Shown: one piece after another, positions 1 to 64,000 of the stretch
Position numbering within the stretch: the first letter of the stretch is position 1
Layout: each line of letters begins with the position of its first letter
Source: Dethiosulfovibrio peptidovorans DSM 11002
GTDB taxonomy: Bacteria > Synergistota > Synergistia > Synergistales > Dethiosulfovibrionaceae
DNA: 64,000 nt
Direction: 5' to 3'
NCBI RefSeq assembly: GCF_000172975.1
Contig: NZ_ABTR02000001.1
Coordinates: 2,456,501 to 2,520,500, forward strand
The notes under the pieces: generated by a model
What the model saw: the letters and a program-made list of their open reading frames with translations, nothing else
Told to the model about the DNA's origin: nothing
The model's database searches: none
Position numbers and translations under genes: made by a program

Positions 1-875
1 ATGCCCCCTAAATCGTCGTACATGGGATGGGGCTCCCTGACGTAGGCAAGATCGTAGACGCCGTCCATCTCCTCGGTCGACAGAGGCATGGCAGGGGGAA
101 GCTGGACCACCGTTTTATCTCCGTGCCTCTGACAGACGGACCTTCCCCTGAAGGGATCCTGCTCTCCGTACCAAAGCCGAAAAGCCTCGGCGAAAGCCTT
201 CTTGTCCTTCTGGACCTCCTCGAAAGAGGGAATCTCTACAGCCTCTTTCGGAACCGACAAAGACCTGTAGCAGGTTCCTCCGATATCGGTCAAATCAGAC
301 ACGGACTCACCGGAGGCCAGCCTTGAGGCTATCTCCAGGATCTGTCGTTCCCCCATTCCGTAGACCAGTATATCCGCACGGCTGTCGATCAGTATGGAGC
401 GTCTCACCTTATCGGACCAATAATCGTAATGGGCCATCCTTCTCAGGCTGGCCTCCACCCCTCCTATAATCAACGGAACGTCGCCCCAGAGCTCTCTCGC
501 TATATTACAGTAGACCAAGGTAGCCCTGTCCGGCCTGTGACCGAGCTCCCCTCCAGGCGAATAGCTGTCGCTTCTTCTCCTGTTCCTCGCAGCGGTCAGT
601 TTGTTGAGCATCGAATCGAGATTCCCCGCCGACACCAACACCCCCAGCCTGGGACGGCCCATCGCGGTAAAATCCTCTCGCCCCCGCCAGTCCGGCTGTG
701 CGACTATTCCGACCTTAAACCCCTCCGCCTCGAGACATCGACATATCACGGCTGGCCCGAAGCTCGGATGATCCACGTAGGCATCTCCGCTCACGAACAG
801 AAAATCCAGCTCGTTCCAGCCCCGGGCCTCCATATCGTCCCTGTTCACAGGAAGAAAATCTCTGCGATCCAACAT
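1..875 (-). CDS. ygiQ: YgiQ-family radical SAM protein (partial, 3' end outside window)
   Basis: The minus strand is open from an ATG at 873-875 to the window edge, giving about 291 N-terminal residues of a family that is usually around 600 long. The start MLDRRDFLPVNRDDMEARGW and the nearby block VSGDAYVDHPSFGPAVICR match the N-terminal domain of UPF0313/YgiQ proteins. The last visible residues (AYVREPHPMYDD) fit the segment that precedes the radical SAM core, so the iron-sulfur cysteines should lie beyond base 1. A GGAGG site sits just upstream, and the gene starts 2 bases after hemW ends, so the two are probably co-transcribed. The biological role of YgiQ proteins is poorly defined. Confidence 0.85.
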   Translation of the reverse strand, partial: MLDRRDFLPVNRDDMEARGWNELDFLFVSGDAYVDHPSFGPAVICRCLEAEGFKVGIVAQPDWRGREDFTAMGRPRLGVLVSAGNLDSMLNKLTAARNRRRSDSYSPGGELGHRPDRATLVYCNIARELWGDVPLIIGGVEASLRRMAHYDYWSDKVRRSILIDSRADILVYGMGERQILEIASRLASGESVSDLTDIGGTCYRSLSVPKEAVEIPSFEEVQKDKKAFAEAFRLWYGEQDPFRGRSVCQRHGDKTVVQLPPAMPLSTEEMDGVYDLAYVREPHPMYDDLGG

Positions 876-877
876 AT

Positions 878-2036
878 CTACTCCTCCCACAGAAGCCTCT
901 CCCATATGGAATTAGCCACCCTCATTCCCTTACGGGTCAGGGCCACCGAGCCCTTCCTCCACTCGAGACAGTTATCGGGAATTTCCGAGAGACACTTCAA
1001 CAGCCGGGCCTTCAATCCGGATCCGAACCTTCGACAAAAACCGTCCAGATCGATCCCCCATTTGGTCCTCAATGCCAGTATGGCCGACTCGGACGCCTCT
1101 GCGACGCCGCCGATCCTCTCGCTGTAGACCACGGCGAAACCGGATGACCTCACCGAATCGCGATATCCAGCCAGGGACGGATCGTTCTCGTACCTCAGAC
1201 CGTTTAAATATCCCCACGCTCCAGGCCCAAGCCCCACGACGTTGTCCCTGTTCCAATAGGCCAGATTGTGCAGGCTCCAGTGCCCTTCGAGGGCGAAGCT
1301 CGCTATCTCGTACTGGTCGAAACCGATCCTCGGCAGATACCACTGGGCCCATCGATAGTGGCTGTAACCGTCGAAGACTCCCTCGGGCGGTTTTTTTCCC
1401 CAGAAGGAATCGTTATCCAAGGTAAGCTGATACAGCGACATATGACCGACTCCAAGCTCAGCCAAGGCCTTTAGGCTCCGGTGCCATTTTCTGAGGGTCT
1501 GCCCCTTCAGGCCGAACATCAGATCGCCACTGACGTCGAAACCGGACGCCACAGACGCAATAACGGCCCGTCTCGCCTCGTTCGAATCGTGAAGCCTACC
1601 GAGCCATCGAAGCTCGTCGTCGTCCAGGCTCTGAACCCCTATACTGATTCGAGAGATCCCTCTGTCCCTCCAAAATCGAAGATGGCCATCGGAAAGGCTC
1701 TCGGGGTTCGCCTCCACCGAGAACTCCTCGATCGAACCACGGTCGATATATCGATCCAGCAGATCCATCAGCCTGGTCCATTCCTCGACGGACAAGACCG
1801 TGGGAGTTCCCCCTCCTATGTAAAGGGTCCTGGCCGGAAGGGAACCTCCGGATAACCTGGTCAGTCCGGCAAGCTCCGATTCCAGGGCCGAAAGATAAAG
1901 GGCCACGTCCCCGGAACGAGGGACAGAGCTGGCGAAAGAACAGTAAGGACACTTGGATCTACAGAAGGGTACGTGAAGGTAAACAGAGAGGGGCTCGGAA
2001 AGCCCCTCTCTACCTCCCTCGAAATCGAGGATATGA

Positions 2037-2050
<14 letters not shown>
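878..2050 (-). CDS. hemW: HemW-like radical SAM protein (formerly coproporphyrinogen III oxidase-like)
   Basis: A radical SAM enzyme of about 390 residues. The cluster-binding motif [10 protein letters not shown] follows YLHVPF near the N-terminus, and [11 protein letters not shown] follows downstream, both typical of the HemN/HemW group. The sequence lacks the extra N-terminal region of true HemN, so the HemW heme-chaperone branch is favoured. The ATG at 2050 (MKVTSH) is chosen. An upstream in-frame start at 2080 would overlap lepA more deeply. The gene overlaps the lepA 3' end by 14 bases, an order (lepA then hemW) common in many bacteria. In an anaerobe the real substrate may not be a respiratory heme protein. 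Confidence 0.85.
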
Positions 2051-3845
<1,795 letters not shown>

Positions 3846-4005
3846 ATAGAAAAAACACCTCACAGATAGAAAGAGCGCCCCCTAAAGGGCCCGTTTCGCT
3901 CCCCCCGAAAGAGGGACCCGAACCAGACTATGATATCAGAGACGGGACAAAACCGCACCGTCTCAGGTAGAAGCCCATCTGAAACGTAGTCCTCCATCGA
4001 GTCTC

Positions 4006-4201
4006 CTCAGAGAGGTCGTTCCGGCGGAGCCCATTCGAGCCCGTATTCCCGACCTGCCGTCGTGTAGTACGAATGGGGCGACAGGACGTCGCCCCAAGCC
4101 GAGGGGGCACAGGACGTGCCCTCCGAGGCGGTCTGTACGAAACAGGCAGGTCGGGAATACGTTCGGGCGAGACAGGGCGGAGCCGGAACGACCTCTCCGA
4201 G
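4006..4201. repeat. Long interrupted inverted repeat with twin AGGAC-loop hairpins
   Basis: Outer arms at 4006-4025 and 4182-4201 pair over 20 bp with one mismatch. Inner arms at 4042-4058 and 4145-4161 pair perfectly over 17 bp. Inside are two tandem hairpins, 4075-4082/4088-4095 and 4105-4110/4116-4121, each presenting the same loop AGGAC within the identical nonamer ACAGGACGT. The whole can fold as one long branched stem in RNA or as a cruciform. It ends 45 bp upstream of the purC -35 box, so it is outside the predicted purC transcript. It could be an independent RNA, a lepA leader read on the minus strand, or a palindromic repeat element. Confidence 0.75.
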
Positions 4202-4245
4202 AAGTGACGTACTTTAAAGATGCCCTGTACCGGCCCCTCTTATAG

Positions 4246-4274
4246 TTGACATTTATAGACCTCAAGGTGATAAT
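4246..4274 (+). promoter_or_regulatory. Sigma-70-type promoter of the pur operon
   Basis: TTGACA at 4246-4251, a 17-bp spacer and GATAAT at 4269-4274 form a near-consensus promoter. The expected transcription start is about 4281, leaving a leader of only about 25 bases before the purC ATG, with GGGAGG at 4290-4295 as ribosome binding site. A leader this short leaves no room for a purine riboswitch, so control would have to act at the promoter. Confidence 0.8.
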
Positions 4275-4304
4275 GTCAGTATCTTATTCCGGGAGGTAAC
4301 TGCC

Positions 4305-5027
4305 ATGGAGATCCGTGAAATGCTGTACGAGGGAAAGGCAAAGAGACTCTACTCTACCGACGACCCCGACGCCCTATATCTGAAGTATAAAAATTCCCTT
4401 ACCGCCTTCAACGCCAAGAAAAAGGCGGAGATGGAGGGAAAAGGAGAGCTGAACAACATGATAAGCTCCTGGATATTCAAATATCTGAGGAGCAAGGGCA
4501 TAGACAGTCACTTCATCGAGAGGATCGACGAGCTGTCACAGCTGGTAAAACCGGTCACCATAGTGCCCCTGGAGGTGGTGGTCCGCAACGTCACAGCCGG
4601 ATCCATATGCAGAAGGCTCGGGGTAGAGGAAGGAATGAAGCTTCCCAGACCTCTCGTGGAGTTCTATTATAAAGAGGACGAGCTGGACGACCCTCTTGTT
4701 ATAAGAGACCATGCGGTGTTGTTCGGATGGGCCACCGACGAAGAACTGGACAGAATGACCGAGATGGCCCTTACGGTGGACTCGGTGCTTACAGAGCTCT
4801 TCTCCTCTATAGATATAGACCTGGTGGACTTCAAGCTGGAGTTCGGCAAGGATAAAGAAGGCAATATTCTGCTGGCCGACGAGATCTCTCCGGACACCTG
4901 CCGTTTCTGGCAGAAGGGGACCAGACAGAGCCTGGACAAGGACCGTTTCCGCAAGGACCTGGGAGACGTGCTCGGAGCTTACAGGGAGATATGGCGCCGT
5001 CTTTCGGAGAAGAAGGAGGATAACTGA
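4305..5027 (+). CDS. purC: Phosphoribosylaminoimidazole-succinocarboxamide synthase (SAICAR synthetase)
   Basis: A 240-residue protein that joins CAIR and aspartate with ATP to make SAICAR in IMP synthesis. It opens with MLYEGKAKRLYST, the ATP-binding start of the family. It carries VPLEVVVRNVTAGS and the C-terminal ADEISPDTCRFW motif, both diagnostic. The length is normal for the short bacterial form. It is first in the operon, 25-30 bases behind the predicted transcription start, and its TGA overlaps the purS ATG (TGATG), implying translational coupling. Confidence 0.97.
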   Translation: MEIREMLYEGKAKRLYSTDDPDALYLKYKNSLTAFNAKKKAEMEGKGELNNMISSWIFKYLRSKGIDSHFIERIDELSQLVKPVTIVPLEVVVRNVTAGSICRRLGVEEGMKLPRPLVEFYYKEDELDDPLVIRDHAVLFGWATDEELDRMTEMALTVDSVLTELFSSIDIDLVDFKLEFGKDKEGNILLADEISPDTCRFWQKGTRQSLDKDRFRKDLGDVLGAYREIWRRLSEKKEDN

Positions 5028-5278
5028 TGCGTTACGGAGCGGAAATACTGGTATATCTGAAAGAGGGAGTCCTGGACACCCAGGGCAAGGCCGTCGCGGC
5101 ATCCCTGACGAGGCTGGGCTACGACGACCCCTCCGTCAGGGTAGGTAAATACATCCGGGTCGAGATAGAGGCCTCCGACATCGATTCCGCCAAGGAAACC
5201 TTCGATAAAATGTGCAAGGATCTTCTCGTAAACGCAATAGTCGAGGACTACACGGTAAAGGTGGAGGAACTGAGATGA
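5027..5278 (+). CDS. purS: Phosphoribosylformylglycinamidine synthase subunit PurS
   Basis: An 83-residue protein containing VLDTQGKAV near the N-terminus and a short alternating strand/helix pattern ([11 protein letters not shown]), typical of PurS. PurS bridges the small-type PurL and the glutaminase PurQ in the three-part FGAM synthetase of Gram-positives, archaea and related lineages. The gene overlaps purC upstream and purQ downstream by one and four bases, so the three are translationally coupled. Its presence agrees with the short PurL encoded two genes on. Confidence 0.95.
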
Positions 5279-5955
5279 ACGTCGCCGTGGTGGTCTTCCC
5301 CGGCAGCAACTGCGACAGAGACGTGGTCAAAGCCATAAAATACGCAACGGGAGACGAGGCCGCACTGGTCTGGCACGGAGAGACGGAGCTTCCAGGAGAA
5401 ACCGACCTCGTCGTTCTGCCAGGCGGTTTTTCCTACGGCGACTACCTCCGTTGCGGCGCTATGGCCCACACGGCTCCCATCATGGCCGACGTGAAACGGC
5501 ACGCCGATCGGGGCGGCCTGGTGCTGGGAATATGCAACGGTTTTCAGGTTTTGACCGAATCCAAGATGCTTCCCGGGGCCCTGCTGGTCAACCGGGACCT
5601 GGCCTTCATCTGTCGCCCCATCGAGATATCGGTGGAGAGGGACGACACCGCCTTCACCTCCGGCTACGAAAAAGGACAGGTGATAACGATACCCATAGCC
5701 CACTACGAGGGTCGATACCACCTTCCAGAGAATGAGCTGGAGCTCCTGGAGGAACGGGGACAGGTGGCGTTTCGCTACAGCGGAGGGAACCCCAACGGGG
5801 CCCTGAACGACATCGCCGGTATATACAACGAAGGCGGGAACGTTCTGGGGATGATGCCCCACCCGGAGAGATATTCCGATAGAGCCGTAGGGGGAGACGA
5901 CGGACTTCCCGTGTGGCTATCGATAAAGAGATGGATCGAAAGGACCGGTGCCTGA
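5275..5955 (+). CDS. purQ: Phosphoribosylformylglycinamidine synthase subunit PurQ (glutaminase)
   Basis: About 226 residues. The class I glutamine amidotransferase fold is shown by [11 protein letters not shown] at the N-terminus, the nucleophile elbow [11 protein letters not shown] with its cysteine, and the His/Glu pair in MMPHPER. It releases ammonia from glutamine for PurL. The ATG at 5275 gives an ATGA overlap with purS and starts exactly at the conserved strand [11 protein letters not shown]. The longer frame from 5212 would add 21 unrelated residues and was rejected. Confidence 0.96.
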
Positions 5956-5956
5956 T

Positions 5957-8104
5957 ATGGATTACTCCAAAGCGGGACTCCGCAAAGAGGAATACGACGC
6001 CCTGAAAGCCAGACTCGGAAGGGAGCCCAACGACCTGGAGCTTCAGATCATGGGGGTAATGTGGTCAGAACACTGTAGCTACAAATCGACCAAGCCGCTT
6101 CTGAGGCTATTCCCCAAGGACGGAGACAGGGTACTCCTCGGCCCGGGGGAAAACGCCGGGGTAGTCGACGCCGGAGACGGACTCGGGCTGGCCTTCAAGG
6201 TGGAAAGCCACAACCATCCCTCCGCAGTCGCCCCCTATCAGGGTGCCGCCACGGGGGTAGGAGGCATAATCCGAGACATAATGGCCCTGGGAGCCAGACC
6301 GGTAGCCTCCATGGACGGACTTTTCTTCGGAGACCCGGAGGAGAGAAAGACCCAGGCACTGGCCGACGGAGTGGTAAAGGGAGTGGGAGGCTACGGCAAC
6401 TGCGTAGGAGTTCCCACCGTAGGAGGGAAGACGGTCTATCACGAAAGCTACAGGGGCAACCCCCTGGTTAACGCCTTCTGCGCCGGACTTGTCCCAACCG
6501 ACAGGATGGTGAGCTCACAGACGGCCTCTGCGGGCCAGAAGGTATTGATACTGGGCTCAAAGACAGGAAGGGACGGCATAGCCGGAGCCGCCTTCGCCTC
6601 GGTGGAGCTAGCCGAGGACGGTTCGGGGGTCCCGTCCATCCAGATAGGCGATCCCTTCACGGAAAAGCTTCTCATAGAGGCCTGTCTGGAACTGCGAGAC
6701 AAGGACCTGCTGGTCAGCATGCAGGACATGGGAGCGGCGGGAATACTCTCCTCCTCCAGCGAGATAGCCGCCAAGAGCGGTATCGCCATGACCATAGACT
6801 TCGACGCTGTTCCACTCAGGGCCGAGGGAATGGAGCCCTGGGAAATAGCCCTATCCGAGTCTCAGGAGAGGATGCTGCTCATAGTCGAACCGGAAAAGGT
6901 CGACCAGGTGATGGCTGTCGCCGGGAAATGGGAGCTGGATTGCGCCGTCATAGGAGAGACCGAGAAAGGCGATCATTACCGCATCCTCTGGAAGGGAGAC
7001 ACCGTCGCAGACATGCCTGCGTCTGTAATAGGCAGCGACTGCCCCGAGATCCCCTGGCCCTCCAAAAGACCGGAAAACCTGGAGGATCGTTGGAACTTCG
7101 ACCTCGACTCGCTTCCCCTTCCGGAAAACTGGAACGAGGAGATTTTGAACCTTCTGGGCTCCCATTCCCATCGTTCCAGAAAAGAGATATTCGAGCAGTA
7201 CGACTCGATGGTCCAGACCAACACGGTGATAGGTCCGGGATTCCCTGTAAGCGCCGTAAGGATCGAGGGCACCGACCGATTAGCCGTCATGTCTATGGAG
7301 GCCCAGCCCTTCATGTGCTGGCTAGATCCCTACAACGGCTCAGCCGAGGTCGTGGCCAGAAGCTGCCGGGCTCTCGCCGTAGCCGGAGCGAAACCGGCCG
7401 GGACCACCGACTGCCTGAACTTCCCCTCTCCGGAGAAACCCGAGCAGTTCTGGACCCTGGAGCAGTCCGCCAAGGGAATGGCCGAGGCCTGTTCCTCACT
7501 GAAATGCCCCGTGGTGTCCGGAAACGTCAGCCTGTACAACGAGACCGCCAACGGCCCCATTCTGCCGACTCCCCTGGTCGGAACGGTAGGATTCGTCGAA
7601 AACATCGAGGAGCTTCTCCGTTCCGGCGACTGGAGCGAGGGAGACAGGCTCTTCTACGTGGGAATGCCCAACCCGAGGCTCGACGGAGGATCCTATCTGC
7701 TGAACAAGACCGGCCGCATCTGGGGCAAACCTCTGGACTTCGACGGAGAGCTGGAAAACGAGTTCATCCTGAGGGCGATCGAGACGGCCAAAAGGCGGGC
7801 CGCCTCGTCGGGAATGCCCATAGCAGGAGGCGGACTGGCTGTGGCCCTGGCCAAGGAGGCCGGAGCCAGCGGCCTGGGAGCCTCTATATCCATACCCTGC
7901 CCCACCAGGAGGGACGTCCTCCTCTTCGGAGAAGGAGGCCCCAGGGCAGTTTACTCGGTGCCTAAAAACCGACTGGTTCTCTTCAGAGCCCTCTGGAAGG
8001 GCTACGCCGTGACGGAGATAGGACAGGTCGGAGGAGACCGCCTGACCCTGGACAACCTGGTAGACCTGTCGGTATCCGAGATCAGGGAAAGCTGGAATCT
8101 CTGA
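5957..8104 (+). CDS. purL: Phosphoribosylformylglycinamidine synthase subunit PurL (small type)
   Basis: About 715 residues, the size of the short PurL that works with separate PurS and PurQ. It shows MWSEHCSYKS near the N-terminus, KVESHNHPSAV with the conserved histidines, and GAATGVGGIIRD, plus the second half-repeat with GNVSLYNE. It carries out the ATP-dependent amidation of FGAR to FGAM. A start at the ATG 5957 just after the purQ stop is preferred. A GTG at 5948 in the same frame would overlap purQ and is possible. Confidence 0.96.
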   Translation: MDYSKAGLRKEEYDALKARLGREPNDLELQIMGVMWSEHCSYKSTKPLLRLFPKDGDRVLLGPGENAGVVDAGDGLGLAFKVESHNHPSAVAPYQGAATGVGGIIRDIMALGARPVASMDGLFFGDPEERKTQALADGVVKGVGGYGNCVGVPTVGGKTVYHESYRGNPLVNAFCAGLVPTDRMVSSQTASAGQKVLILGSKTGRDGIAGAAFASVELAEDGSGVPSIQIGDPFTEKLLIEACLELRDKDLLVSMQDMGAAGILSSSSEIAAKSGIAMTIDFDAVPLRAEGMEPWEIALSESQERMLLIVEPEKVDQVMAVAGKWELDCAVIGETEKGDHYRILWKGDTVADMPASVIGSDCPEIPWPSKRPENLEDRWNFDLDSLPLPENWNEEILNLLGSHSHRSRKEIFEQYDSMVQTNTVIGPGFPVSAVRIEGTDRLAVMSMEAQPFMCWLDPYNGSAEVVARSCRALAVAGAKPAGTTDCLNFPSPEKPEQFWTLEQSAKGMAEACSSLKCPVVSGNVSLYNETANGPILPTPLVGTVGFVENIEELLRSGDWSEGDRLFYVGMPNPRLDGGSYLLNKTGRIWGKPLDFDGELENEFILRAIETAKRRAASSGMPIAGGGLAVALAKEAGASGLGASISIPCPTRRDVLLFGEGGPRAVYSVPKNRLVLFRALWKGYAVTEIGQVGGDRLTLDNLVDLSVSEIRESWNL

Positions 8105-8105
8105 T

Positions 8106-9479
8106 ATGTGCGGAGTATTCGGCGCCTTTTCCGCCTCTGGCAATCCGGTCCTCGAGGAGGTCTACCTGGGCCTCTACGCCCTCCAGCACAGAGGGCAGGA
8201 ATCGGCGGGAGTGGCATGGATCGACGGAGAAAATCAGATAAGGACCATAAAGGGACAGGGGCTGGTCCACCTGGCGCTGAACCAGGCGGAACTGTCGGGC
8301 ATCCCGGCGAGCTCCGCCATAGGCCACGTCCGCTACTCCACCGCCGGAGGCTCGGGACTGTCCAACGTGCAGCCCCTGGCGGCAAACTACTGCAGGGGCC
8401 CGGTGGCAATAGCCCATAACGGCAACATATCCAACGCCTCGGGGGTAAGAAGATACCTTGAGAACAGAGGGGCAATATTTCAGTCCACCACCGACACGGA
8501 GGTCATCCTCCACCTGATGGCCCACCAGCCCCACAAGACGGAGCTGGACGCCCTGGTAGACTCTCTGAGAAAACTCAAGGGCGCCTTTTCCCTTGCCGTG
8601 GCCCTGAAAGACCGACTGGTGGCTGCCAGAGACCCCTGGGGATTCCGTCCCCTCGCCCTGGGCAAGAGAGACGACGTCTACTACATATCTTCCGAGAGCT
8701 GCGCTCTCGACCTGGTCGGGGCGGAGATGATCCGGGAGCTCGATCCGGGAGAGATCCTGGTGATAGACACAGACGGCCTCCACTCCCTCAGGATCCCGGT
8801 GGAGCCAAGGCGAAGATACCTCTGCTCCTTCGAGTTCGTGTACTTCGCCAGACCGGACAGCCTGATAGCGGGACAGTCGGTCTATCAGGTAAGAAAAGAG
8901 CTGGGCCGTAGATTGGCCAGAAGGTCTCCCTGCTCGGGAAACTGCGCTACTGGAATGCCCGACAGCGGAACGATAGCGGCCATGGGCTACGCCGAGGAAT
9001 CGGGGCTAGCCTACGAGAAAGCCATAGTCAGGAACCGTTACTCCGGACGGACCTTCATCGAACCCACCCAGAGGGTGAGAGAGCTGGGAGTAAGGAAAAA
9101 ACTCAACCCGATAAGAGAACTTATAAAGGGTCAAAGCCTTGCTGTGGTGGACGACTCCATAGTCCGTGGTACGACCTCCAGAAAGATGGTCGAACTTTTG
9201 AGAAACTACGGCGCCTCGGAGATACACATGAGGATTTCCTCTCCGCCGGTGCGCTTTCCCTGTTACTACGGCATAGACACCCCCACCAGGGAGGAGCTCG
9301 CGGCGGCCCGATCCAACGAAGAGGCCCTATGCGCCGAGATAGGAGCCGACTCGCTGGCCTATCTTACCGAGACGGACCTGGTAGAGGCCATTGGCCTGCC
9401 GGCCTGCGAGGTATGCACCGCCTGTTTCAGCGGATCCTACATGGAGGACGGAGAGAAATATGAAGAACTGGACATATGA
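8106..9479 (+). CDS. purF: Amidophosphoribosyltransferase
   Basis: A 457-residue enzyme that commits PRPP to purine synthesis. The first residues MCGVFG place the catalytic cysteine at position 2 with no visible propeptide. The phosphoribosyltransferase half contains the PRPP loop VVDDSIVRGTTS. Cysteines in CSFEF, FPCYYGID and CEVCTACF sit where the Bacillus-type enzyme binds its [4Fe-4S] cluster, so an oxygen-labile cluster form is inferred. The start is one base after the purL stop, and the 3' end overlaps purM by 20 bases. Confidence 0.96.
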   Translation: MCGVFGAFSASGNPVLEEVYLGLYALQHRGQESAGVAWIDGENQIRTIKGQGLVHLALNQAELSGIPASSAIGHVRYSTAGGSGLSNVQPLAANYCRGPVAIAHNGNISNASGVRRYLENRGAIFQSTTDTEVILHLMAHQPHKTELDALVDSLRKLKGAFSLAVALKDRLVAARDPWGFRPLALGKRDDVYYISSESCALDLVGAEMIRELDPGEILVIDTDGLHSLRIPVEPRRRYLCSFEFVYFARPDSLIAGQSVYQVRKELGRRLARRSPCSGNCATGMPDSGTIAAMGYAEESGLAYEKAIVRNRYSGRTFIEPTQRVRELGVRKKLNPIRELIKGQSLAVVDDSIVRGTTSRKMVELLRNYGASEIHMRISSPPVRFPCYYGIDTPTREELAAARSNEEALCAEIGADSLAYLTETDLVEAIGLPACEVCTACFSGSYMEDGEKYEELDI

Positions 9480-10452
9480 GGAATCGGGAGTCACCATAGA
9501 CGGAGGCAACCGCTGGGTCAAGCGGATAGGCGAGCTCATGTCCCAAAGACCTAAGGACCCTAACGTAGTAGGTGGAATAGGCGGCTTCAGCGGCCTCTAC
9601 GACATGGGCGGAGGCTCTCTTCTGGCCGCCTGCTGCGACGGTGTCGGCACCAAGCTGGAGATAGCCGAGGCCGCAGGAAAACTCAAAGGACTGGGCCAGG
9701 ACCTGGTGGCGATGAGCGTAAACGACCTGATAACCTGCGGAGCCAGACCTATACTCTTCCTCGACTACCTGGCCTGCGGCAAGCTGGACTCGGACAGACT
9801 CATCCCCGTAGTGGAGGGCGTCATGGACGCCTGTCTCGAGTCGGGATGCGCCCTTCTCGGAGGCGAGACCGCCGAGATGCCCGGGGTCTACCCTCCCAAC
9901 GGATTCGACCTGGCAGGCTTCGCCGTGGGAACTGTGGACAGAGAGGACCTTATAGACGGATCATGCGTCGAAAGAGGCGACCTCATGATAGGCCTAGCAA
10001 GCTCGGGCATACACAGCAACGGCTACTCTCTGGTCAGAAAGGCACTGGAGAAGGAGCTCGCCGCCTCACTTCACGAAAAGATCGATCAACTGGGGGAGAC
10101 CCTCTCTGACGCCCTGCTCAAGCCCACCAGGCTCTATCCCCGCCCGGTTCTCTCGGCTCTAAAGACCGGGAAGATAAAGGCGATGGCCCATATCACCGGA
10201 GGGGGTCTGGAGGAAAACATAGAGAGAGCCCTTCCGAAGGGAATGCTCCCCGAGATAGACTTCGACTCCTGGAACAGACCGGCCATATTCGACTACATCT
10301 CGAACAGAGGCGTGGACGAATCGGAGATGCGCAGGGTCTTCAACCTCGGAATAGGATACACCCTGGTGGTTGCCCCGGAAAACCGCGACGAGGTTACGGA
10401 AAAACTGAGGGAAAAAGGGGAGACCCCGGTGGTCTTCGGTACGGTGGCATGA
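9460..10452 (+). CDS. purM: Phosphoribosylformylglycinamidine cyclo-ligase (AIR synthetase)
   Basis: About 330 residues; closes FGAM to AIR with ATP. Family signatures seen are GGFSGLYDM, CCDGVGTKLE, VNDLITCGARPILFLDY, GGETAEMPGVY and AHITGGGLEEN. The ATG at 9460 is chosen because a GGAG lies about 8 bases upstream and the protein then begins close to the family start. The frame extends upstream to 9391 but only inside purF. The gene overlaps purF by 20 bases and purN by 4. Confidence 0.96.
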   Translation: MKNWTYEESGVTIDGGNRWVKRIGELMSQRPKDPNVVGGIGGFSGLYDMGGGSLLAACCDGVGTKLEIAEAAGKLKGLGQDLVAMSVNDLITCGARPILFLDYLACGKLDSDRLIPVVEGVMDACLESGCALLGGETAEMPGVYPPNGFDLAGFAVGTVDREDLIDGSCVERGDLMIGLASSGIHSNGYSLVRKALEKELAASLHEKIDQLGETLSDALLKPTRLYPRPVLSALKTGKIKAMAHITGGGLEENIERALPKGMLPEIDFDSWNRPAIFDYISNRGVDESEMRRVFNLGIGYTLVVAPENRDEVTEKLREKGETPVVFGTVA

Positions 10453-11039
10453 CCTCCATAGGACTGCTGATATCCGGCAGAGGCTCCAACATGGACGCCA
10501 TCCTGGACCGGGTGGAATCGGGAGATCTGAAGGCCAACGTGTCCTTCGTGGCGTCGGACCGTCCCGGAGCCCCCGGCCTGGAGAAGGCGGCCGCCAGAGG
10601 AGTAGAGACCGAGTTACTGCCCTACCAAAACAGCAAAGAGGCGGCGGAGGAACATCTCCACCGCCTTTGGCGTCGTCACGACCTGGACTGGCTCGTACTG
10701 GCCGGCTTCATGAGAATACTCTCGCCGGGCTTTGTATCCTCCCACACCGGAAGGATCGTGAACATCCACCCCGCCCTGCTCCCCTCCTTTCCCGGAGCCC
10801 ACGGTATAGAGGACGCCTGGAACTACGGTGTAAAGGTGACGGGGGTAACGGTCCACCTGGTGGACGAACTGGTGGACCACGGAACCATCCTGTCCCAGAT
10901 GCCGGTAAGGGTGAAACCGGACGATAACATGGAAACCCTGGAAAGAAGGATCCACCGAGCGGAACACAGACTATACTGGAGAACCCTGGAGAAACTCTTC
11001 TCCGGGATAATTCACACAGGAAAGGACGATTCCAGATGA
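10449..11039 (+). CDS. purN: Phosphoribosylglycinamide formyltransferase (10-formyl-THF dependent)
   Basis: A 196-residue GAR transformylase. It begins with the GLLISGRGSNMDAIL nucleotide-binding loop. It carries NIHPALLPSFPGAHG with the catalytic Asn-His pair, and HLVDELVDHGTIL with the catalytic aspartate. It has the normal length for PurN. ATGA overlaps link it to purM before it and purH after it. It uses formyl-tetrahydrofolate rather than the formate of PurT. Confidence 0.96.
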   Translation: MTSIGLLISGRGSNMDAILDRVESGDLKANVSFVASDRPGAPGLEKAAARGVETELLPYQNSKEAAEEHLHRLWRRHDLDWLVLAGFMRILSPGFVSSHTGRIVNIHPALLPSFPGAHGIEDAWNYGVKVTGVTVHLVDELVDHGTILSQMPVRVKPDDNMETLERRIHRAEHRLYWRTLEKLFSGIIHTGKDDSR

Positions 11040-12571
11040 AGAGAAGAGCCCTCATATCGGTCTACGACAAGACCGGCGTGGTCCAGTTCGCCAAGGCGCT
11101 ATCCGAGCGAGGTTGGGAGATAGTCTCCAGCTCGGGAACCGCAAAGGCCATTGAGGAAGGCGGAGTCGAGGTCGTGGAGGTAGCCGACCTGACCGGAGTG
11201 CCCCACATGCTGGGAGGACGGGTGAAGACCCTGCACCCGGCCATATCGGGAGGCATACTGGCCAGACGGGAGCTCGAAAGCGACATGGCCGACGTCGACA
11301 CCCACAGAATCCCCCTGATAGACATGGTGGTCTGCACCCTCTACCCCTTCGAGGAAACGGTCCGATCCGGCGGAGGGCTGGACGAACTCATAGAGAAGAT
11401 AGACATAGGCGGGGTAACCCTTTTGAGAGCCGCGGCCAAGAACTACCGTCACGTAACGGTGATATCGGATATAGCCGACTACGACTCCATAATAGAGGAA
11501 CTGGACAAAGAGGGAGATATATCCGTATCCACCAGACAGTCTCTGGCCCTCAAGGCCTTCGCCCTCACATCGGGATACGACTCGGCCATAACCGCCGGTC
11601 TGTCCTCCGAACTGGGCAGGGATATGGAGGAACAGGAAGAGATACCCTCGGACCTGCCCCTCAACCTGAAACTGGCTCAGCCTCTGAGATACGGTGAAAA
11701 CCCCCATCAGACCGCCGGACTCTATCTGCCATCCCTCTCCGAACTGCCATGGAAACAGCTGGCAGGCAAGCCCCTTTCCTACAACAACATACTCGACCTG
11801 GACGGAGCCCTAAGAGGAATGGCCATGATGCAAAAGGACGTCGGAGCGGTAGTGTTGAAGCACACCACCCCCTGCGGCATGGCGGTGGCGGACACGGTAG
11901 GAGACGCCTACGACAGGGCTTTCGAATGCGACTCTCTTTCGGCCTACGGCGGGGTCGTAGGGGTTACCAGGACGGTCGACCTCGACTCGGCCAAGAGGAT
12001 AGGCGAACATTTCACGGAGATAGTCGCCGCCCCGGACTTCGACGAAAAAGCGGTCGAATACCTGGAGAAACGCCGCCCCTCACTAAGACTCATAAAGTGG
12101 AACGGAGGCCGGGTAATGCCCTGGCAGATCACCGGAACCTGGAGCGGACTGCTGGCACAGAAAGACCAGCTTCCTCCTCTGCCCTCCCCCGACTCGGGCG
12201 AGTGGATCGGCCCTAAAAGACTCGACCTCTGGGAGGACATGCTTCTGGCCTGGAAGGTAGCCTGTCTGTCCAAGAGCAACGCAGTCGCCATGGTCAAAGA
12301 CGGAGCGGCGGTCGGCATAGGTATGGGATTTTGCAGCAGGGTCTTCGCCGTCGAGTTCGCCGCCTCCCAGGCGGGAGATAAGGCCAAAGGAGCTGTTATG
12401 GCCTCCGACGCATTCTTCCCCTTCGCAGACGGACTGGAAAAGGCGGCGGAAGCCGGAATAGTGGCGATAATCCAGCCCGGCGGCTCCGTCAGAGACGACG
12501 AGGTCAAGGCCAGAGCCGAGGAACTTGGCATATCCATGTTTCTCAGCGGCTGGCGGACCTTCAGGCACTGA
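11036..12571 (+). CDS. purH: Bifunctional AICAR transformylase / IMP cyclohydrolase
   Basis: A 511-residue two-domain protein for the last two steps to IMP. The N-terminal cyclohydrolase domain opens with SVYDKTGVVQFAKAL and contains GGRVKTLHPAISGG and the KNYRHV motif. The C-terminal transformylase has LRYGENPHQ, VVLKHTTPCGMA, SDAFFPFADG and IIQPGGSVRDDE. The length is typical. It overlaps purN by four bases and ends 2 bases before the purD start. Confidence 0.97.
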   Translation: MKRRALISVYDKTGVVQFAKALSERGWEIVSSSGTAKAIEEGGVEVVEVADLTGVPHMLGGRVKTLHPAISGGILARRELESDMADVDTHRIPLIDMVVCTLYPFEETVRSGGGLDELIEKIDIGGVTLLRAAAKNYRHVTVISDIADYDSIIEELDKEGDISVSTRQSLALKAFALTSGYDSAITAGLSSELGRDMEEQEEIPSDLPLNLKLAQPLRYGENPHQTAGLYLPSLSELPWKQLAGKPLSYNNILDLDGALRGMAMMQKDVGAVVLKHTTPCGMAVADTVGDAYDRAFECDSLSAYGGVVGVTRTVDLDSAKRIGEHFTEIVAAPDFDEKAVEYLEKRRPSLRLIKWNGGRVMPWQITGTWSGLLAQKDQLPPLPSPDSGEWIGPKRLDLWEDMLLAWKVACLSKSNAVAMVKDGAAVGIGMGFCSRVFAVEFAASQAGDKAKGAVMASDAFFPFADGLEKAAEAGIVAIIQPGGSVRDDEVKARAEELGISMFLSGWRTFRH

Positions 12572-12573
12572 CC

Positions 12574-13854
12574 ATGAAGGTACTCGTACTCGGCGGAGGC
12601 GGCAGGGAACACGCCATAGCCTGGGCCCTGGCTAAATCGCCCCTCTGCGACGAACTGCACGCCCTGCCGGGCAATCCGGGGATCGCCGGGATAGCCACCT
12701 GTCACGAAGGGGACCCCTGCGACGGGAAATCGGTCGTAAAGCTAGCCGAGGACCTCTCGATAAACCTGGTGGTGGTGGGCCCGGAGGCTCCTTTGGTATC
12801 AGGAGTCTCCGACGAACTTCGCAGGGCCGGTATTCCGGTGTTCGGTCCGGGAAAGGCCGGAGCCATGCTGGAGGCCAGCAAGGCCTACTCCAAGGAATTC
12901 ATGGCCAGACACGGCATACCCACCGCCCCGTTCAAAATATGCCGCAGCATGGACGAGGCGAGAGAGGCCCTGGAGGAAAGAAAGCCCCCCTACATAGTGA
13001 AGGCCGACGGCCTTGCGGCGGGAAAGGGAGTCTTCATCTCCGACGACCTATCCCAGGCGCTGGACTCCTGCGAAGAGCTCCTGGACGGATCGCTGGACGA
13101 GGCCGGAAAGACCCTCGTGGTGGAAAACGGCCTTACGGGGCGGGAGGTCTCTGTGATGATAATCACCGACGGAGAGACATGGAGACTCCTCCACACCAGC
13201 CAGGACCATAAAAGGGCCTTCGACGGTGACAGAGGCCCCAACACCGGAGGGATGGGAGCCTACGCTCCGGTTCCATGGGTGGACCCGGAGATGACTAAAA
13301 AGATAGAGCAAGAGATCGTGGAAAAAACCCTGTCGGGACTGAAGAAAGACGACATAGACTACCGTGGCGTCATATATGCGGGGCTGATGGTCTCTCCGGA
13401 GGGCAGGATCGACCTGCTGGAGTATAACGTCAGGCTGGGAGACCCGGAGACCCAGGCGCTGCTTCCCCTCTTCGACGGCGACTGGCTGGAAGCCTGTCTT
13501 CGATGCGCCCAGGGAAAGCTCTCGGAAGCCAAGTGGTCTCTCAAGGACCTGTACTCGGTCAACCTGGTCATAGCCTCGGAAGGATACCCGGGCAGCTACG
13601 AAAAGGGATATCCCATAGAGGGACTGGACGACGAAGAGGAAGGAGTTACCGTCTTCCAGGCGGGAACGGCGCTTAAAAACGGCAAGACGGTTACGGCGGG
13701 AGGAAGGGTGCTTTCCGTGGTGGGCACAGGAGATTCCCACGACGAGGCCAGAAAAAGGGCCTACGGAAAAGCCGAAAAAATAAAATTCCAGGGAGCTTTC
13801 TACCGAAAGGACATAGCGGCAAACACGGAGAGGCCGAGGGAGGAAGACAGATGA
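12574..13854 (+). CDS. purD: Phosphoribosylamine-glycine ligase (GAR synthetase)
   Basis: A 426-residue ATP-grasp ligase. It starts with VLVLGGGGREHAIAWAL. Family motifs include VVGPEAPLVSGV, the ATP-grasp segment YIVKADGLAAGKGV, QDHKRAFDGDRGPNTGGMGAY and EYNVRLGDPETQ. It couples glycine to phosphoribosylamine made by PurF. The stop overlaps the purE ATG by four bases. A short charged tail (ERPREEDR) follows the usual end of the family. Confidence 0.96.
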   Translation: MKVLVLGGGGREHAIAWALAKSPLCDELHALPGNPGIAGIATCHEGDPCDGKSVVKLAEDLSINLVVVGPEAPLVSGVSDELRRAGIPVFGPGKAGAMLEASKAYSKEFMARHGIPTAPFKICRSMDEAREALEERKPPYIVKADGLAAGKGVFISDDLSQALDSCEELLDGSLDEAGKTLVVENGLTGREVSVMIITDGETWRLLHTSQDHKRAFDGDRGPNTGGMGAYAPVPWVDPEMTKKIEQEIVEKTLSGLKKDDIDYRGVIYAGLMVSPEGRIDLLEYNVRLGDPETQALLPLFDGDWLEACLRCAQGKLSEAKWSLKDLYSVNLVIASEGYPGSYEKGYPIEGLDDEEEGVTVFQAGTALKNGKTVTAGGRVLSVVGTGDSHDEARKRAYGKAEKIKFQGAFYRKDIAANTERPREEDR

Positions 13855-14366
13855 CCAAGGCAAAGATAGGCATAGTTCTGGGATCGGCAAGCGACAAAGC
13901 GATCGCCAAAAAAGCGGGAGACATGCTGGACAAGCTCCAGATCCCCTACGAGGTGACGGTGGCCTCCGCCCACAGAACCCCGGAGGACGCTGCGGCCTAC
14001 GCCGCCAACGGAGAGAAACGAGGGCTGATGGCCATAATAGCCGTGGCGGGACTCTCCGCCGCTCTTCCCGGCGTGCTGGCCGCCCACACCGCCCTGCCGG
14101 TCATAGGGGTTCCGGTTTCCGCCGGAACCGTAGGAGGGCTGGACGCCCTCTACTCGGTGGCCCAGATGCCTCCGGGCGTTCCCGTGGCGTCGGTAGGGAT
14201 AGACGGAGGGGCCAACGCCGCCCTCCTGGCAGCCAGGATAGTGGCCCTTCTGGACGAAAATGTGAGACAGAACCTGGAGGACCTCCGAGTGGAACAGGCC
14301 GAAAAGGTCCGCAAATCCAGATCGACCCTGGAGCTTCCGGAGGCACCGGAGGAAGCGTTTAAATAG
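13851..14366 (+). CDS. purE: PurE-family carboxyaminoimidazole mutase/carboxylase, atypical active-site loop
   Basis: A 171-residue PurE, last gene of the operon. The N-terminal GSASDKAIAKKAG and VASAHRTPED match the family. Two places differ from class I PurE. The usual SDW.TM is SDKAIA, and the loop GAGGAAHLPG, whose His is part of the class I active site, reads AVAGLSAALPG with Ala at the His position. That loop resembles class II enzymes (AGRSNAL type), which carboxylate AIR directly with CO2 and need no PurK. No purK is present in the operon, which agrees. The class assignment is inference; the family is secure. Confidence 0.9.
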   Translation: MTKAKIGIVLGSASDKAIAKKAGDMLDKLQIPYEVTVASAHRTPEDAAAYAANGEKRGLMAIIAVAGLSAALPGVLAAHTALPVIGVPVSAGTVGGLDALYSVAQMPPGVPVASVGIDGGANAALLAARIVALLDENVRQNLEDLRVEQAEKVRKSRSTLELPEAPEEAFK

Positions 14367-14373
14367 CCCCAGG

Positions 14374-14423
14374 AAAAACAATCTTCCCCGCTCTCTATCA
14401 AGAGGGCGGGGAAGACTGTTTTT
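14374..14423. terminator. Bidirectional terminator between purE and hicB
   Basis: Arms 14374-14394 and 14401-14423 form a GC-rich stem around CTTCCCCGC/GCGGGGAAG with a short loop, an A-run on the left and TTTTT on the right. It can therefore stop purE transcription on the plus strand and hicB transcription on the minus strand. Confidence 0.85.
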
Positions 14424-14434
14424 CGACATGGACT

Positions 14435-14851
14435 TTAGTATCTTCTTTCATCCTGAATACCCAAGTTTTCCCTTATAGCATTCTGGAGAAGAGCGGAGAA
14501 ATTGACTCCCTTAGCCTCAGCGGCACGGTTTAGCCAATAGGGCAGGGTTAATGTCTTTTTTATCGCCTTGCTCTCCATAGCATCTCTGACCAGAGGCATT
14601 ATGGCCGAGATCATCACCGTTCTTTCACCTGGTTCAAGATCGATATCGGATAGACGGGATGGATCGGGGATAGAGTCTCCGTCCTCCTCCATCCCGAAGA
14701 TGTGAAGCTCAAGGGCTTCGGTGGCCTTTTTTATCCCCTCTTCGTCGGAGGTCGCCTGGCTGACGCATCCGGGAAGATCGGGGAAGTATATTCCGATACG
14801 ACCGTCGGAGTTATAGTGGAACACCGCCGGGAAGTTGTATCTGTCCTGCAT
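14435..14851 (-). CDS. hicB: HicB-family antitoxin
   Basis: A 138-residue protein with the two-part HicB layout. The N-terminal HicB-like fold has FPAVFHYNSDGRIGIYFPDLPGC and the SDEEGIKKATEAL helix. A C-terminal ribbon-helix-helix segment (LPYWLNRAAEAKGVNFSALLQ) is for DNA binding. GGGAGGTGA precedes the ATG. HicB normally neutralises the mRNA-cleaving toxin HicA, encoded just upstream, and represses the pair. Here the upstream hicA has lost its 5' end, so this antitoxin looks orphaned. The gene ends convergently with purE at a shared terminator. Confidence 0.88.
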   Translation of the reverse strand: MQDRYNFPAVFHYNSDGRIGIYFPDLPGCVSQATSDEEGIKKATEALELHIFGMEEDGDSIPDPSRLSDIDLEPGERTVMISAIMPLVRDAMESKAIKKTLTLPYWLNRAAEAKGVNFSALLQNAIRENLGIQDERRY

Positions 14852-14877
14852 CTATCTCACCTCCCTTGGTTCATACA

Positions 14878-15009
14878 TCATAAGGTTATGCCTGCCTGCT
14901 TTTCTATGCTTTTGAGAACCATTATATCCAGGTCTTTTGTCGGATGGGGGACGGTAACTTTTCCGGGCTTCGTAGGATGTTTAAACTGCTTGTGATCTCC
15001 TCTTGTCCT
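14878..15009 (-). pseudogene. hicA: hicA toxin remnant, 5'-truncated
   Basis: Minus-strand codons 15009-14878 read RTRGDHKQFKHPTKPGK, continue through VTVPHPTKDLDI and end in IEKQAGITL plus stop. This is the C-terminal two thirds of a HicA toxin, including the catalytic-histidine region GDHKQF. The first ~20 residues and the start codon are missing. An in-frame TGA lies at 15019-15021 and the sequence upstream shows no HicA-like continuation in any frame. The break falls at the edge of the BREX island, suggesting loss during insertion or later rearrangement. Confidence 0.7.
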
Positions 15010-15080
15010 CGGAGCCTGTCAAGCGAGATGTCGCAAAAAACATCTTGAAGAAAAACGGGCCTGTGTGGAACCGAATCATC

Positions 15081-15233
15081 TGTCTTCCAGGTGCTATCTG
15101 TGGTATCGTACATTTGCGGTAGCCCTCCCTCGGGATGATATGTTTTTGGCTTGGTCACCTAAAACATAATCCTTGTGGGGGGCTACTGCCAAGTTTTACC
15201 TCAAGTAAATGTGCGAAAGATATTGTACGTTAT
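15081..15233 (+). repeat. Left copy of the island-flanking inverted repeat
   Basis: Two blocks match the reverse complement of 33174-33290. The block around 15081-15129 is built on ATCTGTGGTATCGTA and TTTGCGGTAGCC. The block at 15171-15233 is built on CCTTGTGGG and AAGTAAATGTGCGAAAG followed by ATATTGTACGTTAT. About 40 bp between the blocks are present only in this copy. It separates the hicA remnant from brxA. Confidence 0.8.
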
Positions 15234-15262
15234 CCGGAGGATAGATAACGTACAATATCTTT
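15215..15262. terminator. 19-bp perfect hairpin at the 3' end of brxA
   Basis: AAAGATATTGTACGTTATC (15216-15234) pairs perfectly with 15244-15262 around a 9-base loop. It ends one base before the brxA stop codon on the minus strand, so it is well placed to end or protect the BREX transcript. The T-run lies on the plus-strand side, so it resembles an intrinsic terminator better for plus-strand transcription. One arm is also part of the flanking repeat, and a single arm is present at 33174-33191. Confidence 0.6.
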
Positions 15263-16018
15263 TTATAAATACTTCAGCTTCAAAAGATCATCATCCAGCC
15301 CGTAGCGGACAATGTCAATGGTATTGCTCTGCTGTGAAATGTAGTCGCCTGTCAATACTGGCAATTGAAACGGGAAGAATGCCGGGTTGCTTTTCAATAA
15401 TCCAAGAACCGCTTTTCCTTCTTTATCAGCACACAGAGCAGCTTCGTATAAAAGTATTGTGAGGTTCGGTTCACTGATTGCCGTCGTTTTGCATTGTTCA
15501 TAACAGCCCTTGACATTGGAATCCTTTAACATGCCCCACGCAACAAAAGATCGAACTGTATATCGAGCATTCCTAGCCACCGTTTCTCTATCACCGTATT
15601 GCTCTTTGAGCCGGCACAAAACTTGGGCCTGGGTGATCTGATCCTGGAGGTTGAAAAGCCTCCCGGTCTGTTTTGAGACATTAAACCAGAATGGATACGA
15701 TGCAGAGATCACCGCCCAGTGATACGGAAGCCAGTTTCGTGGATTCTCATTCCGAATAAGTGCAAGAGCATGATCCCTAAAGGTAATTAAATCTTTATCT
15801 GGTGCAAACCACGATGCGAGAATACTGATAGCCATGCCATATGTTTTTTTACCTCGCTGACCAGTGCCACCGCTTTGTTTTTGCGTTGCTAAAAACTCAT
15901 CTAATTCGACTCGGATCTCTTTTTCTTTGAGACCGGCTAACATCATTTTAACAACATAGTCCATCCAGTGTTTTTGAATGGTCTGCTTGATGCCTAGTTT
16001 ATCGTGTCGCTTGCTCAC
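15263..16018 (-). CDS. brxA: BREX type 3 terminal protein, BrxA-like
   Basis: A 251-residue protein without catalytic motifs, mostly helical by composition. A basic N-terminal segment is followed by a segment VARNARYTVRSFVAWGML that resembles a winged-helix element of BrxA/DUF1819 proteins. The naming rests mainly on position: in type 3 BREX operons brxA follows pglZ as the last gene. The GTG start overlaps the pglZ TAG by one base (TAGTG), so the genes are coupled. BrxA of other BREX types binds DNA. A distinct family filling the same slot is possible. Confidence 0.6.
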   Translation of the reverse strand: MSKRHDKLGIKQTIQKHWMDYVVKMMLAGLKEKEIRVELDEFLATQKQSGGTGQRGKKTYGMAISILASWFAPDKDLITFRDHALALIRNENPRNWLPYHWAVISASYPFWFNVSKQTGRLFNLQDQITQAQVLCRLKEQYGDRETVARNARYTVRSFVAWGMLKDSNVKGCYEQCKTTAISEPNLTILLYEAALCADKEGKAVLGLLKSNPAFFPFQLPVLTGDYISQQSNTIDIVRYGLDDDLLKLKYL

Positions 16019-18004
16019 TATTGTGTCCTCCTTTCTACTTTGATCAGAGGCACAATAACTTCTTCGATAGCAACACCTCCATGGCCGACAATTGAGTCAC
16101 CCTCATTAACAAATGCATCATTTCCGGTAGCAACTAATGGGAAATAATCGTCAGGCAGCCCCGACGGCGGCCATTCACGCGCAAAGGGAAACCTAGAAGA
16201 GACCTGTGAGCGCAGCTCCGGTGTCGGATATATGCGAACCCTTTCTCCACGACTCTCCGCAATAGAACCTTCTGTTGGTCTTCCCTTGCCGATCGATTCT
16301 ACGTTGCCATGGTCTGAGGTTATCCAGACTTCATAGTTATGGTTGCTCAGGTAATTAAGGAGAGAAATTAGGTATTCACCTCGACACCATTGATCTATCT
16401 GGTTATGCATGCCTGCGGCTCCGAGCTGCATCCCATGCATGATTTTATCCACTTTATCTATCACCAAACCGACAACCTTGGTTTGTGCCGGATTAATCAA
16501 ACTATCCATTGTGGCCTCGGCATCACCATCTCCGAGACTGCGTTTATAAACGATATCCAGCTTCGAAACGTCATGGCCTTGCCAAAACTGTTTCCACAGC
16601 TTCTCTTCGCTGTTTGTTGAGTTAATGGAAGATGGAAAATAGATCGGCGGCTTACCTGAAAATATGGCTTGTCGTGAAACGGACGTAAGCGTTGGTATCC
16701 ACGCGAACGTTGCCGACTCGCGCAGGACCAGATCACTGTTTTGCTTCTGGATTATGTTTCGAACCGTTACCCACTGATCCAGCGAAAGGCCATCTATTAC
16801 CACCAATACGACCTTTTTACTCGTTTGATCTTCAATGGATCGAGCCAGGTGTCGCGGCACATGGTGCAACATTGCCGGAGTTGAAGGTGGCAGGTTTGTC
16901 AGGCTGGCATAATGAGCTTCCAGCCAGTCGGCAAAGAGCCCGTTCAGCTTTTGACCTGTTTCACTATAACGCTTCTTATAACGGGCATTGCTTGTCGTAT
17001 GTATAAGCGCCGAGATCTCCGCCCATTTCATGGCGAACGCAATCCAGTCAGTGTATCTCGAATCCATCGATAAATCTGCTGCATCAACAATCTCAAACAG
17101 TCGGGAAAGCCTGAGACCCTCGCCATCTGATTTGGCTGCTGAAATACCGCTTAAAACCCACGAATCTTTCGCTATATCCATGCCGGGCAAGTCGACCGGT
17201 GTAAGTTTACCCTCAACAAATAAATTATCGATATAAACCCTAATATCCTGATGGTCGAAAGGAAGTATCACAGGCCCTTGGAACTTTAAGCCGTAGGCTT
17301 CAGAATCTTCTTTGACCTGATTTGCTTGATTCAGGTTTTCAAGGAATATTGGCCAGCGTTCCTGTATGAATACAAAGAACTGCTCTGCATCTGGAATGAT
17401 CTGAGACAGACTCCAGCCTTTAAAACTTCCACTGCTTTCAAATACATCAACCAACCTATCTGCCAGCATCGATGGTATTGCCAAATTCCCGTAGTGTAAC
17501 CGCAACAAAAAGCGGAGAAGCTCAACCTCTGTTGATATGAGTTCTGGTGCCACACCAAATACATGTCGAAGGATAAAATCCTTGGTGGTGTTGTCGCCCA
17601 TGCGATCCGGTGGCGACTTGCGCTGGGCTTCATAAAGCAAGTCCAGCAAGCCCCGGTCGAGTTTCTCAATGACCGGATAGCTCAGATTGGGGAAGAGGTC
17701 ACCCAGGTTGAACGACAGTTTGCGGCCAGCCTGGAGCAGGTCGTAAGGCAGCGATTCCAGCTCAGCATTCTGCAAGCGAAGGACCACAACCAAATCGGTA
17801 TATTCGCCCCAGTCCCAAATGGATCGATATTTCGACTCATAGGCATATCTGAACTCCATGGGGTCATTAAACTCGATGAGATCAAACCCACGGTCTCGCA
17901 GCCCCATTGCCAGTTTTTCCTCGGTCAGCAGGCAATCAGGATCAGATACCAGCGTCAGTTTGGCGACATTCGGTACAAAATTTTCAAGGATGGTGCTTCG
18001 CCAG

Positions 18005-18012
<8 letters not shown>
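16018..18012 (-). CDS. pglZ: BREX PglZ, alkaline-phosphatase-superfamily protein
   Basis: About 664 residues. The C-terminal half is a PglZ domain of the alkaline phosphatase superfamily: VVLVVIDGLSLDQW (metal-binding Asp), a threonine/serine-rich TLTSVSRQAIFSG, SDHGNVES and GHGGVAIEEVIVPL supply the expected Asp/His metal ligands. PglZ is the hallmark of all BREX phage-exclusion systems. The frame opens upstream, but GGAGG sits 5 bases before the GTG at 18012, which yields the start SSWRSTIL and an 8-base overlap with brxHII. The helicase/PglZ/BrxA order fits BREX type 3. Confidence 0.9.
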
Positions 18013-20872
<2,860 letters not shown>

Positions 20873-20888
20873 AGACAACGATCTCCAT

Positions 20889-20918
20889 CGACATAGTCAG
20901 AGTCCAGTGACTATGTCG
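20889..20918. promoter_or_regulatory. 11-bp perfect inverted repeat before brxHII
   Basis: CGACATAGTCA (20889-20899) and TGACTATGTCG (20908-20918) are exact inverted copies separated by 8 bases, 17 bases upstream of the brxHII ATG. It could be an operator for a dimeric regulator or an mRNA hairpin that shields the start. No U-run follows, so a terminator is unlikely. Confidence 0.55.
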
Positions 20919-21387
20919 CCTTAAAATCGACGCCAAATTAGTCACTCGGCTCCTCCCATGCTTTTAAAAGTCTGAAGCCGTGTTCAGAAATAACATATTT
21001 CTGGTTGCTGGCCTTGGGATTTTCAGGGTTTGTCATTTGGATCAGTTTTTCTGACAATAATTTCTCAAGACTACGCTTGAAATTACCGGTCCTGGATTTA
21101 TAACCAGCGGCTTTAGTGAGTTCCCTGGCTGATTTCTCATCTTCCACTAATGCAAACAAAATTTTTCGCTCAGTAGATGTCAGGCTTACATGGGCCTCGA
21201 CTTGGACCTCTTGTTCCTCAACTTGGGCCTCGACTTGGGTCTCGGCCTGAAATCTCTGTCTCATAACGGGTGTCAGTTCAAAGAGGCTATCTGCCAGTTT
21301 TACCAGCAAAACCTGATTAACCAGCTGATTTGCCACATCAGTACAGGTGGAGACAGGCTTGGGCACCTCTAGCAACCCCATATTTAG

Positions 21388-22634
21388 CGGTCTGAGCAGA
21401 CAAAAAAGCCACAGACCAGAAACAGCGACAAATTAGGCTAAATCAGCGTTAAGATGATTCTCTTTTGTCGCTCCGGTGACCGTAACAACTCGGCTTTTAC
21501 CGTCATTTGGGTACAGAACACAGAGCTCCTGACTTCATCATCAGGAACGAGAATCGAACGATGTTATAGGCCAGGTTTCTCAGTCCTATAGCGGTTGAAG
21601 CTCTGGCTTTCCCGATAGTTCGAACTATCAGGTTGCCGGCCTTCATGGTTTGGGCTCCAAAGACGTGCTCCACTCGGCTTCGGACTTTGGATCTTGTTCT
21701 GTTACCCTGTCTTTCCCACCATGTGATGGGTTTGCCTCTGTATCCTTTTCGTTGGATCTTCGGTCTGTAGCCTCGTTCCTCAAGCCAGGAGATTTTCTCA
21801 TGGCTTCTATAAGCTGAGTCGGCATAGACGTCCTTGCTGCTGTTACTGGGATCGATGAGTTCCTCGAATACGTTGCTGTCGTGGACCGATGCCTCGGTTA
21901 CGCTGTATTTACGGATGATCTTGTTCTGAGAGTCGATCTCTATGTGGTTCTTGTAGCCGAAGGAGCTTTTGCCGTTTTTCTTCGTCCACCTGGCATCGGT
22001 GTCTTTTTGAGATCTCTTGTTGTCGGGCCAGTCTTCCGGTGGTTCTCCATCCTTGATCTTGCGGTTTTCATCCCGTTTGTTCCTCTGGATCGGGACCTTC
22101 ACTATGGAGGCATCCACTATCTGGCCTTTTTTTGCCTTGAAGCCGCTTTTACGGATGTGACCGTCAAAAAGATCGAACAGAGGCTTCATCAGTTCCGCCT
22201 TGGTCAGCTGCTCCCTAAAAAGCCATATAGTCTTGGCATCAGGGACTTTGGCTTCCAGGGAGAGGCCGAGAAAACGTCTGAAGGAAAGCCTGTCCCTTAC
22301 CTGGAACTCCATTGCGTCGTCCGACAGGTTGTACAGTGCCTGAAGCACCAGGATCTTGAACATGAGAAGAGGAGGGAAGGGCTTTCTTCCTCCCAGAGAA
22401 TCCTTCTGTCTGAGCCCTTCGCGGAAGTCCTTCAACGGCTGCTCGAAGATGGACCAGTCCACCGCTTTCTCTATTCGTACCAGTGGATCGTTCACCTTTT
22501 CAAGGCTATCGTAGGCTATTTCTTCCGCAAAGAGGCTCCGCTGTTTCAAGGGGATCCCATCCCTTCTCGAGAATTTTTGGTTACAACCGGTATTTTAACA
22601 TCCCAGCCTAAACAGGGGTTTTTCTCCCTGCCAG
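21388..22634 (-). mobile_element. IS5-family insertion sequence with 4-bp CTAA target duplication
   Basis: About 1247 bp lie between two TTAG copies (plus strand) at 21384-21387 and 22635-22638, the YTAR-type 4-bp duplication known for many IS5-family elements. The termini (CGGTCTGAGCAGAC at the left, CTGGCAGGGAGA reading inward at the right) are only weakly inverted. The boundaries are fixed mainly because removing the element plus one TTAG rejoins the host reading frame exactly. The element carries a single transposase gene oriented with the BREX operon. Confidence 0.85.
21503..22549 (-). CDS. IS5-family DDE transposase
   Basis: An uninterrupted 348-residue transposase. The N-terminal segment (FREGLRQKDSLGGRKPFPP then MFKILVLQALYNLSDD) is the usual IS5 DNA-binding part. 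The catalytic domain has IVDASIVKVP (first Asp), VYADSAYRSHE (second Asp) and RVEHVFG with the DDE glutamate in the Y-R-E signature. It appears intact, so the insertion may be fairly recent. It lies inside the broken AlbA_2 gene, on the same strand as the flanking BREX genes, and could be polar on brxHII-pglZ-brxA unless transcription reads through. Confidence 0.93.
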   Translation of the reverse strand: MKQRSLFAEEIAYDSLEKVNDPLVRIEKAVDWSIFEQPLKDFREGLRQKDSLGGRKPFPPLLMFKILVLQALYNLSDDAMEFQVRDRLSFRRFLGLSLEAKVPDAKTIWLFREQLTKAELMKPLFDLFDGHIRKSGFKAKKGQIVDASIVKVPIQRNKRDENRKIKDGEPPEDWPDNKRSQKDTDARWTKKNGKSSFGYKNHIEIDSQNKIIRKYSVTEASVHDSNVFEELIDPSNSSKDVYADSAYRSHEKISWLEERGYRPKIQRKGYRGKPITWWERQGNRTRSKVRSRVEHVFGAQTMKAGNLIVRTIGKARASTAIGLRNLAYNIVRFSFLMMKSGALCSVPK

Positions 22635-24015
22635 TTAGGGGAGTTTTTAGAGATGCCCGCTTGTTAATGACAGCTCTTATTTCACTCAGAGAAAACGGTG
22701 TAAACTTTTTACATGCAAATGCAAACACAGCGGCGTTCATCTTCAGAGAGATGAACGCCGATAGCTTCTTGGAACTTTCGTTGATATCTTGAAATCAATA
22801 TTTCCTTTTTTAAAATAAGTTCGAAAGATTTCTTTGGTTTATCATTGATAATCTCGGGAGGAACATGACCCAATCCCCGCCATGACTTGAACACATCACG
22901 CAAACCCCAACCAGCGTTTTCACTGAATCCTATTCGCCTGAAAGCACTGACAATCAGTGGATTTCTTGTCTCTTTTTCACCGGGATCGAGTAAATCTTCG
23001 AGTGAAGCAAACGCATCACCCGGATTCCAGAAGCGGGTTAAATCAGAAAAATGCTGAATAACAGGCTTGCGGACATGATCCGAGTAATCCTGATGAATCA
23101 ACATATTTACAATTGCTTCACGGAAAGGAATGTAGTCAACAGGCTGGTCCTTCCGCTGCATGGTTCCGGGATCAAGTTCAAAAGGAATTTCTGCAAAGCG
23201 ATAATACCATTCCATGATTGAGGCCCAAGTCTGCATAAGATTGTAATCGCAAACGGTCCGATCATGCCAGCGCTCAATACCGATGGCATCGGACTTATAG
23301 AGATAACGCTGGCAGTCAATAATCGGCCTTGGCAGAAAACCTCTCAGATAGCCATCCTGACCAAATAGAAGTATGGAAGCAACGGTTGGTTTTCGACCCG
23401 ATTCAGTCTCTTTAATCAAGCCAAATTGAAACAAAAACTCTTCATCATCTAAATCAGCATAACTTCGTGTTCCAGTTTTTTCTTCATATTGGCGACGATA
23501 CCAGGCAATATCCTTTGAGTTGAAGCATTTACCGATATCATAATCAACTGTGCCGCCATCATATCGATCTTTTGACGCATCGCTCAGCAGGCGTTTCAAT
23601 TCTGCATCAGAGCATTTGACGTCACATGCACCTTTGCGGAGAAAGCTTCTTTTCATATCACCACTCAGGTAAACTGGCTTTTCAGAACGATTTGCTTCCG
23701 GGATATAAAAAATGAGCAGGTCTTTTTCCGAAACCGTTTTCAGGTCCTCTTTTACATCGATGATACAACTGATTTTGTCCTTTTGCCTTAGAGCTGTAAT
23801 GAAATCGTTCTGAACCTTATCTACATCTATGACTCCAACAACTTTGAAGTTAGAACCGTCTTTTTTTACACCAAAAACAAGGTGCCCACCTTCAGTATTA
23901 GCAAAGGCAGAGACAGATTCATAAGCACTCTTAGGAACTGCTGTTTGGGCTTCCTTAAACTCAACGTCCTTCCACTCATGCTGATTAAGAAGATCAAAAA
24001 TTTCTTGTTCCGTCA

Positions 24016-26862
24016 TTACTCGTCTCCCACCCGTGTAACCGCTTGGTCGTACCACATTAGCAGCTTGGGATCTTCCTCAAGTACGTTGTTCGGGATTTTT
24101 TCGGCAACGGTGATAATCACTTTATAGTCCCGTTCCTGCCACGCTTTCTTGAATCCGGCGCGAACCGCCTCAAGCCGAAATATTTTGAGCTTCTTTTTGG
24201 CCTGCTTGTATTCTTCAAACTCTTTCAAGAGGGCTTTTTCGCGCAGTTTTTCAAGATCCCCCGCTTTGTTAGGATCGGGCACATACCAGCGATTTTTGGC
24301 TTTGGCGACCAACGCCGGATCCTCTTTCGGCAGATTACGCATGTCCTTCCAGTTACTGGAGAGGTAGCTGTGGATTTGATCAGGAACGGGACCTTTGCCA
24401 TCGTATGCCAGGAAGTTCTGCTCCAACAGTGTGGAGAGCTCCAGGCCCACCTCGTTTTTACTCCAGCCACCAATCTCCTTCATAAAGAGTGGATTGATAT
24501 CCTGAAAACTCTGTGGCTTGTCACGTAACAGACTGCGAAGCCATTCGATGGCCGATGCTTCATCGGAAATAAACAGCGACTGCTGTAGTGGTCTTCCGCC
24601 ACCGATCATCTTCTTACGGTCGTATTCCGCCACCTGTTCCGGCAGGAAGTACATGCCATCACGCTCGGCGAAACGTTGCGATAAGCCAAGCTGAAAATCT
24701 TGGCTGTCGATGGGAACGTTGTAGCCTTTACGCACGTAATAGGCTATAACCTGATCGTAAAGGATGCGTGGGTCACGTTCAGGTATTGCGACGAGATCAT
24801 AGCCTTGTTTTTTGATTACTGGTAGATATTTCAAGTGAGTTCGAATAAAATCCCAGACACCCTCTTCAGATTTAGCCTCTTCCTCGAACCTATCTTCAAA
24901 GCCACCATTAGGTTTATAAGCTGAGATAACAAGGTCTTGTTTAACCGCTGTTAGAGTTGTTACAGCCTTAAAGCTCCCTTGTTTCTTATCGAGGGCCGAA
25001 ACGTTTGCTACAATAAATCCAGCTTCAGTAAGGGCTGTTTGGATACTACTCCAAACCGATGCTTTGGTGTTTGAAAACTCAACCGTCATCCAGCGACCAG
25101 GCTTTAGCACTCGGTAAGCTTCTTTGAAGCAACCAGCCATTAGATTTCGATACTCTGTAGCGCCCTTGCCTTGAACAGAGTTTTCAATAGCCTCTGGCTT
25201 GTTATTCGTCCATACTTTTAACCATGATTCCCAAATGAAGCTAAGCTCTGAATAATTGAGATTGGCTCCGAAAGGTGGATCCGTAAAGATGTAATCCACA
25301 CTGTTGTTGTTATAATCAATCCAATTAGCGGAACTCGTTGAAAGCGGGTGCCTCAAGAAGTTCGCAAATAATTTTTTTTTGCGAATATTCTTATTGAATA
25401 CGTCCACTGCAGAGACCAATACTGAAATTTCTTTAATCAAAGATGGAATGTATAATGTTCCTGCCATTGGGCCACCCCCAGCACCCGCTATTCCACCCGC
25501 CCATCTATATCTATAGAGTTTTGTTAACGTCCACCACATAGCAAGTTGACTAATCAAAAAACTTGAAGAGCTTCTTATTCTAACAGCAGCTAACACACAT
25601 AAATTTCTTTTTGTATAGAAATGATGCACATGGGTGATACCAGCAGGATCATTGCGGCGGGTTTCTTTTCCTTTCATCATTCGATAATTTGGAAACCAGT
25701 AATGGATTTCGCTGTTTTCAATTTTCTCAATCAGTGTTAAATCGTTCTTATCCGGACTTTTTTCAAAACGACCACGCTTGCCTTCTATCGAATAATTAAT
25801 AAGAACGGGCACTTGCTTTGCCTGTTTAACAGAATTATTCAGGGCGGAATCAAAATTCGTTGTCCAGGCACGTTCCATTTTTCGTTTAGTTAATTCAGCG
25901 TGACAATGTGGACATGGGAAAGAGTCTCTAACTTTTCCTGCTTCTTTATCGACCGCGGCATCCCAAAACACAACCTCACCAGTACATTCAGGGCAAACGA
26001 ACACATCACTCCACACAGTATAATTAATCTTGCCTTTCGTCTTACCGTCAGTATGAAGTGTTTCATACATCCAGCCGCATTCCTCTTCCACTTCAGCGAG
26101 AATACGTTTTGCCTCCCTCTCAAATGCATGAACATCAACCGGTGTGTTGTAGTTGTAAGCGATAAAGGTAGCCGCAGGAGACAGGTCATTTAACACGGCC
26201 TTGCGAGCGCCGAGTTTTGAGAAGCGTTTCCATACTTTTTTGCCATCCTCATCAGTCTCTTCCTGAAGAATAGTGCCATCTGGTTTCACTTGATAACCAA
26301 GCGACGTGACCACATCCCGATCACCACACATCTGGGCAGCCACACCTGTCATACCGGTTCCACAGAAACCATCAAAAACAATGTCCCCCGGTTCTGTGTA
26401 ATGCAGGATGTAGCGCATAATTGCTTTGTGCGGCACCTTGGTATGATAAGAGTGGGCGTTATAAATGGGGTCATTTTTCCCCTCGCTGACATCGGCGGCA
26501 AAAGGCTCCCTGTGATAATGGTAGTCCGCTGGCTTTTCCGGCTTTTGGCTCTCCCATTCCTCAATAAACTGACCGATCCATGGGTTCGGGCAGGCTGTGT
26601 AATATGGCGGATCGCTCAGTTTTAGGATGTCCTCATCTTCACCGATCGGGAAGCCCTCAATCTTGCGGAATTCCGGATCCTGCAGTTTTTTGCGCAGTTC
26701 CTCCGTAAAGTGGGCACGCCTGGCGTCGTCGTTTTCAAATTCCAGACCAAGGCATTTCACCGGCCCATCATTCGCGGGAACAAGCTCTTCCTCAAAAAGG
26801 TTGCCGCTACCCAGTTTGCCGGGAATAAACTTTGTCTTAAATAATTTTTTTTGTTTATTCAT
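24016..26862 (-). CDS. pglX: BREX type 3 DNA methyltransferase (PglX-like)
   Basis: A 948-residue amino-methyltransferase. Motif IV-like SDPPYY lies near residue 84. The SAM-binding motif I is VFDGFCGTGMTG near 162-173. A zinc ribbon (CPEC then CPHC near 290-325) sits mid-protein, and a second DPPFGANL lies near 535. This Zn-ribbon methylase layout is the PglXI form of type 3 BREX, in which methylation marks host DNA and is needed for exclusion. No split or frameshift is seen. The stop overlaps the next ATG (TAATG). The recognition site cannot be read from sequence. Confidence 0.88.
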   Translation of the reverse strand: MNKQKKLFKTKFIPGKLGSGNLFEEELVPANDGPVKCLGLEFENDDARRAHFTEELRKKLQDPEFRKIEGFPIGEDEDILKLSDPPYYTACPNPWIGQFIEEWESQKPEKPADYHYHREPFAADVSEGKNDPIYNAHSYHTKVPHKAIMRYILHYTEPGDIVFDGFCGTGMTGVAAQMCGDRDVVTSLGYQVKPDGTILQEETDEDGKKVWKRFSKLGARKAVLNDLSPAATFIAYNYNTPVDVHAFEREAKRILAEVEEECGWMYETLHTDGKTKGKINYTVWSDVFVCPECTGEVVFWDAAVDKEAGKVRDSFPCPHCHAELTKRKMERAWTTNFDSALNNSVKQAKQVPVLINYSIEGKRGRFEKSPDKNDLTLIEKIENSEIHYWFPNYRMMKGKETRRNDPAGITHVHHFYTKRNLCVLAAVRIRSSSSFLISQLAMWWTLTKLYRYRWAGGIAGAGGGPMAGTLYIPSLIKEISVLVSAVDVFNKNIRKKKLFANFLRHPLSTSSANWIDYNNNSVDYIFTDPPFGANLNYSELSFIWESWLKVWTNNKPEAIENSVQGKGATEYRNLMAGCFKEAYRVLKPGRWMTVEFSNTKASVWSSIQTALTEAGFIVANVSALDKKQGSFKAVTTLTAVKQDLVISAYKPNGGFEDRFEEEAKSEEGVWDFIRTHLKYLPVIKKQGYDLVAIPERDPRILYDQVIAYYVRKGYNVPIDSQDFQLGLSQRFAERDGMYFLPEQVAEYDRKKMIGGGRPLQQSLFISDEASAIEWLRSLLRDKPQSFQDINPLFMKEIGGWSKNEVGLELSTLLEQNFLAYDGKGPVPDQIHSYLSSNWKDMRNLPKEDPALVAKAKNRWYVPDPNKAGDLEKLREKALLKEFEEYKQAKKKLKIFRLEAVRAGFKKAWQERDYKVIITVAEKIPNNVLEEDPKLLMWYDQAVTRVGDE

Positions 26863-26876
26863 ATTCTTCTCTATTT

Positions 26877-26910
26877 AAACCACGAATTGACATAAATTCA
26901 CACGAATGAT
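26877..26910 (+). repeat. AACCACG-type short repeat, copy 1
   Basis: The plus strand reads AAACCACGAATTGACATAAA followed by a CACACGAATG segment. An inverted relative lies at 28705-28737. Between them sits the intact AlbA_2 gene. The repeat lies just upstream of the pglX start. Confidence 0.55.
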
Positions 26911-27022
26911 AATAAAGCCAAGTTCTGCGCGATTCTATGCACGTTGGTAAAGCTCGCTTTTGCTCGGTACGGCCAGTTACGCTCGGCGAGCATAAATAGG
27001 TGCAGACACGTTCGCCGCTCGT

Positions 27023-27057
27023 AAAATACGAACGATTGCGTGCGCTGCTCGTATTTT
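27023..27057 (-). terminator. Hairpin terminator after the intact AlbA_2 gene
   Basis: AAAATACGA (27023-27031) pairs with TCGTATTTT (27049-27057), 3 bases after the minus-strand stop at 27060. The T-run at the 3' side of the minus-strand hairpin makes an intrinsic terminator plausible. If so, pglX and downstream genes would need their own promoter in 26863-27022, where I see no clear one. Confidence 0.5.
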
Positions 27058-27059
27058 TG

Positions 27060-28727
27060 TTATTTTTGCACATAACGAGTCCCCCTTCCCTGTCCAATCG
27101 GCGATATCAAACTATTTTTTACCATGCGTTTAAGTAATCGCGTGGCTTGAAACGGGCTGATGCGACACAAATCAGTGGCATCCGCTCGTTTAATACTGCC
27201 ATGGGTTGCGATATAATTCAGCACCATCTGCTCCTGCTGGATCGGTGCAAAACCGGCCTGGCGTATATATTCAGACTTCTTTCCTGCCTTTTGGTACACC
27301 GTCGCGCTAAGTGTATAGGTCCGGCCCCTGCCAACACCGTGAGGTTCCAGAAAGCCGGTTTCCACCAGTTTTTCCAGAGTAGCCCGAACATTGGCCTCCG
27401 TCTTTTGGACAGATGGGGCAAGGTCAGCGGTGGTCAAACGGCGTTCCTCTCGCAGACGGGACAGGATGATCAGGGAGTCGATAGGCATGTTCTCCAGCTT
27501 TTCCTCCTGCTCGACCACCATCTTGAGAAAATCGAGGTCAGCAGCCGTATCGACCAGTTGCACGACTACTGTGAACTCGTTGGACATGGAATAATCCGGA
27601 GCAGACCTGCCGTAGCGAAGCATACCTTCGTAAATGCGATCAATGCCACGCCCGGTACGTTCAGCCAGGCCAATGCGTTTGATCACGTCGGCTAGCAAAG
27701 GATTGCGGGAACGGGGATCGGCAACCAGCAAGTTGTTCAAGGTAACGCCTTCCACAAACCCTCCGGGATTACTGATGGAAAGTCCGTCATCCGTGATTTT
27801 AACATGTACGGCTCCCAGACGGCTGAAATCCCGGTGAACCAGGGCATTGACGAAGGCTTCCCGGAAGGCGCGACGATCATAGTTGGGAACCGGAACCCGG
27901 AAAAGACCCACATGAATCTCTTCTTCCTCAACTCTTGCCCTGAAAAGAAGCTCCACTTCCTCGAAGGTTTCCAGCAGAGGCTTGTGGTAGAACTCATTGA
28001 CCTTGACATCCGTGCCTTGCAATACCTGAAAGGCCACCTCGTAAGAGGGAAGGTTCTCACGTAACAGTTCTTCGGTTCCCAAGAGCAGTAAACCGGTTAT
28101 CGTCGGACGCCTTGCGCCGCCCACCTCTCGACAAAGCCCCAGGGCGCCATCCAGTTCCTCATCGGCCAGCGCCAGCAAAGACTGATCGCCTCCGTATTTT
28201 TTGATAGCGTTCCGAATGCGCAGTCGTTGCAGAGGATCGAGTTGACAGAGGTCGATTTGCTCCAGAACCATGGCTGAAGGATCGACAATTCCCATTGATG
28301 ATTGTCGCTGAATGAACTCGTGCGGGTAAAACGGCACCGCTTCAGGTGTACCATCCAGCTTGAGTCGTCTCTTTACCAGAAGACCTTCGGATGTCGATAC
28401 TAGCTGGCGAGACTTGGGCACGATAATGCGGGCGATGGTTTTGCCCTTCAGATCACACCGTTCCACTCTAACGGATATGGCAGGATTGGTTTTATTGGCG
28501 ATGAGAGAAGGAATCCCCGTTACATTGAGGTGATTCGCGTGCAAACCGGTAACCGTGCCGTCATCCTCGACACCAAGCAAGAGATCTCCTCCATCAGTAT
28601 TGGCCAAAGACACTACGGCAGCCACCAAATCACGATCCGGCAGACACTTTGAGTCGCTCTTGAATTCCAGCTCCAAGCTTTCGCCCTGCTGAATCAACTT
28701 GCCAATTTCGTGTTCATTCGTGTCCAT
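27060..28727 (-). CDS. AlbA_2/Schlafen-type ATP-binding protein (intact) inside the BREX operon
   Basis: About 555 residues. An N-terminal AlbA_2 (Schlafen) domain has LELEFKSD near residues 18-24 and ANTDGGDLLLGVEDDG near 42-56. It is followed by a GHKL-ATPase-like region (FREAFVNALVHRDF, SNPGGFVEG, AERTGRGIDRI). Two winged-helix segments follow at the C-terminus (TADLAPSVQKTEANVRATL; RISPFQATRLLKRM). Such proteins are often annotated as putative DNA-binding or transcriptional regulators, and Schlafen-fold domains include RNases. It lies between brxC and pglX, 7 bases after brxC. The start MDTNEHE coincides with a dispersed-repeat sequence, suggesting a captured cassette. Confidence 0.8.
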   Translation of the reverse strand: MDTNEHEIGKLIQQGESLELEFKSDSKCLPDRDLVAAVVSLANTDGGDLLLGVEDDGTVTGLHANHLNVTGIPSLIANKTNPAISVRVERCDLKGKTIARIIVPKSRQLVSTSEGLLVKRRLKLDGTPEAVPFYPHEFIQRQSSMGIVDPSAMVLEQIDLCQLDPLQRLRIRNAIKKYGGDQSLLALADEELDGALGLCREVGGARRPTITGLLLLGTEELLRENLPSYEVAFQVLQGTDVKVNEFYHKPLLETFEEVELLFRARVEEEEIHVGLFRVPVPNYDRRAFREAFVNALVHRDFSRLGAVHVKITDDGLSISNPGGFVEGVTLNNLLVADPRSRNPLLADVIKRIGLAERTGRGIDRIYEGMLRYGRSAPDYSMSNEFTVVVQLVDTAADLDFLKMVVEQEEKLENMPIDSLIILSRLREERRLTTADLAPSVQKTEANVRATLEKLVETGFLEPHGVGRGRTYTLSATVYQKAGKKSEYIRQAGFAPIQQEQMVLNYIATHGSIKRADATDLCRISPFQATRLLKRMVKNSLISPIGQGRGTRYVQK

Positions 28728-28737
28728 CCGTGGTTCA
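28705..28737 (-). repeat. AACCACG-type short repeat, copy 2
   Basis: The minus strand reads TGAACCACGGATGGACACGA and then ATGAACACGAAAT. It supplies both the brxC stop (TGA) and the start codon of the AlbA_2 gene. It is inverted relative to the copy at 26877-26910. AACCACGGATGGACACGAATG-like strings are common dispersed intergenic repeats in several other phyla. Confidence 0.55.
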
Positions 28738-31700
28738 TCCCTCCATGACGATTCGCACATTAGCCGGATCCTGGCCTTTGGTCAGCTGATCGATGAAATC
28801 GTCGAACCGCTTTTTGATCTCTGTAGGTGTTGCCGGGCCACTTTCAATCTGCAATGCTTTTTGTAACTCCTGCGCTTTAACCGATACTTTAACCAACCCA
28901 GACAGCACTTCTTTCAGGGCATGGACAAAGTTTGTATCCAACGGAACCGGCAGCTCCCCGGATTTGATAAACGCTTCCAGCGGCTCACGATCGTCTACCT
29001 TCAGTAGGTTCATGTTAGCTTGGGTGATCGGATCTTCCAGATTAGCCAGAAGCGTTGAAGTCCAGTTACCCACCATGGCTTCGAGATCGTTATCCATCTG
29101 ATCGATCATCTGTGAACCTTGGGCGACACCCGTTTCCACCGATGGGCGGAACCCGCAGTGAGGACAGACCGGTGTGGTATCCAAATTCCCTTCGGTCAAG
29201 GCAAAGCAGCTTTTCAGCCCGGCCAACCGGTTCTGGTAATCAATGAGTTGCTGTCTCGGCATCAGATCGACACCTGCCAGCTTCAGGAGCGTCTGCAGTC
29301 GATGGTCTTCCACCAAGGCTGCTTTGCGTTTGTCGTCGTTTACGCCCAGTCGGGCCTTGGTATGCAGGCCGATGTAGACAACGATGTAGTCTTTTTTAAG
29401 CTGCTGAAGTTTTGCTCCGATAACCTGGGACTGGTTCGCCAGCTTTGTCAGGTCAGTCTGATTGAGCATTTCCAGTACATCCTGCCGGGTGTTTTTCATG
29501 CGGTTCACCCAGTTATGCTCTGGAGGAAGGACGCCCTCGGCGGTTGAAAGCCATGAGGCCGTCGGACTGTGGTCCATGACAAATTTTCGCAGAGCATCTA
29601 GATCATCCAGCGCTTTTACCGCTTTTTCATGGGCCTTCACTTCGTCCATGCTGTAGCGGAAATTCTTCAATTTGCCCGGTGATGTGTAGGCTTGGAGCGA
29701 CTCAAGGAACGTCTTGGCAGCATCCAGTCCAGATACCTGATTGGCCAGATCGGTCCCGGCAAGAAGATCAAGTCCCCAGAAGGAAAGCCCTTCACGCAAG
29801 GCCTGTTGTGTCATCACGATCCGTTTAACCAGTTTTCCTACGGCTTGCTGCAGATCCTGAATCGGTTCTTCTTTGCCTTGAGTAATCAGCTGGGCCATTC
29901 CAGGTGTCATGCCGAGAAGTTCGAACATAGACTTGAGTGCCGGGAGATTCCATTCCTTGGGTTGCTCAATGTGCTTGAATCGGATGAGTTCATCCATTCC
30001 AGTTGCCGCAAGCTGCTGGAGTCCGGTAGCGTCGAACTTCTTCCCAGGGATAGACAGAACGATGTCGCCGGAGTAAACCAGAGCGGCTATCAGCACCGTT
30101 ACCCATTCCGGTTCAAGACGAGAGCTATCCGGATTCATATATTCCAAACCGTGATCGTCCTTGATGATTTCATTCCGGTTGACGACCTGGCCGTGACCTT
30201 TGGCCTTTACGATGTCGAGGATGAAACTTATGTATTTGGATTTGTAAGGGGCTATCTTTTCTCCATCCAGAAGTTCCAAGGCATCTAGTACAGCCGTTGC
30301 CTGTTTTGTTCGGTTCTGGCCGCCGATTGCCCGGAGAGCATCTTGGGCCGCTTGAGCCCTGTTGCTCTCGGTAATCAGGACGGGAAAAAACGGGTACTCG
30401 GGTGCCTGATTTTCAAAGTTAGGTGCAAGGCACACTCCGGCAATGGTGTTGACAAGATCCCGGAAGTTGATGGTTTCGTGCGGTGATAGACCTGAAATGT
30501 CTCTGATGGACTTGCCTTTTGCCCATTCCGTCATGGATTTGGCCCGGCCCTGATAGGTAACCTCGAAGGCCTCCAACATATGTTTTTGCAGCCATTGCAC
30601 CAGTTTTTTCAGGAAGCCATTCGCTTTGGCGTCATAGGTGGCCTTGGCATGGCCTGAAGATGTGCCCGCTAAGTCGAGGGCTGCGGCATAGCTTTTCAGA
30701 GATGTCTGGAATTCTTCACCGGTATCCTTTGACGGCTTTAAGCGGAAGAAGACCTCGTCGCTGACCTTATCATCTTTAAATCGTGGTGGGTCGTTTGGCT
30801 GAATGAAGTAGATATAAAAATCCCGGGTCGGTACGGCAGTAGATCGCTCGTTGGGTGCACCGAAAAAGAGGTAGCCGGTGCGGGCAGCCTTGTGATCCTG
30901 CCAGACCAGTTCGTGCTGCCATATTTTGTAACCGGTCACATAGGTCGAGTCCTGGCATTCCATGACTCGTTTTAAGGCTTCATAATAGAATCGATCGAGC
31001 TGTGCATCACCCAAGCTCTCGGCCCGTCTGTCGATCAGGGCGTCAAAATCGTCGGTTTTCTTTAGGTCAAGATAGAACTGACGGTTATCAGCGTTAAAGG
31101 AGATAAACTGACCACTGACGGTTTTATGTATTTCTCGAAGAACGGTTTCAACGTGGGTCTGCAGGTCCTTGTCGGGCTCATCACTGCCCAGCTCTGCAAT
31201 CAATGGATCAAACAGACAGAGACGGTCGCGCAGTTCCTCTGCGCTGGCTCCCATTGGCGCGTAGATATCACCAGTGGTTAGGCGGTGGACGGATAACGCG
31301 TGGATCAGGCGGAGTGCCATGGGTTTGTATTGCTTGCGGGTGATGGCGTTTTCGATCCGTGATTCCAACACTTGACTACAGTCAATCACCGCCCGGATTT
31401 CTGGGATAGCCCGGAAGGATGGATTTTGTTTTAAGGTATTCCAGTAGCTGTCAAAGGCGATCAGGCCGGGCTCGTTGTCCGGGACGTCTTTATCCAAAAA
31501 GCCCTTCATGCCTATGGATAGGGTTTTGAGGACTTCACGCTTTTCGACAACGGTCACTCTTTCGAACGTATCTATGTAATCAGGGTGTATCGGAAATAGC
31601 CGGACAAATTCGTCCATGCGCTCGTTCATGCCACCGTAATATTTGGCAAACCGGGTGAGATAATCTCTGATCTTTGCCTGTTGTTCTGTGGTTTTCTTTA

Positions 31701-32478
31701 ACAGACGCTCCGAGACCACAAACTTAACGTCGTTTCGGGCAATAAGTATCTGTTCAAACCGGTCTTTTACCCGACGAATGCTGTCAGCGACAAAGGCGAA
31801 TCTCGGGCTGTCAAATATGGCTTCCTGCACACCGGCCATAAAACGGAAGCGAAGGTCCTTGCAAACCTCGCCGACTTCGCGAAGGAAGTTCAAATCGAGG
31901 ATAAGCTCCTGATCCTTTCGAGTCCTCAGATAATCCAGTAGCTCATCGACTACCAGTAGGAGACCTTGTTCAGGAAAAACTTCGCCAAACTTGGACATCA
32001 TGTCTTCAAAAACCCGCTTATGGCTGGTGATTGTTCCCGAGTCCGGGAAGAGGTAACTTACGCCCATATTCTCGAGATGCTCTTCCAGTTCTGCCACCAG
32101 AATATCTCTGAGTGACATGGTCGTTGCTCCAATTTCTGTACGGATGACCTTAAATTTACCGGCAATCTTTTCTGCGTCCGACTTAACGCTTTCGTGGTTT
32201 AGACTGTCAAGCAGAGATGCATCGGCAGCAATACTGGAAACGACAGACATCAAGTGAGATTTACCGGTACCGTAATTACCGACCACCAAGAGGCCTTTGT
32301 TATCGACGGGCTGTTCAAACTGAAGCTGAGGAATTACAATGCGAACCATTCGCTCTGCCATTTCATCAGAAATTACGTAAGTATCAACCAGTTGATGAGC
32401 AGCACTTTTTTTATCAGCATCCCGTAGCTGAACGACCGATTCTATTGGATCAAATTGAATTAGCTCTCCGTACTTCAT
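28735..32478 (-). CDS. brxC: BrxC-like P-loop ATPase of BREX type 3
   Basis: A 1247-residue AAA-type protein. Walker A GNYGTGKS is near residues 67-74 and Walker [10 protein letters not shown] is near 172-180, followed by a long helical body and a CPHCGF zinc knuckle near the C-terminus. Large ATPases of this design (BrxC/PglY, DUF6079-like in type 3 systems) are core BREX components essential for phage exclusion. The gene begins 6 bases after brxF. The stop TGA lies inside a short dispersed repeat, so the last residues may have been altered by insertion of the following gene. Confidence 0.88.
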
Positions 32479-32484
32479 ATTAGT

Positions 32485-32988
32485 CTACCCTCGCTTAGTT
32501 TTTTTTAAATTTAACGTAGCCTCACCGCTCACGCTGACAACCAGAGTGTCTGTTAAATCGTAACTTCTATATTCTCGGTGACCTGGCTCCGCATATATCA
32601 GCTTGCCTTTTTCAAAGGTGCCATTCCAAGATGCCACAACAGTTAAATTTCGGGATATTCCCTGCAACAAGCGCAACGGATCCTGCTTAAGCTCAACATC
32701 AAAAAGGATCTCAATGTTGTCCAGAAAAACCTTGTCCCCATTCCCGTTGACTGTCTGTGCTAAAATCCTGCCCAACCTCAATTGCCTTTGTTTTCCAGTT
32801 AATTCAAGCAACTCCTTCGATAGGCACAGATTGATATTGATAGGCTCGACATCATACAGTTTTGCCAAATTTTGAACAACGGAAGTTTTACCGGAACCAC
32901 TTTTTCCAACTATCAACACAAGACGGTGATATAGATCTTCCGCTGCTTCGAGCAATCGTATCACTTGATTTTCTATTGGATCTACCAT
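32485..32988 (-). CDS. brxF: BrxF-like small P-loop protein, first gene of the BREX type 3 operon
   Basis: A 167-residue protein with Walker A VGKSGSGKT near residues 27-35 and a Walker B-like KVFLDNIEILF in the middle. It has no further domains. In type 3 BREX the operon opens with brxF, which marks the type. AGGAG lies 6 bases before the ATG. Its cellular role is not established beyond being required in that BREX type. The region upstream holds the 13-bp palindrome and the flanking inverted repeat. Confidence 0.82.
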   Translation of the reverse strand: MVDPIENQVIRLLEAAEDLYHRLVLIVGKSGSGKTSVVQNLAKLYDVEPININLCLSKELLELTGKQRQLRLGRILAQTVNGNGDKVFLDNIEILFDVELKQDPLRLLQGISRNLTVVASWNGTFEKGKLIYAEPGHREYRSYDLTDTLVVSVSGEATLNLKKTKRG

Positions 32989-33124
32989 TTATTGCTCCTA
33001 TCTATGATTCATAATTATTTATCCGATTTATCATCGGATGTATGAGTATCCGCGCCACCAGTCTCAACCTATGCACAGAGCTTGATCGGTTGGATCTGTG
33101 TTTTCCCCCAATGGCTCCGTGTTG

Positions 33125-33155
33125 AGTGGTATGTTCCAAAATGGAACATACCACT
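33125..33155. promoter_or_regulatory. 13-bp perfect palindrome upstream of brxF
   Basis: AGTGGTATGTTCC (33125-33137) and GGAACATACCACT (33143-33155) are exact inverted copies around AAAAT. It lies about 140 bp upstream of brxF and has no T-run on either side. This suits an operator for a dimeric repressor of the defence operon, although no dedicated regulator gene is adjacent. Confidence 0.55.
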
Positions 33156-33173
33156 TGTTCCTCTAATTCGCCA

Positions 33174-33290
33174 ATAACGTACAATATCTTTCGCACATTT
33201 ACTTGAAGTACAACGTAACAGCAGCCCTCCCACAAGGGTAGGAAGGCTACCGCAAATCTACGATACCACAGATAACACCGGGAAGACAAA
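33174..33290 (-). repeat. Right copy of the island-flanking inverted repeat
   Basis: Its reverse complement matches the left copy: a GGTATCGTAGATTTGCGG block near 33243-33290 and the block AAGTAAATGTGCGAAAG with ATATTGTACGTTAT at 33174-33205. The match between copies is near perfect over the last ~30 bp and about 80-90 per cent elsewhere by eye. The second hairpin arm present at the left copy is missing here. Confidence 0.8.
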
Positions 33291-33396
33291 ACATGTAACA
33301 TCCTACAAGTGGGGGTAAAAGAGCCTACATGGACATGGAACATCTCAGAGAACCGATTCTCTTCGCTGTGTGCCGTTATGGTGGTCCCTTTTTCGG

Positions 33397-33579
33397 CTAT
33401 GAATCCCTTCCTCCCGAATAGAGTATAGTTAATGCAGCAGCTATTGATACTATAGCTACTGCTATAAAGCCCACCACACGAAATACAATCATGAAAATTT
33501 TCGCTATAGTCCCAGTATCAAAAGGCTGCGGATCTGAATTATCGACCACGCTTTCTCGCTCTAATTTTGTATCTTTCAT
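33397..33579 (-). CDS. Small single-span membrane protein, function unknown
   Basis: A 60-residue frame starting at MKDTKLERES. The N-terminal half is polar; residues about 28-53 are a strong hydrophobic segment (IFMIVFRVVGFIAVAIVSIA) followed by a short charged tail. AGGAGGAG lies 5 bases upstream of the ATG, which is why this start is chosen inside a longer open frame. It follows the Synerg-CTERM protein gene on the same strand. The two could be linked, for example in surface anchoring, but no homology supports that. Confidence 0.6.
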   Translation of the reverse strand: MKDTKLERESVVDNSDPQPFDTGTIAKIFMIVFRVVGFIAVAIVSIAAALTILYSGGRDS

Positions 33580-33690
33580 ATTACTCCTCCTAACGTCTAA
33601 GAAACATGCTTTATAAACATAGCAAACGAATCTTAAAATAGGGTTTTTAGCTCTCACATTAGCTGTTGACCCAGTTGAACTGCACCAGAT

Positions 33691-33719
33691 CGGAGAGCGC
33701 CAGAAAATGGCGCTCTCCG
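33691..33719. other. 12-bp perfect hairpin between two minus-strand genes
   Basis: CGGAGAGCGCCA (33691-33702) pairs with TGGCGCTCTCCG (33708-33719) around GAAAA. It lies downstream of the Synerg-CTERM gene and upstream of the 60-residue gene. Without a T-run it is more likely an mRNA 3'-end stabiliser or weak terminator than a strong intrinsic terminator. Confidence 0.55.
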
Positions 33720-33786
33720 TAGCAACTCTAGCTCTGTTTAGGCTTCGGTAACTTAGCCATTCAGGCAAGAGGACTTTTTGATACGG

Positions 33787-36219
33787 TTATTTTTTCTGGA
33801 ACAGGAGCAAAGGCAAGAGCAAGAAAAGTGCCGCTGGGGCAATCCCACCTATAGAGCATCCAGCGCCACCGCTTCCACTGCTTGCGGGAACAGGCTTTGC
33901 GGTATTGATTGCATCGATAGCTTTTTGAATATCCTCTTTTACTGGATCCACCAGTTTATCTATTTCACTCTTATATTCATACCATTTAAACGAATCAAGA
34001 TTCAATAATCCCATGTTCACAAGATCCTGATAGCTATAATTCCTTGAGCCTATCTTTTCCATGATAGTCTGTATCAGATGCTCTTCCGTATCCACAGCAA
34101 AGACGGACCCCGATAGATCCTCGAAGGTTAAACCAGTCCCTGGACGATTGGACACATTTACAACAACGTAGTACTCCCCGTCCTTTTCCTCTACTGTAGC
34201 GAGTCTTTCCGCTACCAAATTTCTCCCGTTGAACATTATCACGCTTTCTTTTGAGGAGATTTTAAGACGGAAGGTCAGGGTGTTATTGGAGACGTTCGCC
34301 ATAAGAGACCTGATCTGGGCCACAGGAAGAGATAAATCAAAGTTATCTCCATCATCAGAGTCATTGTTTTTTATCTGAACAATCACAGGAGTTATAGCCT
34401 GAGAGCCTTCGTATTTAACGGCTATATCCGTCACGTTCTTAGCGTGATCCTTCTTTGCAGGAAACTTTATATCCTTTACATCACCGTCAAGATTCACGGC
34501 AACTATCTCCGCTACTTTATCCTCGCTAAATAATTTCAAAAGATCTCCGTTGCCGTTGACTATGTCTGCTGTCTCACTGGAAGTCATAGGCTTTGCTCCA
34601 CTGTCAGAGCTTATATCTTCATCTTCCAATTTAAAAGGTTCTATATCGGAAGGCTCAACCTTTGGTATCACCGGTGTAACAGGATCGGTATCTAGATATA
34701 CCGTGACAGTCCAATTCAGAAAAGACTTATCTTCTGCGATTATCTTGTAAGAGACGGGGGATGTAAAATCATTAGCGGTTACCCCACTCTCCTGACTTAG
34801 AGATCCAATCTCAGCGGAGGCTCCATCGGAGAGGGTAAAATCAGCCACCAGAGAGGATACATCCGTTCCGCTAGGCATGGTCACGGTGACGGTATGAGCG
34901 GAGCTGTCGATTATAGAGCTCACCTGACCGGGAATAGAGTAGCTGGTTATATCCTTGCCGACCCTTGGAGCTGGGGCAACGTTTACCGTGACTACCCAGT
35001 CTCGAACGCTTTTATCCTCGGCGGTAACTCTATAGGTAACGGGATTCGTAAAGTCGTTGGCGGTCTTTTTGCTTATCTGAGCTACTCCGCCGACCTCAGA
35101 AGAGGCTCCATCGGAGAGGGTAAACTCAGCCACCATAGACGATACATCCGTGCCGCTAGGCATGGTCACGGTGACGGTATGAGCGGAGCTGTCGATTATA
35201 GAGCTCACCTGACCGGGAACAGAGTAACTGGTTATATCCTTGCCGATTCTTGGAGCCGGGGCAACGTTTACCGTGACTACCCAGTTCTGAACGCTTTTAT
35301 CCTCGGCGGTAACTCTATAGGTAACGGGATTCGTAAAGTCGTTGGCGGTCTTTTTGCTTATCTGGGCTACTCCGTCAACCTCAGAAGAGGCTCCACCTGA
35401 GAGGGTAAATTCGGCCACCATAGAGGATACATCCGTTCCGCTAGGCATGGTCACGGTGACGGTATGAGCGGAGCTGTCGATTATAGAACTCACCTGACCG
35501 GGAATAGAGTAACTGGTTATATCCTTGCCGATCCTTGGAGCTGGGGCAACGTTTACCGTGACTACCCAGTCTCGAACGCTTTTATCCTCGGCGGTAACTC
35601 TATAGGTAACGGGATTCGTAAAGTCGTTGGCGGTCTTTTTGCTTATCTGAGCTACTCCGCCGACCTCAGAAGAGGCTCCATCGGAGAGGGTAAACTCAGC
35701 CACCATAGACGATACATCCGTGCCGCTAGGCATGGTCACGGTGACAGTATGAGCGGAGCTGTCAATTATAGAGCTCACCTGACCGGGAATAGAGTACGCA
35801 AGAATTGCTTTTCCGGTCTGCAAAGCTACGGCTGTCGTCGTAAAACTAAACTTACTTTTCCAGGTACTCCCTTTGTTGTCCCTAGCACTAACTTCCCACG
35901 TGTACTTATCCCCCGGGTAAAAGCCGGACGTTTCGAAAGTGATTCTACTTGGCCCTATAGATGAAATACTTCCACTGCTCATGTACGTTCCCTTTTCGTT
36001 TCTTACTTGAATAGTATATCCTGCTATCGGAGTTCCATCCTCGTTGTAACAGCGTGCCCAGGATAACGTTTGGTCCAATGGAACATCGACGGCATTGTCC
36101 GCTGGTATGGGATCTGACGGTTTTTGAGGCTGTGAGAAAGCCGAGGCCCAGGTGGGACAAGAAAATACTGCCACCGCTAGAAAGGCCAACAAGAACAGAC
36201 TTACAAACCTTTTTGTCAT
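33787..36219 (-). CDS. Secreted repeat protein with Synerg-CTERM sorting signal
   Basis: An 810-residue surface or exported protein. Residues 1-26 form a signal peptide (KRF, hydrophobic core, ASA). Residues ~33-130 look like a fibronectin type III-like domain. Residues 136-~513 are four tandem repeats of about 95 residues, each opening with GK..L/T.YSIPGQVSSIIDSS, resembling DUF5018-type beta modules. A region rich in Asp and Val follows. The C-terminus has a Gly/Ser linker, GGAGCS, a hydrophobic stretch and QKK, the Synerg-CTERM pattern thought to direct processing or anchoring with a conserved cysteine. AGAGG precedes the ATG. The binding partner is unknown. Confidence 0.85.
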   Translation of the reverse strand: MTKRFVSLFLLAFLAVAVFSCPTWASAFSQPQKPSDPIPADNAVDVPLDQTLSWARCYNEDGTPIAGYTIQVRNEKGTYMSSGSISSIGPSRITFETSGFYPGDKYTWEVSARDNKGSTWKSKFSFTTTAVALQTGKAILAYSIPGQVSSIIDSSAHTVTVTMPSGTDVSSMVAEFTLSDGASSEVGGVAQISKKTANDFTNPVTYRVTAEDKSVRDWVVTVNVAPAPRIGKDITSYSIPGQVSSIIDSSAHTVTVTMPSGTDVSSMVAEFTLSGGASSEVDGVAQISKKTANDFTNPVTYRVTAEDKSVQNWVVTVNVAPAPRIGKDITSYSVPGQVSSIIDSSAHTVTVTMPSGTDVSSMVAEFTLSDGASSEVGGVAQISKKTANDFTNPVTYRVTAEDKSVRDWVVTVNVAPAPRVGKDITSYSIPGQVSSIIDSSAHTVTVTMPSGTDVSSLVADFTLSDGASAEIGSLSQESGVTANDFTSPVSYKIIAEDKSFLNWTVTVYLDTDPVTPVIPKVEPSDIEPFKLEDEDISSDSGAKPMTSSETADIVNGNGDLLKLFSEDKVAEIVAVNLDGDVKDIKFPAKKDHAKNVTDIAVKYEGSQAITPVIVQIKNNDSDDGDNFDLSLPVAQIRSLMANVSNNTLTFRLKISSKESVIMFNGRNLVAERLATVEEKDGEYYVVVNVSNRPGTGLTFEDLSGSVFAVDTEEHLIQTIMEKIGSRNYSYQDLVNMGLLNLDSFKWYEYKSEIDKLVDPVKEDIQKAIDAINTAKPVPASSGSGGAGCSIGGIAPAALFLLLPLLLFQKK
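34680..35814 (-). repeat. Four tandem 285-bp repeats within the Synerg-CTERM gene
   Basis: Units at about 35530-35814, 35245-35529, 34960-35244 and 34680-34959. The first three are almost identical at DNA level (only scattered substitutions, for example DGASSEVGG against GGASSEVDG); the fourth has diverged in its second half. Such near-identity implies recent duplication or ongoing gene conversion, and the array could change copy number. Confidence 0.85.
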
Positions 36220-36565
36220 GATAAAATACCTCTTTCTTTTTAATTTAGAAGATCTCCTTGTTTAAAGAATTTCAGCTTTAATAAGGTATCTTCCTGCCCT
36301 GTTCTAACACCCCCTTACAGACACTCCAACGACCTAGCTTACTGAGTAGTTACATTTTGTAGATCATATTTTCAGCAGGAATAATTAAACCTTCTACTCA
36401 GCCCTCTTCTGACCTTCAGAAAAGTTGACATTAAAATACTACACCAGGCATACGACATTTTAAGTCGTAGCTACCCTAAATATATATTTAGGCACATCTT
36501 CCGCTCCCTTTCCCCAAGAAAGACTCTCTTGCCCTATAATCTACACACAGAGAGGGGGGCTTCAT
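36220..36565. other. Divergent intergenic region
   Basis: No gene seen. It is AT-rich and separates two divergently transcribed genes. A good -10 box, TATAAT at 36535-36540, lies 25 bases upstream of the aldo/keto reductase start, but no matching -35 was found at the right distance. A promoter for the minus-strand secreted protein gene is expected near 36230-36300 but not assigned. Confidence 0.5.
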
Positions 36566-37597
36566 TTGGAAAAGATGATTTTAGGAAGGACAGGGCTTTC
36601 CGTCACCAGAAGCGGCTTCGGCGCTCTTCCGGTACAGAGGATTCCGCTTGAGGATGCGGCAGAGCTGTTGAGGGAGGCGTTCGAGAAGGGGATCAACTAC
36701 TTCGACACCGCCAGGGCCTACACGGACAGCGAGGAAAAGATCGGAAAGGCGTTGTCGGACGTTCGAGACAGCATCGTTATATCCACCAAAAGCCACGCCA
36801 CGACGCCCCAGGAGCTCAGGGAGCACGTGGAGACCAGTCTGGCGACGATGAAGACCGACTACGTGGACATACTGCAGTTTCACAATCCGAAGAAGGTTTT
36901 TCTGCCCGGCGGAGAGGACGGCATGTACGACGCCCTGGCGGAGCTGAAAGAAGAGGGAAAGGTTCGTTTCATAGGCTACACCAACCACAGCCTGGACAGG
37001 GCGATGGAGGCGGTTCGCTCGGGATATTACGACACGGTACAGTTTCCCCTGAACCATCTGTCGGCCCAGAGGGACGTGGAGCTGGTGGAGGAATGCTCGA
37101 AAAGGAACGTCGGGTTCATCGCCATGAAGGGTATGTCCGGCGGGCTTATCACCGACGCCAGATTATCCTTCGCCTTTTTGAGACAGTTCGATAACGTGGT
37201 ACCCATATGGGGAATGCAGAAAAAGTCGGAGCTGGAACAGTTTCTCGAGCTGGAAGCGGCTCCTCCGTCGCTGGAGGAGCTCCAGGATCTCATAGACGAG
37301 GACAGAAAGGCACTTTCCGGCGATTTCTGCCGTTCATGCGGCTATTGTCTGCCCTGCCCCGCCGGAATAGACATTCCTCAGGCGGCCAGGATGTCACTTC
37401 TGTTGGGCAGGATGCCCTGGCAGCCCTTCATGTCCGACGAGTGGCGTGACAAGATGGAAAAGATAGAGGACTGCATACACTGCGATCACTGTAAGAACCA
37501 TTGTCCTTACGGCCTGGATACCCCGGAGCTGCTCAGGAAAAACCTCGTCTTCTACAGAGAGTTCTACAGGGAAAAAGCCGGCAAGAAACTACCTTAA
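36566..37597 (+). CDS. Aldo/keto reductase with C-terminal 4Fe-4S domain
   Basis: A 343-residue protein. The N-terminal barrel has YFDTARAYTDSEEKIGKAL (catalytic Asp and Tyr), STKSHA (Lys) and LQFHNP (His), as in aldo/keto reductases. The C-terminal ~80 residues have ferredoxin-like cysteines: CRSCGYCLPCPAGID and CIHCDHCKNHCPYGLD. This fused form (COG1453 type) is frequent in anaerobes; its substrate is not known. The TTG at 36566 is preferred because GAGGGGGG lies 6 bases upstream; an ATG at 36575 would be too far. The 3' end overlaps the convergent GGDEF-EAL gene by 9 bases. Confidence 0.88.
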   Translation: MEKMILGRTGLSVTRSGFGALPVQRIPLEDAAELLREAFEKGINYFDTARAYTDSEEKIGKALSDVRDSIVISTKSHATTPQELREHVETSLATMKTDYVDILQFHNPKKVFLPGGEDGMYDALAELKEEGKVRFIGYTNHSLDRAMEAVRSGYYDTVQFPLNHLSAQRDVELVEECSKRNVGFIAMKGMSGGLITDARLSFAFLRQFDNVVPIWGMQKKSELEQFLELEAAPPSLEELQDLIDEDRKALSGDFCRSCGYCLPCPAGIDIPQAARMSLLLGRMPWQPFMSDEWRDKMEKIEDCIHCDHCKNHCPYGLDTPELLRKNLVFYREFYREKAGKKLP

Positions 37598-39349
37598 GGA
37601 GGGCTGAAGGGAACCGAAGCCACGAGAAAACAGATCGGCTACGGCCTCTTCCGGCACGGGGCGGCTGTAGAGAAAGCCCTGCGCCGACACACAGCCTATG
37701 CGGAGGAGCAGATCTCTCTGTTCCTCCGTCTCCACTCCTTCGGCTATCACCCTAAGCCCTCTCGCATCGGCGAGGGCCACGACGCTCTTCACTATAGCCT
37801 CGTTCAACGGTGGAGCCTCTTTACCAGGCATGAAGGATCGGTCTATCTTGAGGATGTCCACGTCGAAACGGGCCATATAGGCGAGAGACGAGTATCCCGT
37901 TCCGAAATCGTCTATGGCGAGGGAGACGCCCAGTTCTTTCAGACTCTCCAACATACTGCAGCTTCTGTCCAGGTCTTTCATCAGGGTCGACTCGGTCAGC
38001 TCCAGCTCCAGAAGTTCCGGAGGAAATCCCGTTTCCTCCAGGATTCGGTCTACCATGAGGACGAAGTCGTCCTGTTGAACCTGTTTCGCCGATATATTAA
38101 CGGCCAGGGGAACTCTAAGTCCCTCCTTCAGCCAGAGTGCCCCTCTACGACAGGCCTTCTCCATAACCCATCGTCCCAGATCAACTATGAGGCCTGTTTC
38201 CTCAGCGGCCGGTATGAAAAGCTCGGGAGAGCGATCTTCCTCTCCGTCTTTCCAACGACAGAGGGCCTCAAACCCCAAGACCTCTCCGGAGGACATGTCC
38301 ACCTTTGGCTGATATGCCAGAGACAGCCCCGACTCTCTCGCAAGAGAGTCGGCGAGGCGACGTTCCATGCCTATACGCTCCCGAAAAGAGACCCCCATTA
38401 CGTCGTCGAAGAAGACTATCTTTCGTCCCGATTTCTTAGCCTCGTACATGGCTATATCGGCATGGCCGAAAAGATCTTCCCAGGTGATGCCGTGATCAGG
38501 ATAGACGGAGATTCCCACCGAGGCGCCTATGGATATATGGGCCCTTTCAGAAAGCTTGAACGGCCCATCCATGCAGTCCAATATCGATTTACCCACCGAG
38601 TAGGCGTCGCAGTAATCGTCGGAATATATCATGACTCCGAACTCGTCGCCGCCAAGACGGGATACCATGGAGGAGGGATCGAGCGCCCTGGAGATGCGGT
38701 CTGCCACGCAACGGAGCAACTCGTCGCCTATGGCGTGTCCTAAGGTATCGTTCACGTTTTTGAACCGGTCCAGATCGATGTAAAGAATCGAGAAGGGCTC
38801 ACCCCTCTTTACCCTGAAGCGGCCTTCCCTCACGAAAGACACCCTGTTGGGAAGGTCGCACAGTTCATCTCGAAAGGCCAGACGGCGGACCTTCGCCTCA
38901 ACCTCGGCCTGTTTCGTGACGTCCCGATATATGCCGTAGAAACCGACGAGTTTTCGGTCCACCTCTATGGGGCACCCGAAGATCATTACCTTTATGATCT
39001 CTCCGTCGCCTCTGAGGCGGGTTCCCTCTAACTCTACTTTTTTATCTTCTAATATCCTTCGGTTTATCGCCAGCCCCTCGTCCACCCTGTCGGGGGGAAG
39101 AATCATCTCGTCCAGTTTTTTACCCAGCAGGTCTTTTCTTGAAAAACGGAATATACCGAGAAAGGCGTCGTTGACGTCCACTACTTTCTCGTTCGGGTCC
39201 AGCAGGACCACTCCGTCCGGCAGGGTCTGAAAGAGTCTCTTCAGGGATATTCTGTCCTTACGGTTTACCGTTTCGGCCGGTATCGCCTTTTTTATCGCCT
39301 TCTCGAAAAGCGAACGAACGAGAGAGACGATCTTCGCTACTCCAGCCAT
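37589..39349 (-). CDS. PAS-GGDEF-EAL protein, cyclic-di-GMP turnover
   Basis: A 586-residue protein. A PAS domain comes first (LPDGVVLLDPNEKVVDVND, about residues 40-150). A diguanylate cyclase domain follows with an intact RLGGDEFGV. The EAL phosphodiesterase domain shows LGFEALCRW, NISAKQ, ELTES, DDFGTGYSSL, KIDRSF and EGVETEEQ, so the key metal and catalytic residues appear present. Both synthesis and breakdown of c-di-GMP are thus possible. No membrane segment is evident, so it is probably cytosolic. The start overlaps the preceding aminotransferase gene by 13 bases, making it the likely last gene of the thr transcript. Confidence 0.92.
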   Translation of the reverse strand: MAGVAKIVSLVRSLFEKAIKKAIPAETVNRKDRISLKRLFQTLPDGVVLLDPNEKVVDVNDAFLGIFRFSRKDLLGKKLDEMILPPDRVDEGLAINRRILEDKKVELEGTRLRGDGEIIKVMIFGCPIEVDRKLVGFYGIYRDVTKQAEVEAKVRRLAFRDELCDLPNRVSFVREGRFRVKRGEPFSILYIDLDRFKNVNDTLGHAIGDELLRCVADRISRALDPSSMVSRLGGDEFGVMIYSDDYCDAYSVGKSILDCMDGPFKLSERAHISIGASVGISVYPDHGITWEDLFGHADIAMYEAKKSGRKIVFFDDVMGVSFRERIGMERRLADSLARESGLSLAYQPKVDMSSGEVLGFEALCRWKDGEEDRSPELFIPAAEETGLIVDLGRWVMEKACRRGALWLKEGLRVPLAVNISAKQVQQDDFVLMVDRILEETGFPPELLELELTESTLMKDLDRSCSMLESLKELGVSLAIDDFGTGYSSLAYMARFDVDILKIDRSFMPGKEAPPLNEAIVKSVVALADARGLRVIAEGVETEEQRDLLLRIGCVSAQGFLYSRPVPEEAVADLFSRGFGSLQPSLR

Positions 39350-40170
39350 CTCGGGATGTTCTCTCGGTAGAGCTTCCTTATCCTACCGGTAACTTCTCCG
39401 GGATCGCCGTCCCCCACCGTTATGTCCCCTACCTGAACGACCGGCATTATTTCCTTCACCGATCCGGTTATAAAGGCCTCCTGGGCCTCGGACAGCTCCT
39501 CCAGAGACGGAACCCGCAGCTCCAGGTCGATCTCGTTTTCCGTCAGTATCTGAAGGAGAAGAGATCGGGTGGTTCCGGCTAGAACCACGTCGTCCGGAGC
39601 GGTTACGACCTTTCCGTCTTTTATCATGAAGAAACTGCTGTGTCCCGCCTCGGTTATTCCGCCCCCTGGACAGTAAAGCACTTCAAGGGCCCCGGGATCG
39701 ACGCTGTTTTTTGCCAAGGCGGCACTGTAGTCTATGCTTTTCGCCGAAGGCATCAGCCTAGCTCTGTCCAGGGGAAAAAGCCGGACTCCCTTGACGTAAA
39801 GCTCCTTATCGGGAAGAACCAGGTCCTGAAAGGAAACGAAATAACGGGGATCGGGGAAACGACATCCGTCCACGAAATTATCTCCTCCGGTTATGTAGAA
39901 GTTCACCAGAACCTCTCCGTCTCCATCCATCCGGCCGATTCCCTCTCTGACTATGGATTTCATAGCCTCCACTCCAAGCTTGTTCTCTATTCCCAGGGCC
40001 GAAGCGGATTTCAAGAGTCTCTCCAGATGATAGGTCATCATCATGGGCCTTCTGCCGTAGGTCCTGACGAGATCGAAGACTCCTATGCCTCGAAGTATTA
40101 TGTGATCCGAGAGAGGAAGAGCGGCACGATCAAAGGGAAGGAAGTTTCCGTCCATATAGCAAAGTCTCAA
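39337..40170 (-). CDS. Class IV PLP aminotransferase (branched-chain/D-amino-acid type)
   Basis: A 277-residue fold-type IV enzyme. The N-terminus YMDGNFLPFDRAALPLSDH and RGIGVFDLVRTY match the family. The PLP lysine is in SAKSIDY, and GGGITEAGHSSFFMI carries the conserved Thr-Glu. Branched-chain aminotransferase, D-alanine aminotransferase and aminodeoxychorismate lyase share these features; sequence alone does not decide between them. A TTG start at 40170 is supported by GGAGGG 7 bases upstream. It lies 63 bp after the ACT protein gene, with a possible internal -10 (TACAAT) in the gap. Confidence 0.8.
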   Translation of the reverse strand: MRLCYMDGNFLPFDRAALPLSDHIILRGIGVFDLVRTYGRRPMMMTYHLERLLKSASALGIENKLGVEAMKSIVREGIGRMDGDGEVLVNFYITGGDNFVDGCRFPDPRYFVSFQDLVLPDKELYVKGVRLFPLDRARLMPSAKSIDYSAALAKNSVDPGALEVLYCPGGGITEAGHSSFFMIKDGKVVTAPDDVVLAGTTRSLLLQILTENEIDLELRVPSLEELSEAQEAFITGSVKEIMPVVQVGDITVGDGDPGEVTGRIRKLYRENIPRWLE

Positions 40171-40233
40171 ATCGATCCCTCCAAAGGTCTATGTAAACTT
40201 TCATAGCACTCCCGGTATTGTACCTCAAAAAAT

Positions 40234-40704
40234 TCAGGAATCGAACCTTTTCTTGAGAATATCCAACGCCTCTTCCGATCTGGATTTAGCCAGGATGCAA
40301 CACAGAGATTCTGGAGTCTCCACTATCATCTCCAGGTTTATGCCCCTCTCGGCCAGGGCGGAAAAGACGTCGGACAGCAGTTCGGGACGGCCGGAAAAGC
40401 CCTTTCCATAAAGGGCCACTCGACATATTTCTGTATCGAAGGTCACCCCCTGGGCGCCTATTTCGCCGGGCATCTTGCGACAGACGTCTATGGCCTCTCC
40501 TATGCGGGAGTCCTTTATCAGAAAGGCTATGTCGTTTACGTCTCCTCTCATGACGCTCTGGATGACCATCTCGACTGGTACCTGAGCCTCTTTAAGGGCG
40601 GAAAAAAGATGGGCCGCTATGCCGGGACGATCGGGAACCCCCAGCACCGCCACTTTAGCGACATCGACGTCGCAGACGATGGTATCTATGGAAAAACCGG
40701 ACAT
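40234..40704 (-). CDS. Stand-alone aspartokinase-type ACT-domain protein
   Basis: About 156 residues, with two ACT modules and no kinase domain. VAVLGVPDRPGIAAHLFSAL with EMVIQSV, then VALYGKGFSGRPELLSDVF with NLEMIVE, closely resemble the regulatory C-terminal half of aspartokinase (the part that binds threonine or lysine). It sits 20 bases after thrB, so a threonine-sensing or regulatory role is likely. It may serve as a separate regulatory subunit for an aspartokinase encoded elsewhere, as the beta subunit does in some lineages. The ATG at 40704 is chosen because the upstream extension is inside thrB and unrelated. Confidence 0.78.
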   Translation of the reverse strand: MSGFSIDTIVCDVDVAKVAVLGVPDRPGIAAHLFSALKEAQVPVEMVIQSVMRGDVNDIAFLIKDSRIGEAIDVCRKMPGEIGAQGVTFDTEICRVALYGKGFSGRPELLSDVFSALAERGINLEMIVETPESLCCILAKSRSEEALDILKKRFDS

Positions 40705-40724
40705 TTCATAGACATCTCCTCTCT

Positions 40725-41654
40725 TCAAAGGGTTTTGAAATCCGACGTCGTTTCGACCGATGCTCCGTAACGATCGACGTCCAATACGAAAAACCGGGAG
40801 TGAACTCCGGCCTCGGCAAAAATCCGGCACATAGGCCTGGCGAGCTTTTCAGGAGACCATCTGGTGAAGGCCACCATGGTAGGGCCGGATCCGCTTATTG
40901 CCACGCCGTCGCATCCGGGAATTTCCCTCAAGGTCTCGAGAATTTTTTCCCCTCCGGGAAAAAGCTTCGACCGAAATGGCTGGTGAATACGGTCCCCTAC
41001 CGCCCATGAGAGATTTTCCCACTTTCCAGTGGCCCAGGAAGCGGCTAAAAGAGCGGAACGGCCCAGGTTGAAAACAGCGTCTTCCATAGGGACATACTTA
41101 GGCAAAGCCGCTCTCGCCTGAGAGGTAGGGACCCTCACGTCGGGAACGGCCACCACGGCGGTCATCTCCTCCTCTCCGCAGGGGAGCCTTACGTAGCGCA
41201 GGTCTCCATCGAGCCAGCAGCTGACCACGAAACCGCCCAGACAGCAGGGAACCACGTTGTCCGGGTGTCCCTCCAACTCTACCATGAGGGGCAGAAGTTC
41301 TTCCTTGGAAAGGGGCTCGTCTCTGAGCTCGTTCGCCACCATAACTCCTCCGACTATGGCGGAGGAGGAGCTTCCCAACCCTCGACAAAACGGGATCGCG
41401 TTGAGGCTCAGCAGATCCAGCCCGGGGGGGGCTATTCCCCATCTCCGACAGGTGGCCTCGTAGGCCAGGACGAATCCGTTTTCCTCCGGTTTTTCCGCCT
41501 CGCCAGCCCCTTCGCCCAAGACCTCTATTTTGTAGATTCCTCTTTCAAGAAATCCTTTGACCTTGAAAACGTTGTAAAACCCCAGTGCCAAGCCGATGGA
41601 GTCGTACCCCGACCCCATGTTGGCGCTGGTGGCTGGGACCCTTACGGATATCAT
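40725..41654 (-). CDS. thrB: Homoserine kinase
   Basis: About 309 residues of the GHMP kinase family. It starts VRVPATSANMGSGYDSIGLAL, carries the phosphate-binding PFCRGLGSSSSAIVGG and ends with the GVAISGSGPTMVAF motif. It phosphorylates homoserine for ThrC. The ATG at 41654 overlaps the thrC stop (ATGA), so the two are coupled. The longer frame from 41684 lies within thrC. Third element of the T-box-controlled operon. Confidence 0.95.
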   Translation of the reverse strand: MISVRVPATSANMGSGYDSIGLALGFYNVFKVKGFLERGIYKIEVLGEGAGEAEKPEENGFVLAYEATCRRWGIAPPGLDLLSLNAIPFCRGLGSSSSAIVGGVMVANELRDEPLSKEELLPLMVELEGHPDNVVPCCLGGFVVSCWLDGDLRYVRLPCGEEEMTAVVAVPDVRVPTSQARAALPKYVPMEDAVFNLGRSALLAASWATGKWENLSWAVGDRIHQPFRSKLFPGGEKILETLREIPGCDGVAISGSGPTMVAFTRWSPEKLARPMCRIFAEAGVHSRFFVLDVDRYGASVETTSDFKTL

Positions 41655-42697
41655 GACCTGAAGATCTCCTCCAGGACGGACCATTGGGCCTTCACCGGCT
41701 CGATCGGAGAGATTCTGGATAGAAGGGCGTCCGGATCCTTGAGGCCGTTCCCCGTCAGGACCGTGACTATTCTTATGCCCTCGGGCAACTCGCCCCGTTC
41801 CTTCAGTTTCATCAGTCCCGCCACTCCGGCACAGGAAGCGGGCTCGGCGAAGATCCCATCCCTACCGGCCAAGAGCCTCTGGGCTTCTAGTATATCTTCG
41901 TCGTCCACCGCGAGAAAGGCTCCCCCGCTGTCGGATACGGCTTTTTTTGCTTTCTCCGCGTTTACCGGACGGCCTATCCTTATGGCGGTCGCCACGGTTT
42001 CCGGTTCGGGAAACTCCCGTCCCAATGCCAGAGGGGCCGAACCGGAAGCCTGAACTCCTACCATCCGGGGCAATCCGGAGCAGCGTCCCAAAGAGGAATA
42101 GTAATCGAAGCCTTCCCTGTAGGCGGAGATGTTTCCAGCGTTGCCCACAGGCAACACCAACCAGTCGGGCCGATCGCCCAGCTCGTCGCAGATCTCCCAG
42201 GAGGCGCTTCTCTGTCCCATAAGCCTATAAGGGTTGACCGAGTTGACTATCGCCATGCCCATCTCCTCCGCCCCTTTTCTTGCAAGGTCAAGAGCGACGT
42301 CGAAATTGTCCTCTATAGGTACTACCTTAGCTCCGTAGGCGATGGCCTGGGCGAGCTTGCCCATGGCCACGTTGCCGGAAGGTAGGACCACGAAGCAGGG
42401 GATACCTGCCCTGGCGGCGTAGGCAGCGGCGGAGGCGGAGGTGTTGCCTGTGGAGGCACAGACCACAGAACGGGCCCCTTCCTCCAGTGCCTTAGCCACC
42501 GCCAGGACCATCCCTCTGTCCTTGAAGGACCCGGTGGGGTTTAAACCGTCGAATTTAGCGTAAAGCTCGACGGAGAGCTCCCTACCGAGATTTATCAGAG
42601 GGATAAGCGGGGTGCTACCCTCGCAGAGAGACAGATCGGGAGTTCTGTCCGTTATAGGAAGATGTTCCCCGTATCTCCTTAAAATTCCCTGAGCCAT
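41651..42697 (-). CDS. thrC: Threonine synthase
   Basis: About 348 residues, the short ThrC class. EGSTPLIPL lies near the N-terminus. KFDGLNPTGSFKDRGM holds the PLP lysine, followed by ASTGNTSASAAAYAARAG and the PLP phosphate loop around PVGNAGNISAY. It converts phosphohomoserine to threonine. The ATG at 42697 is preceded by GAGGAGGT 7 bases upstream; the longer frame would start in the T-box terminator. Expression should depend on tRNA-Thr charging through the T-box leader. Confidence 0.95.
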   Translation of the reverse strand: MAQGILRRYGEHLPITDRTPDLSLCEGSTPLIPLINLGRELSVELYAKFDGLNPTGSFKDRGMVLAVAKALEEGARSVVCASTGNTSASAAAYAARAGIPCFVVLPSGNVAMGKLAQAIAYGAKVVPIEDNFDVALDLARKGAEEMGMAIVNSVNPYRLMGQRSASWEICDELGDRPDWLVLPVGNAGNISAYREGFDYYSSLGRCSGLPRMVGVQASGSAPLALGREFPEPETVATAIRIGRPVNAEKAKKAVSDSGGAFLAVDDEDILEAQRLLAGRDGIFAEPASCAGVAGLMKLKERGELPEGIRIVTVLTGNGLKDPDALLSRISPIEPVKAQWSVLEEIFRS

Positions 42698-42721
42698 GAA
42701 AAAGACCTCCTCTAGATAAAG

Positions 42722-42945
42722 TAAAACCGGACCCGATCGTCTCAACAGGCCCAATGCCTGGAGACGACCGAGTCCGGCCGCGGTTCCACTCCAGTTCCGG
42801 TAAAAACCGGCTCTCTAAAGAAGTACACAACAAGCTCCGAGGTGGTATTCCCGAAAGTCCTTGCCGGGAAGCCTTTCAGCCCACGAGCTTCCCTCTCTGA
42901 GACCGGTTTCGATCGGTACTGGCTCTCTTCATCGCTTTATTCCGA
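42722..42945 (-). promoter_or_regulatory. Threonine-specific T-box leader
   Basis: Reading the minus strand, stem I starts with GCGATGAAGAGAGCCAGTAC (AGTA motif). AGAGAGGGAAG and CTGAAAGGC follow in the distal part. GAATACCACC holds the specifier codon ACC (Thr) at 42846-42844. The T-box AGTGGAACCGCGG is at 42790-42778. A strong terminator follows (arms within 42727-42776, then TTTT at 42726-42723). Uncharged tRNA-Thr should pair with ACC and, through its 3' end, with the T-box, blocking the terminator so that thrC and the genes after it are transcribed. Confidence 0.93.
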
Positions 42946-42960
42946 TTTGATTGATAAAGT

Positions 42961-42989
42961 ACTTTACAGCAGCGACATAACTATGTCAA
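42961..42989 (-). promoter_or_regulatory. Promoter of the thr T-box transcript
   Basis: On the minus strand TTGACA (42989-42984), a 17-base spacer and TAAAGT (42966-42961) place the transcription start near 42954, just before T-box stem I. Confidence 0.75.
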
Positions 42990-43051
42990 GGACGGGACGC
43001 TCGACTTTATGGATCCAAAGAGACGGAGTAAATTAGGGGGTTTTCCCTATA

Positions 43052-43079
43052 TCGACATAAAGGGGGCCGATGCTATTAT
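43052..43079 (+). promoter_or_regulatory. Candidate promoter of a small RNA
   Basis: TCGACA at 43052-43057, a 16-base spacer and TATTAT at 43074-43079. No plus-strand protein gene follows, only the 80-base segment that ends in an intrinsic terminator. Confidence 0.45.
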
Positions 43080-43085
43080 GTAGTC

Positions 43086-43167
43086 GTCCGCAAGAAGCGG
43101 ACGTTTTGTGGAACCCTCCAAAATCCACCACCCCAGGCGATGGGATCCCCCCCATCGCCACTTTTTT
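43086..43167 (+). ncRNA. Candidate small RNA with C-rich linker
   Basis: From the predicted start near 43086 (43081-43091 region) a hairpin CGTCCGC-AAGAA-GCGGACG (43085-43103) is followed by a single-stranded, C-rich linker containing ACCCTCC and CCACCACCCC. Then comes a terminator, GGCGATGGG paired with CCCATCGCC (43136-43159) and a T-run at 43162-43167. The linker is complementary to Shine-Dalgarno sequences, a common design of trans-acting sRNAs. It lies between the divergent thr promoter and the surE 3' end. An alternative is that both hairpins are simply transcription terminators. Confidence 0.45.
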
Positions 43168-43173
43168 ATCCTC

Positions 43174-43965
43174 TCAATCCTCGGAAATCCTCGTCTTTTC
43201 CAAACCTCCGGACCTTAGAGTATCCAAGGTGCCATAATGGGTCATGTCCATGTGTATCGGGGTTATGGAGACGTAGCCGTGAGCCACCGCCCATACGTCG
43301 CTGCCCTCCACCAGATCGTCCTCCGGCTTACCGGCCACCCAATAGTAGGTGCGTCCGAAGGGATCCTGTAGTTTGGTGACCTTATCGGCGTAAACCCTGA
43401 CTCCCTTATGGGTAACCTTCAATCCCTTCATCATGGTCAGAGGCAGGTTCGGTACGTTTACGTTCAGAACTATATCGTCCGTCATGGGGTTGTGGGAAAG
43501 CCAATCGACCAGACGGACCACTACCGCCGCGGCAGCATCGTAATGGAGCTCTTCGTCTCCTCTAGAACAGTTCAGCGACACTGCCACCGATGGGTACCCC
43601 ATGATGGATCCCTCCATCGCGGCTGAGACCGTACCGGAATAGGTTATGTCGTCTCCCAGGTTGGGACCGTTGTTTATCCCGGATATGACTATGTCCGTGC
43701 CGGAGGATATCTCGTCCACCCCCAGTACCACGCAGTCCGAGGGGGTTCCGTCGCAGGCGTGGACGTCTAGATCATGGGGGTAAAGATCGCTGACCACAGA
43801 CCAGACCCTTAATGGTCTGGTCAGGGTTATGGCATGACCTACGGAACTTCTCTCTCTATCGGGAGCCACCACTGTCGCAAGGTGACCTCCGGCTTTAAGG
43901 GCCTTGGCCAGAGCCGCTATTCCAGGAGCGTACACTCCGTCATCGTTGGTAACGAATAATCTCAT
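43174..43965 (-). CDS. surE: 5'/3'-nucleotidase SurE
   Basis: A 263-residue metal-dependent phosphatase. The start MRLFVTNDDGVYAPGI has the metal-binding Asp-Asp. VVAPDRERSSVGHAIT, the conserved VISGINNGPNLGDDITYSGTV segment and the PSVAVSL strand complete the family pattern. SurE removes phosphate from nucleoside monophosphates and short polyphosphate. The gene is the last of the seven-gene minus-strand operon and starts 9 bases after the M50 protease gene. Confidence 0.95.
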   Translation of the reverse strand: MRLFVTNDDGVYAPGIAALAKALKAGGHLATVVAPDRERSSVGHAITLTRPLRVWSVVSDLYPHDLDVHACDGTPSDCVVLGVDEISSGTDIVISGINNGPNLGDDITYSGTVSAAMEGSIMGYPSVAVSLNCSRGDEELHYDAAAAVVVRLVDWLSHNPMTDDIVLNVNVPNLPLTMMKGLKVTHKGVRVYADKVTKLQDPFGRTYYWVAGKPEDDLVEGSDVWAVAHGYVSITPIHMDMTHYGTLDTLRSGGLEKTRISED

Positions 43966-43974
43966 AGATTCACC

Positions 43975-44577
43975 TCAAGCCAGTATAAGTCTCAGAAAAA
44001 GGTACATGACCGGGCGCATTATTGCCCCGACCACCCCGACTGCGATCAAAAGCAACAACACTATCATTCCGTACCTCTCAAGGTAGAACCAGCCCTTCAT
44101 CCAGGATCGGGGAATAAGAGGGTAAATCAATTTCGATCCGTCCAGAGGGGGGATGGGGATGAGGTTGAACACCGCAAGCCCTACGTTTACGTAGACCATC
44201 AGTATCATGACCCTTCCGAGAGCCGGGCTGGCCATGAAGGGACCGGGAAAGAAACGCAGTATCAGACCTACGACCAAAGCGGTGAAGATGTTCCCCGCCA
44301 CCCCTGCCACCGAGACCAACACCATGTCCCTCCTTGGCTTGCCGAAGTAACGTGGGTCGATGGGAACAGGCTTGGCCCATCCGAAATGGAACAACAGCAA
44401 CATTATGGCCCCTATGACGTCGAAGTGGGCCAAGGGGTTCAACGTAAGTCTGCCGGCGTCTCTGGCGGTGGGGTCTCCCAGCTGATAGGCCACCCAACCA
44501 TGGCAGAATTCGTGAAAGGATATGGCCCAGAGCACGGCAGGCAGGGTCAGAAGTATATCGGCGATTTGTCCAGACAT
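43975..44577 (-). CDS. Site-2-protease-family (M50) membrane metalloprotease
   Basis: A 200-residue polytopic membrane protein. HEFCHGW in the first membrane segment supplies the zinc-binding HExxH and its Glu. NLIPIPPLDG in a later segment gives the third ligand (Asp). Four or more hydrophobic spans are visible. This is the short group often called site-2 protease family without PDZ domain; substrates are unknown. It lies 4 bases after the pcnB-like gene and 9 before surE. Confidence 0.9.
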   Translation of the reverse strand: MSGQIADILLTLPAVLWAISFHEFCHGWVAYQLGDPTARDAGRLTLNPLAHFDVIGAIMLLLFHFGWAKPVPIDPRYFGKPRRDMVLVSVAGVAGNIFTALVVGLILRFFPGPFMASPALGRVMILMVYVNVGLAVFNLIPIPPLDGSKLIYPLIPRSWMKGWFYLERYGMIVLLLLIAVGVVGAIMRPVMYLFLRLILA

Positions 44578-44581
44578 ATGG

Positions 44582-47212
44582 TTATCTCCCTTCCATCTCT
44601 ACTTCTCTTTTAAAATTTCGAGTTACCCAGGCGATTTCATCGTCTCTGGTGTCGACAGCTCCGTCCAGCCTGGCCAGAAGCAGCGAGTCCAGGATTTTCC
44701 CAACGCGAGGTCCTTCCGAATATCCCATGGCCAATATGTCGCTTCCAGACAACATGGGCTTCACCTTGATCAGCCTGGTCAGATACAGCAGTATCCTTCT
44801 CCTGAAACGCCAACGGGCGGTGGAAAGAGCCCAGTAAAGGGCGACCACCGGAGAGACGTCCCTCAGAAAGGTCACTATTTCCGAGTTTTTTCTGGGAGAT
44901 CGACCTCCTATAGCTTCCTCCGCCCCTCCCAATCCGTCTATACTCATCCGAAGAAGAAATCTCTCCCTGGCACCCAGGTTCAATCTATCGGCGACCCTGG
45001 GCCACAGGTCGTCTGGTCCCTCTTGGAGCAAGGCGGCCAGAGGGGCTATCCATAGGTCGTCTCCCAGAGGGATCAACTCCTTGGCCATTCTGCCTCTCGC
45101 TACGGAGAGGCGACGCAGAGTTCTGGCTACCCTGTTGCCCAGGTGTATTCCCGGAAAGAGGGGCTCCCAGAGTCCCAGTTCGGCCATTCTCTTGACTATG
45201 GGCCACGGTCTGGGCTCCTTCAATGATATCTCCAGCTCCGATCTCAAACGAAACCCGGAGAGTCCGCCGAACAAGCCGCCTCTCACACAGTTTTTCATCG
45301 TTCTCAGAGCATTATCGTCCAGGTCAAAACCGAGCCTCTGCTCGAGTCTGACTCCTCTGAAGATCCTGGTCGGGTCCTCAACGAAGCTGAGGTTGTGCAG
45401 GGTTCTCAACTTACGGGACAGGATATCCCGCCTTCCGCCAAAGTAATCTATCAGGGTTCCCCAGGTCTCCCCTCCGATGGAGAGAGCCATGGCATTGACC
45501 GTGAAATCCCTCCTGTAGAGATCGTGTTTCAGTGAGTCGCTGGAGACGGTCGGCTGAGCCGTGGGGAATTCGTAAAACTCCCTCCTGGCAGTGGCGACGT
45601 CCACCTTTCTTCCGTCCGGAAAGGCAATCGTGCCGGTTTTGAAGCGACCATGAAGCGATACGTCGGCACCGTCTCTCTCCCAGGATTTTATGAAGCCGGT
45701 GGCGTCGCCTTCCACCACAACGTCAAGATCCGTGACGGGTCGATCGAGCAGTAGATCTCTCACGACACCTCCTACGACGTAGGCGGCCATTCCCATCTCG
45801 TGGGCCCTGCGGCCTATCGTTTTAAGCAGTTCTCTGTCGGAGCAGGAAAGCCCCTTGTCCAACAGACGTTCCATCGGCTCGGTCCAAGGGTAATCCGGGG
45901 CTATCTGCCTTTCCTCCATGGGCATAGATGCGGGATAGAGAGCCCTCAGAAGGTCGGTTCTGGTGACTATTCCTATCAGATCTCCGTTACGCACCACCGG
46001 CAGTCTGCCGATGTTGTGGGTTATCATGGATCGATGGGCTTCCTCTATGGAAGCCTGCGAGGAAACGGTTATGACCCCTTCCGTCATGAACTCTTCCACC
46101 ATGGCCTCTCCGTATCCGTGCAGCTGGGCCTTGTCCAGGTCCTTTCTGGTTATAAGACCTATCAGATCTCCACGCCTGGTAACGGGAAGAGCGGAGTGAC
46201 CGTAGCGAAGCATTATCCTGTAGGCGTCGTTCACAGAGCTGTCCTCGTCCACCGCCATGACGGGGCTGGTCATTATTCCCGACACGGTCATAACCGGGGT
46301 TATAAGCTCCTCCACCTGGTTTTCGAGAGACAGGAGAATCCTCTGAGGGCTCCTGTCGCTTACCGTAGCGGACGCGGCCTGGGGATGGCCTCCTCCTCCC
46401 AGAGGTTTAAGCAGAGATGATACATCGAGAACGTTCTGTCTGCTTCTGCCGACGACATAGGTACGCCCCTCCATCCTCACGGCGGACAGAACTACGTCGG
46501 CGCTGAAAAAATCACGAAGACGGTGGACGAAAAGGGACAGTCCCTCGACATAGCTATCGACCGCCGCCATGGTGAAGACAACCCTGGCACCGGCTATGTA
46601 CCTCTCCCAGGCGTTCTCCACCAGCTTATCCATCATCCTGCGTTCCGATGCGGAAAGGCCCATCTCAATGGCGGAGGGGATGAGGGTGAAATCCGCGCCG
46701 TATTCCCTCATGCGGCACATCATCTCGTAGTCCCGTTTGGTGGTTCCGCCGAATATGAGCCCCCCGGTATCCTCGTATATGCCAAGGGCGAAAAGGGTGG
46801 CCTCGTGGGGAGTCGGAGCTATTCCCCTGCGGAGCACCTCCTCGAGTATGAGGGTGACCGCCGCCCCCACAGGCTCTATCACCTTTTTGGATGCGTCTAT
46901 TTCGTCGGAACAGGGCGGATGGTGATCGTACACGTGGACGTCCACGTCCGTACGTCCCACCAGAGGGGCTAGGACGCCCAACCTCCGGATGGATCTGGTA
47001 TCAACGACTATAAGCTGGGTTACCTCGTCCATCCTGATTTTTCTTGGAGTCAGGACGGTCCATCGGTCTCGATGTCTTTTCAGGAAATCCCTGACGTTTC
47101 GTTCAGCCGATCCGGAAAAACACGGAACGCCGTCGGGATAGAGTTTCCCGGCGGCGATCATGCTGGCGAGTGAGTCGAAGTCGCTGCCGACGTGACTGGT
47201 GATAACCTTCAA
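44582..47212 (-). CDS. DHH/CBS/tRNA nucleotidyltransferase (A-adding or poly(A) polymerase type)
   Basis: An 876-residue multidomain protein. An N-terminal DHH phosphoesterase part shows SHVGSDFDSLASM, VVDTRS and VYDHHPP, followed by DHHA1-like GGGGHPQAAS. Two CBS domains are at roughly residues 310-440 (MTSPVMAVDED; FMTEGVITVSS). A class II nucleotidyltransferase head follows (VVGGVVRDLLLDRPVTDLDVVVEGD) with RRDFTVNAMAL and the RNA-binding helical domain. Such fusions are known from Aquifex, Thermotogae and Synergistetes, where one enzyme may add A and another CC to tRNA ends. The CBS pair suggests adenylate control. It overlaps coaE by 4 bases. Confidence 0.9.
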   Translation of the reverse strand: MKVITSHVGSDFDSLASMIAAGKLYPDGVPCFSGSAERNVRDFLKRHRDRWTVLTPRKIRMDEVTQLIVVDTRSIRRLGVLAPLVGRTDVDVHVYDHHPPCSDEIDASKKVIEPVGAAVTLILEEVLRRGIAPTPHEATLFALGIYEDTGGLIFGGTTKRDYEMMCRMREYGADFTLIPSAIEMGLSASERRMMDKLVENAWERYIAGARVVFTMAAVDSYVEGLSLFVHRLRDFFSADVVLSAVRMEGRTYVVGRSRQNVLDVSSLLKPLGGGGHPQAASATVSDRSPQRILLSLENQVEELITPVMTVSGIMTSPVMAVDEDSSVNDAYRIMLRYGHSALPVTRRGDLIGLITRKDLDKAQLHGYGEAMVEEFMTEGVITVSSQASIEEAHRSMITHNIGRLPVVRNGDLIGIVTRTDLLRALYPASMPMEERQIAPDYPWTEPMERLLDKGLSCSDRELLKTIGRRAHEMGMAAYVVGGVVRDLLLDRPVTDLDVVVEGDATGFIKSWERDGADVSLHGRFKTGTIAFPDGRKVDVATARREFYEFPTAQPTVSSDSLKHDLYRRDFTVNAMALSIGGETWGTLIDYFGGRRDILSRKLRTLHNLSFVEDPTRIFRGVRLEQRLGFDLDDNALRTMKNCVRGGLFGGLSGFRLRSELEISLKEPRPWPIVKRMAELGLWEPLFPGIHLGNRVARTLRRLSVARGRMAKELIPLGDDLWIAPLAALLQEGPDDLWPRVADRLNLGARERFLLRMSIDGLGGAEEAIGGRSPRKNSEIVTFLRDVSPVVALYWALSTARWRFRRRILLYLTRLIKVKPMLSGSDILAMGYSEGPRVGKILDSLLLARLDGAVDTRDDEIAWVTRNFKREVEMEGR

Positions 47213-48093
47213 AGACAGGCCTCGCAGAGAGCCTCTCTGAAAGACAGGCTGGCCCTTAGGACATCGGCTACGGCGAGAGGAGTCGGCTCCTTCTTTATGA
47301 TCTCCGAAGCCACTCGGGATATCTTCGGCACCAGAGGTGCCAAGGTGTAGAACTGAATCTCCCAGTTATCCGTGAGAAACTGGTCGTATCTGGAATAGGC
47401 CGTCTCCAGGGAGACCAGGTTGGCCTGGTAGGCCAGTTTTTTGCCGAGGATGCCCGATATAAGCTGTCTGGCCTGTTTTTTGAAGGCGCATTGGATCTTG
47501 ACCGTGCATATAGACGACATCCGAAGCATCTTCTCGCCGTGGGACTTCAGGATCTCCTTCAGTTCATCCAGGGATCCGTTGTTACTGATCACCAGATCCG
47601 CCATGGATTTTTTCTCCTCAGAGGAGGTGAGGAACCTCTCTCTCCTGTCCAACTCGTCTCCGTTCAGGCCTCTCAAGGAGTTTCTCGCAACCCTGTTTTC
47701 CGGAGACGCCGTCACGTAAAGAGTCATATCGCACCAATAGGGAACGTCGGACTCGAAAAGCAATGGGATCTCAACCACCACCCAGCCCCGTTCCGCCGAA
47801 AGCCCGGAGGCCATCTCTCTGCGGACCATGGGATGGATGAGTTGGCAAAGCCAACGATATTCCTTCTCTTCTCCGAAAAAACGCTCCGCAACTGCGGAGG
47901 GGGAGATTTTTCCGTCTTCGTTCAAGACGGAGTCGCCCCATCTGTCTCGGGCCGCGTCCACAAGCTCCCTTTGGTTCCAAAGCCTACGGACTATTTGATC
48001 CGCGTCTATGACCCTGGCACCCATGTTGCCCAAGATGGAGGCCACAGTGGACTTACCGGCGCCGATATCCCCGGTAATTCCCAAAACGAACAT
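47209..48093 (-). CDS. coaE: Dephospho-CoA kinase fused to a CutA-like domain
   Basis: A 294-residue protein, about 90 longer than usual CoaE. Residues 1-~195 are CoaE: GITGDIGAGKST (P-loop), VIDADQI, and VVVEIPLLFES. Residues ~196-294 resemble CutA1: CTVKIQCAFKK, ARQLISGILGKKLAYQANLV, LETAYSRYDQFLTDNWEIQF, then the C-terminal helix region. CutA trimers bind divalent metals, so the fusion might trimerise the kinase. The CutA-like part lacks the usual AAC motif (AYQ here), so metal binding is doubtful. It overlaps pcrA by 41 bases and the pcnB-like gene by 4. Confidence 0.85.
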   Translation of the reverse strand: MFVLGITGDIGAGKSTVASILGNMGARVIDADQIVRRLWNQRELVDAARDRWGDSVLNEDGKISPSAVAERFFGEEKEYRWLCQLIHPMVRREMASGLSAERGWVVVEIPLLFESDVPYWCDMTLYVTASPENRVARNSLRGLNGDELDRRERFLTSSEEKKSMADLVISNNGSLDELKEILKSHGEKMLRMSSICTVKIQCAFKKQARQLISGILGKKLAYQANLVSLETAYSRYDQFLTDNWEIQFYTLAPLVPKISRVASEIIKKEPTPLAVADVLRASLSFREALCEACL

Positions 48094-50023
48094 GATTAGG
48101 TCCCTCCCCTGCTCTGCTCTCTACGACCCGGTAGTTCTCGGGTATCTCCCATATGAATCGGGAAACGTCGTTATTCATCACGGAACCGAAAAGACGCCTA
48201 AACCGAGACGAGGTCAGATACAGCCTCTCTTCGGCTCTGGTCATTCCAACGTAACAAAGCCTTCGTTCCTCCTCCAGTTCGTCTCTTCCTCCGTCCAGGG
48301 ATCTTCCGTGAGGAAAGATTCCATCCTCCATGCCAACAATGAATACCACTGGAAATTCCAGTCCCTTGGCGGCGTGGAGAGAGGACAGGCTGATACCATC
48401 AGGTATGTCGTCTACCTCTTGGTCGGTATAAAGAGCGATCTCAGCCAGGACGTCCTCAAGGCTCTCGGACCCGGGAGATATGGAGGTAAGTTCCATGACG
48501 TTTTCCCTGCGTTCCTCGAATTGATCGGGGTACCCCTTCTCCAGATAGGATCCGTAACCTATAACGTCCATTATATACTCAACGGCACGGTTCAAATCGG
48601 AGCCTATGTCTATCAGCGATATCATATGCCGGGCCAGATCCCTTATGCCCTTATCGCCCTTTCCCCTGAGACCGCAACCTCCGTCCGCTATGCGACACCA
48701 GGTCGTCCTGGCTTCGGAGGCGTGGGTCGAGAGATAGGATTCCACCGACTCCAATCCCTTTGCACCCAGTCCTCTCGGGGGGACGTTGGCCACCCTCGCC
48801 AAAGCACTGGCGTCTCTGGGGTTCACTGCTAGACGAAGGTAGGAGATGGCGTCTTTTATCTCTTTTCTGTCGTAGAAAGCGGTGCCCTTGACGACTCTGT
48901 AAGGGAGTCCTCTTTTTACGAACTCCTGTTCGAAGTTTCTGCTAAGGGCGTTCATCCGGTAAAGCACCGCCATATCGGTATAACGGTATCCAAGGGACAG
49001 TAGCTCCTCGACCACGTCGGAAACGTAACGGGCCTCGGCACGCTCGTCCCCCAAGGTCACAACGTTTATAGGCTCTCCTCCGGAACGGGCTGTCCAGAGC
49101 CTCTTTTCCGGGCGGTTTACGTTGTTGCCTATCACGGAGTTGGCTGCGTCCAGTATGGTCTCGGTCGATCTGTAGTTCTGCTCCAGAAGGATCACCTTCG
49201 AGCCGGGAAAATGCCGTTCGAATCCAAGGATAACCGACATATCCGCCCCTCTCCATCCGTAGATCGACTGATCCGGGTCCCCTACAGCCATTACGTTAGG
49301 AGAGTCTCCGGCCAGAAGGCGAAGGAGAGCAAACTGGGGACGGTTCACGTCCTGGTATTCGTCCACCAGTATCCAGTCCAATCTATCCCTCTCTTTTTTC
49401 AGTATATCCCGATCGGTGGACATGAGATGAAGCGGCATGACGATGAGGTCGTCGAAATCGAAGGCTCCCTGTTCCTTCAGAGATTTGGTGTAGAGGCTGT
49501 AGAGCTCCGCCATATCCCCTTCCAGAATAGCTCCGTCCATGCTAACCGGATCCGAGCCGGTCTTGGCCTTGGATATACATTCCAGGACCCAGGACGGTTC
49601 CATCTGAGAGGTGTCCAACTTCATGGCCTTCATGGATTTTTTCACCAGGGAAAGCGAGTCGCCTCTGTCGAAGACCACGAAGTTTCGCCTGTATCCCCGA
49701 GCCTCCAAGGCGTCTCTGTTTCTGAAGAGCATCTGAAGCCCGAAGGAGTGAAAGGTGGAGATCTGACCGTAGGGGTATCCGCCGTCCAGCATGGCGTCTA
49801 CCCTGTCCTTCATCTCACGGGCGGCCTTGTTGGTGAAGGTAACGGCCAGGATCCGCCAGGGGGGAACCGACCGCTCCGCCACCAGCCAGGCCAGCTTGCT
49901 AGTCAGGACCCTGGTCTTGCCGCTTCCGGCTCCGGCCAAGACGAGAAGGGGGGTCCCCTCGTAGGAGACCGCCTCCCTCTGTCGAGGATTAAGACTCTCT
50001 AGGACAGGAGAGTCCTTCGTCAT
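48053..50023 (-). CDS. pcrA: UvrD/PcrA-family DNA helicase
   Basis: About 656 residues with all superfamily 1A helicase motifs: LNPRQREAV (Q motif), VLAGAGSGKTRVL (Walker A), ILAVTFTNKAA, LVDEYQDVNRPQ (Walker B), AVGDPDQSIYGWRGAD, LEQNYRSTETIL, SLHAAKGLEFPVVFI and YVGMTRAEERLYL. It acts in nucleotide excision repair and in clearing forks or transcripts. It is somewhat shorter than Bacillus PcrA (~730), lacking part of the C-terminal RNA-polymerase-binding tail. The ATG at 50023 gives an ATGA overlap with hypB. Confidence 0.94.
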   Translation of the reverse strand: MTKDSPVLESLNPRQREAVSYEGTPLLVLAGAGSGKTRVLTSKLAWLVAERSVPPWRILAVTFTNKAAREMKDRVDAMLDGGYPYGQISTFHSFGLQMLFRNRDALEARGYRRNFVVFDRGDSLSLVKKSMKAMKLDTSQMEPSWVLECISKAKTGSDPVSMDGAILEGDMAELYSLYTKSLKEQGAFDFDDLIVMPLHLMSTDRDILKKERDRLDWILVDEYQDVNRPQFALLRLLAGDSPNVMAVGDPDQSIYGWRGADMSVILGFERHFPGSKVILLEQNYRSTETILDAANSVIGNNVNRPEKRLWTARSGGEPINVVTLGDERAEARYVSDVVEELLSLGYRYTDMAVLYRMNALSRNFEQEFVKRGLPYRVVKGTAFYDRKEIKDAISYLRLAVNPRDASALARVANVPPRGLGAKGLESVESYLSTHASEARTTWCRIADGGCGLRGKGDKGIRDLARHMISLIDIGSDLNRAVEYIMDVIGYGSYLEKGYPDQFEERRENVMELTSISPGSESLEDVLAEIALYTDQEVDDIPDGISLSSLHAAKGLEFPVVFIVGMEDGIFPHGRSLDGGRDELEEERRLCYVGMTRAEERLYLTSSRFRRLFGSVMNNDVSRFIWEIPENYRVVESRAGEGPNHVRFGNYRGYRRR

Positions 50024-50682
50024 CCGTTCCTTTTCTCCTCTAGCCAGCCCCGGAGGATCCGGGACCATTCCTCCAGTCCCTCTCCCTTGACACAGGACAT
50101 ATCCAAACGCTTCGCCTTCGGGTTCAGCTTACCCACGTCCCCCCAATAGAGATCCAGGTCGAAAGGCACGTAGGGAAGCAGGTCCGTCTTGGTGAGGACC
50201 ACGGCGGAAGCCTCGGTGAAAAGCAGAGGGTACTTGAGGGGTTTGTCTGGTCCCTCCGGCACGGAGGAGATAGCAACCTTGTGATCCTCTCCTATGTCGA
50301 ACTCGGCGGGACACACCAGGTTACCCACGTTCTCGACGAAAATTATGTCCAGTTCGTCCAAAGGCAACTTATCTATGGTGGAGTCCACCCAGTTTGCCTC
50401 AAGATGACAACCTCCGTCGGTGTTTATCTGGATCGAGGGGACACCTGTGGCCTCGATCCTCTTGGCATCCCTGTCGGTGGCGACGTCGCCCTCTATTACT
50501 GCCGCTCTGAGGCCGTCCTTGCCCAGGGTTTTCTCCAGAAGGGTGGTCTTGCCGGAACCGGGAGAACCTATGAGATTGACCATGAGGATTCCCTTCTCCC
50601 TCAGACGATCCTTGATCTTCTGAGCGTAGCTGAGGTCCGCCGCCATAACCGCCTGTTGAACTTCTACTTTTTTCGTAGTCAT
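50020..50682 (-). CDS. hypB: Hydrogenase nickel incorporation GTPase HypB
   Basis: A 220-residue GTPase. The P-loop is LIGSPGSGKTTL, then EGDVATDRDAKRI, QINTDGGCHLE with metal-binding Cys-His, FVENVGNLVCPAEFDIGE and the guanine-specificity NKxD-like LTKTDLLPY. It has no His-rich nickel store at the N-terminus. It delivers nickel with HypA to [NiFe]-hydrogenase. The ATG overlaps the hypA stop by four bases. The remaining hyp genes and hydrogenase structural genes are not in this window. Confidence 0.95.
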   Translation of the reverse strand: MTTKKVEVQQAVMAADLSYAQKIKDRLREKGILMVNLIGSPGSGKTTLLEKTLGKDGLRAAVIEGDVATDRDAKRIEATGVPSIQINTDGGCHLEANWVDSTIDKLPLDELDIIFVENVGNLVCPAEFDIGEDHKVAISSVPEGPDKPLKYPLLFTEASAVVLTKTDLLPYVPFDLDLYWGDVGKLNPKAKRLDMSCVKGEGLEEWSRILRGWLEEKRNG

Positions 50683-51026
50683 CGTTCCTGCACCTCCAGG
50701 GATTCCAGTTCTAGTTCCATTCCTTGATCCATATCCACGTTCGTCCCTCCACAGAAAGGACAGAGATACCCAAGTTCCTCCTCACCCCAGTGGGCTCCGC
50801 AGCCCCGGCAGGAAAATTTTATGGGCACCGAGATTATAGCAAGTTCCGCCCCCTCCATGGGAGTTCCTTTCACCGATACGTCGAAAGCGAACTTCATGAC
50901 GTCCGGTATTACCTGACGCATGGCTCCCACCCTGAGGGTCACCGATTTGACCGAGGACCATCCGTTTTCGTCCACCATCTTTTCTAGGCTTTCCAAAATA
51001 GCGCTGACCAGGGACATCTCGTGCAA
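50679..51026 (-). CDS. hypA: Hydrogenase nickel metallochaperone HypA
   Basis: A 115-residue protein with the invariant MHEMSLV start, whose His2 binds nickel, and a C-terminal zinc ribbon CRGCGAHWGEEELGYLCPFCG. HypA recruits nickel and passes it to hydrogenase large subunit with HypB. It is the first gene of hypA-hypB-pcrA-coaE-pcnB-like-M50-surE, all overlapping or nearly so. Confidence 0.95.
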   Translation of the reverse strand: MHEMSLVSAILESLEKMVDENGWSSVKSVTLRVGAMRQVIPDVMKFAFDVSVKGTPMEGAELAIISVPIKFSCRGCGAHWGEEELGYLCPFCGGTNVDMDQGMELELESLEVQER

Positions 51027-51069
51027 GCGATCACCTCCGCTGAAGCAGATAAAACCATCGCAATTTAAA

Positions 51070-51092
51070 AAGGGGCCCCTAGGGCCCCTCCG
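51070..51092 (-). terminator. Terminator of hpf
   Basis: On the minus strand AGGGGCCC and GGGCCCCT fold into a short GC-rich hairpin, followed by TTTTTAAA. It lies about 15 bases after the hpf stop. Confidence 0.8.
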
Positions 51093-51105
51093 GTAAGGTT
51101 CAAAT

Positions 51106-51654
51106 CTAGTCCGTAGGTTCCAACAGGCCGTATCCGCCGGACTTTCTCTTGTAGACTACGTTCATGGAACCGCTCTCGACATTGGAAAAAATGAAGAACG
51201 AATGTCCCAAAAGATCCATTTGCATACAGGCCTCCTCTGCGCTCATGGGCCTGAGGGGGAACTTCTTGACCTTAACGATCTTCTCGTCCTTTTCCTCCAC
51301 CGCCGGCTTCGACATATCCGCCAGAATCTCGTCTATGTTGAACGACACGTCGTGAGTCTTAAGCTGAACTCTATCGACAAGATACTTCTTATGCCTGCGT
51401 ATGCGCCTCTCAAGATTCTTGAGGGCTATATCGAAGGCCTTTCTCAGATCCGAATCCCTCTCCTCTCCCCTCATGATGACGCCGTTGACGTTGGAGGTCA
51501 CCTCGACGGTGTGAATACCCCGACTGAGATTGAGGACGATCTGGTTATCAAGGATCTTGGGGAAGAATTTCTCCAGTTTGGAGAGCTTCCTCTCCATGTA
51601 TTCCTTCAGTTCGTCCGCCAGTTCCACGTTGCGAGTAACAAAACGAATGTCCAT
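51106..51654 (-). CDS. hpf: Long-form ribosome hibernation promoting factor
   Basis: About 182 residues. The N-terminal HPF/YfiA domain (DIRFVTRNVELADELKEYME, then VEVTSNVNG) binds the decoding centre. After an acidic linker comes the C-terminal dimerisation domain (KKFPLRPMSAEEACMQMDLLGH, FFIFSNVESGSMNVVYKRKSGGYGLLEP), so this is the long type that pairs ribosomes into 100S dimers. GGAGG lies 7-8 bases before the ATG at 51654. A possible promoter, TTGCAG (51731-51726) and TAAAAT (51707-51702) with an 18-base spacer, lies upstream. Confidence 0.94.
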   Translation of the reverse strand: MDIRFVTRNVELADELKEYMERKLSKLEKFFPKILDNQIVLNLSRGIHTVEVTSNVNGVIMRGEERDSDLRKAFDIALKNLERRIRRHKKYLVDRVQLKTHDVSFNIDEILADMSKPAVEEKDEKIVKVKKFPLRPMSAEEACMQMDLLGHSFFIFSNVESGSMNVVYKRKSGGYGLLEPTD

Positions 51655-51864
51655 TCTATTTCCTCCCTTCCTCCAACAGGTGCGCCTATCTACGCAATCG
51701 TATTTTAACACCTGTCCTCACATCTCTGCAACCGATGGAGGTTTATATAAAGTATAAACGACTTTCGTCAAAAGAACGAGACCGCTGTAGCTTTTCCTCG
51801 TTTTTTTTGTTTAAATGGCTGTACGCGATTATGGAACGACAAATAATCTAAGGAGATGAGCGGA

Positions 51865-53055
51865 ATGGTTCTTTCTGAAAGGGCACGAACGCTTGAACCT
51901 TCGGCCACACTGGCCGTGGTTGCCAAGGCCAAGGCGATGAAGAGGGAGGGTAAGCCCGTAATTTCCTTCGGTGCCGGAGAGCCGGACTTCAACTCGCCCG
52001 AGTCCGCCCTCAAGTACGCAGTAGAGGCGATGGAAAAAGGTTACACCCACTATACTCCAGGAACGGGAATACCGGAGCTCAAGGAGGCCGTGTGTTCCTA
52101 CTACTCCAGGAGGTTCGGTCTGGAGTACGCCCCGGGAGACGTGGTCGTAGGAGCGGGAGCCAAGATACTTCTCTACGAGGCCCTCAGCTGTCTGGTCGAC
52201 CCAGGAGACGAGGTCATAGTGTTTGCTCCCGCCTGGGTCAGCTACGTGGAACAGATCCGCCTATGCGGGGGTAAAGAAATCATAGTGGACACTTCCGAGA
52301 CCAGCTCCATACCGGACCTGAACGAGGTAAAACGAGTGATATCGGACAAGACGAAATGTATGATGATAAATTCGCCTAACAACCCCACCGGCGCCGTCTA
52401 CGACGAGGAGACCCTTAAGGGATTGGCCTCCATCGCTGTGGAAAAAGACATAGTCATAATATACGACGAAATATACGAACAGCTGGTCTACGGCGATGCC
52501 GCTCACCATCAGATAGTTGCACTGGCTCCGGAGGTCCGGGATCATACGATAATCATAAACGGGGTCAGCAAGGCCTACGCCATGACGGGATGGAGAATAG
52601 GCTACGCCCTGGGACCGTCCGAACTGATGGCCAAGGTGGGAGCGGTGCAGGGACACCTCACGTCCAACCCCTGCTCCATAGCTCAGTACGCCGCCCTCGG
52701 AGCCCTGAAGGAAGCCGACGACGATATCGTAAAAATGCACGGTCACTTTTCCGATAGAAGAGACCTCATCCTCAAGCTCCTCGGAGATGTACCTCTGATC
52801 GAGTTCGTAGAGCCTCAGGGAGCTTTTTACGTTCTGGTCAACGTTAAAAAAGCCCTGGGCAAAAGCAGCGACGGAGAGAAACTGACCGACGACGTCCACT
52901 TCTGCCAGAAATTGCTGGACAAGTCATATGTGGCGATGGTTCCGGGCAGCGCCTTCTTTGCGCCGGGCCACATAAGGGTGTCCTACTCCAACTCGACGGA
53001 GGAGATCGTCGAGGGAATTAAACGACTCAAGGAGTTCATAGAGAAGCTGAGTTAA
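51865..53055 (+). CDS. Class I/II pyridoxal-phosphate aminotransferase (aspartate aminotransferase type)
   Basis: About 396 residues. FGAGEPDFNSP near the N-terminus, INSPNNPTGAVYDEE, YDEIYEQLVY and the PLP lysine in GVSKAYAMTGWRIGY mark the Igamma aspartate aminotransferase group, with RVSYSNS near the end providing the carboxylate-binding Arg. It most likely transfers amino groups between aspartate and 2-oxoglutarate; related enzymes also accept aromatic substrates. The ATG at 51865 is preferred because AAGGAG lies 9 bases upstream, whereas the ATG at 51856 directly abuts it. It is monocistronic, with a terminator after it. Confidence 0.92.
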   Translation: MVLSERARTLEPSATLAVVAKAKAMKREGKPVISFGAGEPDFNSPESALKYAVEAMEKGYTHYTPGTGIPELKEAVCSYYSRRFGLEYAPGDVVVGAGAKILLYEALSCLVDPGDEVIVFAPAWVSYVEQIRLCGGKEIIVDTSETSSIPDLNEVKRVISDKTKCMMINSPNNPTGAVYDEETLKGLASIAVEKDIVIIYDEIYEQLVYGDAAHHQIVALAPEVRDHTIIINGVSKAYAMTGWRIGYALGPSELMAKVGAVQGHLTSNPCSIAQYAALGALKEADDDIVKMHGHFSDRRDLILKLLGDVPLIEFVEPQGAFYVLVNVKKALGKSSDGEKLTDDVHFCQKLLDKSYVAMVPGSAFFAPGHIRVSYSNSTEEIVEGIKRLKEFIEKLS

Positions 53056-53074
53056 ACGATATTATGTACCATCA

Positions 53075-53100
53075 ACGGGGTCCTTCGATAAGGACCCCGT
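53075..53100. terminator. Bidirectional terminator
   Basis: ACGGGGTCCTT (53075-53085) and AAGGACCCCGT (53090-53100) form an 11-bp stem with a CGAT tetraloop, followed by TTACTTT. It ends the aminotransferase gene and can also serve mntP from the other side. Confidence 0.8.
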
Positions 53101-53109
53101 TTACTTTAC

Positions 53110-53676
53110 CTATATCCAGTTCATATGGCTTGCCAATATCTCCAGACCTATGAGACAGAGACAAAGGCCTCCCAACATCTCCGCTCTGTGTCCAGTGGCG
53201 CTTCCCAGGCGGCACCCGGCCATCGCTCCGAAGACGGAAAGAAGGTAGGTTATAACCCCGGCAACTAGGGCCAAAGGCATGACGGAGTCCCCTAAAGTGG
53301 CTGTGGAAAAACCGACCGCCATGGCGTCGATGGAGGTAGCCACGGCCAATCCCAGCAGGACCCTGGTCTTGGCCGTGTCCAGACCAGAGCAGTCTTTGTC
53401 TGGCTTGATAGACTCGAATATCATGTTCCCTCCGACAAACCAGAGAAGACCGGCGGCTATCCAATGATCCCAGGCCGACACGAAGGACACGGCGGTGGCT
53501 CCCAAGACCCCGCCCAACAGGGGCATGGCAAACTGAAAAAAACCGAAGATAGAGGCCATCCGGAGGATCTGCCTTACCGGCATGCCGCACCGACAGGCCC
53601 CGGCACCTAAAGAGACCGAAAAAGCGTCCATCGCCAGAGCGGACGCCGTAGCTACGACCACATCCATCTCGGCCAT
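53110..53676 (-). CDS. mntP: Putative manganese efflux pump MntP
   Basis: A 188-residue protein with six hydrophobic spans. The two half-repeats each carry a conserved Asp motif: LAMDAFSVSLGAG near the N-terminus and TSIDAMAVGFSTA in the middle, diagnostic of MntP/YebN. It exports Mn2+ across the inner membrane. It is the last of gyaR, exported protein, mntP, starting 13 bases after the preceding stop. No mntP-type leader structure is recognised. Confidence 0.92.
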   Translation of the reverse strand: MAEMDVVVATASALAMDAFSVSLGAGACRCGMPVRQILRMASIFGFFQFAMPLLGGVLGATAVSFVSAWDHWIAAGLLWFVGGNMIFESIKPDKDCSGLDTAKTRVLLGLAVATSIDAMAVGFSTATLGDSVMPLALVAGVITYLLSVFGAMAGCRLGSATGHRAEMLGGLCLCLIGLEILASHMNWI

Positions 53677-53689
53677 CCACCGTTACCGT

Positions 53690-54037
53690 TCAATTAACGG
53701 ACCAGACGAGCTTCACCGCCTCGCCGAGATTTTCCCCCCGTTCTATAGGCCCGTAGACCCTGAGGGATTTTTTGGGAGGGATACCGACGTCGAACACGGC
53801 TACTCCGAGATCTTCCCCCCCAGCTCCCTGAAAGACTACCTTTGCCTTCAGGGGCTGAAAGAGCTCGCCGTCGTTTTTCACAGTCAGATATAGACGTTTC
53901 CACTTTATATGAGGCTTGCTCCAGGACAGGTTGAAATAACCGTCTACCTTACCCGAACCTGGCAAGGCCGCCCAGGCCGTCCCTATCGAAGCTAAAGCCA
54001 GCAATATAGCCGAAAAGAGCGCAAGATACTTTTTCAT
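53690..54037 (-). CDS. Exported protein of unknown function
   Basis: A 115-residue protein with a clear signal peptide (MKKYLALFSAILLALASIG, cleavage likely after TAWA). The mature part of about 92 residues is rich in beta-strand-forming residues (RLYLTVKNDGELFQPL, then AKVVF) and contains no cysteine. No family is recognised; a small periplasmic or surface beta-sandwich is likely. It lies 22 bases after gyaR and 13 before mntP, so it is probably co-transcribed. Confidence 0.75.
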   Translation of the reverse strand: MKKYLALFSAILLALASIGTAWAALPGSGKVDGYFNLSWSKPHIKWKRLYLTVKNDGELFQPLKAKVVFQGAGGEDLGVAVFDVGIPPKKSLRVYGPIERGENLGEAVKLVWSVN

Positions 54038-54059
54038 CGAACTCCCCCTATAGACGATA

Positions 54060-55016
54060 TCAATTCACCGGATTTCTCGGTTCCTTTCCTTCCAGCACGT
54101 CCAGCATGTTGGACGCGGCCATTGTAGCCATGGCATCCCTTGCCTCCCTGGTGGCGCTGCCTATGTGGGGCAACATTACCACGTTTTCAAGCGACAGGAG
54201 GGGGTCCTCCAACGATATCGGCTCTTCGTCGTAGACGTCTAAACCGGCGGCACCGATGACCCCGTCTCTGAGGGACTCGTAGAGCGACGTCTGGTCCACC
54301 ACAGGGCCTCTGGATGTGTTTACCAGAACCGCATCCGGCTTCATCCTCTCCAGCTCTTTCTTCCCGATAAGCCCTCTCGTACGATCGTTCAGAGGGCAAT
54401 GGAGGCTCAGGTAGTCACTTTTTTCCAGGATCTCTTCAAATGAGACCCATCTGGGGCCGTCGCCCTGATCCGTCGCAGGACCTCCCGAAGGGGTGTGATA
54501 GATTACCTTCATGCCGAATCCGGATGCCCTTCGAGCCACGGCCTTCCCTATTCGGCCAAACCCTATCAAACCCAGGGTCTTGCCGAATATCTCCCGCCCC
54601 AACAACATGGTGGGATGCCAACAGGTCCATTTTCCGGAACGAAGATATCTCTCCGCCTCGGTGAACCTGCGGGACGCCGCCACGAGCAACCCGAAGGCTA
54701 TGTCGGCGGTGGCCTCCGTCAGAACTCCAGGAGTGTTCGTTATCTTCACCCCTCTCGAAGTGGCCTCCTCCACGTCGACGTTGTTGTAGCCTACCGCGTA
54801 GTTGCTGACCACCTTAACATTCGGGGCGTTGTCGAAGAACTCCGAGTCCACCTTTTCGGTCAACATGGTTATAACTCCGTCCACGTCGGATATCTCCTTC
54901 AAAAGCAGATCCCTCGGAACCGGTCCGTCTCCATCCCAACACCGATATTCTACTTTTCCATTCAATAAATTTAAACCGGCCTCCGGAATTTTATGGCACA
55001 CATAGACTTTATTCAT
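54060..55016 (-). CDS. D-2-hydroxyacid dehydrogenase (glyoxylate/hydroxypyruvate reductase type)
   Basis: About 318 residues. The Rossmann motif is LGLIGFGRIGKAVARRA. Catalytic Arg lies in VNTSRGPVVDQTSL, Glu in DVYDEEP and His in VMLPHIGSATREARDAMA. The N-terminal half has VVSNYAVGYNNVDVEEA. All are typical of the GyaR/GhrB branch, which reduces glyoxylate or hydroxypyruvate with NAD(P)H. Substrate is not provable from sequence. The ATG at 55016 (MNKVYVCHK) is chosen over one 18 bases earlier. Confidence 0.9.
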   Translation of the reverse strand: MNKVYVCHKIPEAGLNLLNGKVEYRCWDGDGPVPRDLLLKEISDVDGVITMLTEKVDSEFFDNAPNVKVVSNYAVGYNNVDVEEATSRGVKITNTPGVLTEATADIAFGLLVAASRRFTEAERYLRSGKWTCWHPTMLLGREIFGKTLGLIGFGRIGKAVARRASGFGMKVIYHTPSGGPATDQGDGPRWVSFEEILEKSDYLSLHCPLNDRTRGLIGKKELERMKPDAVLVNTSRGPVVDQTSLYESLRDGVIGAAGLDVYDEEPISLEDPLLSLENVVMLPHIGSATREARDAMATMAASNMLDVLEGKEPRNPVN

Positions 55017-55113
55017 GGTATTCCTCCTTTTCAACAGAGCCTCTCAAAGGTATCATAAGACGATTCGGAGAGAAAGCATTTAAAATCCTGATCCCCTATG
55101 ACAGGGTATCTCG

Positions 55114-55142
55114 TTGAAATGCTTTCAAACCAGGTCTATACT
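55114..55142 (+). promoter_or_regulatory. Promoter of the purine permease gene
   Basis: TTGAAA at 55114-55119, a 17-base spacer and TATACT at 55137-55142. The expected leader of about 45 bases is too short for a purine riboswitch. Confidence 0.7.
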
Positions 55143-55194
55143 TACATTATATTCTTTAAGTAAAGACATCTTCATTATTTCAGGAGGGATCATC

Positions 55195-56496
55195 GTGGCA
55201 AGTTGGCTAGAAAGGCAGTTTAAACTGAAAGAAGTCGGGAGCGACGTAAAGACGGAGGTAATGGCCGGTATCACCACCTTCATGACCATGGGATACATAA
55301 TTTTCGTCAACCCGGATATATTGTCCAAGACGGGGATGCCCTTCGGTCCTCTCATGGTAGCGACCTGTCTCGCCAGCGCTCTGGCGACTTTACTCATGGC
55401 GTTAATGGCCAACTACCCCATAGCTCTCTCGTCCGGCATGGGACTCAACGCCTTCTTCGCCTTTTCCGTAGTTCTGGGCATGAACATCCCCTGGGAAGTG
55501 GCCTTAGCGGCTATCTTCGTGGAAGGACTTCTATTCATAGTCCTTACACTGACCAAGGTACGAGAGGCTATAGTCAACAGTATACCTAAATCCCTCAAGA
55601 TCGGCATCTCCACCGGGATAGGCTTTTTCATAGCACTCATAGGTCTGGAGGGATCGGGAATCGTCGTAGACAACCCCGCCACCCTGGTAGGTCTAGGCAA
55701 TCTGGCCTCCAAGCCGGTTATACTTACGATAATAGGCTTCGTCATAATGATGGCCCTGGAAGCCCACAGAGTCAAGGGAGCCATTCTGTGGGGGATACTG
55801 GCCGTAACTGCCATAGCTGTGCCGATGGGAGTGGCTTCCATGCCGGAAGGGGTAGTCTCCATGCCTCCCTCCATCGCTCCGATCTTCATGAAGATGGATT
55901 TCTCCCAGCTGGCGAACGGAACTTTTTGGATCATAGTCTTTACGTTCTTCTTCGTGGACTTTTTCGACACGGTCGGCACTCTGGTCGGGGTCACCAACAG
56001 GGCCGGACTTCTCGACGACAAGGGCAACCTGCCCAGGGCCAGAAGCGCTCTGATGGCGGACGCCATTGGGACAACCTGCGGAGCGGTTCTCGGCACATCG
56101 ACTATAACGTCCTTCGTTGAAAGCGCCAGTGGAGTCGAACAGGGGGGCAGGACCGGGCTCACCGCTCTTGTGACGTCGATACTCTTCCTTCTGGCCATTT
56201 TCTTCAGCCCCATTGTGTCCATCGTTCCAGCCTGTGCGACCGCTCCTGCTCTGATCATGGTCGGAGTCTACATGATGATGAGCCTCAAGGACCTGGACTT
56301 CGGCAGCTACACCGACGTCATTCCGGCAGCTATAGCTATATTCATCATGCCTTTCACCTACAGCATAGCCAACGGAATAGAGTTCGGCATCCTCACTTTC
56401 GTGATCCTCAAGTTTGCGGCCTGTAAGAAAAACGAGATAAGCCCCGTCATGTGGGGACTTTTCGTCATATTTATTCTCAAGGAGATATTCGTGTAA
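55195..56496 (+). CDS. NCS2/AzgA-type adenine/guanine/hypoxanthine permease
   Basis: About 433 residues with at least ten membrane spans. TFMTMGYIIFVNPDILS near the N-terminus, SSGMGLNAFFAFSVV, ISTGIGFFIALIGLEGSG and TFFFVDFFDTVGTL are signatures of the AzgA/PbuG purine base:cation symporters. The GTG at 55195 is supported by AGGAGGG 6 bases upstream; the open frame before it is the promoter. It lies directly before adenine deaminase, so uptake and deamination of adenine are probably coupled. Confidence 0.93.
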   Translation: MASWLERQFKLKEVGSDVKTEVMAGITTFMTMGYIIFVNPDILSKTGMPFGPLMVATCLASALATLLMALMANYPIALSSGMGLNAFFAFSVVLGMNIPWEVALAAIFVEGLLFIVLTLTKVREAIVNSIPKSLKIGISTGIGFFIALIGLEGSGIVVDNPATLVGLGNLASKPVILTIIGFVIMMALEAHRVKGAILWGILAVTAIAVPMGVASMPEGVVSMPPSIAPIFMKMDFSQLANGTFWIIVFTFFFVDFFDTVGTLVGVTNRAGLLDDKGNLPRARSALMADAIGTTCGAVLGTSTITSFVESASGVEQGGRTGLTALVTSILFLLAIFFSPIVSIVPACATAPALIMVGVYMMMSLKDLDFGSYTDVIPAAIAIFIMPFTYSIANGIEFGILTFVILKFAACKKNEISPVMWGLFVIFILKEIFV

Positions 56497-56517
56497 AACT
56501 CACAGCACGACAAGGAG

Positions 56518-56551
56518 GGGGCAGGGCTTTCGCTTCAGAGAGCCCTGCCCC
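56518..56551. other. GC-rich hairpin between permease and adenine deaminase
   Basis: GGGGCAGGGCT (56518-56528) pairs with AGCCCTGCCCC (56541-56551). No T-run follows, so it may be a weak terminator or an mRNA processing/stability element that sets the ratio of the two gene products. Confidence 0.6.
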
Positions 56552-56595
56552 TCTCTATAGTGAGTGAGATGAAACAGAAAGGGGAGTTATTTTAC

Positions 56596-58311
56596 ATGAA
56601 CGTGAAATCCATGCTGGCTCAGGCCAGAGGCGAAAAGACGGCGAACCTGGTTATATCCAACGTCACGGTTCCTAATCTGTTCAGTTTCGAGCTGGAGGTA
56701 ACCGACGTAGCCGTTTCGGGCGACCTCATAGTCGGTGTAGGAGAGGGATACAGTGGAGCGAGGACCGTGGACGGGACCGGCAAGTATCTGGTCCCAGGGT
56801 TCATAGACGGACATTGCCACATAGAGAGCACCATGTTGACCCCAGAGGGATTCGCCGAGTTGGTCCTTCCTAGAGGGACGACTGCGGTATTCGCCGATCC
56901 CCACGAGATAGCCAACACGTCCGGAATGGCCGGCCTGGAGTATATGCACAGGGCGTCCAGGTCCCTTCCTATGGACGTATTCCTGAACGCTCCATCCTGC
57001 GTTCCGGCCTCCCCCTTCGAGACCCCCTTCGACAGACTGGACTCTATGGCTCTGGATCGGATGTTTCGAAAAGGTTGGTGCACCGCCTTAGGCGAGGTGA
57101 TGAACTATCCGGGCGTTCTGGAAGGCGATCCCGATCTATGGGGCAAGATACTCGTATCGGGAGATCAGGTTAAGACCGGACACGCTCCGGGCCTCACAGG
57201 AAAGGACCTGTGCGCCTATCTCCTGAGCCGGTGCGATTCGGATCATGAATCCTACGAGCTAAACGAGGCGATGGAAAAGCTTCGCAGAGGCATGTGGGTG
57301 ATGATAAGAGAGGGAGCGAGCGAACACAACCTGGAGGATCTGGCCCCGATGATACTCCAGGACGAGAGACGGGGATGTCGAACCATGATGGTGAGCGACG
57401 ATCTCAACGTCCCCCACATCTTAAGCAGAGGCCACATGGATGAAAAACTCCGTATGGCTCAGAAACTCGGGATATCCTTCCTGACCGCTCTCAGGATGGT
57501 GACTCTGTCCGCCGCGGACTATTTCGGACTGAAGGACAGAGGTGCCATTGCGCCGGGCTACAGGGCCGATATGGTCCTCATCGACTCCATGGAAAACTGC
57601 AGAGCCGAGATGGTCTGGAAGGACGGTGAGTTGGTGGCGGAAAACGGGTCCCTGTCCAGCTATCCTCTTGTCAGAGAGGGTCACTATCCATCGCCGTCCA
57701 AGACGACCGAACTTCCCGATTCGGAAGGACTGAAGGTAAAATTCCAAGGCGGGGATATAAGGGTAATAGGCATAAAACCGGGACAGGTGGTGACGGAACA
57801 CCTCGTAATGTCCCCGAAGATAAAGGACGACCTGGTTATATCCGACGTCGAGAAGGACGTCGTAAAGATGGCGGTGGTCGACAGAAACACCGACAGCGGC
57901 AGGGTCGGCATAGGCTTCGTTCACGGAATAGGCTTAACCGGAGGTGCCATGGCATCTTCGGTGGCCCATGACGCCCATAATTTCGGTGTCATAGGGACGA
58001 ACGACGACGACATGGTGTCGGCTCTCCGGGAGCTGAGACGCTTAGGCGGTGGATTCGTTTCCGTGTTGGACGGGGAAGTCCTGTCCTCCCTACCACTGCC
58101 GGTCGGAGGGCTTATGAGCCAGGGAAGCCCCGAAGAGGTCATGGAACAGTACGAGAGGATGGAGATATCGGTCGAAAAACTGGGCTGTTCCCTGGAGCAT
58201 CCTTTTATGGTCATGGCCTTTCTGTCTCTATCGGTGATACCGACGCTCAAGTTGACCGATCAGGGATACGTCGATCTGGGTGCAGGAGGGCTGCTGGATC
58301 TCTTCGTATGA
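56596..58311 (+). CDS. ade: Adenine deaminase
   Basis: About 571 residues, amidohydrolase family. PGFIDGHCHIESTM holds the first metal histidines. FADPHEIAN and LGEVMNYPGVL follow, with GHAPGL, VSDDLN and the C-terminal domain with IGFVHGIGL and SSVAHDAHNFGVIGTND, all typical of bacterial AdeC. It turns adenine into hypoxanthine, feeding salvage. ATG 56596 is preferred because GGGGAG lies 9 bases upstream; the frame opens at a GTG at 56560 without such a site. Confidence 0.95.
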   Translation: MNVKSMLAQARGEKTANLVISNVTVPNLFSFELEVTDVAVSGDLIVGVGEGYSGARTVDGTGKYLVPGFIDGHCHIESTMLTPEGFAELVLPRGTTAVFADPHEIANTSGMAGLEYMHRASRSLPMDVFLNAPSCVPASPFETPFDRLDSMALDRMFRKGWCTALGEVMNYPGVLEGDPDLWGKILVSGDQVKTGHAPGLTGKDLCAYLLSRCDSDHESYELNEAMEKLRRGMWVMIREGASEHNLEDLAPMILQDERRGCRTMMVSDDLNVPHILSRGHMDEKLRMAQKLGISFLTALRMVTLSAADYFGLKDRGAIAPGYRADMVLIDSMENCRAEMVWKDGELVAENGSLSSYPLVREGHYPSPSKTTELPDSEGLKVKFQGGDIRVIGIKPGQVVTEHLVMSPKIKDDLVISDVEKDVVKMAVVDRNTDSGRVGIGFVHGIGLTGGAMASSVAHDAHNFGVIGTNDDDMVSALRELRRLGGGFVSVLDGEVLSSLPLPVGGLMSQGSPEEVMEQYERMEISVEKLGCSLEHPFMVMAFLSLSVIPTLKLTDQGYVDLGAGGLLDLFV

Positions 58312-58320
58312 AAACGTAAA

Positions 58321-58358
58321 AAAGCGGAGGAGAAAGGGATCCCTTTCTCCTCCGCTTT
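58321..58358. terminator. Bidirectional terminator between ade and frr
   Basis: AAAGCGGAGGAGAAAGGG (58321-58338) is an exact inverted copy of 58341-58358. The A- and T-rich ends let it act for both convergent genes. Confidence 0.85.
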
Positions 58359-58366
58359 AGAAAAGA

Positions 58367-58927
58367 CTAGAACTTGGTGAGGATCTCCTCTTCCTTGTCC
58401 TTCATGACCTTGTCGATCTCCTGTATGTACCCATCGGTTATCTTCTGGATCTGATCAAGGAAGTCGTGGTACTGGTCCTCGCCTATCTCCGATTCGTTCA
58501 GCTTTTTCTTGTAGAAATCGTTACAGTCCCGGCGCAGGTTTCTTACCGCTATCCTGGCCTCCTCGGAGAGCTTATGGACCATCTTGGTAAGCTCTTTGCG
58601 TCTGTCTCCCGTGAGCTCCGGCAGATTCAGCCTTATAACCTGTCCGTCGTTCTGAGGGGTTACACCGAGATCGGAGGCCAAAATGGCCTTCTCCAAATCC
58701 TTGAGTACGGTCTTGTCGAAGGGAGTTATCAGAAGAGATCTCCCCTCCGGGACGCTTATGGTGGCAAGCTGCTTCAGCGGCGTGGACGCTCCGTAGTAGT
58801 CCACCTTGATGTCGCTTACCAAACCCGGATGAGCCCGCCCCGTCCTGATTCCTACGAACTCCCCTTTCAGGAAGTCCACCGCCTTTCTCATTTTTTCTTC
58901 AAGATCGAATTTCGTTACATCGCTCAT
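58367..58927 (-). CDS. frr: Ribosome recycling factor
   Basis: A 186-residue protein. FVGIRTGRAHPGLVSDIKV, YYGASTPLKQLATIS and the C-terminal VRNLRRDCNDFYKKKL match the two-domain RRF, which splits post-termination ribosomes with EF-G. It has the usual length. It ends the rpsB-tsf-pyrH-frr cluster, 41 bases after pyrH. Confidence 0.97.
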   Translation of the reverse strand: MSDVTKFDLEEKMRKAVDFLKGEFVGIRTGRAHPGLVSDIKVDYYGASTPLKQLATISVPEGRSLLITPFDKTVLKDLEKAILASDLGVTPQNDGQVIRLNLPELTGDRRKELTKMVHKLSEEARIAVRNLRRDCNDFYKKKLNESEIGEDQYHDFLDQIQKITDGYIQEIDKVMKDKEEEILTKF

Positions 58928-58968
58928 GGAAACACTCTCCTTTTCGGTGGCGCTGATCTGTGATCCGG

Positions 58969-59691
58969 CTATTCCCCCGAAACTATCGTACCAATCTTCT
59001 TCCCTTGGATCAAGAAGTCGGCTAATCTACCGTCCTCCAGGACGTTCATGACCACTATGGGGATCTTATTTTCCATACACAGGGAGAAGGCGGCGGCATC
59101 CATGACCTCTATTCTTTGCCTTAAAGCATCCATATAGGTCAAGGAGGAGTAGAGGACCGCATCGGAGTTCTTCATGGGATCTTTGTCGTATATGCCGTCG
59201 ACCTTGGTGGCCTTCACAAGACACTGGGCACCTATCTCGGCGGCCCGGAGAGCCGCTGCCGTGTCGGTTGAAAAATAGGGAGAGCCTGTTCCGGCGGAGA
59301 AGATAAGAACTCGCCCCTTGTCCATATGTCTGAGAGCCCTTCTTCGAATATAGGGCTCGGCTATCTCCTGCATCTGGATGGCCGTCTGAACCCGGGTGGG
59401 GATGCCCTGTTTTTCCAGTACGTCCTGAAGAGCCAGGGAGTTTATAACAGTGCCCAGCATTCCCATGTAATCGGCCTGGGACCTCTCTATGCCCTCGTCA
59501 ACGGCCTGTTTACCTCTGAAGAAATTGCCTCCCCCTACGACCAGTCCGACCTCGACTCCGGCTCTCGAGATCTCCACGATCTGATGGGATATGCTCCTGA
59601 TGGCGTCGAAGTCCAATCCGAAACCGAGCTTGCCGGCCAACACCTCTCCGGAAAGCTTCAACAATATTCTCTTGTATTTAAACTCTGCCAC
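58969..59691 (-). CDS. pyrH: Uridylate kinase
   Basis: About 240 residues of the amino acid kinase fold. KRILLKLSGEVLAG forms the phosphate loop. VGLVVGGGNFFRG, the segment DYMGMLGTVINSLALQD and ILIFSAGTGSPYFSTDTAAALRA mark bacterial UMP kinase. A GTG start at 59691 follows a GGGGGG site 8 bases upstream; the longer frame runs into the terminator of tsf and was rejected. Confidence 0.95.
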   Translation of the reverse strand: MAEFKYKRILLKLSGEVLAGKLGFGLDFDAIRSISHQIVEISRAGVEVGLVVGGGNFFRGKQAVDEGIERSQADYMGMLGTVINSLALQDVLEKQGIPTRVQTAIQMQEIAEPYIRRRALRHMDKGRVLIFSAGTGSPYFSTDTAAALRAAEIGAQCLVKATKVDGIYDKDPMKNSDAVLYSSLTYMDALRQRIEVMDAAAFSLCMENKIPIVVMNVLEDGRLADFLIQGKKIGTIVSGE

Positions 59692-59714
59692 TGACGAATC
59701 CCCCCGTGTTTTTC

Positions 59715-59755
59715 CAAAAAAAAGGGGCCAGGATAAGGAATCCCTGAGCCCCTCT
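59715..59755 (-). terminator. Intrinsic terminator/attenuator after tsf
   Basis: On the minus strand AGGGGC..CAGGGAT pairs with ATCCTG..CCCCT, followed by eight T. It lies between tsf and pyrH, so it would end most rpsB-tsf transcripts and let only some reach pyrH-frr. Confidence 0.8.
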
Positions 59756-59768
59756 ATCGTTGATCTAA

Positions 59769-60362
59769 CTACTCTCCGATCGAGAATCTGGCAAAACGAC
59801 GGACCACCATGTTCTCTCCAAGCTTGGCGACCGCCTCTATTACGAGATCCTTGATCTTTTTGTCGCCGTCCCTGATCCAAGGCTGCTCCATAAGACACAC
59901 GGTCTCATAATACTTGCGGACCCTGCCCTCGGCGATCTTGTCCAGGATATTCTCCGGTTTGCCCTCCTGAAGGGCCTGCTGGCGGTAAACCTCTATCTCG
60001 CGATTGAGCTCCTCCGAGGGAACTTCCTCAGGAGAAACGTAGATCGGAGCGGCAGCGGCCACGTGCATGGCTATCTCGTGTCCCAACTCCTGGAACTCGT
60101 CGGTTTTGGCCACGAAATCGGTCTCGCAGTCGAGCTCGAGAAGGACACCGATCTTGCCGGTGGTGTGGATGTAGGAGAACACCCTTCCCTCTTTGGCCGC
60201 ACGGCTGGCCTTCTTGGCCGCCTTAGCCAACCCTTTTTCCCTCAGGTAGTCGACGGCCTTTTCTACGTTGCCTTCGCACTCGGCAAGGGCATTTTTGCAG
60301 TCCATCATGCCACAACCGGTACGTTCTCTAAGACTCTTGACGTCAGATGCGCTGATTGCCAT
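59769..60362 (-). CDS. tsf: Elongation factor Ts (short form)
   Basis: A 197-residue EF-Ts, the short version seen in Thermus and some other lineages rather than the ~290-residue E. coli type. The N-terminal UBA-like domain LRERTGCGMMDCKNALAE and the core ELDCETDFVAKTDEF with the conserved TDFV loop are clear. It exchanges GDP for GTP on EF-Tu. It follows rpsB after 60 bases. Confidence 0.96.
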   Translation of the reverse strand: MAISASDVKSLRERTGCGMMDCKNALAECEGNVEKAVDYLREKGLAKAAKKASRAAKEGRVFSYIHTTGKIGVLLELDCETDFVAKTDEFQELGHEIAMHVAAAAPIYVSPEEVPSEELNREIEVYRQQALQEGKPENILDKIAEGRVRKYYETVCLMEQPWIRDGDKKIKDLVIEAVAKLGENMVVRRFARFSIGE

Positions 60363-60422
60363 GGTCAGATCCTCCCTTATTCCTTTAAAAAGAAGACAGC
60401 TCTATCAACGGCCGTCCTGATA

Positions 60423-61220
60423 TTAGTCTTCACCCTCGGCGGTATCTTCTCCGTATGCCTCGGTGAGCTTCTCCTTGACCTCGATGATGTCTTTATCGTT
60501 GACATCGTCGGAATCGTCGGATCCGTTGGCTCCGTCCACTCCCTGACGTCCCTCTATTACGGCACTTGCCATGAGCCCGGAGATGAGCTTGATGGCCCTT
60601 ATGGCGTCGTCGTTTCCGGGGATAGGATAGTCTATGACCTCGGGATCGCAATTCGTATCTACTATGGAGATGACCGGTATGCCGATCTTCCTGGCCTCTT
60701 TGACTGCAATATCCTCACGACGAGGATCGATGATAAAGATAGCATCGGGAAGAACCTTCATATTCTTTATGCCAAGAAGATATTTCTCAAGCTTGGCCTT
60801 CTGCTTTTTGAGCAGGACTACCTCTTTTTTGGTAAGATCGTCCCAGGAACCGTCGGACTCCATGCGATCCAGTTCGACCATTTTGAGAACCCTTTTACGG
60901 ATGGTCTGGAAGTTGGTGAGCAAACCACCGAGCCAACGCTGGTTGATGTAGTGCTGACCACAGCGAATGGCCTCTTCTCTGATGGTATCCTGCGCCTGGC
61001 GCTTGGTCCCTACGAAAAGGACACTGCCGCCTTCCTTGGAGACCTCTCTCAGAAAAGAATAGGACTTCTCAAGTCCCCTGACGGTCTTCTGAAGGTCGAT
61101 GATGTAGACGCCGTTTCTCTCTGTGAAGATAAACGGCTTCATCTTGGGGTTCCAGCGGCGGGTCTGGTGACCGAAATGGACACCGCACTCGAGAAGCTGC
61201 TTCATGCTGACTACGGACAT
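60423..61220 (-). CDS. rpsB: Small ribosomal subunit protein uS2
   Basis: A 265-residue S2. [19 protein letters not shown] and [17 protein letters not shown] at the N-terminus, and [19 protein letters not shown] with [13 protein letters not shown] further on, are diagnostic. The last ~35 residues form an unusually acidic tail ([12 protein letters not shown], then EDTAEGED). First gene of the cluster, with a good promoter about 130 bases upstream. Confidence 0.97.
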
Positions 61221-61349
61221 GGTGTTTCCTCCTTAATGAATGTGGTTTTTATCCTCCACCGGGCTACGAGAACGGGAACCGAAAAGGCACCACCCCGACC
61301 TCCGACCCGATGTGTGGAATGCGGTCCATACAAACATGGGCCATCGGCC

Positions 61350-61378
61350 ATTATAGCATAGTCGGACTTGACCATCAA
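61350..61378 (-). promoter_or_regulatory. Promoter of rpsB-tsf
   Basis: Minus strand: TTGATG (61378-61373), 17 bases, then TATAAT (61355-61350) preceded by TGC, an extended -10. The leader of about 120 bases to rpsB could allow autoregulation by S2, but no known motif is recognised. Confidence 0.7.
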
Positions 61379-61463
61379 GAAGCTTCATATTACCATAACC
61401 GAGGTTTTTTGAATCGTGAGAGGCTCGGATAGAGTATCCTCAAAAAAGGGAAGGGGTAGCATA

Positions 61464-61769
61464 GTGACACAGTCTTTGATAGAACAACTGGACGATCTCT
61501 CGCCGGAGAGAAAAGCCATGCTCAATCGCCTTCGAAGGGTCGAGGGACAGCTCAGAGGAATTCAGAGGATGATAATAGAGGAAAAGGATTGTTGCGACGT
61601 TCTCCTACAGCTTTCCGCAGCAAGAAAGGCACTCCAGAACGCCTGTCTGGAGATACTCAAGAACTACATTTCCATCTGCATGACCGACGATTTATCCGAA
61701 AACGACGTCGACGTGAAGAGACTCCAGAAACTTATCGAGGCGCTGGTGGACATAGCGCCGATAAAATAG
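61464..61769 (+). CDS. CsoR-family repressor, CstR-like cysteine pattern
   Basis: About 101 residues, an all-helical DUF156/CsoR protein (AMLNRLRRVEGQLRGIQRMI, then KDCCDVLLQLSAARKAL). The first ligand cysteine is present in KDCCDV. In the second motif, where copper sensors have H-x3-C, this protein has NYISIC: the cysteine is kept but the histidine is replaced by tyrosine. Two cysteines without the histidine is the pattern of CstR, which senses persulfide or sulfane sulfur. The GTG at 61464 after AAGGGAAGGGG is preferred to a GTG at 61416. Its target is not adjacent. Confidence 0.8.
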   Translation: MTQSLIEQLDDLSPERKAMLNRLRRVEGQLRGIQRMIIEEKDCCDVLLQLSAARKALQNACLEILKNYISICMTDDLSENDVDVKRLQKLIEALVDIAPIK

Positions 61770-61774
61770 AGAAA

Positions 61775-61896
61775 GCTCCCTACAGGAGACCCAGGTGGCC
61801 GTGGCACCCAAGGGACACCGCTTACCGCTGCTTCCTTCCGGACCTGACGGGGTTCACGGGCTCTCGCCGCACGGGACTGGGCCCCCTGTAGGGAGC
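61775..61896 (-). ncRNA. ffs: Signal recognition particle RNA, small bacterial type
   Basis: The minus strand carries the SRP RNA core GTCAGGTCCGGAAGGAAGCA followed by GCGGTAAG, the conserved domain IV loops that bind Ffh. The flanking sequences (GGGGGCCCAGTCCC at the 5' side and CACCTGGGTCTCC at the 3' side) pair into the long single hairpin. The ends GCTCCCTACAGG and CCTGTAGGGAGC are exact complements. About 120 bases, the 4.5S class without an Alu domain. It is convergent with the CsoR-family gene. Confidence 0.95.
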
Positions 61897-61935
61897 TTTT
61901 CGATGACGGAGGTCATTGTATCAGAACTGGGTAAA

Positions 61936-62844
61936 TCATACAACTCGACAAAACAACAGAGCCGCTAAAATCCAAAGGGACATGAGAGGCAGCAGTGTTC
62001 CAAGATACCAACCCAGGAGCTTTAACACCGTTTTTTTCGGAAAAAGCCCGGACCAAAAGGCCAGATTCTGTCTCCCTATCCTGGACAGACTTCCCAAAGA
62101 GTTTCCCACGAGAAGGGCCAAAACGGCCTCCGACGAGGAAATATGGCCCACGGAGACGGCTGCTCCTGCGGTGGCCAAGGCGGCGGAGTTATGGGCCATT
62201 CCCGCCAAGGCCACGGACCAGGCCACAGGAGACATGGACAGCCCCCTGCCCCATTCTCTGAACATCGGCTCCAAAAAGGGCATCCCCCAGAAAGCCAGGG
62301 CGAAAAAAAACCAGCCCCACGGCAATGTCCTGCATAGCATTACCCAAAGAGAGGGAACCTTCCCGCTGCCTTGCCAGTTGACCTCTTCCAGGTCGACCGA
62401 CCGACCGTGTCTCAACACAAGTACAAGAAAAAAACAGAATCGGACGGCGCTTCTGAGCAAAAGAGACAAAGCGTATATTCCACCGGCGAGACCGGCCAAT
62501 CCTATGGACATCCCCAGGGTGGAAGTAGACCAACGTCTCAGATATCCCGGGAAAGATATGAGCTGGACTCCCCATACCAGATCTCTTTCCTCAAGCCTTC
62601 CCTGCTCCGCCGCCGAGGCCAGCATTCCGGCCGCTACCCTTGACGACCCTAGGCTCAAGGCCAGAGCCGTCACTATATCCGGGTGGATTCCCCATCTCGC
62701 GATTTTCGGTCCTATACGGGCCAAAAGTCTGTCAGAGACCCCGAAGCGCACCAGGATCCACCCGAAGAACAGACCTATCAGTACGTTCACCGTCAAAATG
62801 GCTTCCCCTCTTATGAAGTCACCCCATAGTCCCCAATCCATCAC
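61936..62844 (-). CDS. Polytopic membrane protein, possible Gate/nucleoside-recognition domain
   Basis: A 302-residue protein with about eight hydrophobic spans. A pattern of small residues (ALALSLGSSRVAAGMLASAA; AGMAHNSAALATAGAAVSVG) in two places suggests two symmetrical halves, as in Gate/nucleoside recognition proteins. No substrate can be named. It lies 3 bases after the binding-protein gene of an iron/cobalamin-type ABC transporter and could take part in the same uptake, which would be unusual. The family assignment is uncertain. Confidence 0.5.
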   Translation of the reverse strand: MMDWGLWGDFIRGEAILTVNVLIGLFFGWILVRFGVSDRLLARIGPKIARWGIHPDIVTALALSLGSSRVAAGMLASAAEQGRLEERDLVWGVQLISFPGYLRRWSTSTLGMSIGLAGLAGGIYALSLLLRSAVRFCFFLVLVLRHGRSVDLEEVNWQGSGKVPSLWVMLCRTLPWGWFFFALAFWGMPFLEPMFREWGRGLSMSPVAWSVALAGMAHNSAALATAGAAVSVGHISSSEAVLALLVGNSLGSLSRIGRQNLAFWSGLFPKKTVLKLLGWYLGTLLPLMSLWILAALLFCRVV

Positions 62845-62847
62845 AGC

Positions 62848-63750
62848 CTAAAGATCCTCGGGAAAGAAGAAATCCGTCAATTGTCTAACGGTGGATTCCA
62901 TCCTGTAGACCGACGGACGGCTCAGGTCTCTCTCGTCTATAAAGAGGATCCTCTTTCCCCTCAATATCTCTATCCAGGGCCTTTCGTACACGGATTTTTC
63001 CGTCACGTCGTTCATGGCACCCTGCTGAACTATGTAGACATCCAAGGTCGGAGTTATACCTATCAATCGCTCCATTCCGTAAGGGGCCAAGGGGCTTCCC
63101 TCTCTCAAGGGAGAAGCATCGGACGCTCCGTTTACCCCTCCGGCCAATTCGATAATTCCGGCGGCCCAACTGTCAGGAGAACAGGTCCTTATGCCTTTTT
63201 CGCCGGTCTCCAAAAAGAAAACCGGTTTTTTACTGCCTGCCCTGCGGATCTCCGCCATTATGGAAAGTCGCTCGATGGAACGGGCCAGAAGATCCACCTG
63301 GACATCGCCTCTATCGCCGAGGAGCTCTCCTATGGTCCTGACGTAATCGAACAGAGACGTCCATACCGGAGGATCCAGGTTCACCACGGGGATACCGGTC
63401 CGCCTAAGGACGTCGAGTGCTCGACCGTGGGTGCCCTCCAGCATGGGCCTCGATATGATCAGGTCGGGGTTCAGCGCTATGATCGACTCGGGATCGAAGT
63501 TACGAGGCAACCTGGGTATTCCTGGAAAAAGCTCTCCATCGTCGCTTTGAGACACCGCTACCAGACGATCCCCATAGCCCATGGCCAGCAGCGTCTCGCT
63601 ATGTCCGGCATAGAGAGAGATCACCTTCGTGGCGGGACCGGAGAGACATAAAGAGTTCCCCAGGTCGTCGTGAACGACTATCTTCCCCTGGGCAAAGGCA
63701 GCTCCTGCGAAGAACAGATAGAAAGCGATCAATCCAGCTCGAAAAACCAA
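62848..63750 (-). CDS. ABC transporter substrate-binding protein, iron-complex/cobalamin type
   Basis: A 300-residue protein with a signal peptide (hydrophobic core, cleavage near AFAQG, no lipobox cysteine). IVVHDDLGNSLCL, VISLYAGHSETLLAMG, VSQSDDG and FDPESIIALNPDLIIS are typical of the BtuF/FhuD cluster that binds vitamin B12, heme or siderophores. A TTG start at 63750 follows GGAGG at 5 bases; it overlaps the ATPase gene by 22 bases. Substrate is unknown. Confidence 0.85.
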   Translation of the reverse strand: MVFRAGLIAFYLFFAGAAFAQGKIVVHDDLGNSLCLSGPATKVISLYAGHSETLLAMGYGDRLVAVSQSDDGELFPGIPRLPRNFDPESIIALNPDLIISRPMLEGTHGRALDVLRRTGIPVVNLDPPVWTSLFDYVRTIGELLGDRGDVQVDLLARSIERLSIMAEIRRAGSKKPVFFLETGEKGIRTCSPDSWAAGIIELAGGVNGASDASPLREGSPLAPYGMERLIGITPTLDVYIVQQGAMNDVTEKSVYERPWIEILRGKRILFIDERDLSRPSVYRMESTVRQLTDFFFPEDL

Positions 63751-64000
63751 AGAGACCTCCCCCTTTCTCCGTCGTATCTACGAAAATCGACTCCGTAGAC
63801 CTGAGACAGCCTCTCCCGAGAGAGGATGTCCTCCGGATTCCCGTATCTCACCAGACTACCTTCGTCCATAAGCCAGACCTTATCGGCGAACATGGCCGCC
63901 AGATTGACGTCGTGAACCGTGACGATAACGGCATGACCCCGGTTCGCCATCTCCCTGAGAGACGAGAAGAGAGAGGAAACGTGACCTGGGTCCAGAGCGG
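63729..64000 (-). CDS. ABC transporter ATP-binding protein (partial, 5' end outside window)
   Basis: The last ~90 residues of an ATPase running in from the right edge: ALDPGHVSSLFSSLREMANRG follows the Walker B position, VIVTVHDVNLAAMFADKVWLM contains the switch histidine, and the tail resembles FepC/BtuD (GNPEDILSRERLSQVYGVD). It belongs to the same uptake system as the binding protein that overlaps its 3' end. Confidence 0.88.
   Translation of the reverse strand, partial: ALDPGHVSSLFSSLREMANRGHAVIVTVHDVNLAAMFADKVWLMDEGSLVRYGNPEDILSRERLSQVYGVDFRRYDGERGRSLWFFELD

Follow-up and report, generated by a model that had tools for sequence, protein, structure and literature searches.

The branched inverted repeat that separates the divergent genes lepA and purC in Dethiosulfovibrio peptidovorans is a truncated copy of a MITE of approximately 250 bp, dozens of copies of which are found across the genus Dethiosulfovibrio. 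The copy occupies positions 4004-4226 (plus strand) of the 64,000-nucleotide stretch of DNA analysed here, referred to as the window. It represents a known kind of mobile element that harbors an unusual, conserved, RNA-like cargo, namely two neighboring hairpins with GGA in their loops. The explanation that accounts best for these observations, and which is held with considerable confidence, is that the MITE is mobilised by an IS5-family element, that its fold has been kept in the lineage of active copies, that the twin-GGA cargo has a putative CsrA-related role, and that the copy at this particular locus is a relic.

The fold itself is highly ordered. The repeat region (3990-4220) has an MFE of -139.9 kcal/mol, as compared to -88.3 +/- 4.9 kcal/mol for shuffled sequences (z -10.5), and none of 200 shuffles folded as well. 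Within the structure, an outer stem associates 4006-4025 with 4182-4201, while an inner stem of 17 bp, which is perfect, associates 4042-4058 with 4145-4161. These arms support hairpin 1 (4075-4095, loop AGGAC at 4083-4087) and hairpin 2 (4098-4129, loop AGGAC at 4111-4115), all features being given for the plus strand. The apices of the two hairpins are identical (ACAGGACGT), so that the repeat presents GGA at two loop sites, and the fold of hairpin 2 also includes a tandem G-A mismatch (4101-4102 / 4125-4126). The branched architecture described in the initial annotation is thus real, as are its inner stem and twin apices; its 20-bp outer stem is present as well, but is imperfect, with 19 pairs and one mismatch, and the element runs on beyond this stem to 4226.

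A BLAST search with positions 4000-4210 of the window against the D. peptidovorans genome (2,576,359 bases in three contigs) yielded 44 matches, including approximately 20 near-full copies, the best of which is 96% identical, and six congeneric genomes gave between 26 and 43 matches each. In total, 114 copies from the seven Dethiosulfovibrio genomes were collected; by a strict pattern, AGGAC is present in hairpin 1 of 96 of these copies and in hairpin 2 of 102. Alignment of the copies from D. peptidovorans with their flanks places the ends of the conserved unit at the terminal repeats GGGCATCTCTAAAAACT ... AGTTTTTAGAGATGCCC, and 89 copies display terminal inverted repeats consisting of GGGCATCTCTAAAAAC and its inverse. 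The modal length of these both-ended copies (n=89) is 250 bp, which is too short for a transposase gene. Identical 4-bp flanks border 39 of the 89, against a mean of 5.5 and a maximum of 12 in 500 shuffles, and in the same copies duplications of 2, 3 and 5-8 bp are at or below chance. The excess of 4-bp flanks, together with fixed termini, is the signature of transposition, and the family combines dispersed copies devoid of a transposase gene, terminal inverted repeats, a 4-bp target-site duplication and an empty insertion site (see below), as expected for a MITE. Among the possibilities raised from the sequence at the outset, that of a palindromic mobile element was correct, and the finding of many genomic copies, named at that time as a refutation of the structured-RNA reading, has been made; the suggestion of a new structured RNA does not hold, since the family already sits in Rfam.

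Several related loci deserve mention. Matches that consist of terminal repeats only were considered as potential ends of a larger autonomous element, a possibility that was rejected as they correspond to short deletion derivatives of roughly 50-120 bp with little beyond the termini and outer arms (L094:3888-3975, L097:3314-3430, L114:2044-2093 and L109:2184-2241). One congener, G006, carries an older, decayed subfamily with different loops (L052, L405-L433), as well as IS5-like relics. None of the papers searched deals with MITEs or insertion sequences in Dethiosulfovibrio; the genome of the D. peptidovorans strain SEBR 4207T was published as a permanent draft whose closure, according to its authors, was prevented by many repeats (PMC3035263).

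A candidate partner for the MITE is encoded within the same window. A pattern search for the MITE terminus located an IS5-family insertion sequence of 1298 bp (21361-22658, minus strand), flanked by the target-site duplication GCTT (21357-21360 and 22659-22662) and ending in GGGCACCTCTAGCAAC and the inverse of GGGCATCTCTAAAAAC. It carries a gene for an IS5-family transposase of 348 residues with a TTG start codon (21503-22549, minus strand; NF033581, 281.7 bits against a cut-off of 140; DDE_Tnp_1) and adjoins the 3' end of an ORF at 22709-24055 (minus strand). The genome holds eight full copies, 98-100% identical, of which seven have 4-bp target-site duplications, plus one partial copy. What the insertion sequence has in common with the MITE is the terminal 17-18 bases and the duplication length, while the internal sequence differs; since only the ends are common, the MITE cannot have arisen from the insertion sequence by simple internal deletion. 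From the matching termini and equal duplication length we infer that the resident IS5-family element is the likely source of transposase. Its enzyme would recognise the GGGCATCTCTAAAAAC termini of the 250-bp element, which has no transposase gene of its own, and would paste it into AT-rich 4-bp targets; the duplication of these targets is observed, and the enzyme responsible is presumably the IS5-family one. A DNA search for the insertion sequence in three congeners (G001, G002 and G004) found none, though MITE copies are numerous there, so that in these genomes the helper must have been a different transposase or one that has since died out. The element resembles other IS5-family MITEs in being shorter than 500 bp and gene-free, in sharing terminal inverted repeats and a 4-bp duplication with a resident IS5-family element, and in occurring as an intergenic palindrome in dozens of copies, but it differs from them in its sequence-conserved twin-hairpin core with CsrA-type loops.

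How the fold has evolved was addressed through a pairing analysis of 107 aligned copies and 74 pairs, in which 98.1% of the cells are paired. Double changes occur at 25 of the 74 pairs (255 cells), whereas slid controls gave 5-12 pairs and 9-40 cells; these cells are not independent events, and template switching from arm to arm could also yield paired changes. Compensatory changes are visible in both arms of the outer stem, and the left arm of the inner stem exists in three versions in relatives, with its partner changing to match. Compensation, whose absence in relatives had initially been named as an argument against a structured element, is hence abundant. By contrast, only 2 of 58 columns of the twin-hairpin core vary between subfamilies, versus 59 of the 140 columns outside it (Fisher P 6e-9; the two columns of a pair do not vary independently, yet a halved count would still contrast clearly). 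That the arms change in compensating pairs while the core is nearly fixed indicates that the fold matters to the element. Mutations private to single copies tell of the time after insertion, and of these the core shows only a mild deficit, with 31 in its 58 columns as compared to 115 in the other 140 (P 0.036). Purifying selection on GGA after insertion was also considered and rejected: the private mutation rate in GGA columns is not significantly below that of the rest (P 0.19), so that the data demonstrate no role for single loci. It seems from these comparisons that the core was selected in the source lineage and not locus by locus. The G006 copies, which are older and more diverged, mostly have the loops GGYGGAYG and AGGAG, and most keep GGA.

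These data bear directly on the most serious alternative, which retains the best explanation minus its RNA part and to which we assign somewhat less than an even chance. The hairpins would then act purely as DNA, either as an internal palindrome or cruciform that aids transposition, or as a structure whose pairing is kept by template switching between arms. The element is, after all, a DNA transposon, its private mutations look mostly neutral, and long palindromes can become homogenised between their arms in a manner that also generates paired changes. However, such processes sit poorly with the fact that the arms vary in pairs while the core, including the asymmetric GGA loops and the tandem G-A mismatch, is fixed between subfamilies, and with the retention of GGA in both loops of most of the diverged G006 copies despite altered neighbors. 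In the favored explanation of a mobilised MITE with RNA-like cargo, a long hairpin scaffold topped by the twin GGA-loop hairpins lies between the termini, and its fold has been kept among active copies, probably because the transcript, or single strand, either helps the element to spread or is one that the host tolerates; CsrA binding would be the most likely biochemical role of the hairpins.

A CsrA connection finds support in Rfam. Positions 4042-4161 (plus strand) match RF01731, TwoAYGGAY (Weinberg et al. 2010), which belongs to the clan of CsrA-binding RNAs (CL00106), with 48.8 bits against a gathering threshold of 43, and scores in congeners reach 60.4 bits. Members of this family have been proposed as CsrA-binding sRNAs, and a tandem G-A in a stem has been reported as a family trait (PMC4333381). 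The likeness involves a pair of neighboring hairpins with GGA loops that are carried by a long basal stem, a similar linker, AAG and then CGGU after hairpin 2, the tandem G-A in hairpin 2, and the multicopy nature of other carriers. Two AYGGAY loops characterise RF01731, but such hexaloops, sought in both loops, are absent here, and nearly all copies have AGGAC pentaloops (5 nt instead of 6); in addition, the element described here is bounded by IS5-type terminal inverted repeats and 4-bp duplications, and its host belongs to the Synergistota. The loop context CAGGACG nevertheless fits the CsrB repeat, CAGGA(U/A/C)G, a published account of which also describes the ANGGAN hexaloop as characteristic of high-affinity CsrA sites (PMC7652899), a feature that the AGGAC pentaloops do not have. 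The resemblance to CsrA/RsmA targets noted in the initial annotation is therefore supported by both the Rfam score and the heptamer; its remark that a base is lacking in the motif holds for the consensus from SELEX and RsmE, but not for the CsrB repeat, which is matched.

The host has the corresponding regulator. All seven Dethiosulfovibrio genomes encode csrA, and the protein of D. peptidovorans, examined over its full length, carries the RNA-binding residues, including the conserved arginine; its gene adjoins that for FliW, in a region (L404:730-1612) that opens with a flagellar hook-associated protein gene and where csrA lies directly 3' of the fliW-like gene. In seven genomes of two sister genera csrA is missing or below the cut-off, and the element is absent too, a co-occurrence across genera that is no more than suggestive. 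Beyond the genus, csrA was found in 15 of 18 genomes chosen by a TwoAYGGAY-like pattern, and was not found in a Clostridia MAG (G064), possibly incomplete, with 15 copies of the family. It is plausible that a twin-hairpin RNA would be bound by CsrA, in which case the transposon would be distributing binding sites for a global regulator.

A further possibility, which we consider unlikely, is that the repeat represents a multicopy, CsrA-sequestering sRNA gene similar to those of TwoAYGGAY, which would serve mainly to regulate the host. The above-threshold match to a family published as CsrA-binding sRNAs, the CsrB-like heptamer, the distribution of csrA and the strong conservation of the core between subfamilies would all agree with such a role. 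It is, however, difficult to reconcile with the pentaloops, with the almost neutral decay of copies after insertion and with the csrA-less Clostridia MAG; moreover, a scan of the window element found no sigma-70-like promoter or terminator, and no convincing orientation bias for transcription of the GGA strand was found. As regards the latter, 36 of 54 upstream genes have the element on their sense side, but of the 54 downstream genes 30 are oriented back towards it, and orientation was thus set aside as uninformative. The CsrB and RsmZ sRNAs likewise display GGA in loops, paired sites and the CAGGA(U/A/C)G heptamer; unlike them, the element has two sites only, lacks a recognizable promoter or terminator and is dispersed as a transposable element. 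An example of MITEs with an RNA product is provided by the QMITE1 and QMITE2 families of Coxiella, which have approximately 50 copies, some yielding sRNAs (PMC5896051); CsrA-type loops are not reported in that work, and sRNA expression has been shown in Coxiella.

The mobile nature of the element also has consequences for RF01731 as a whole, which Rfam classes as a cis-regulatory RNA and for which a role as CsrA-sequestering sRNAs has been proposed in the literature. Within Dethiosulfovibrio it lies inside an IS5-type MITE, and among outside-genus genomes, chosen by the TwoAYGGAY-like pattern, it is multicopy in several other lineages (39 matches in a Eubacterium genome, 32 in a Lachnospiraceae genome, 30 in a Psychromonas genome and 15 in the G064 MAG); annotations that count each match as a regulatory RNA are thus likely to be misleading. 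In the three outside-genus genomes that were inspected, the palindromes are longer than the part covered by the Rfam model, and some of them form inverted pairs at close distance. At loci L274, L287, L300 and L304-L343 of G061, G067 and G074, all from unrelated bacteria, RF01731 corresponds to a dispersed palindrome that reaches 39 copies in a single genome and is often arranged in inverted pairs about 120-340 bp apart. One could go further and propose that the whole TwoAYGGAY family consists of mobile palindromes with CsrA-binding RNA cargo, selfish elements that scatter decoys for CsrA, or control sites dependent on it, over genomes, the carrier being an IS5-type MITE here and unrelated repeats elsewhere; this joint proposal is tentative, and rather doubtful as it stands. 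Rfam matches in G018 and G035 were rejected as relatives; the G018 pair (L100:5672-7810), which the RF01731 model caught although it is apparently unrelated, consists of inverted 151-bp repeats, 98% identical and approximately 1.8 kb apart, with a gene between them.

At the lepA-purC site, the intergenic DNA of G001 and G005 is near-identical to that of D. peptidovorans but has no insert, and the insert is also absent from G002-G004, that is, from all five relatives aligned; judged from this comparison, the insertion is recent. Alignment with 18 copies from the same genome indicates that the window copy has lost about 28-30 bp at its left terminus, the junction falling in the short common stretch CGAGYCT, while the right terminal repeat (4210-4226, plus strand), recognised from aligned copies and the flanks of relatives, is the inverted form of GGGCATCTCTAAAAAC, with mismatches. 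Since the left end is missing, the copy is probably immobile now. The sequence at 3973 (GCCCATCTG) was considered as an eroded left terminal repeat and rejected, as this flank is shared by relatives that lack the insert. The native purC promoter (TTGACA-N17-GATAAT, 4246-4274, plus strand), also found in relatives that lack the element, lies downstream of it, in agreement with the initial placement of the repeat upstream of the pur promoter; a scan for a lepA promoter found none. The DNA that relatives share upstream of lepA does not extend as far as the insert, which is therefore most likely outside both transcripts. A leader acting in cis on lepA, as suggested early on, or on purC would fit the location of the repeat between the two divergent genes but is highly improbable, for the five aligned relatives keep both genes and the purC promoter without it, the sole promoter match is downstream of the element, and the loops have UCC and not GGA when read on the strand of lepA. 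Situated upstream of both the native purC promoter and a probable lepA promoter, the window copy would most likely be an immobile relic that neither gene needs for its expression.

Two minor observations concern the window itself. Between the right end of the element and native sequence lie 9-10 bases (4227-4236, TGTACCGGC) that are without counterpart in relatives and are unexplained. Towards the far end, a bacterial small SRP RNA is recognised on the minus strand (61785-61883, 68.6 bits).
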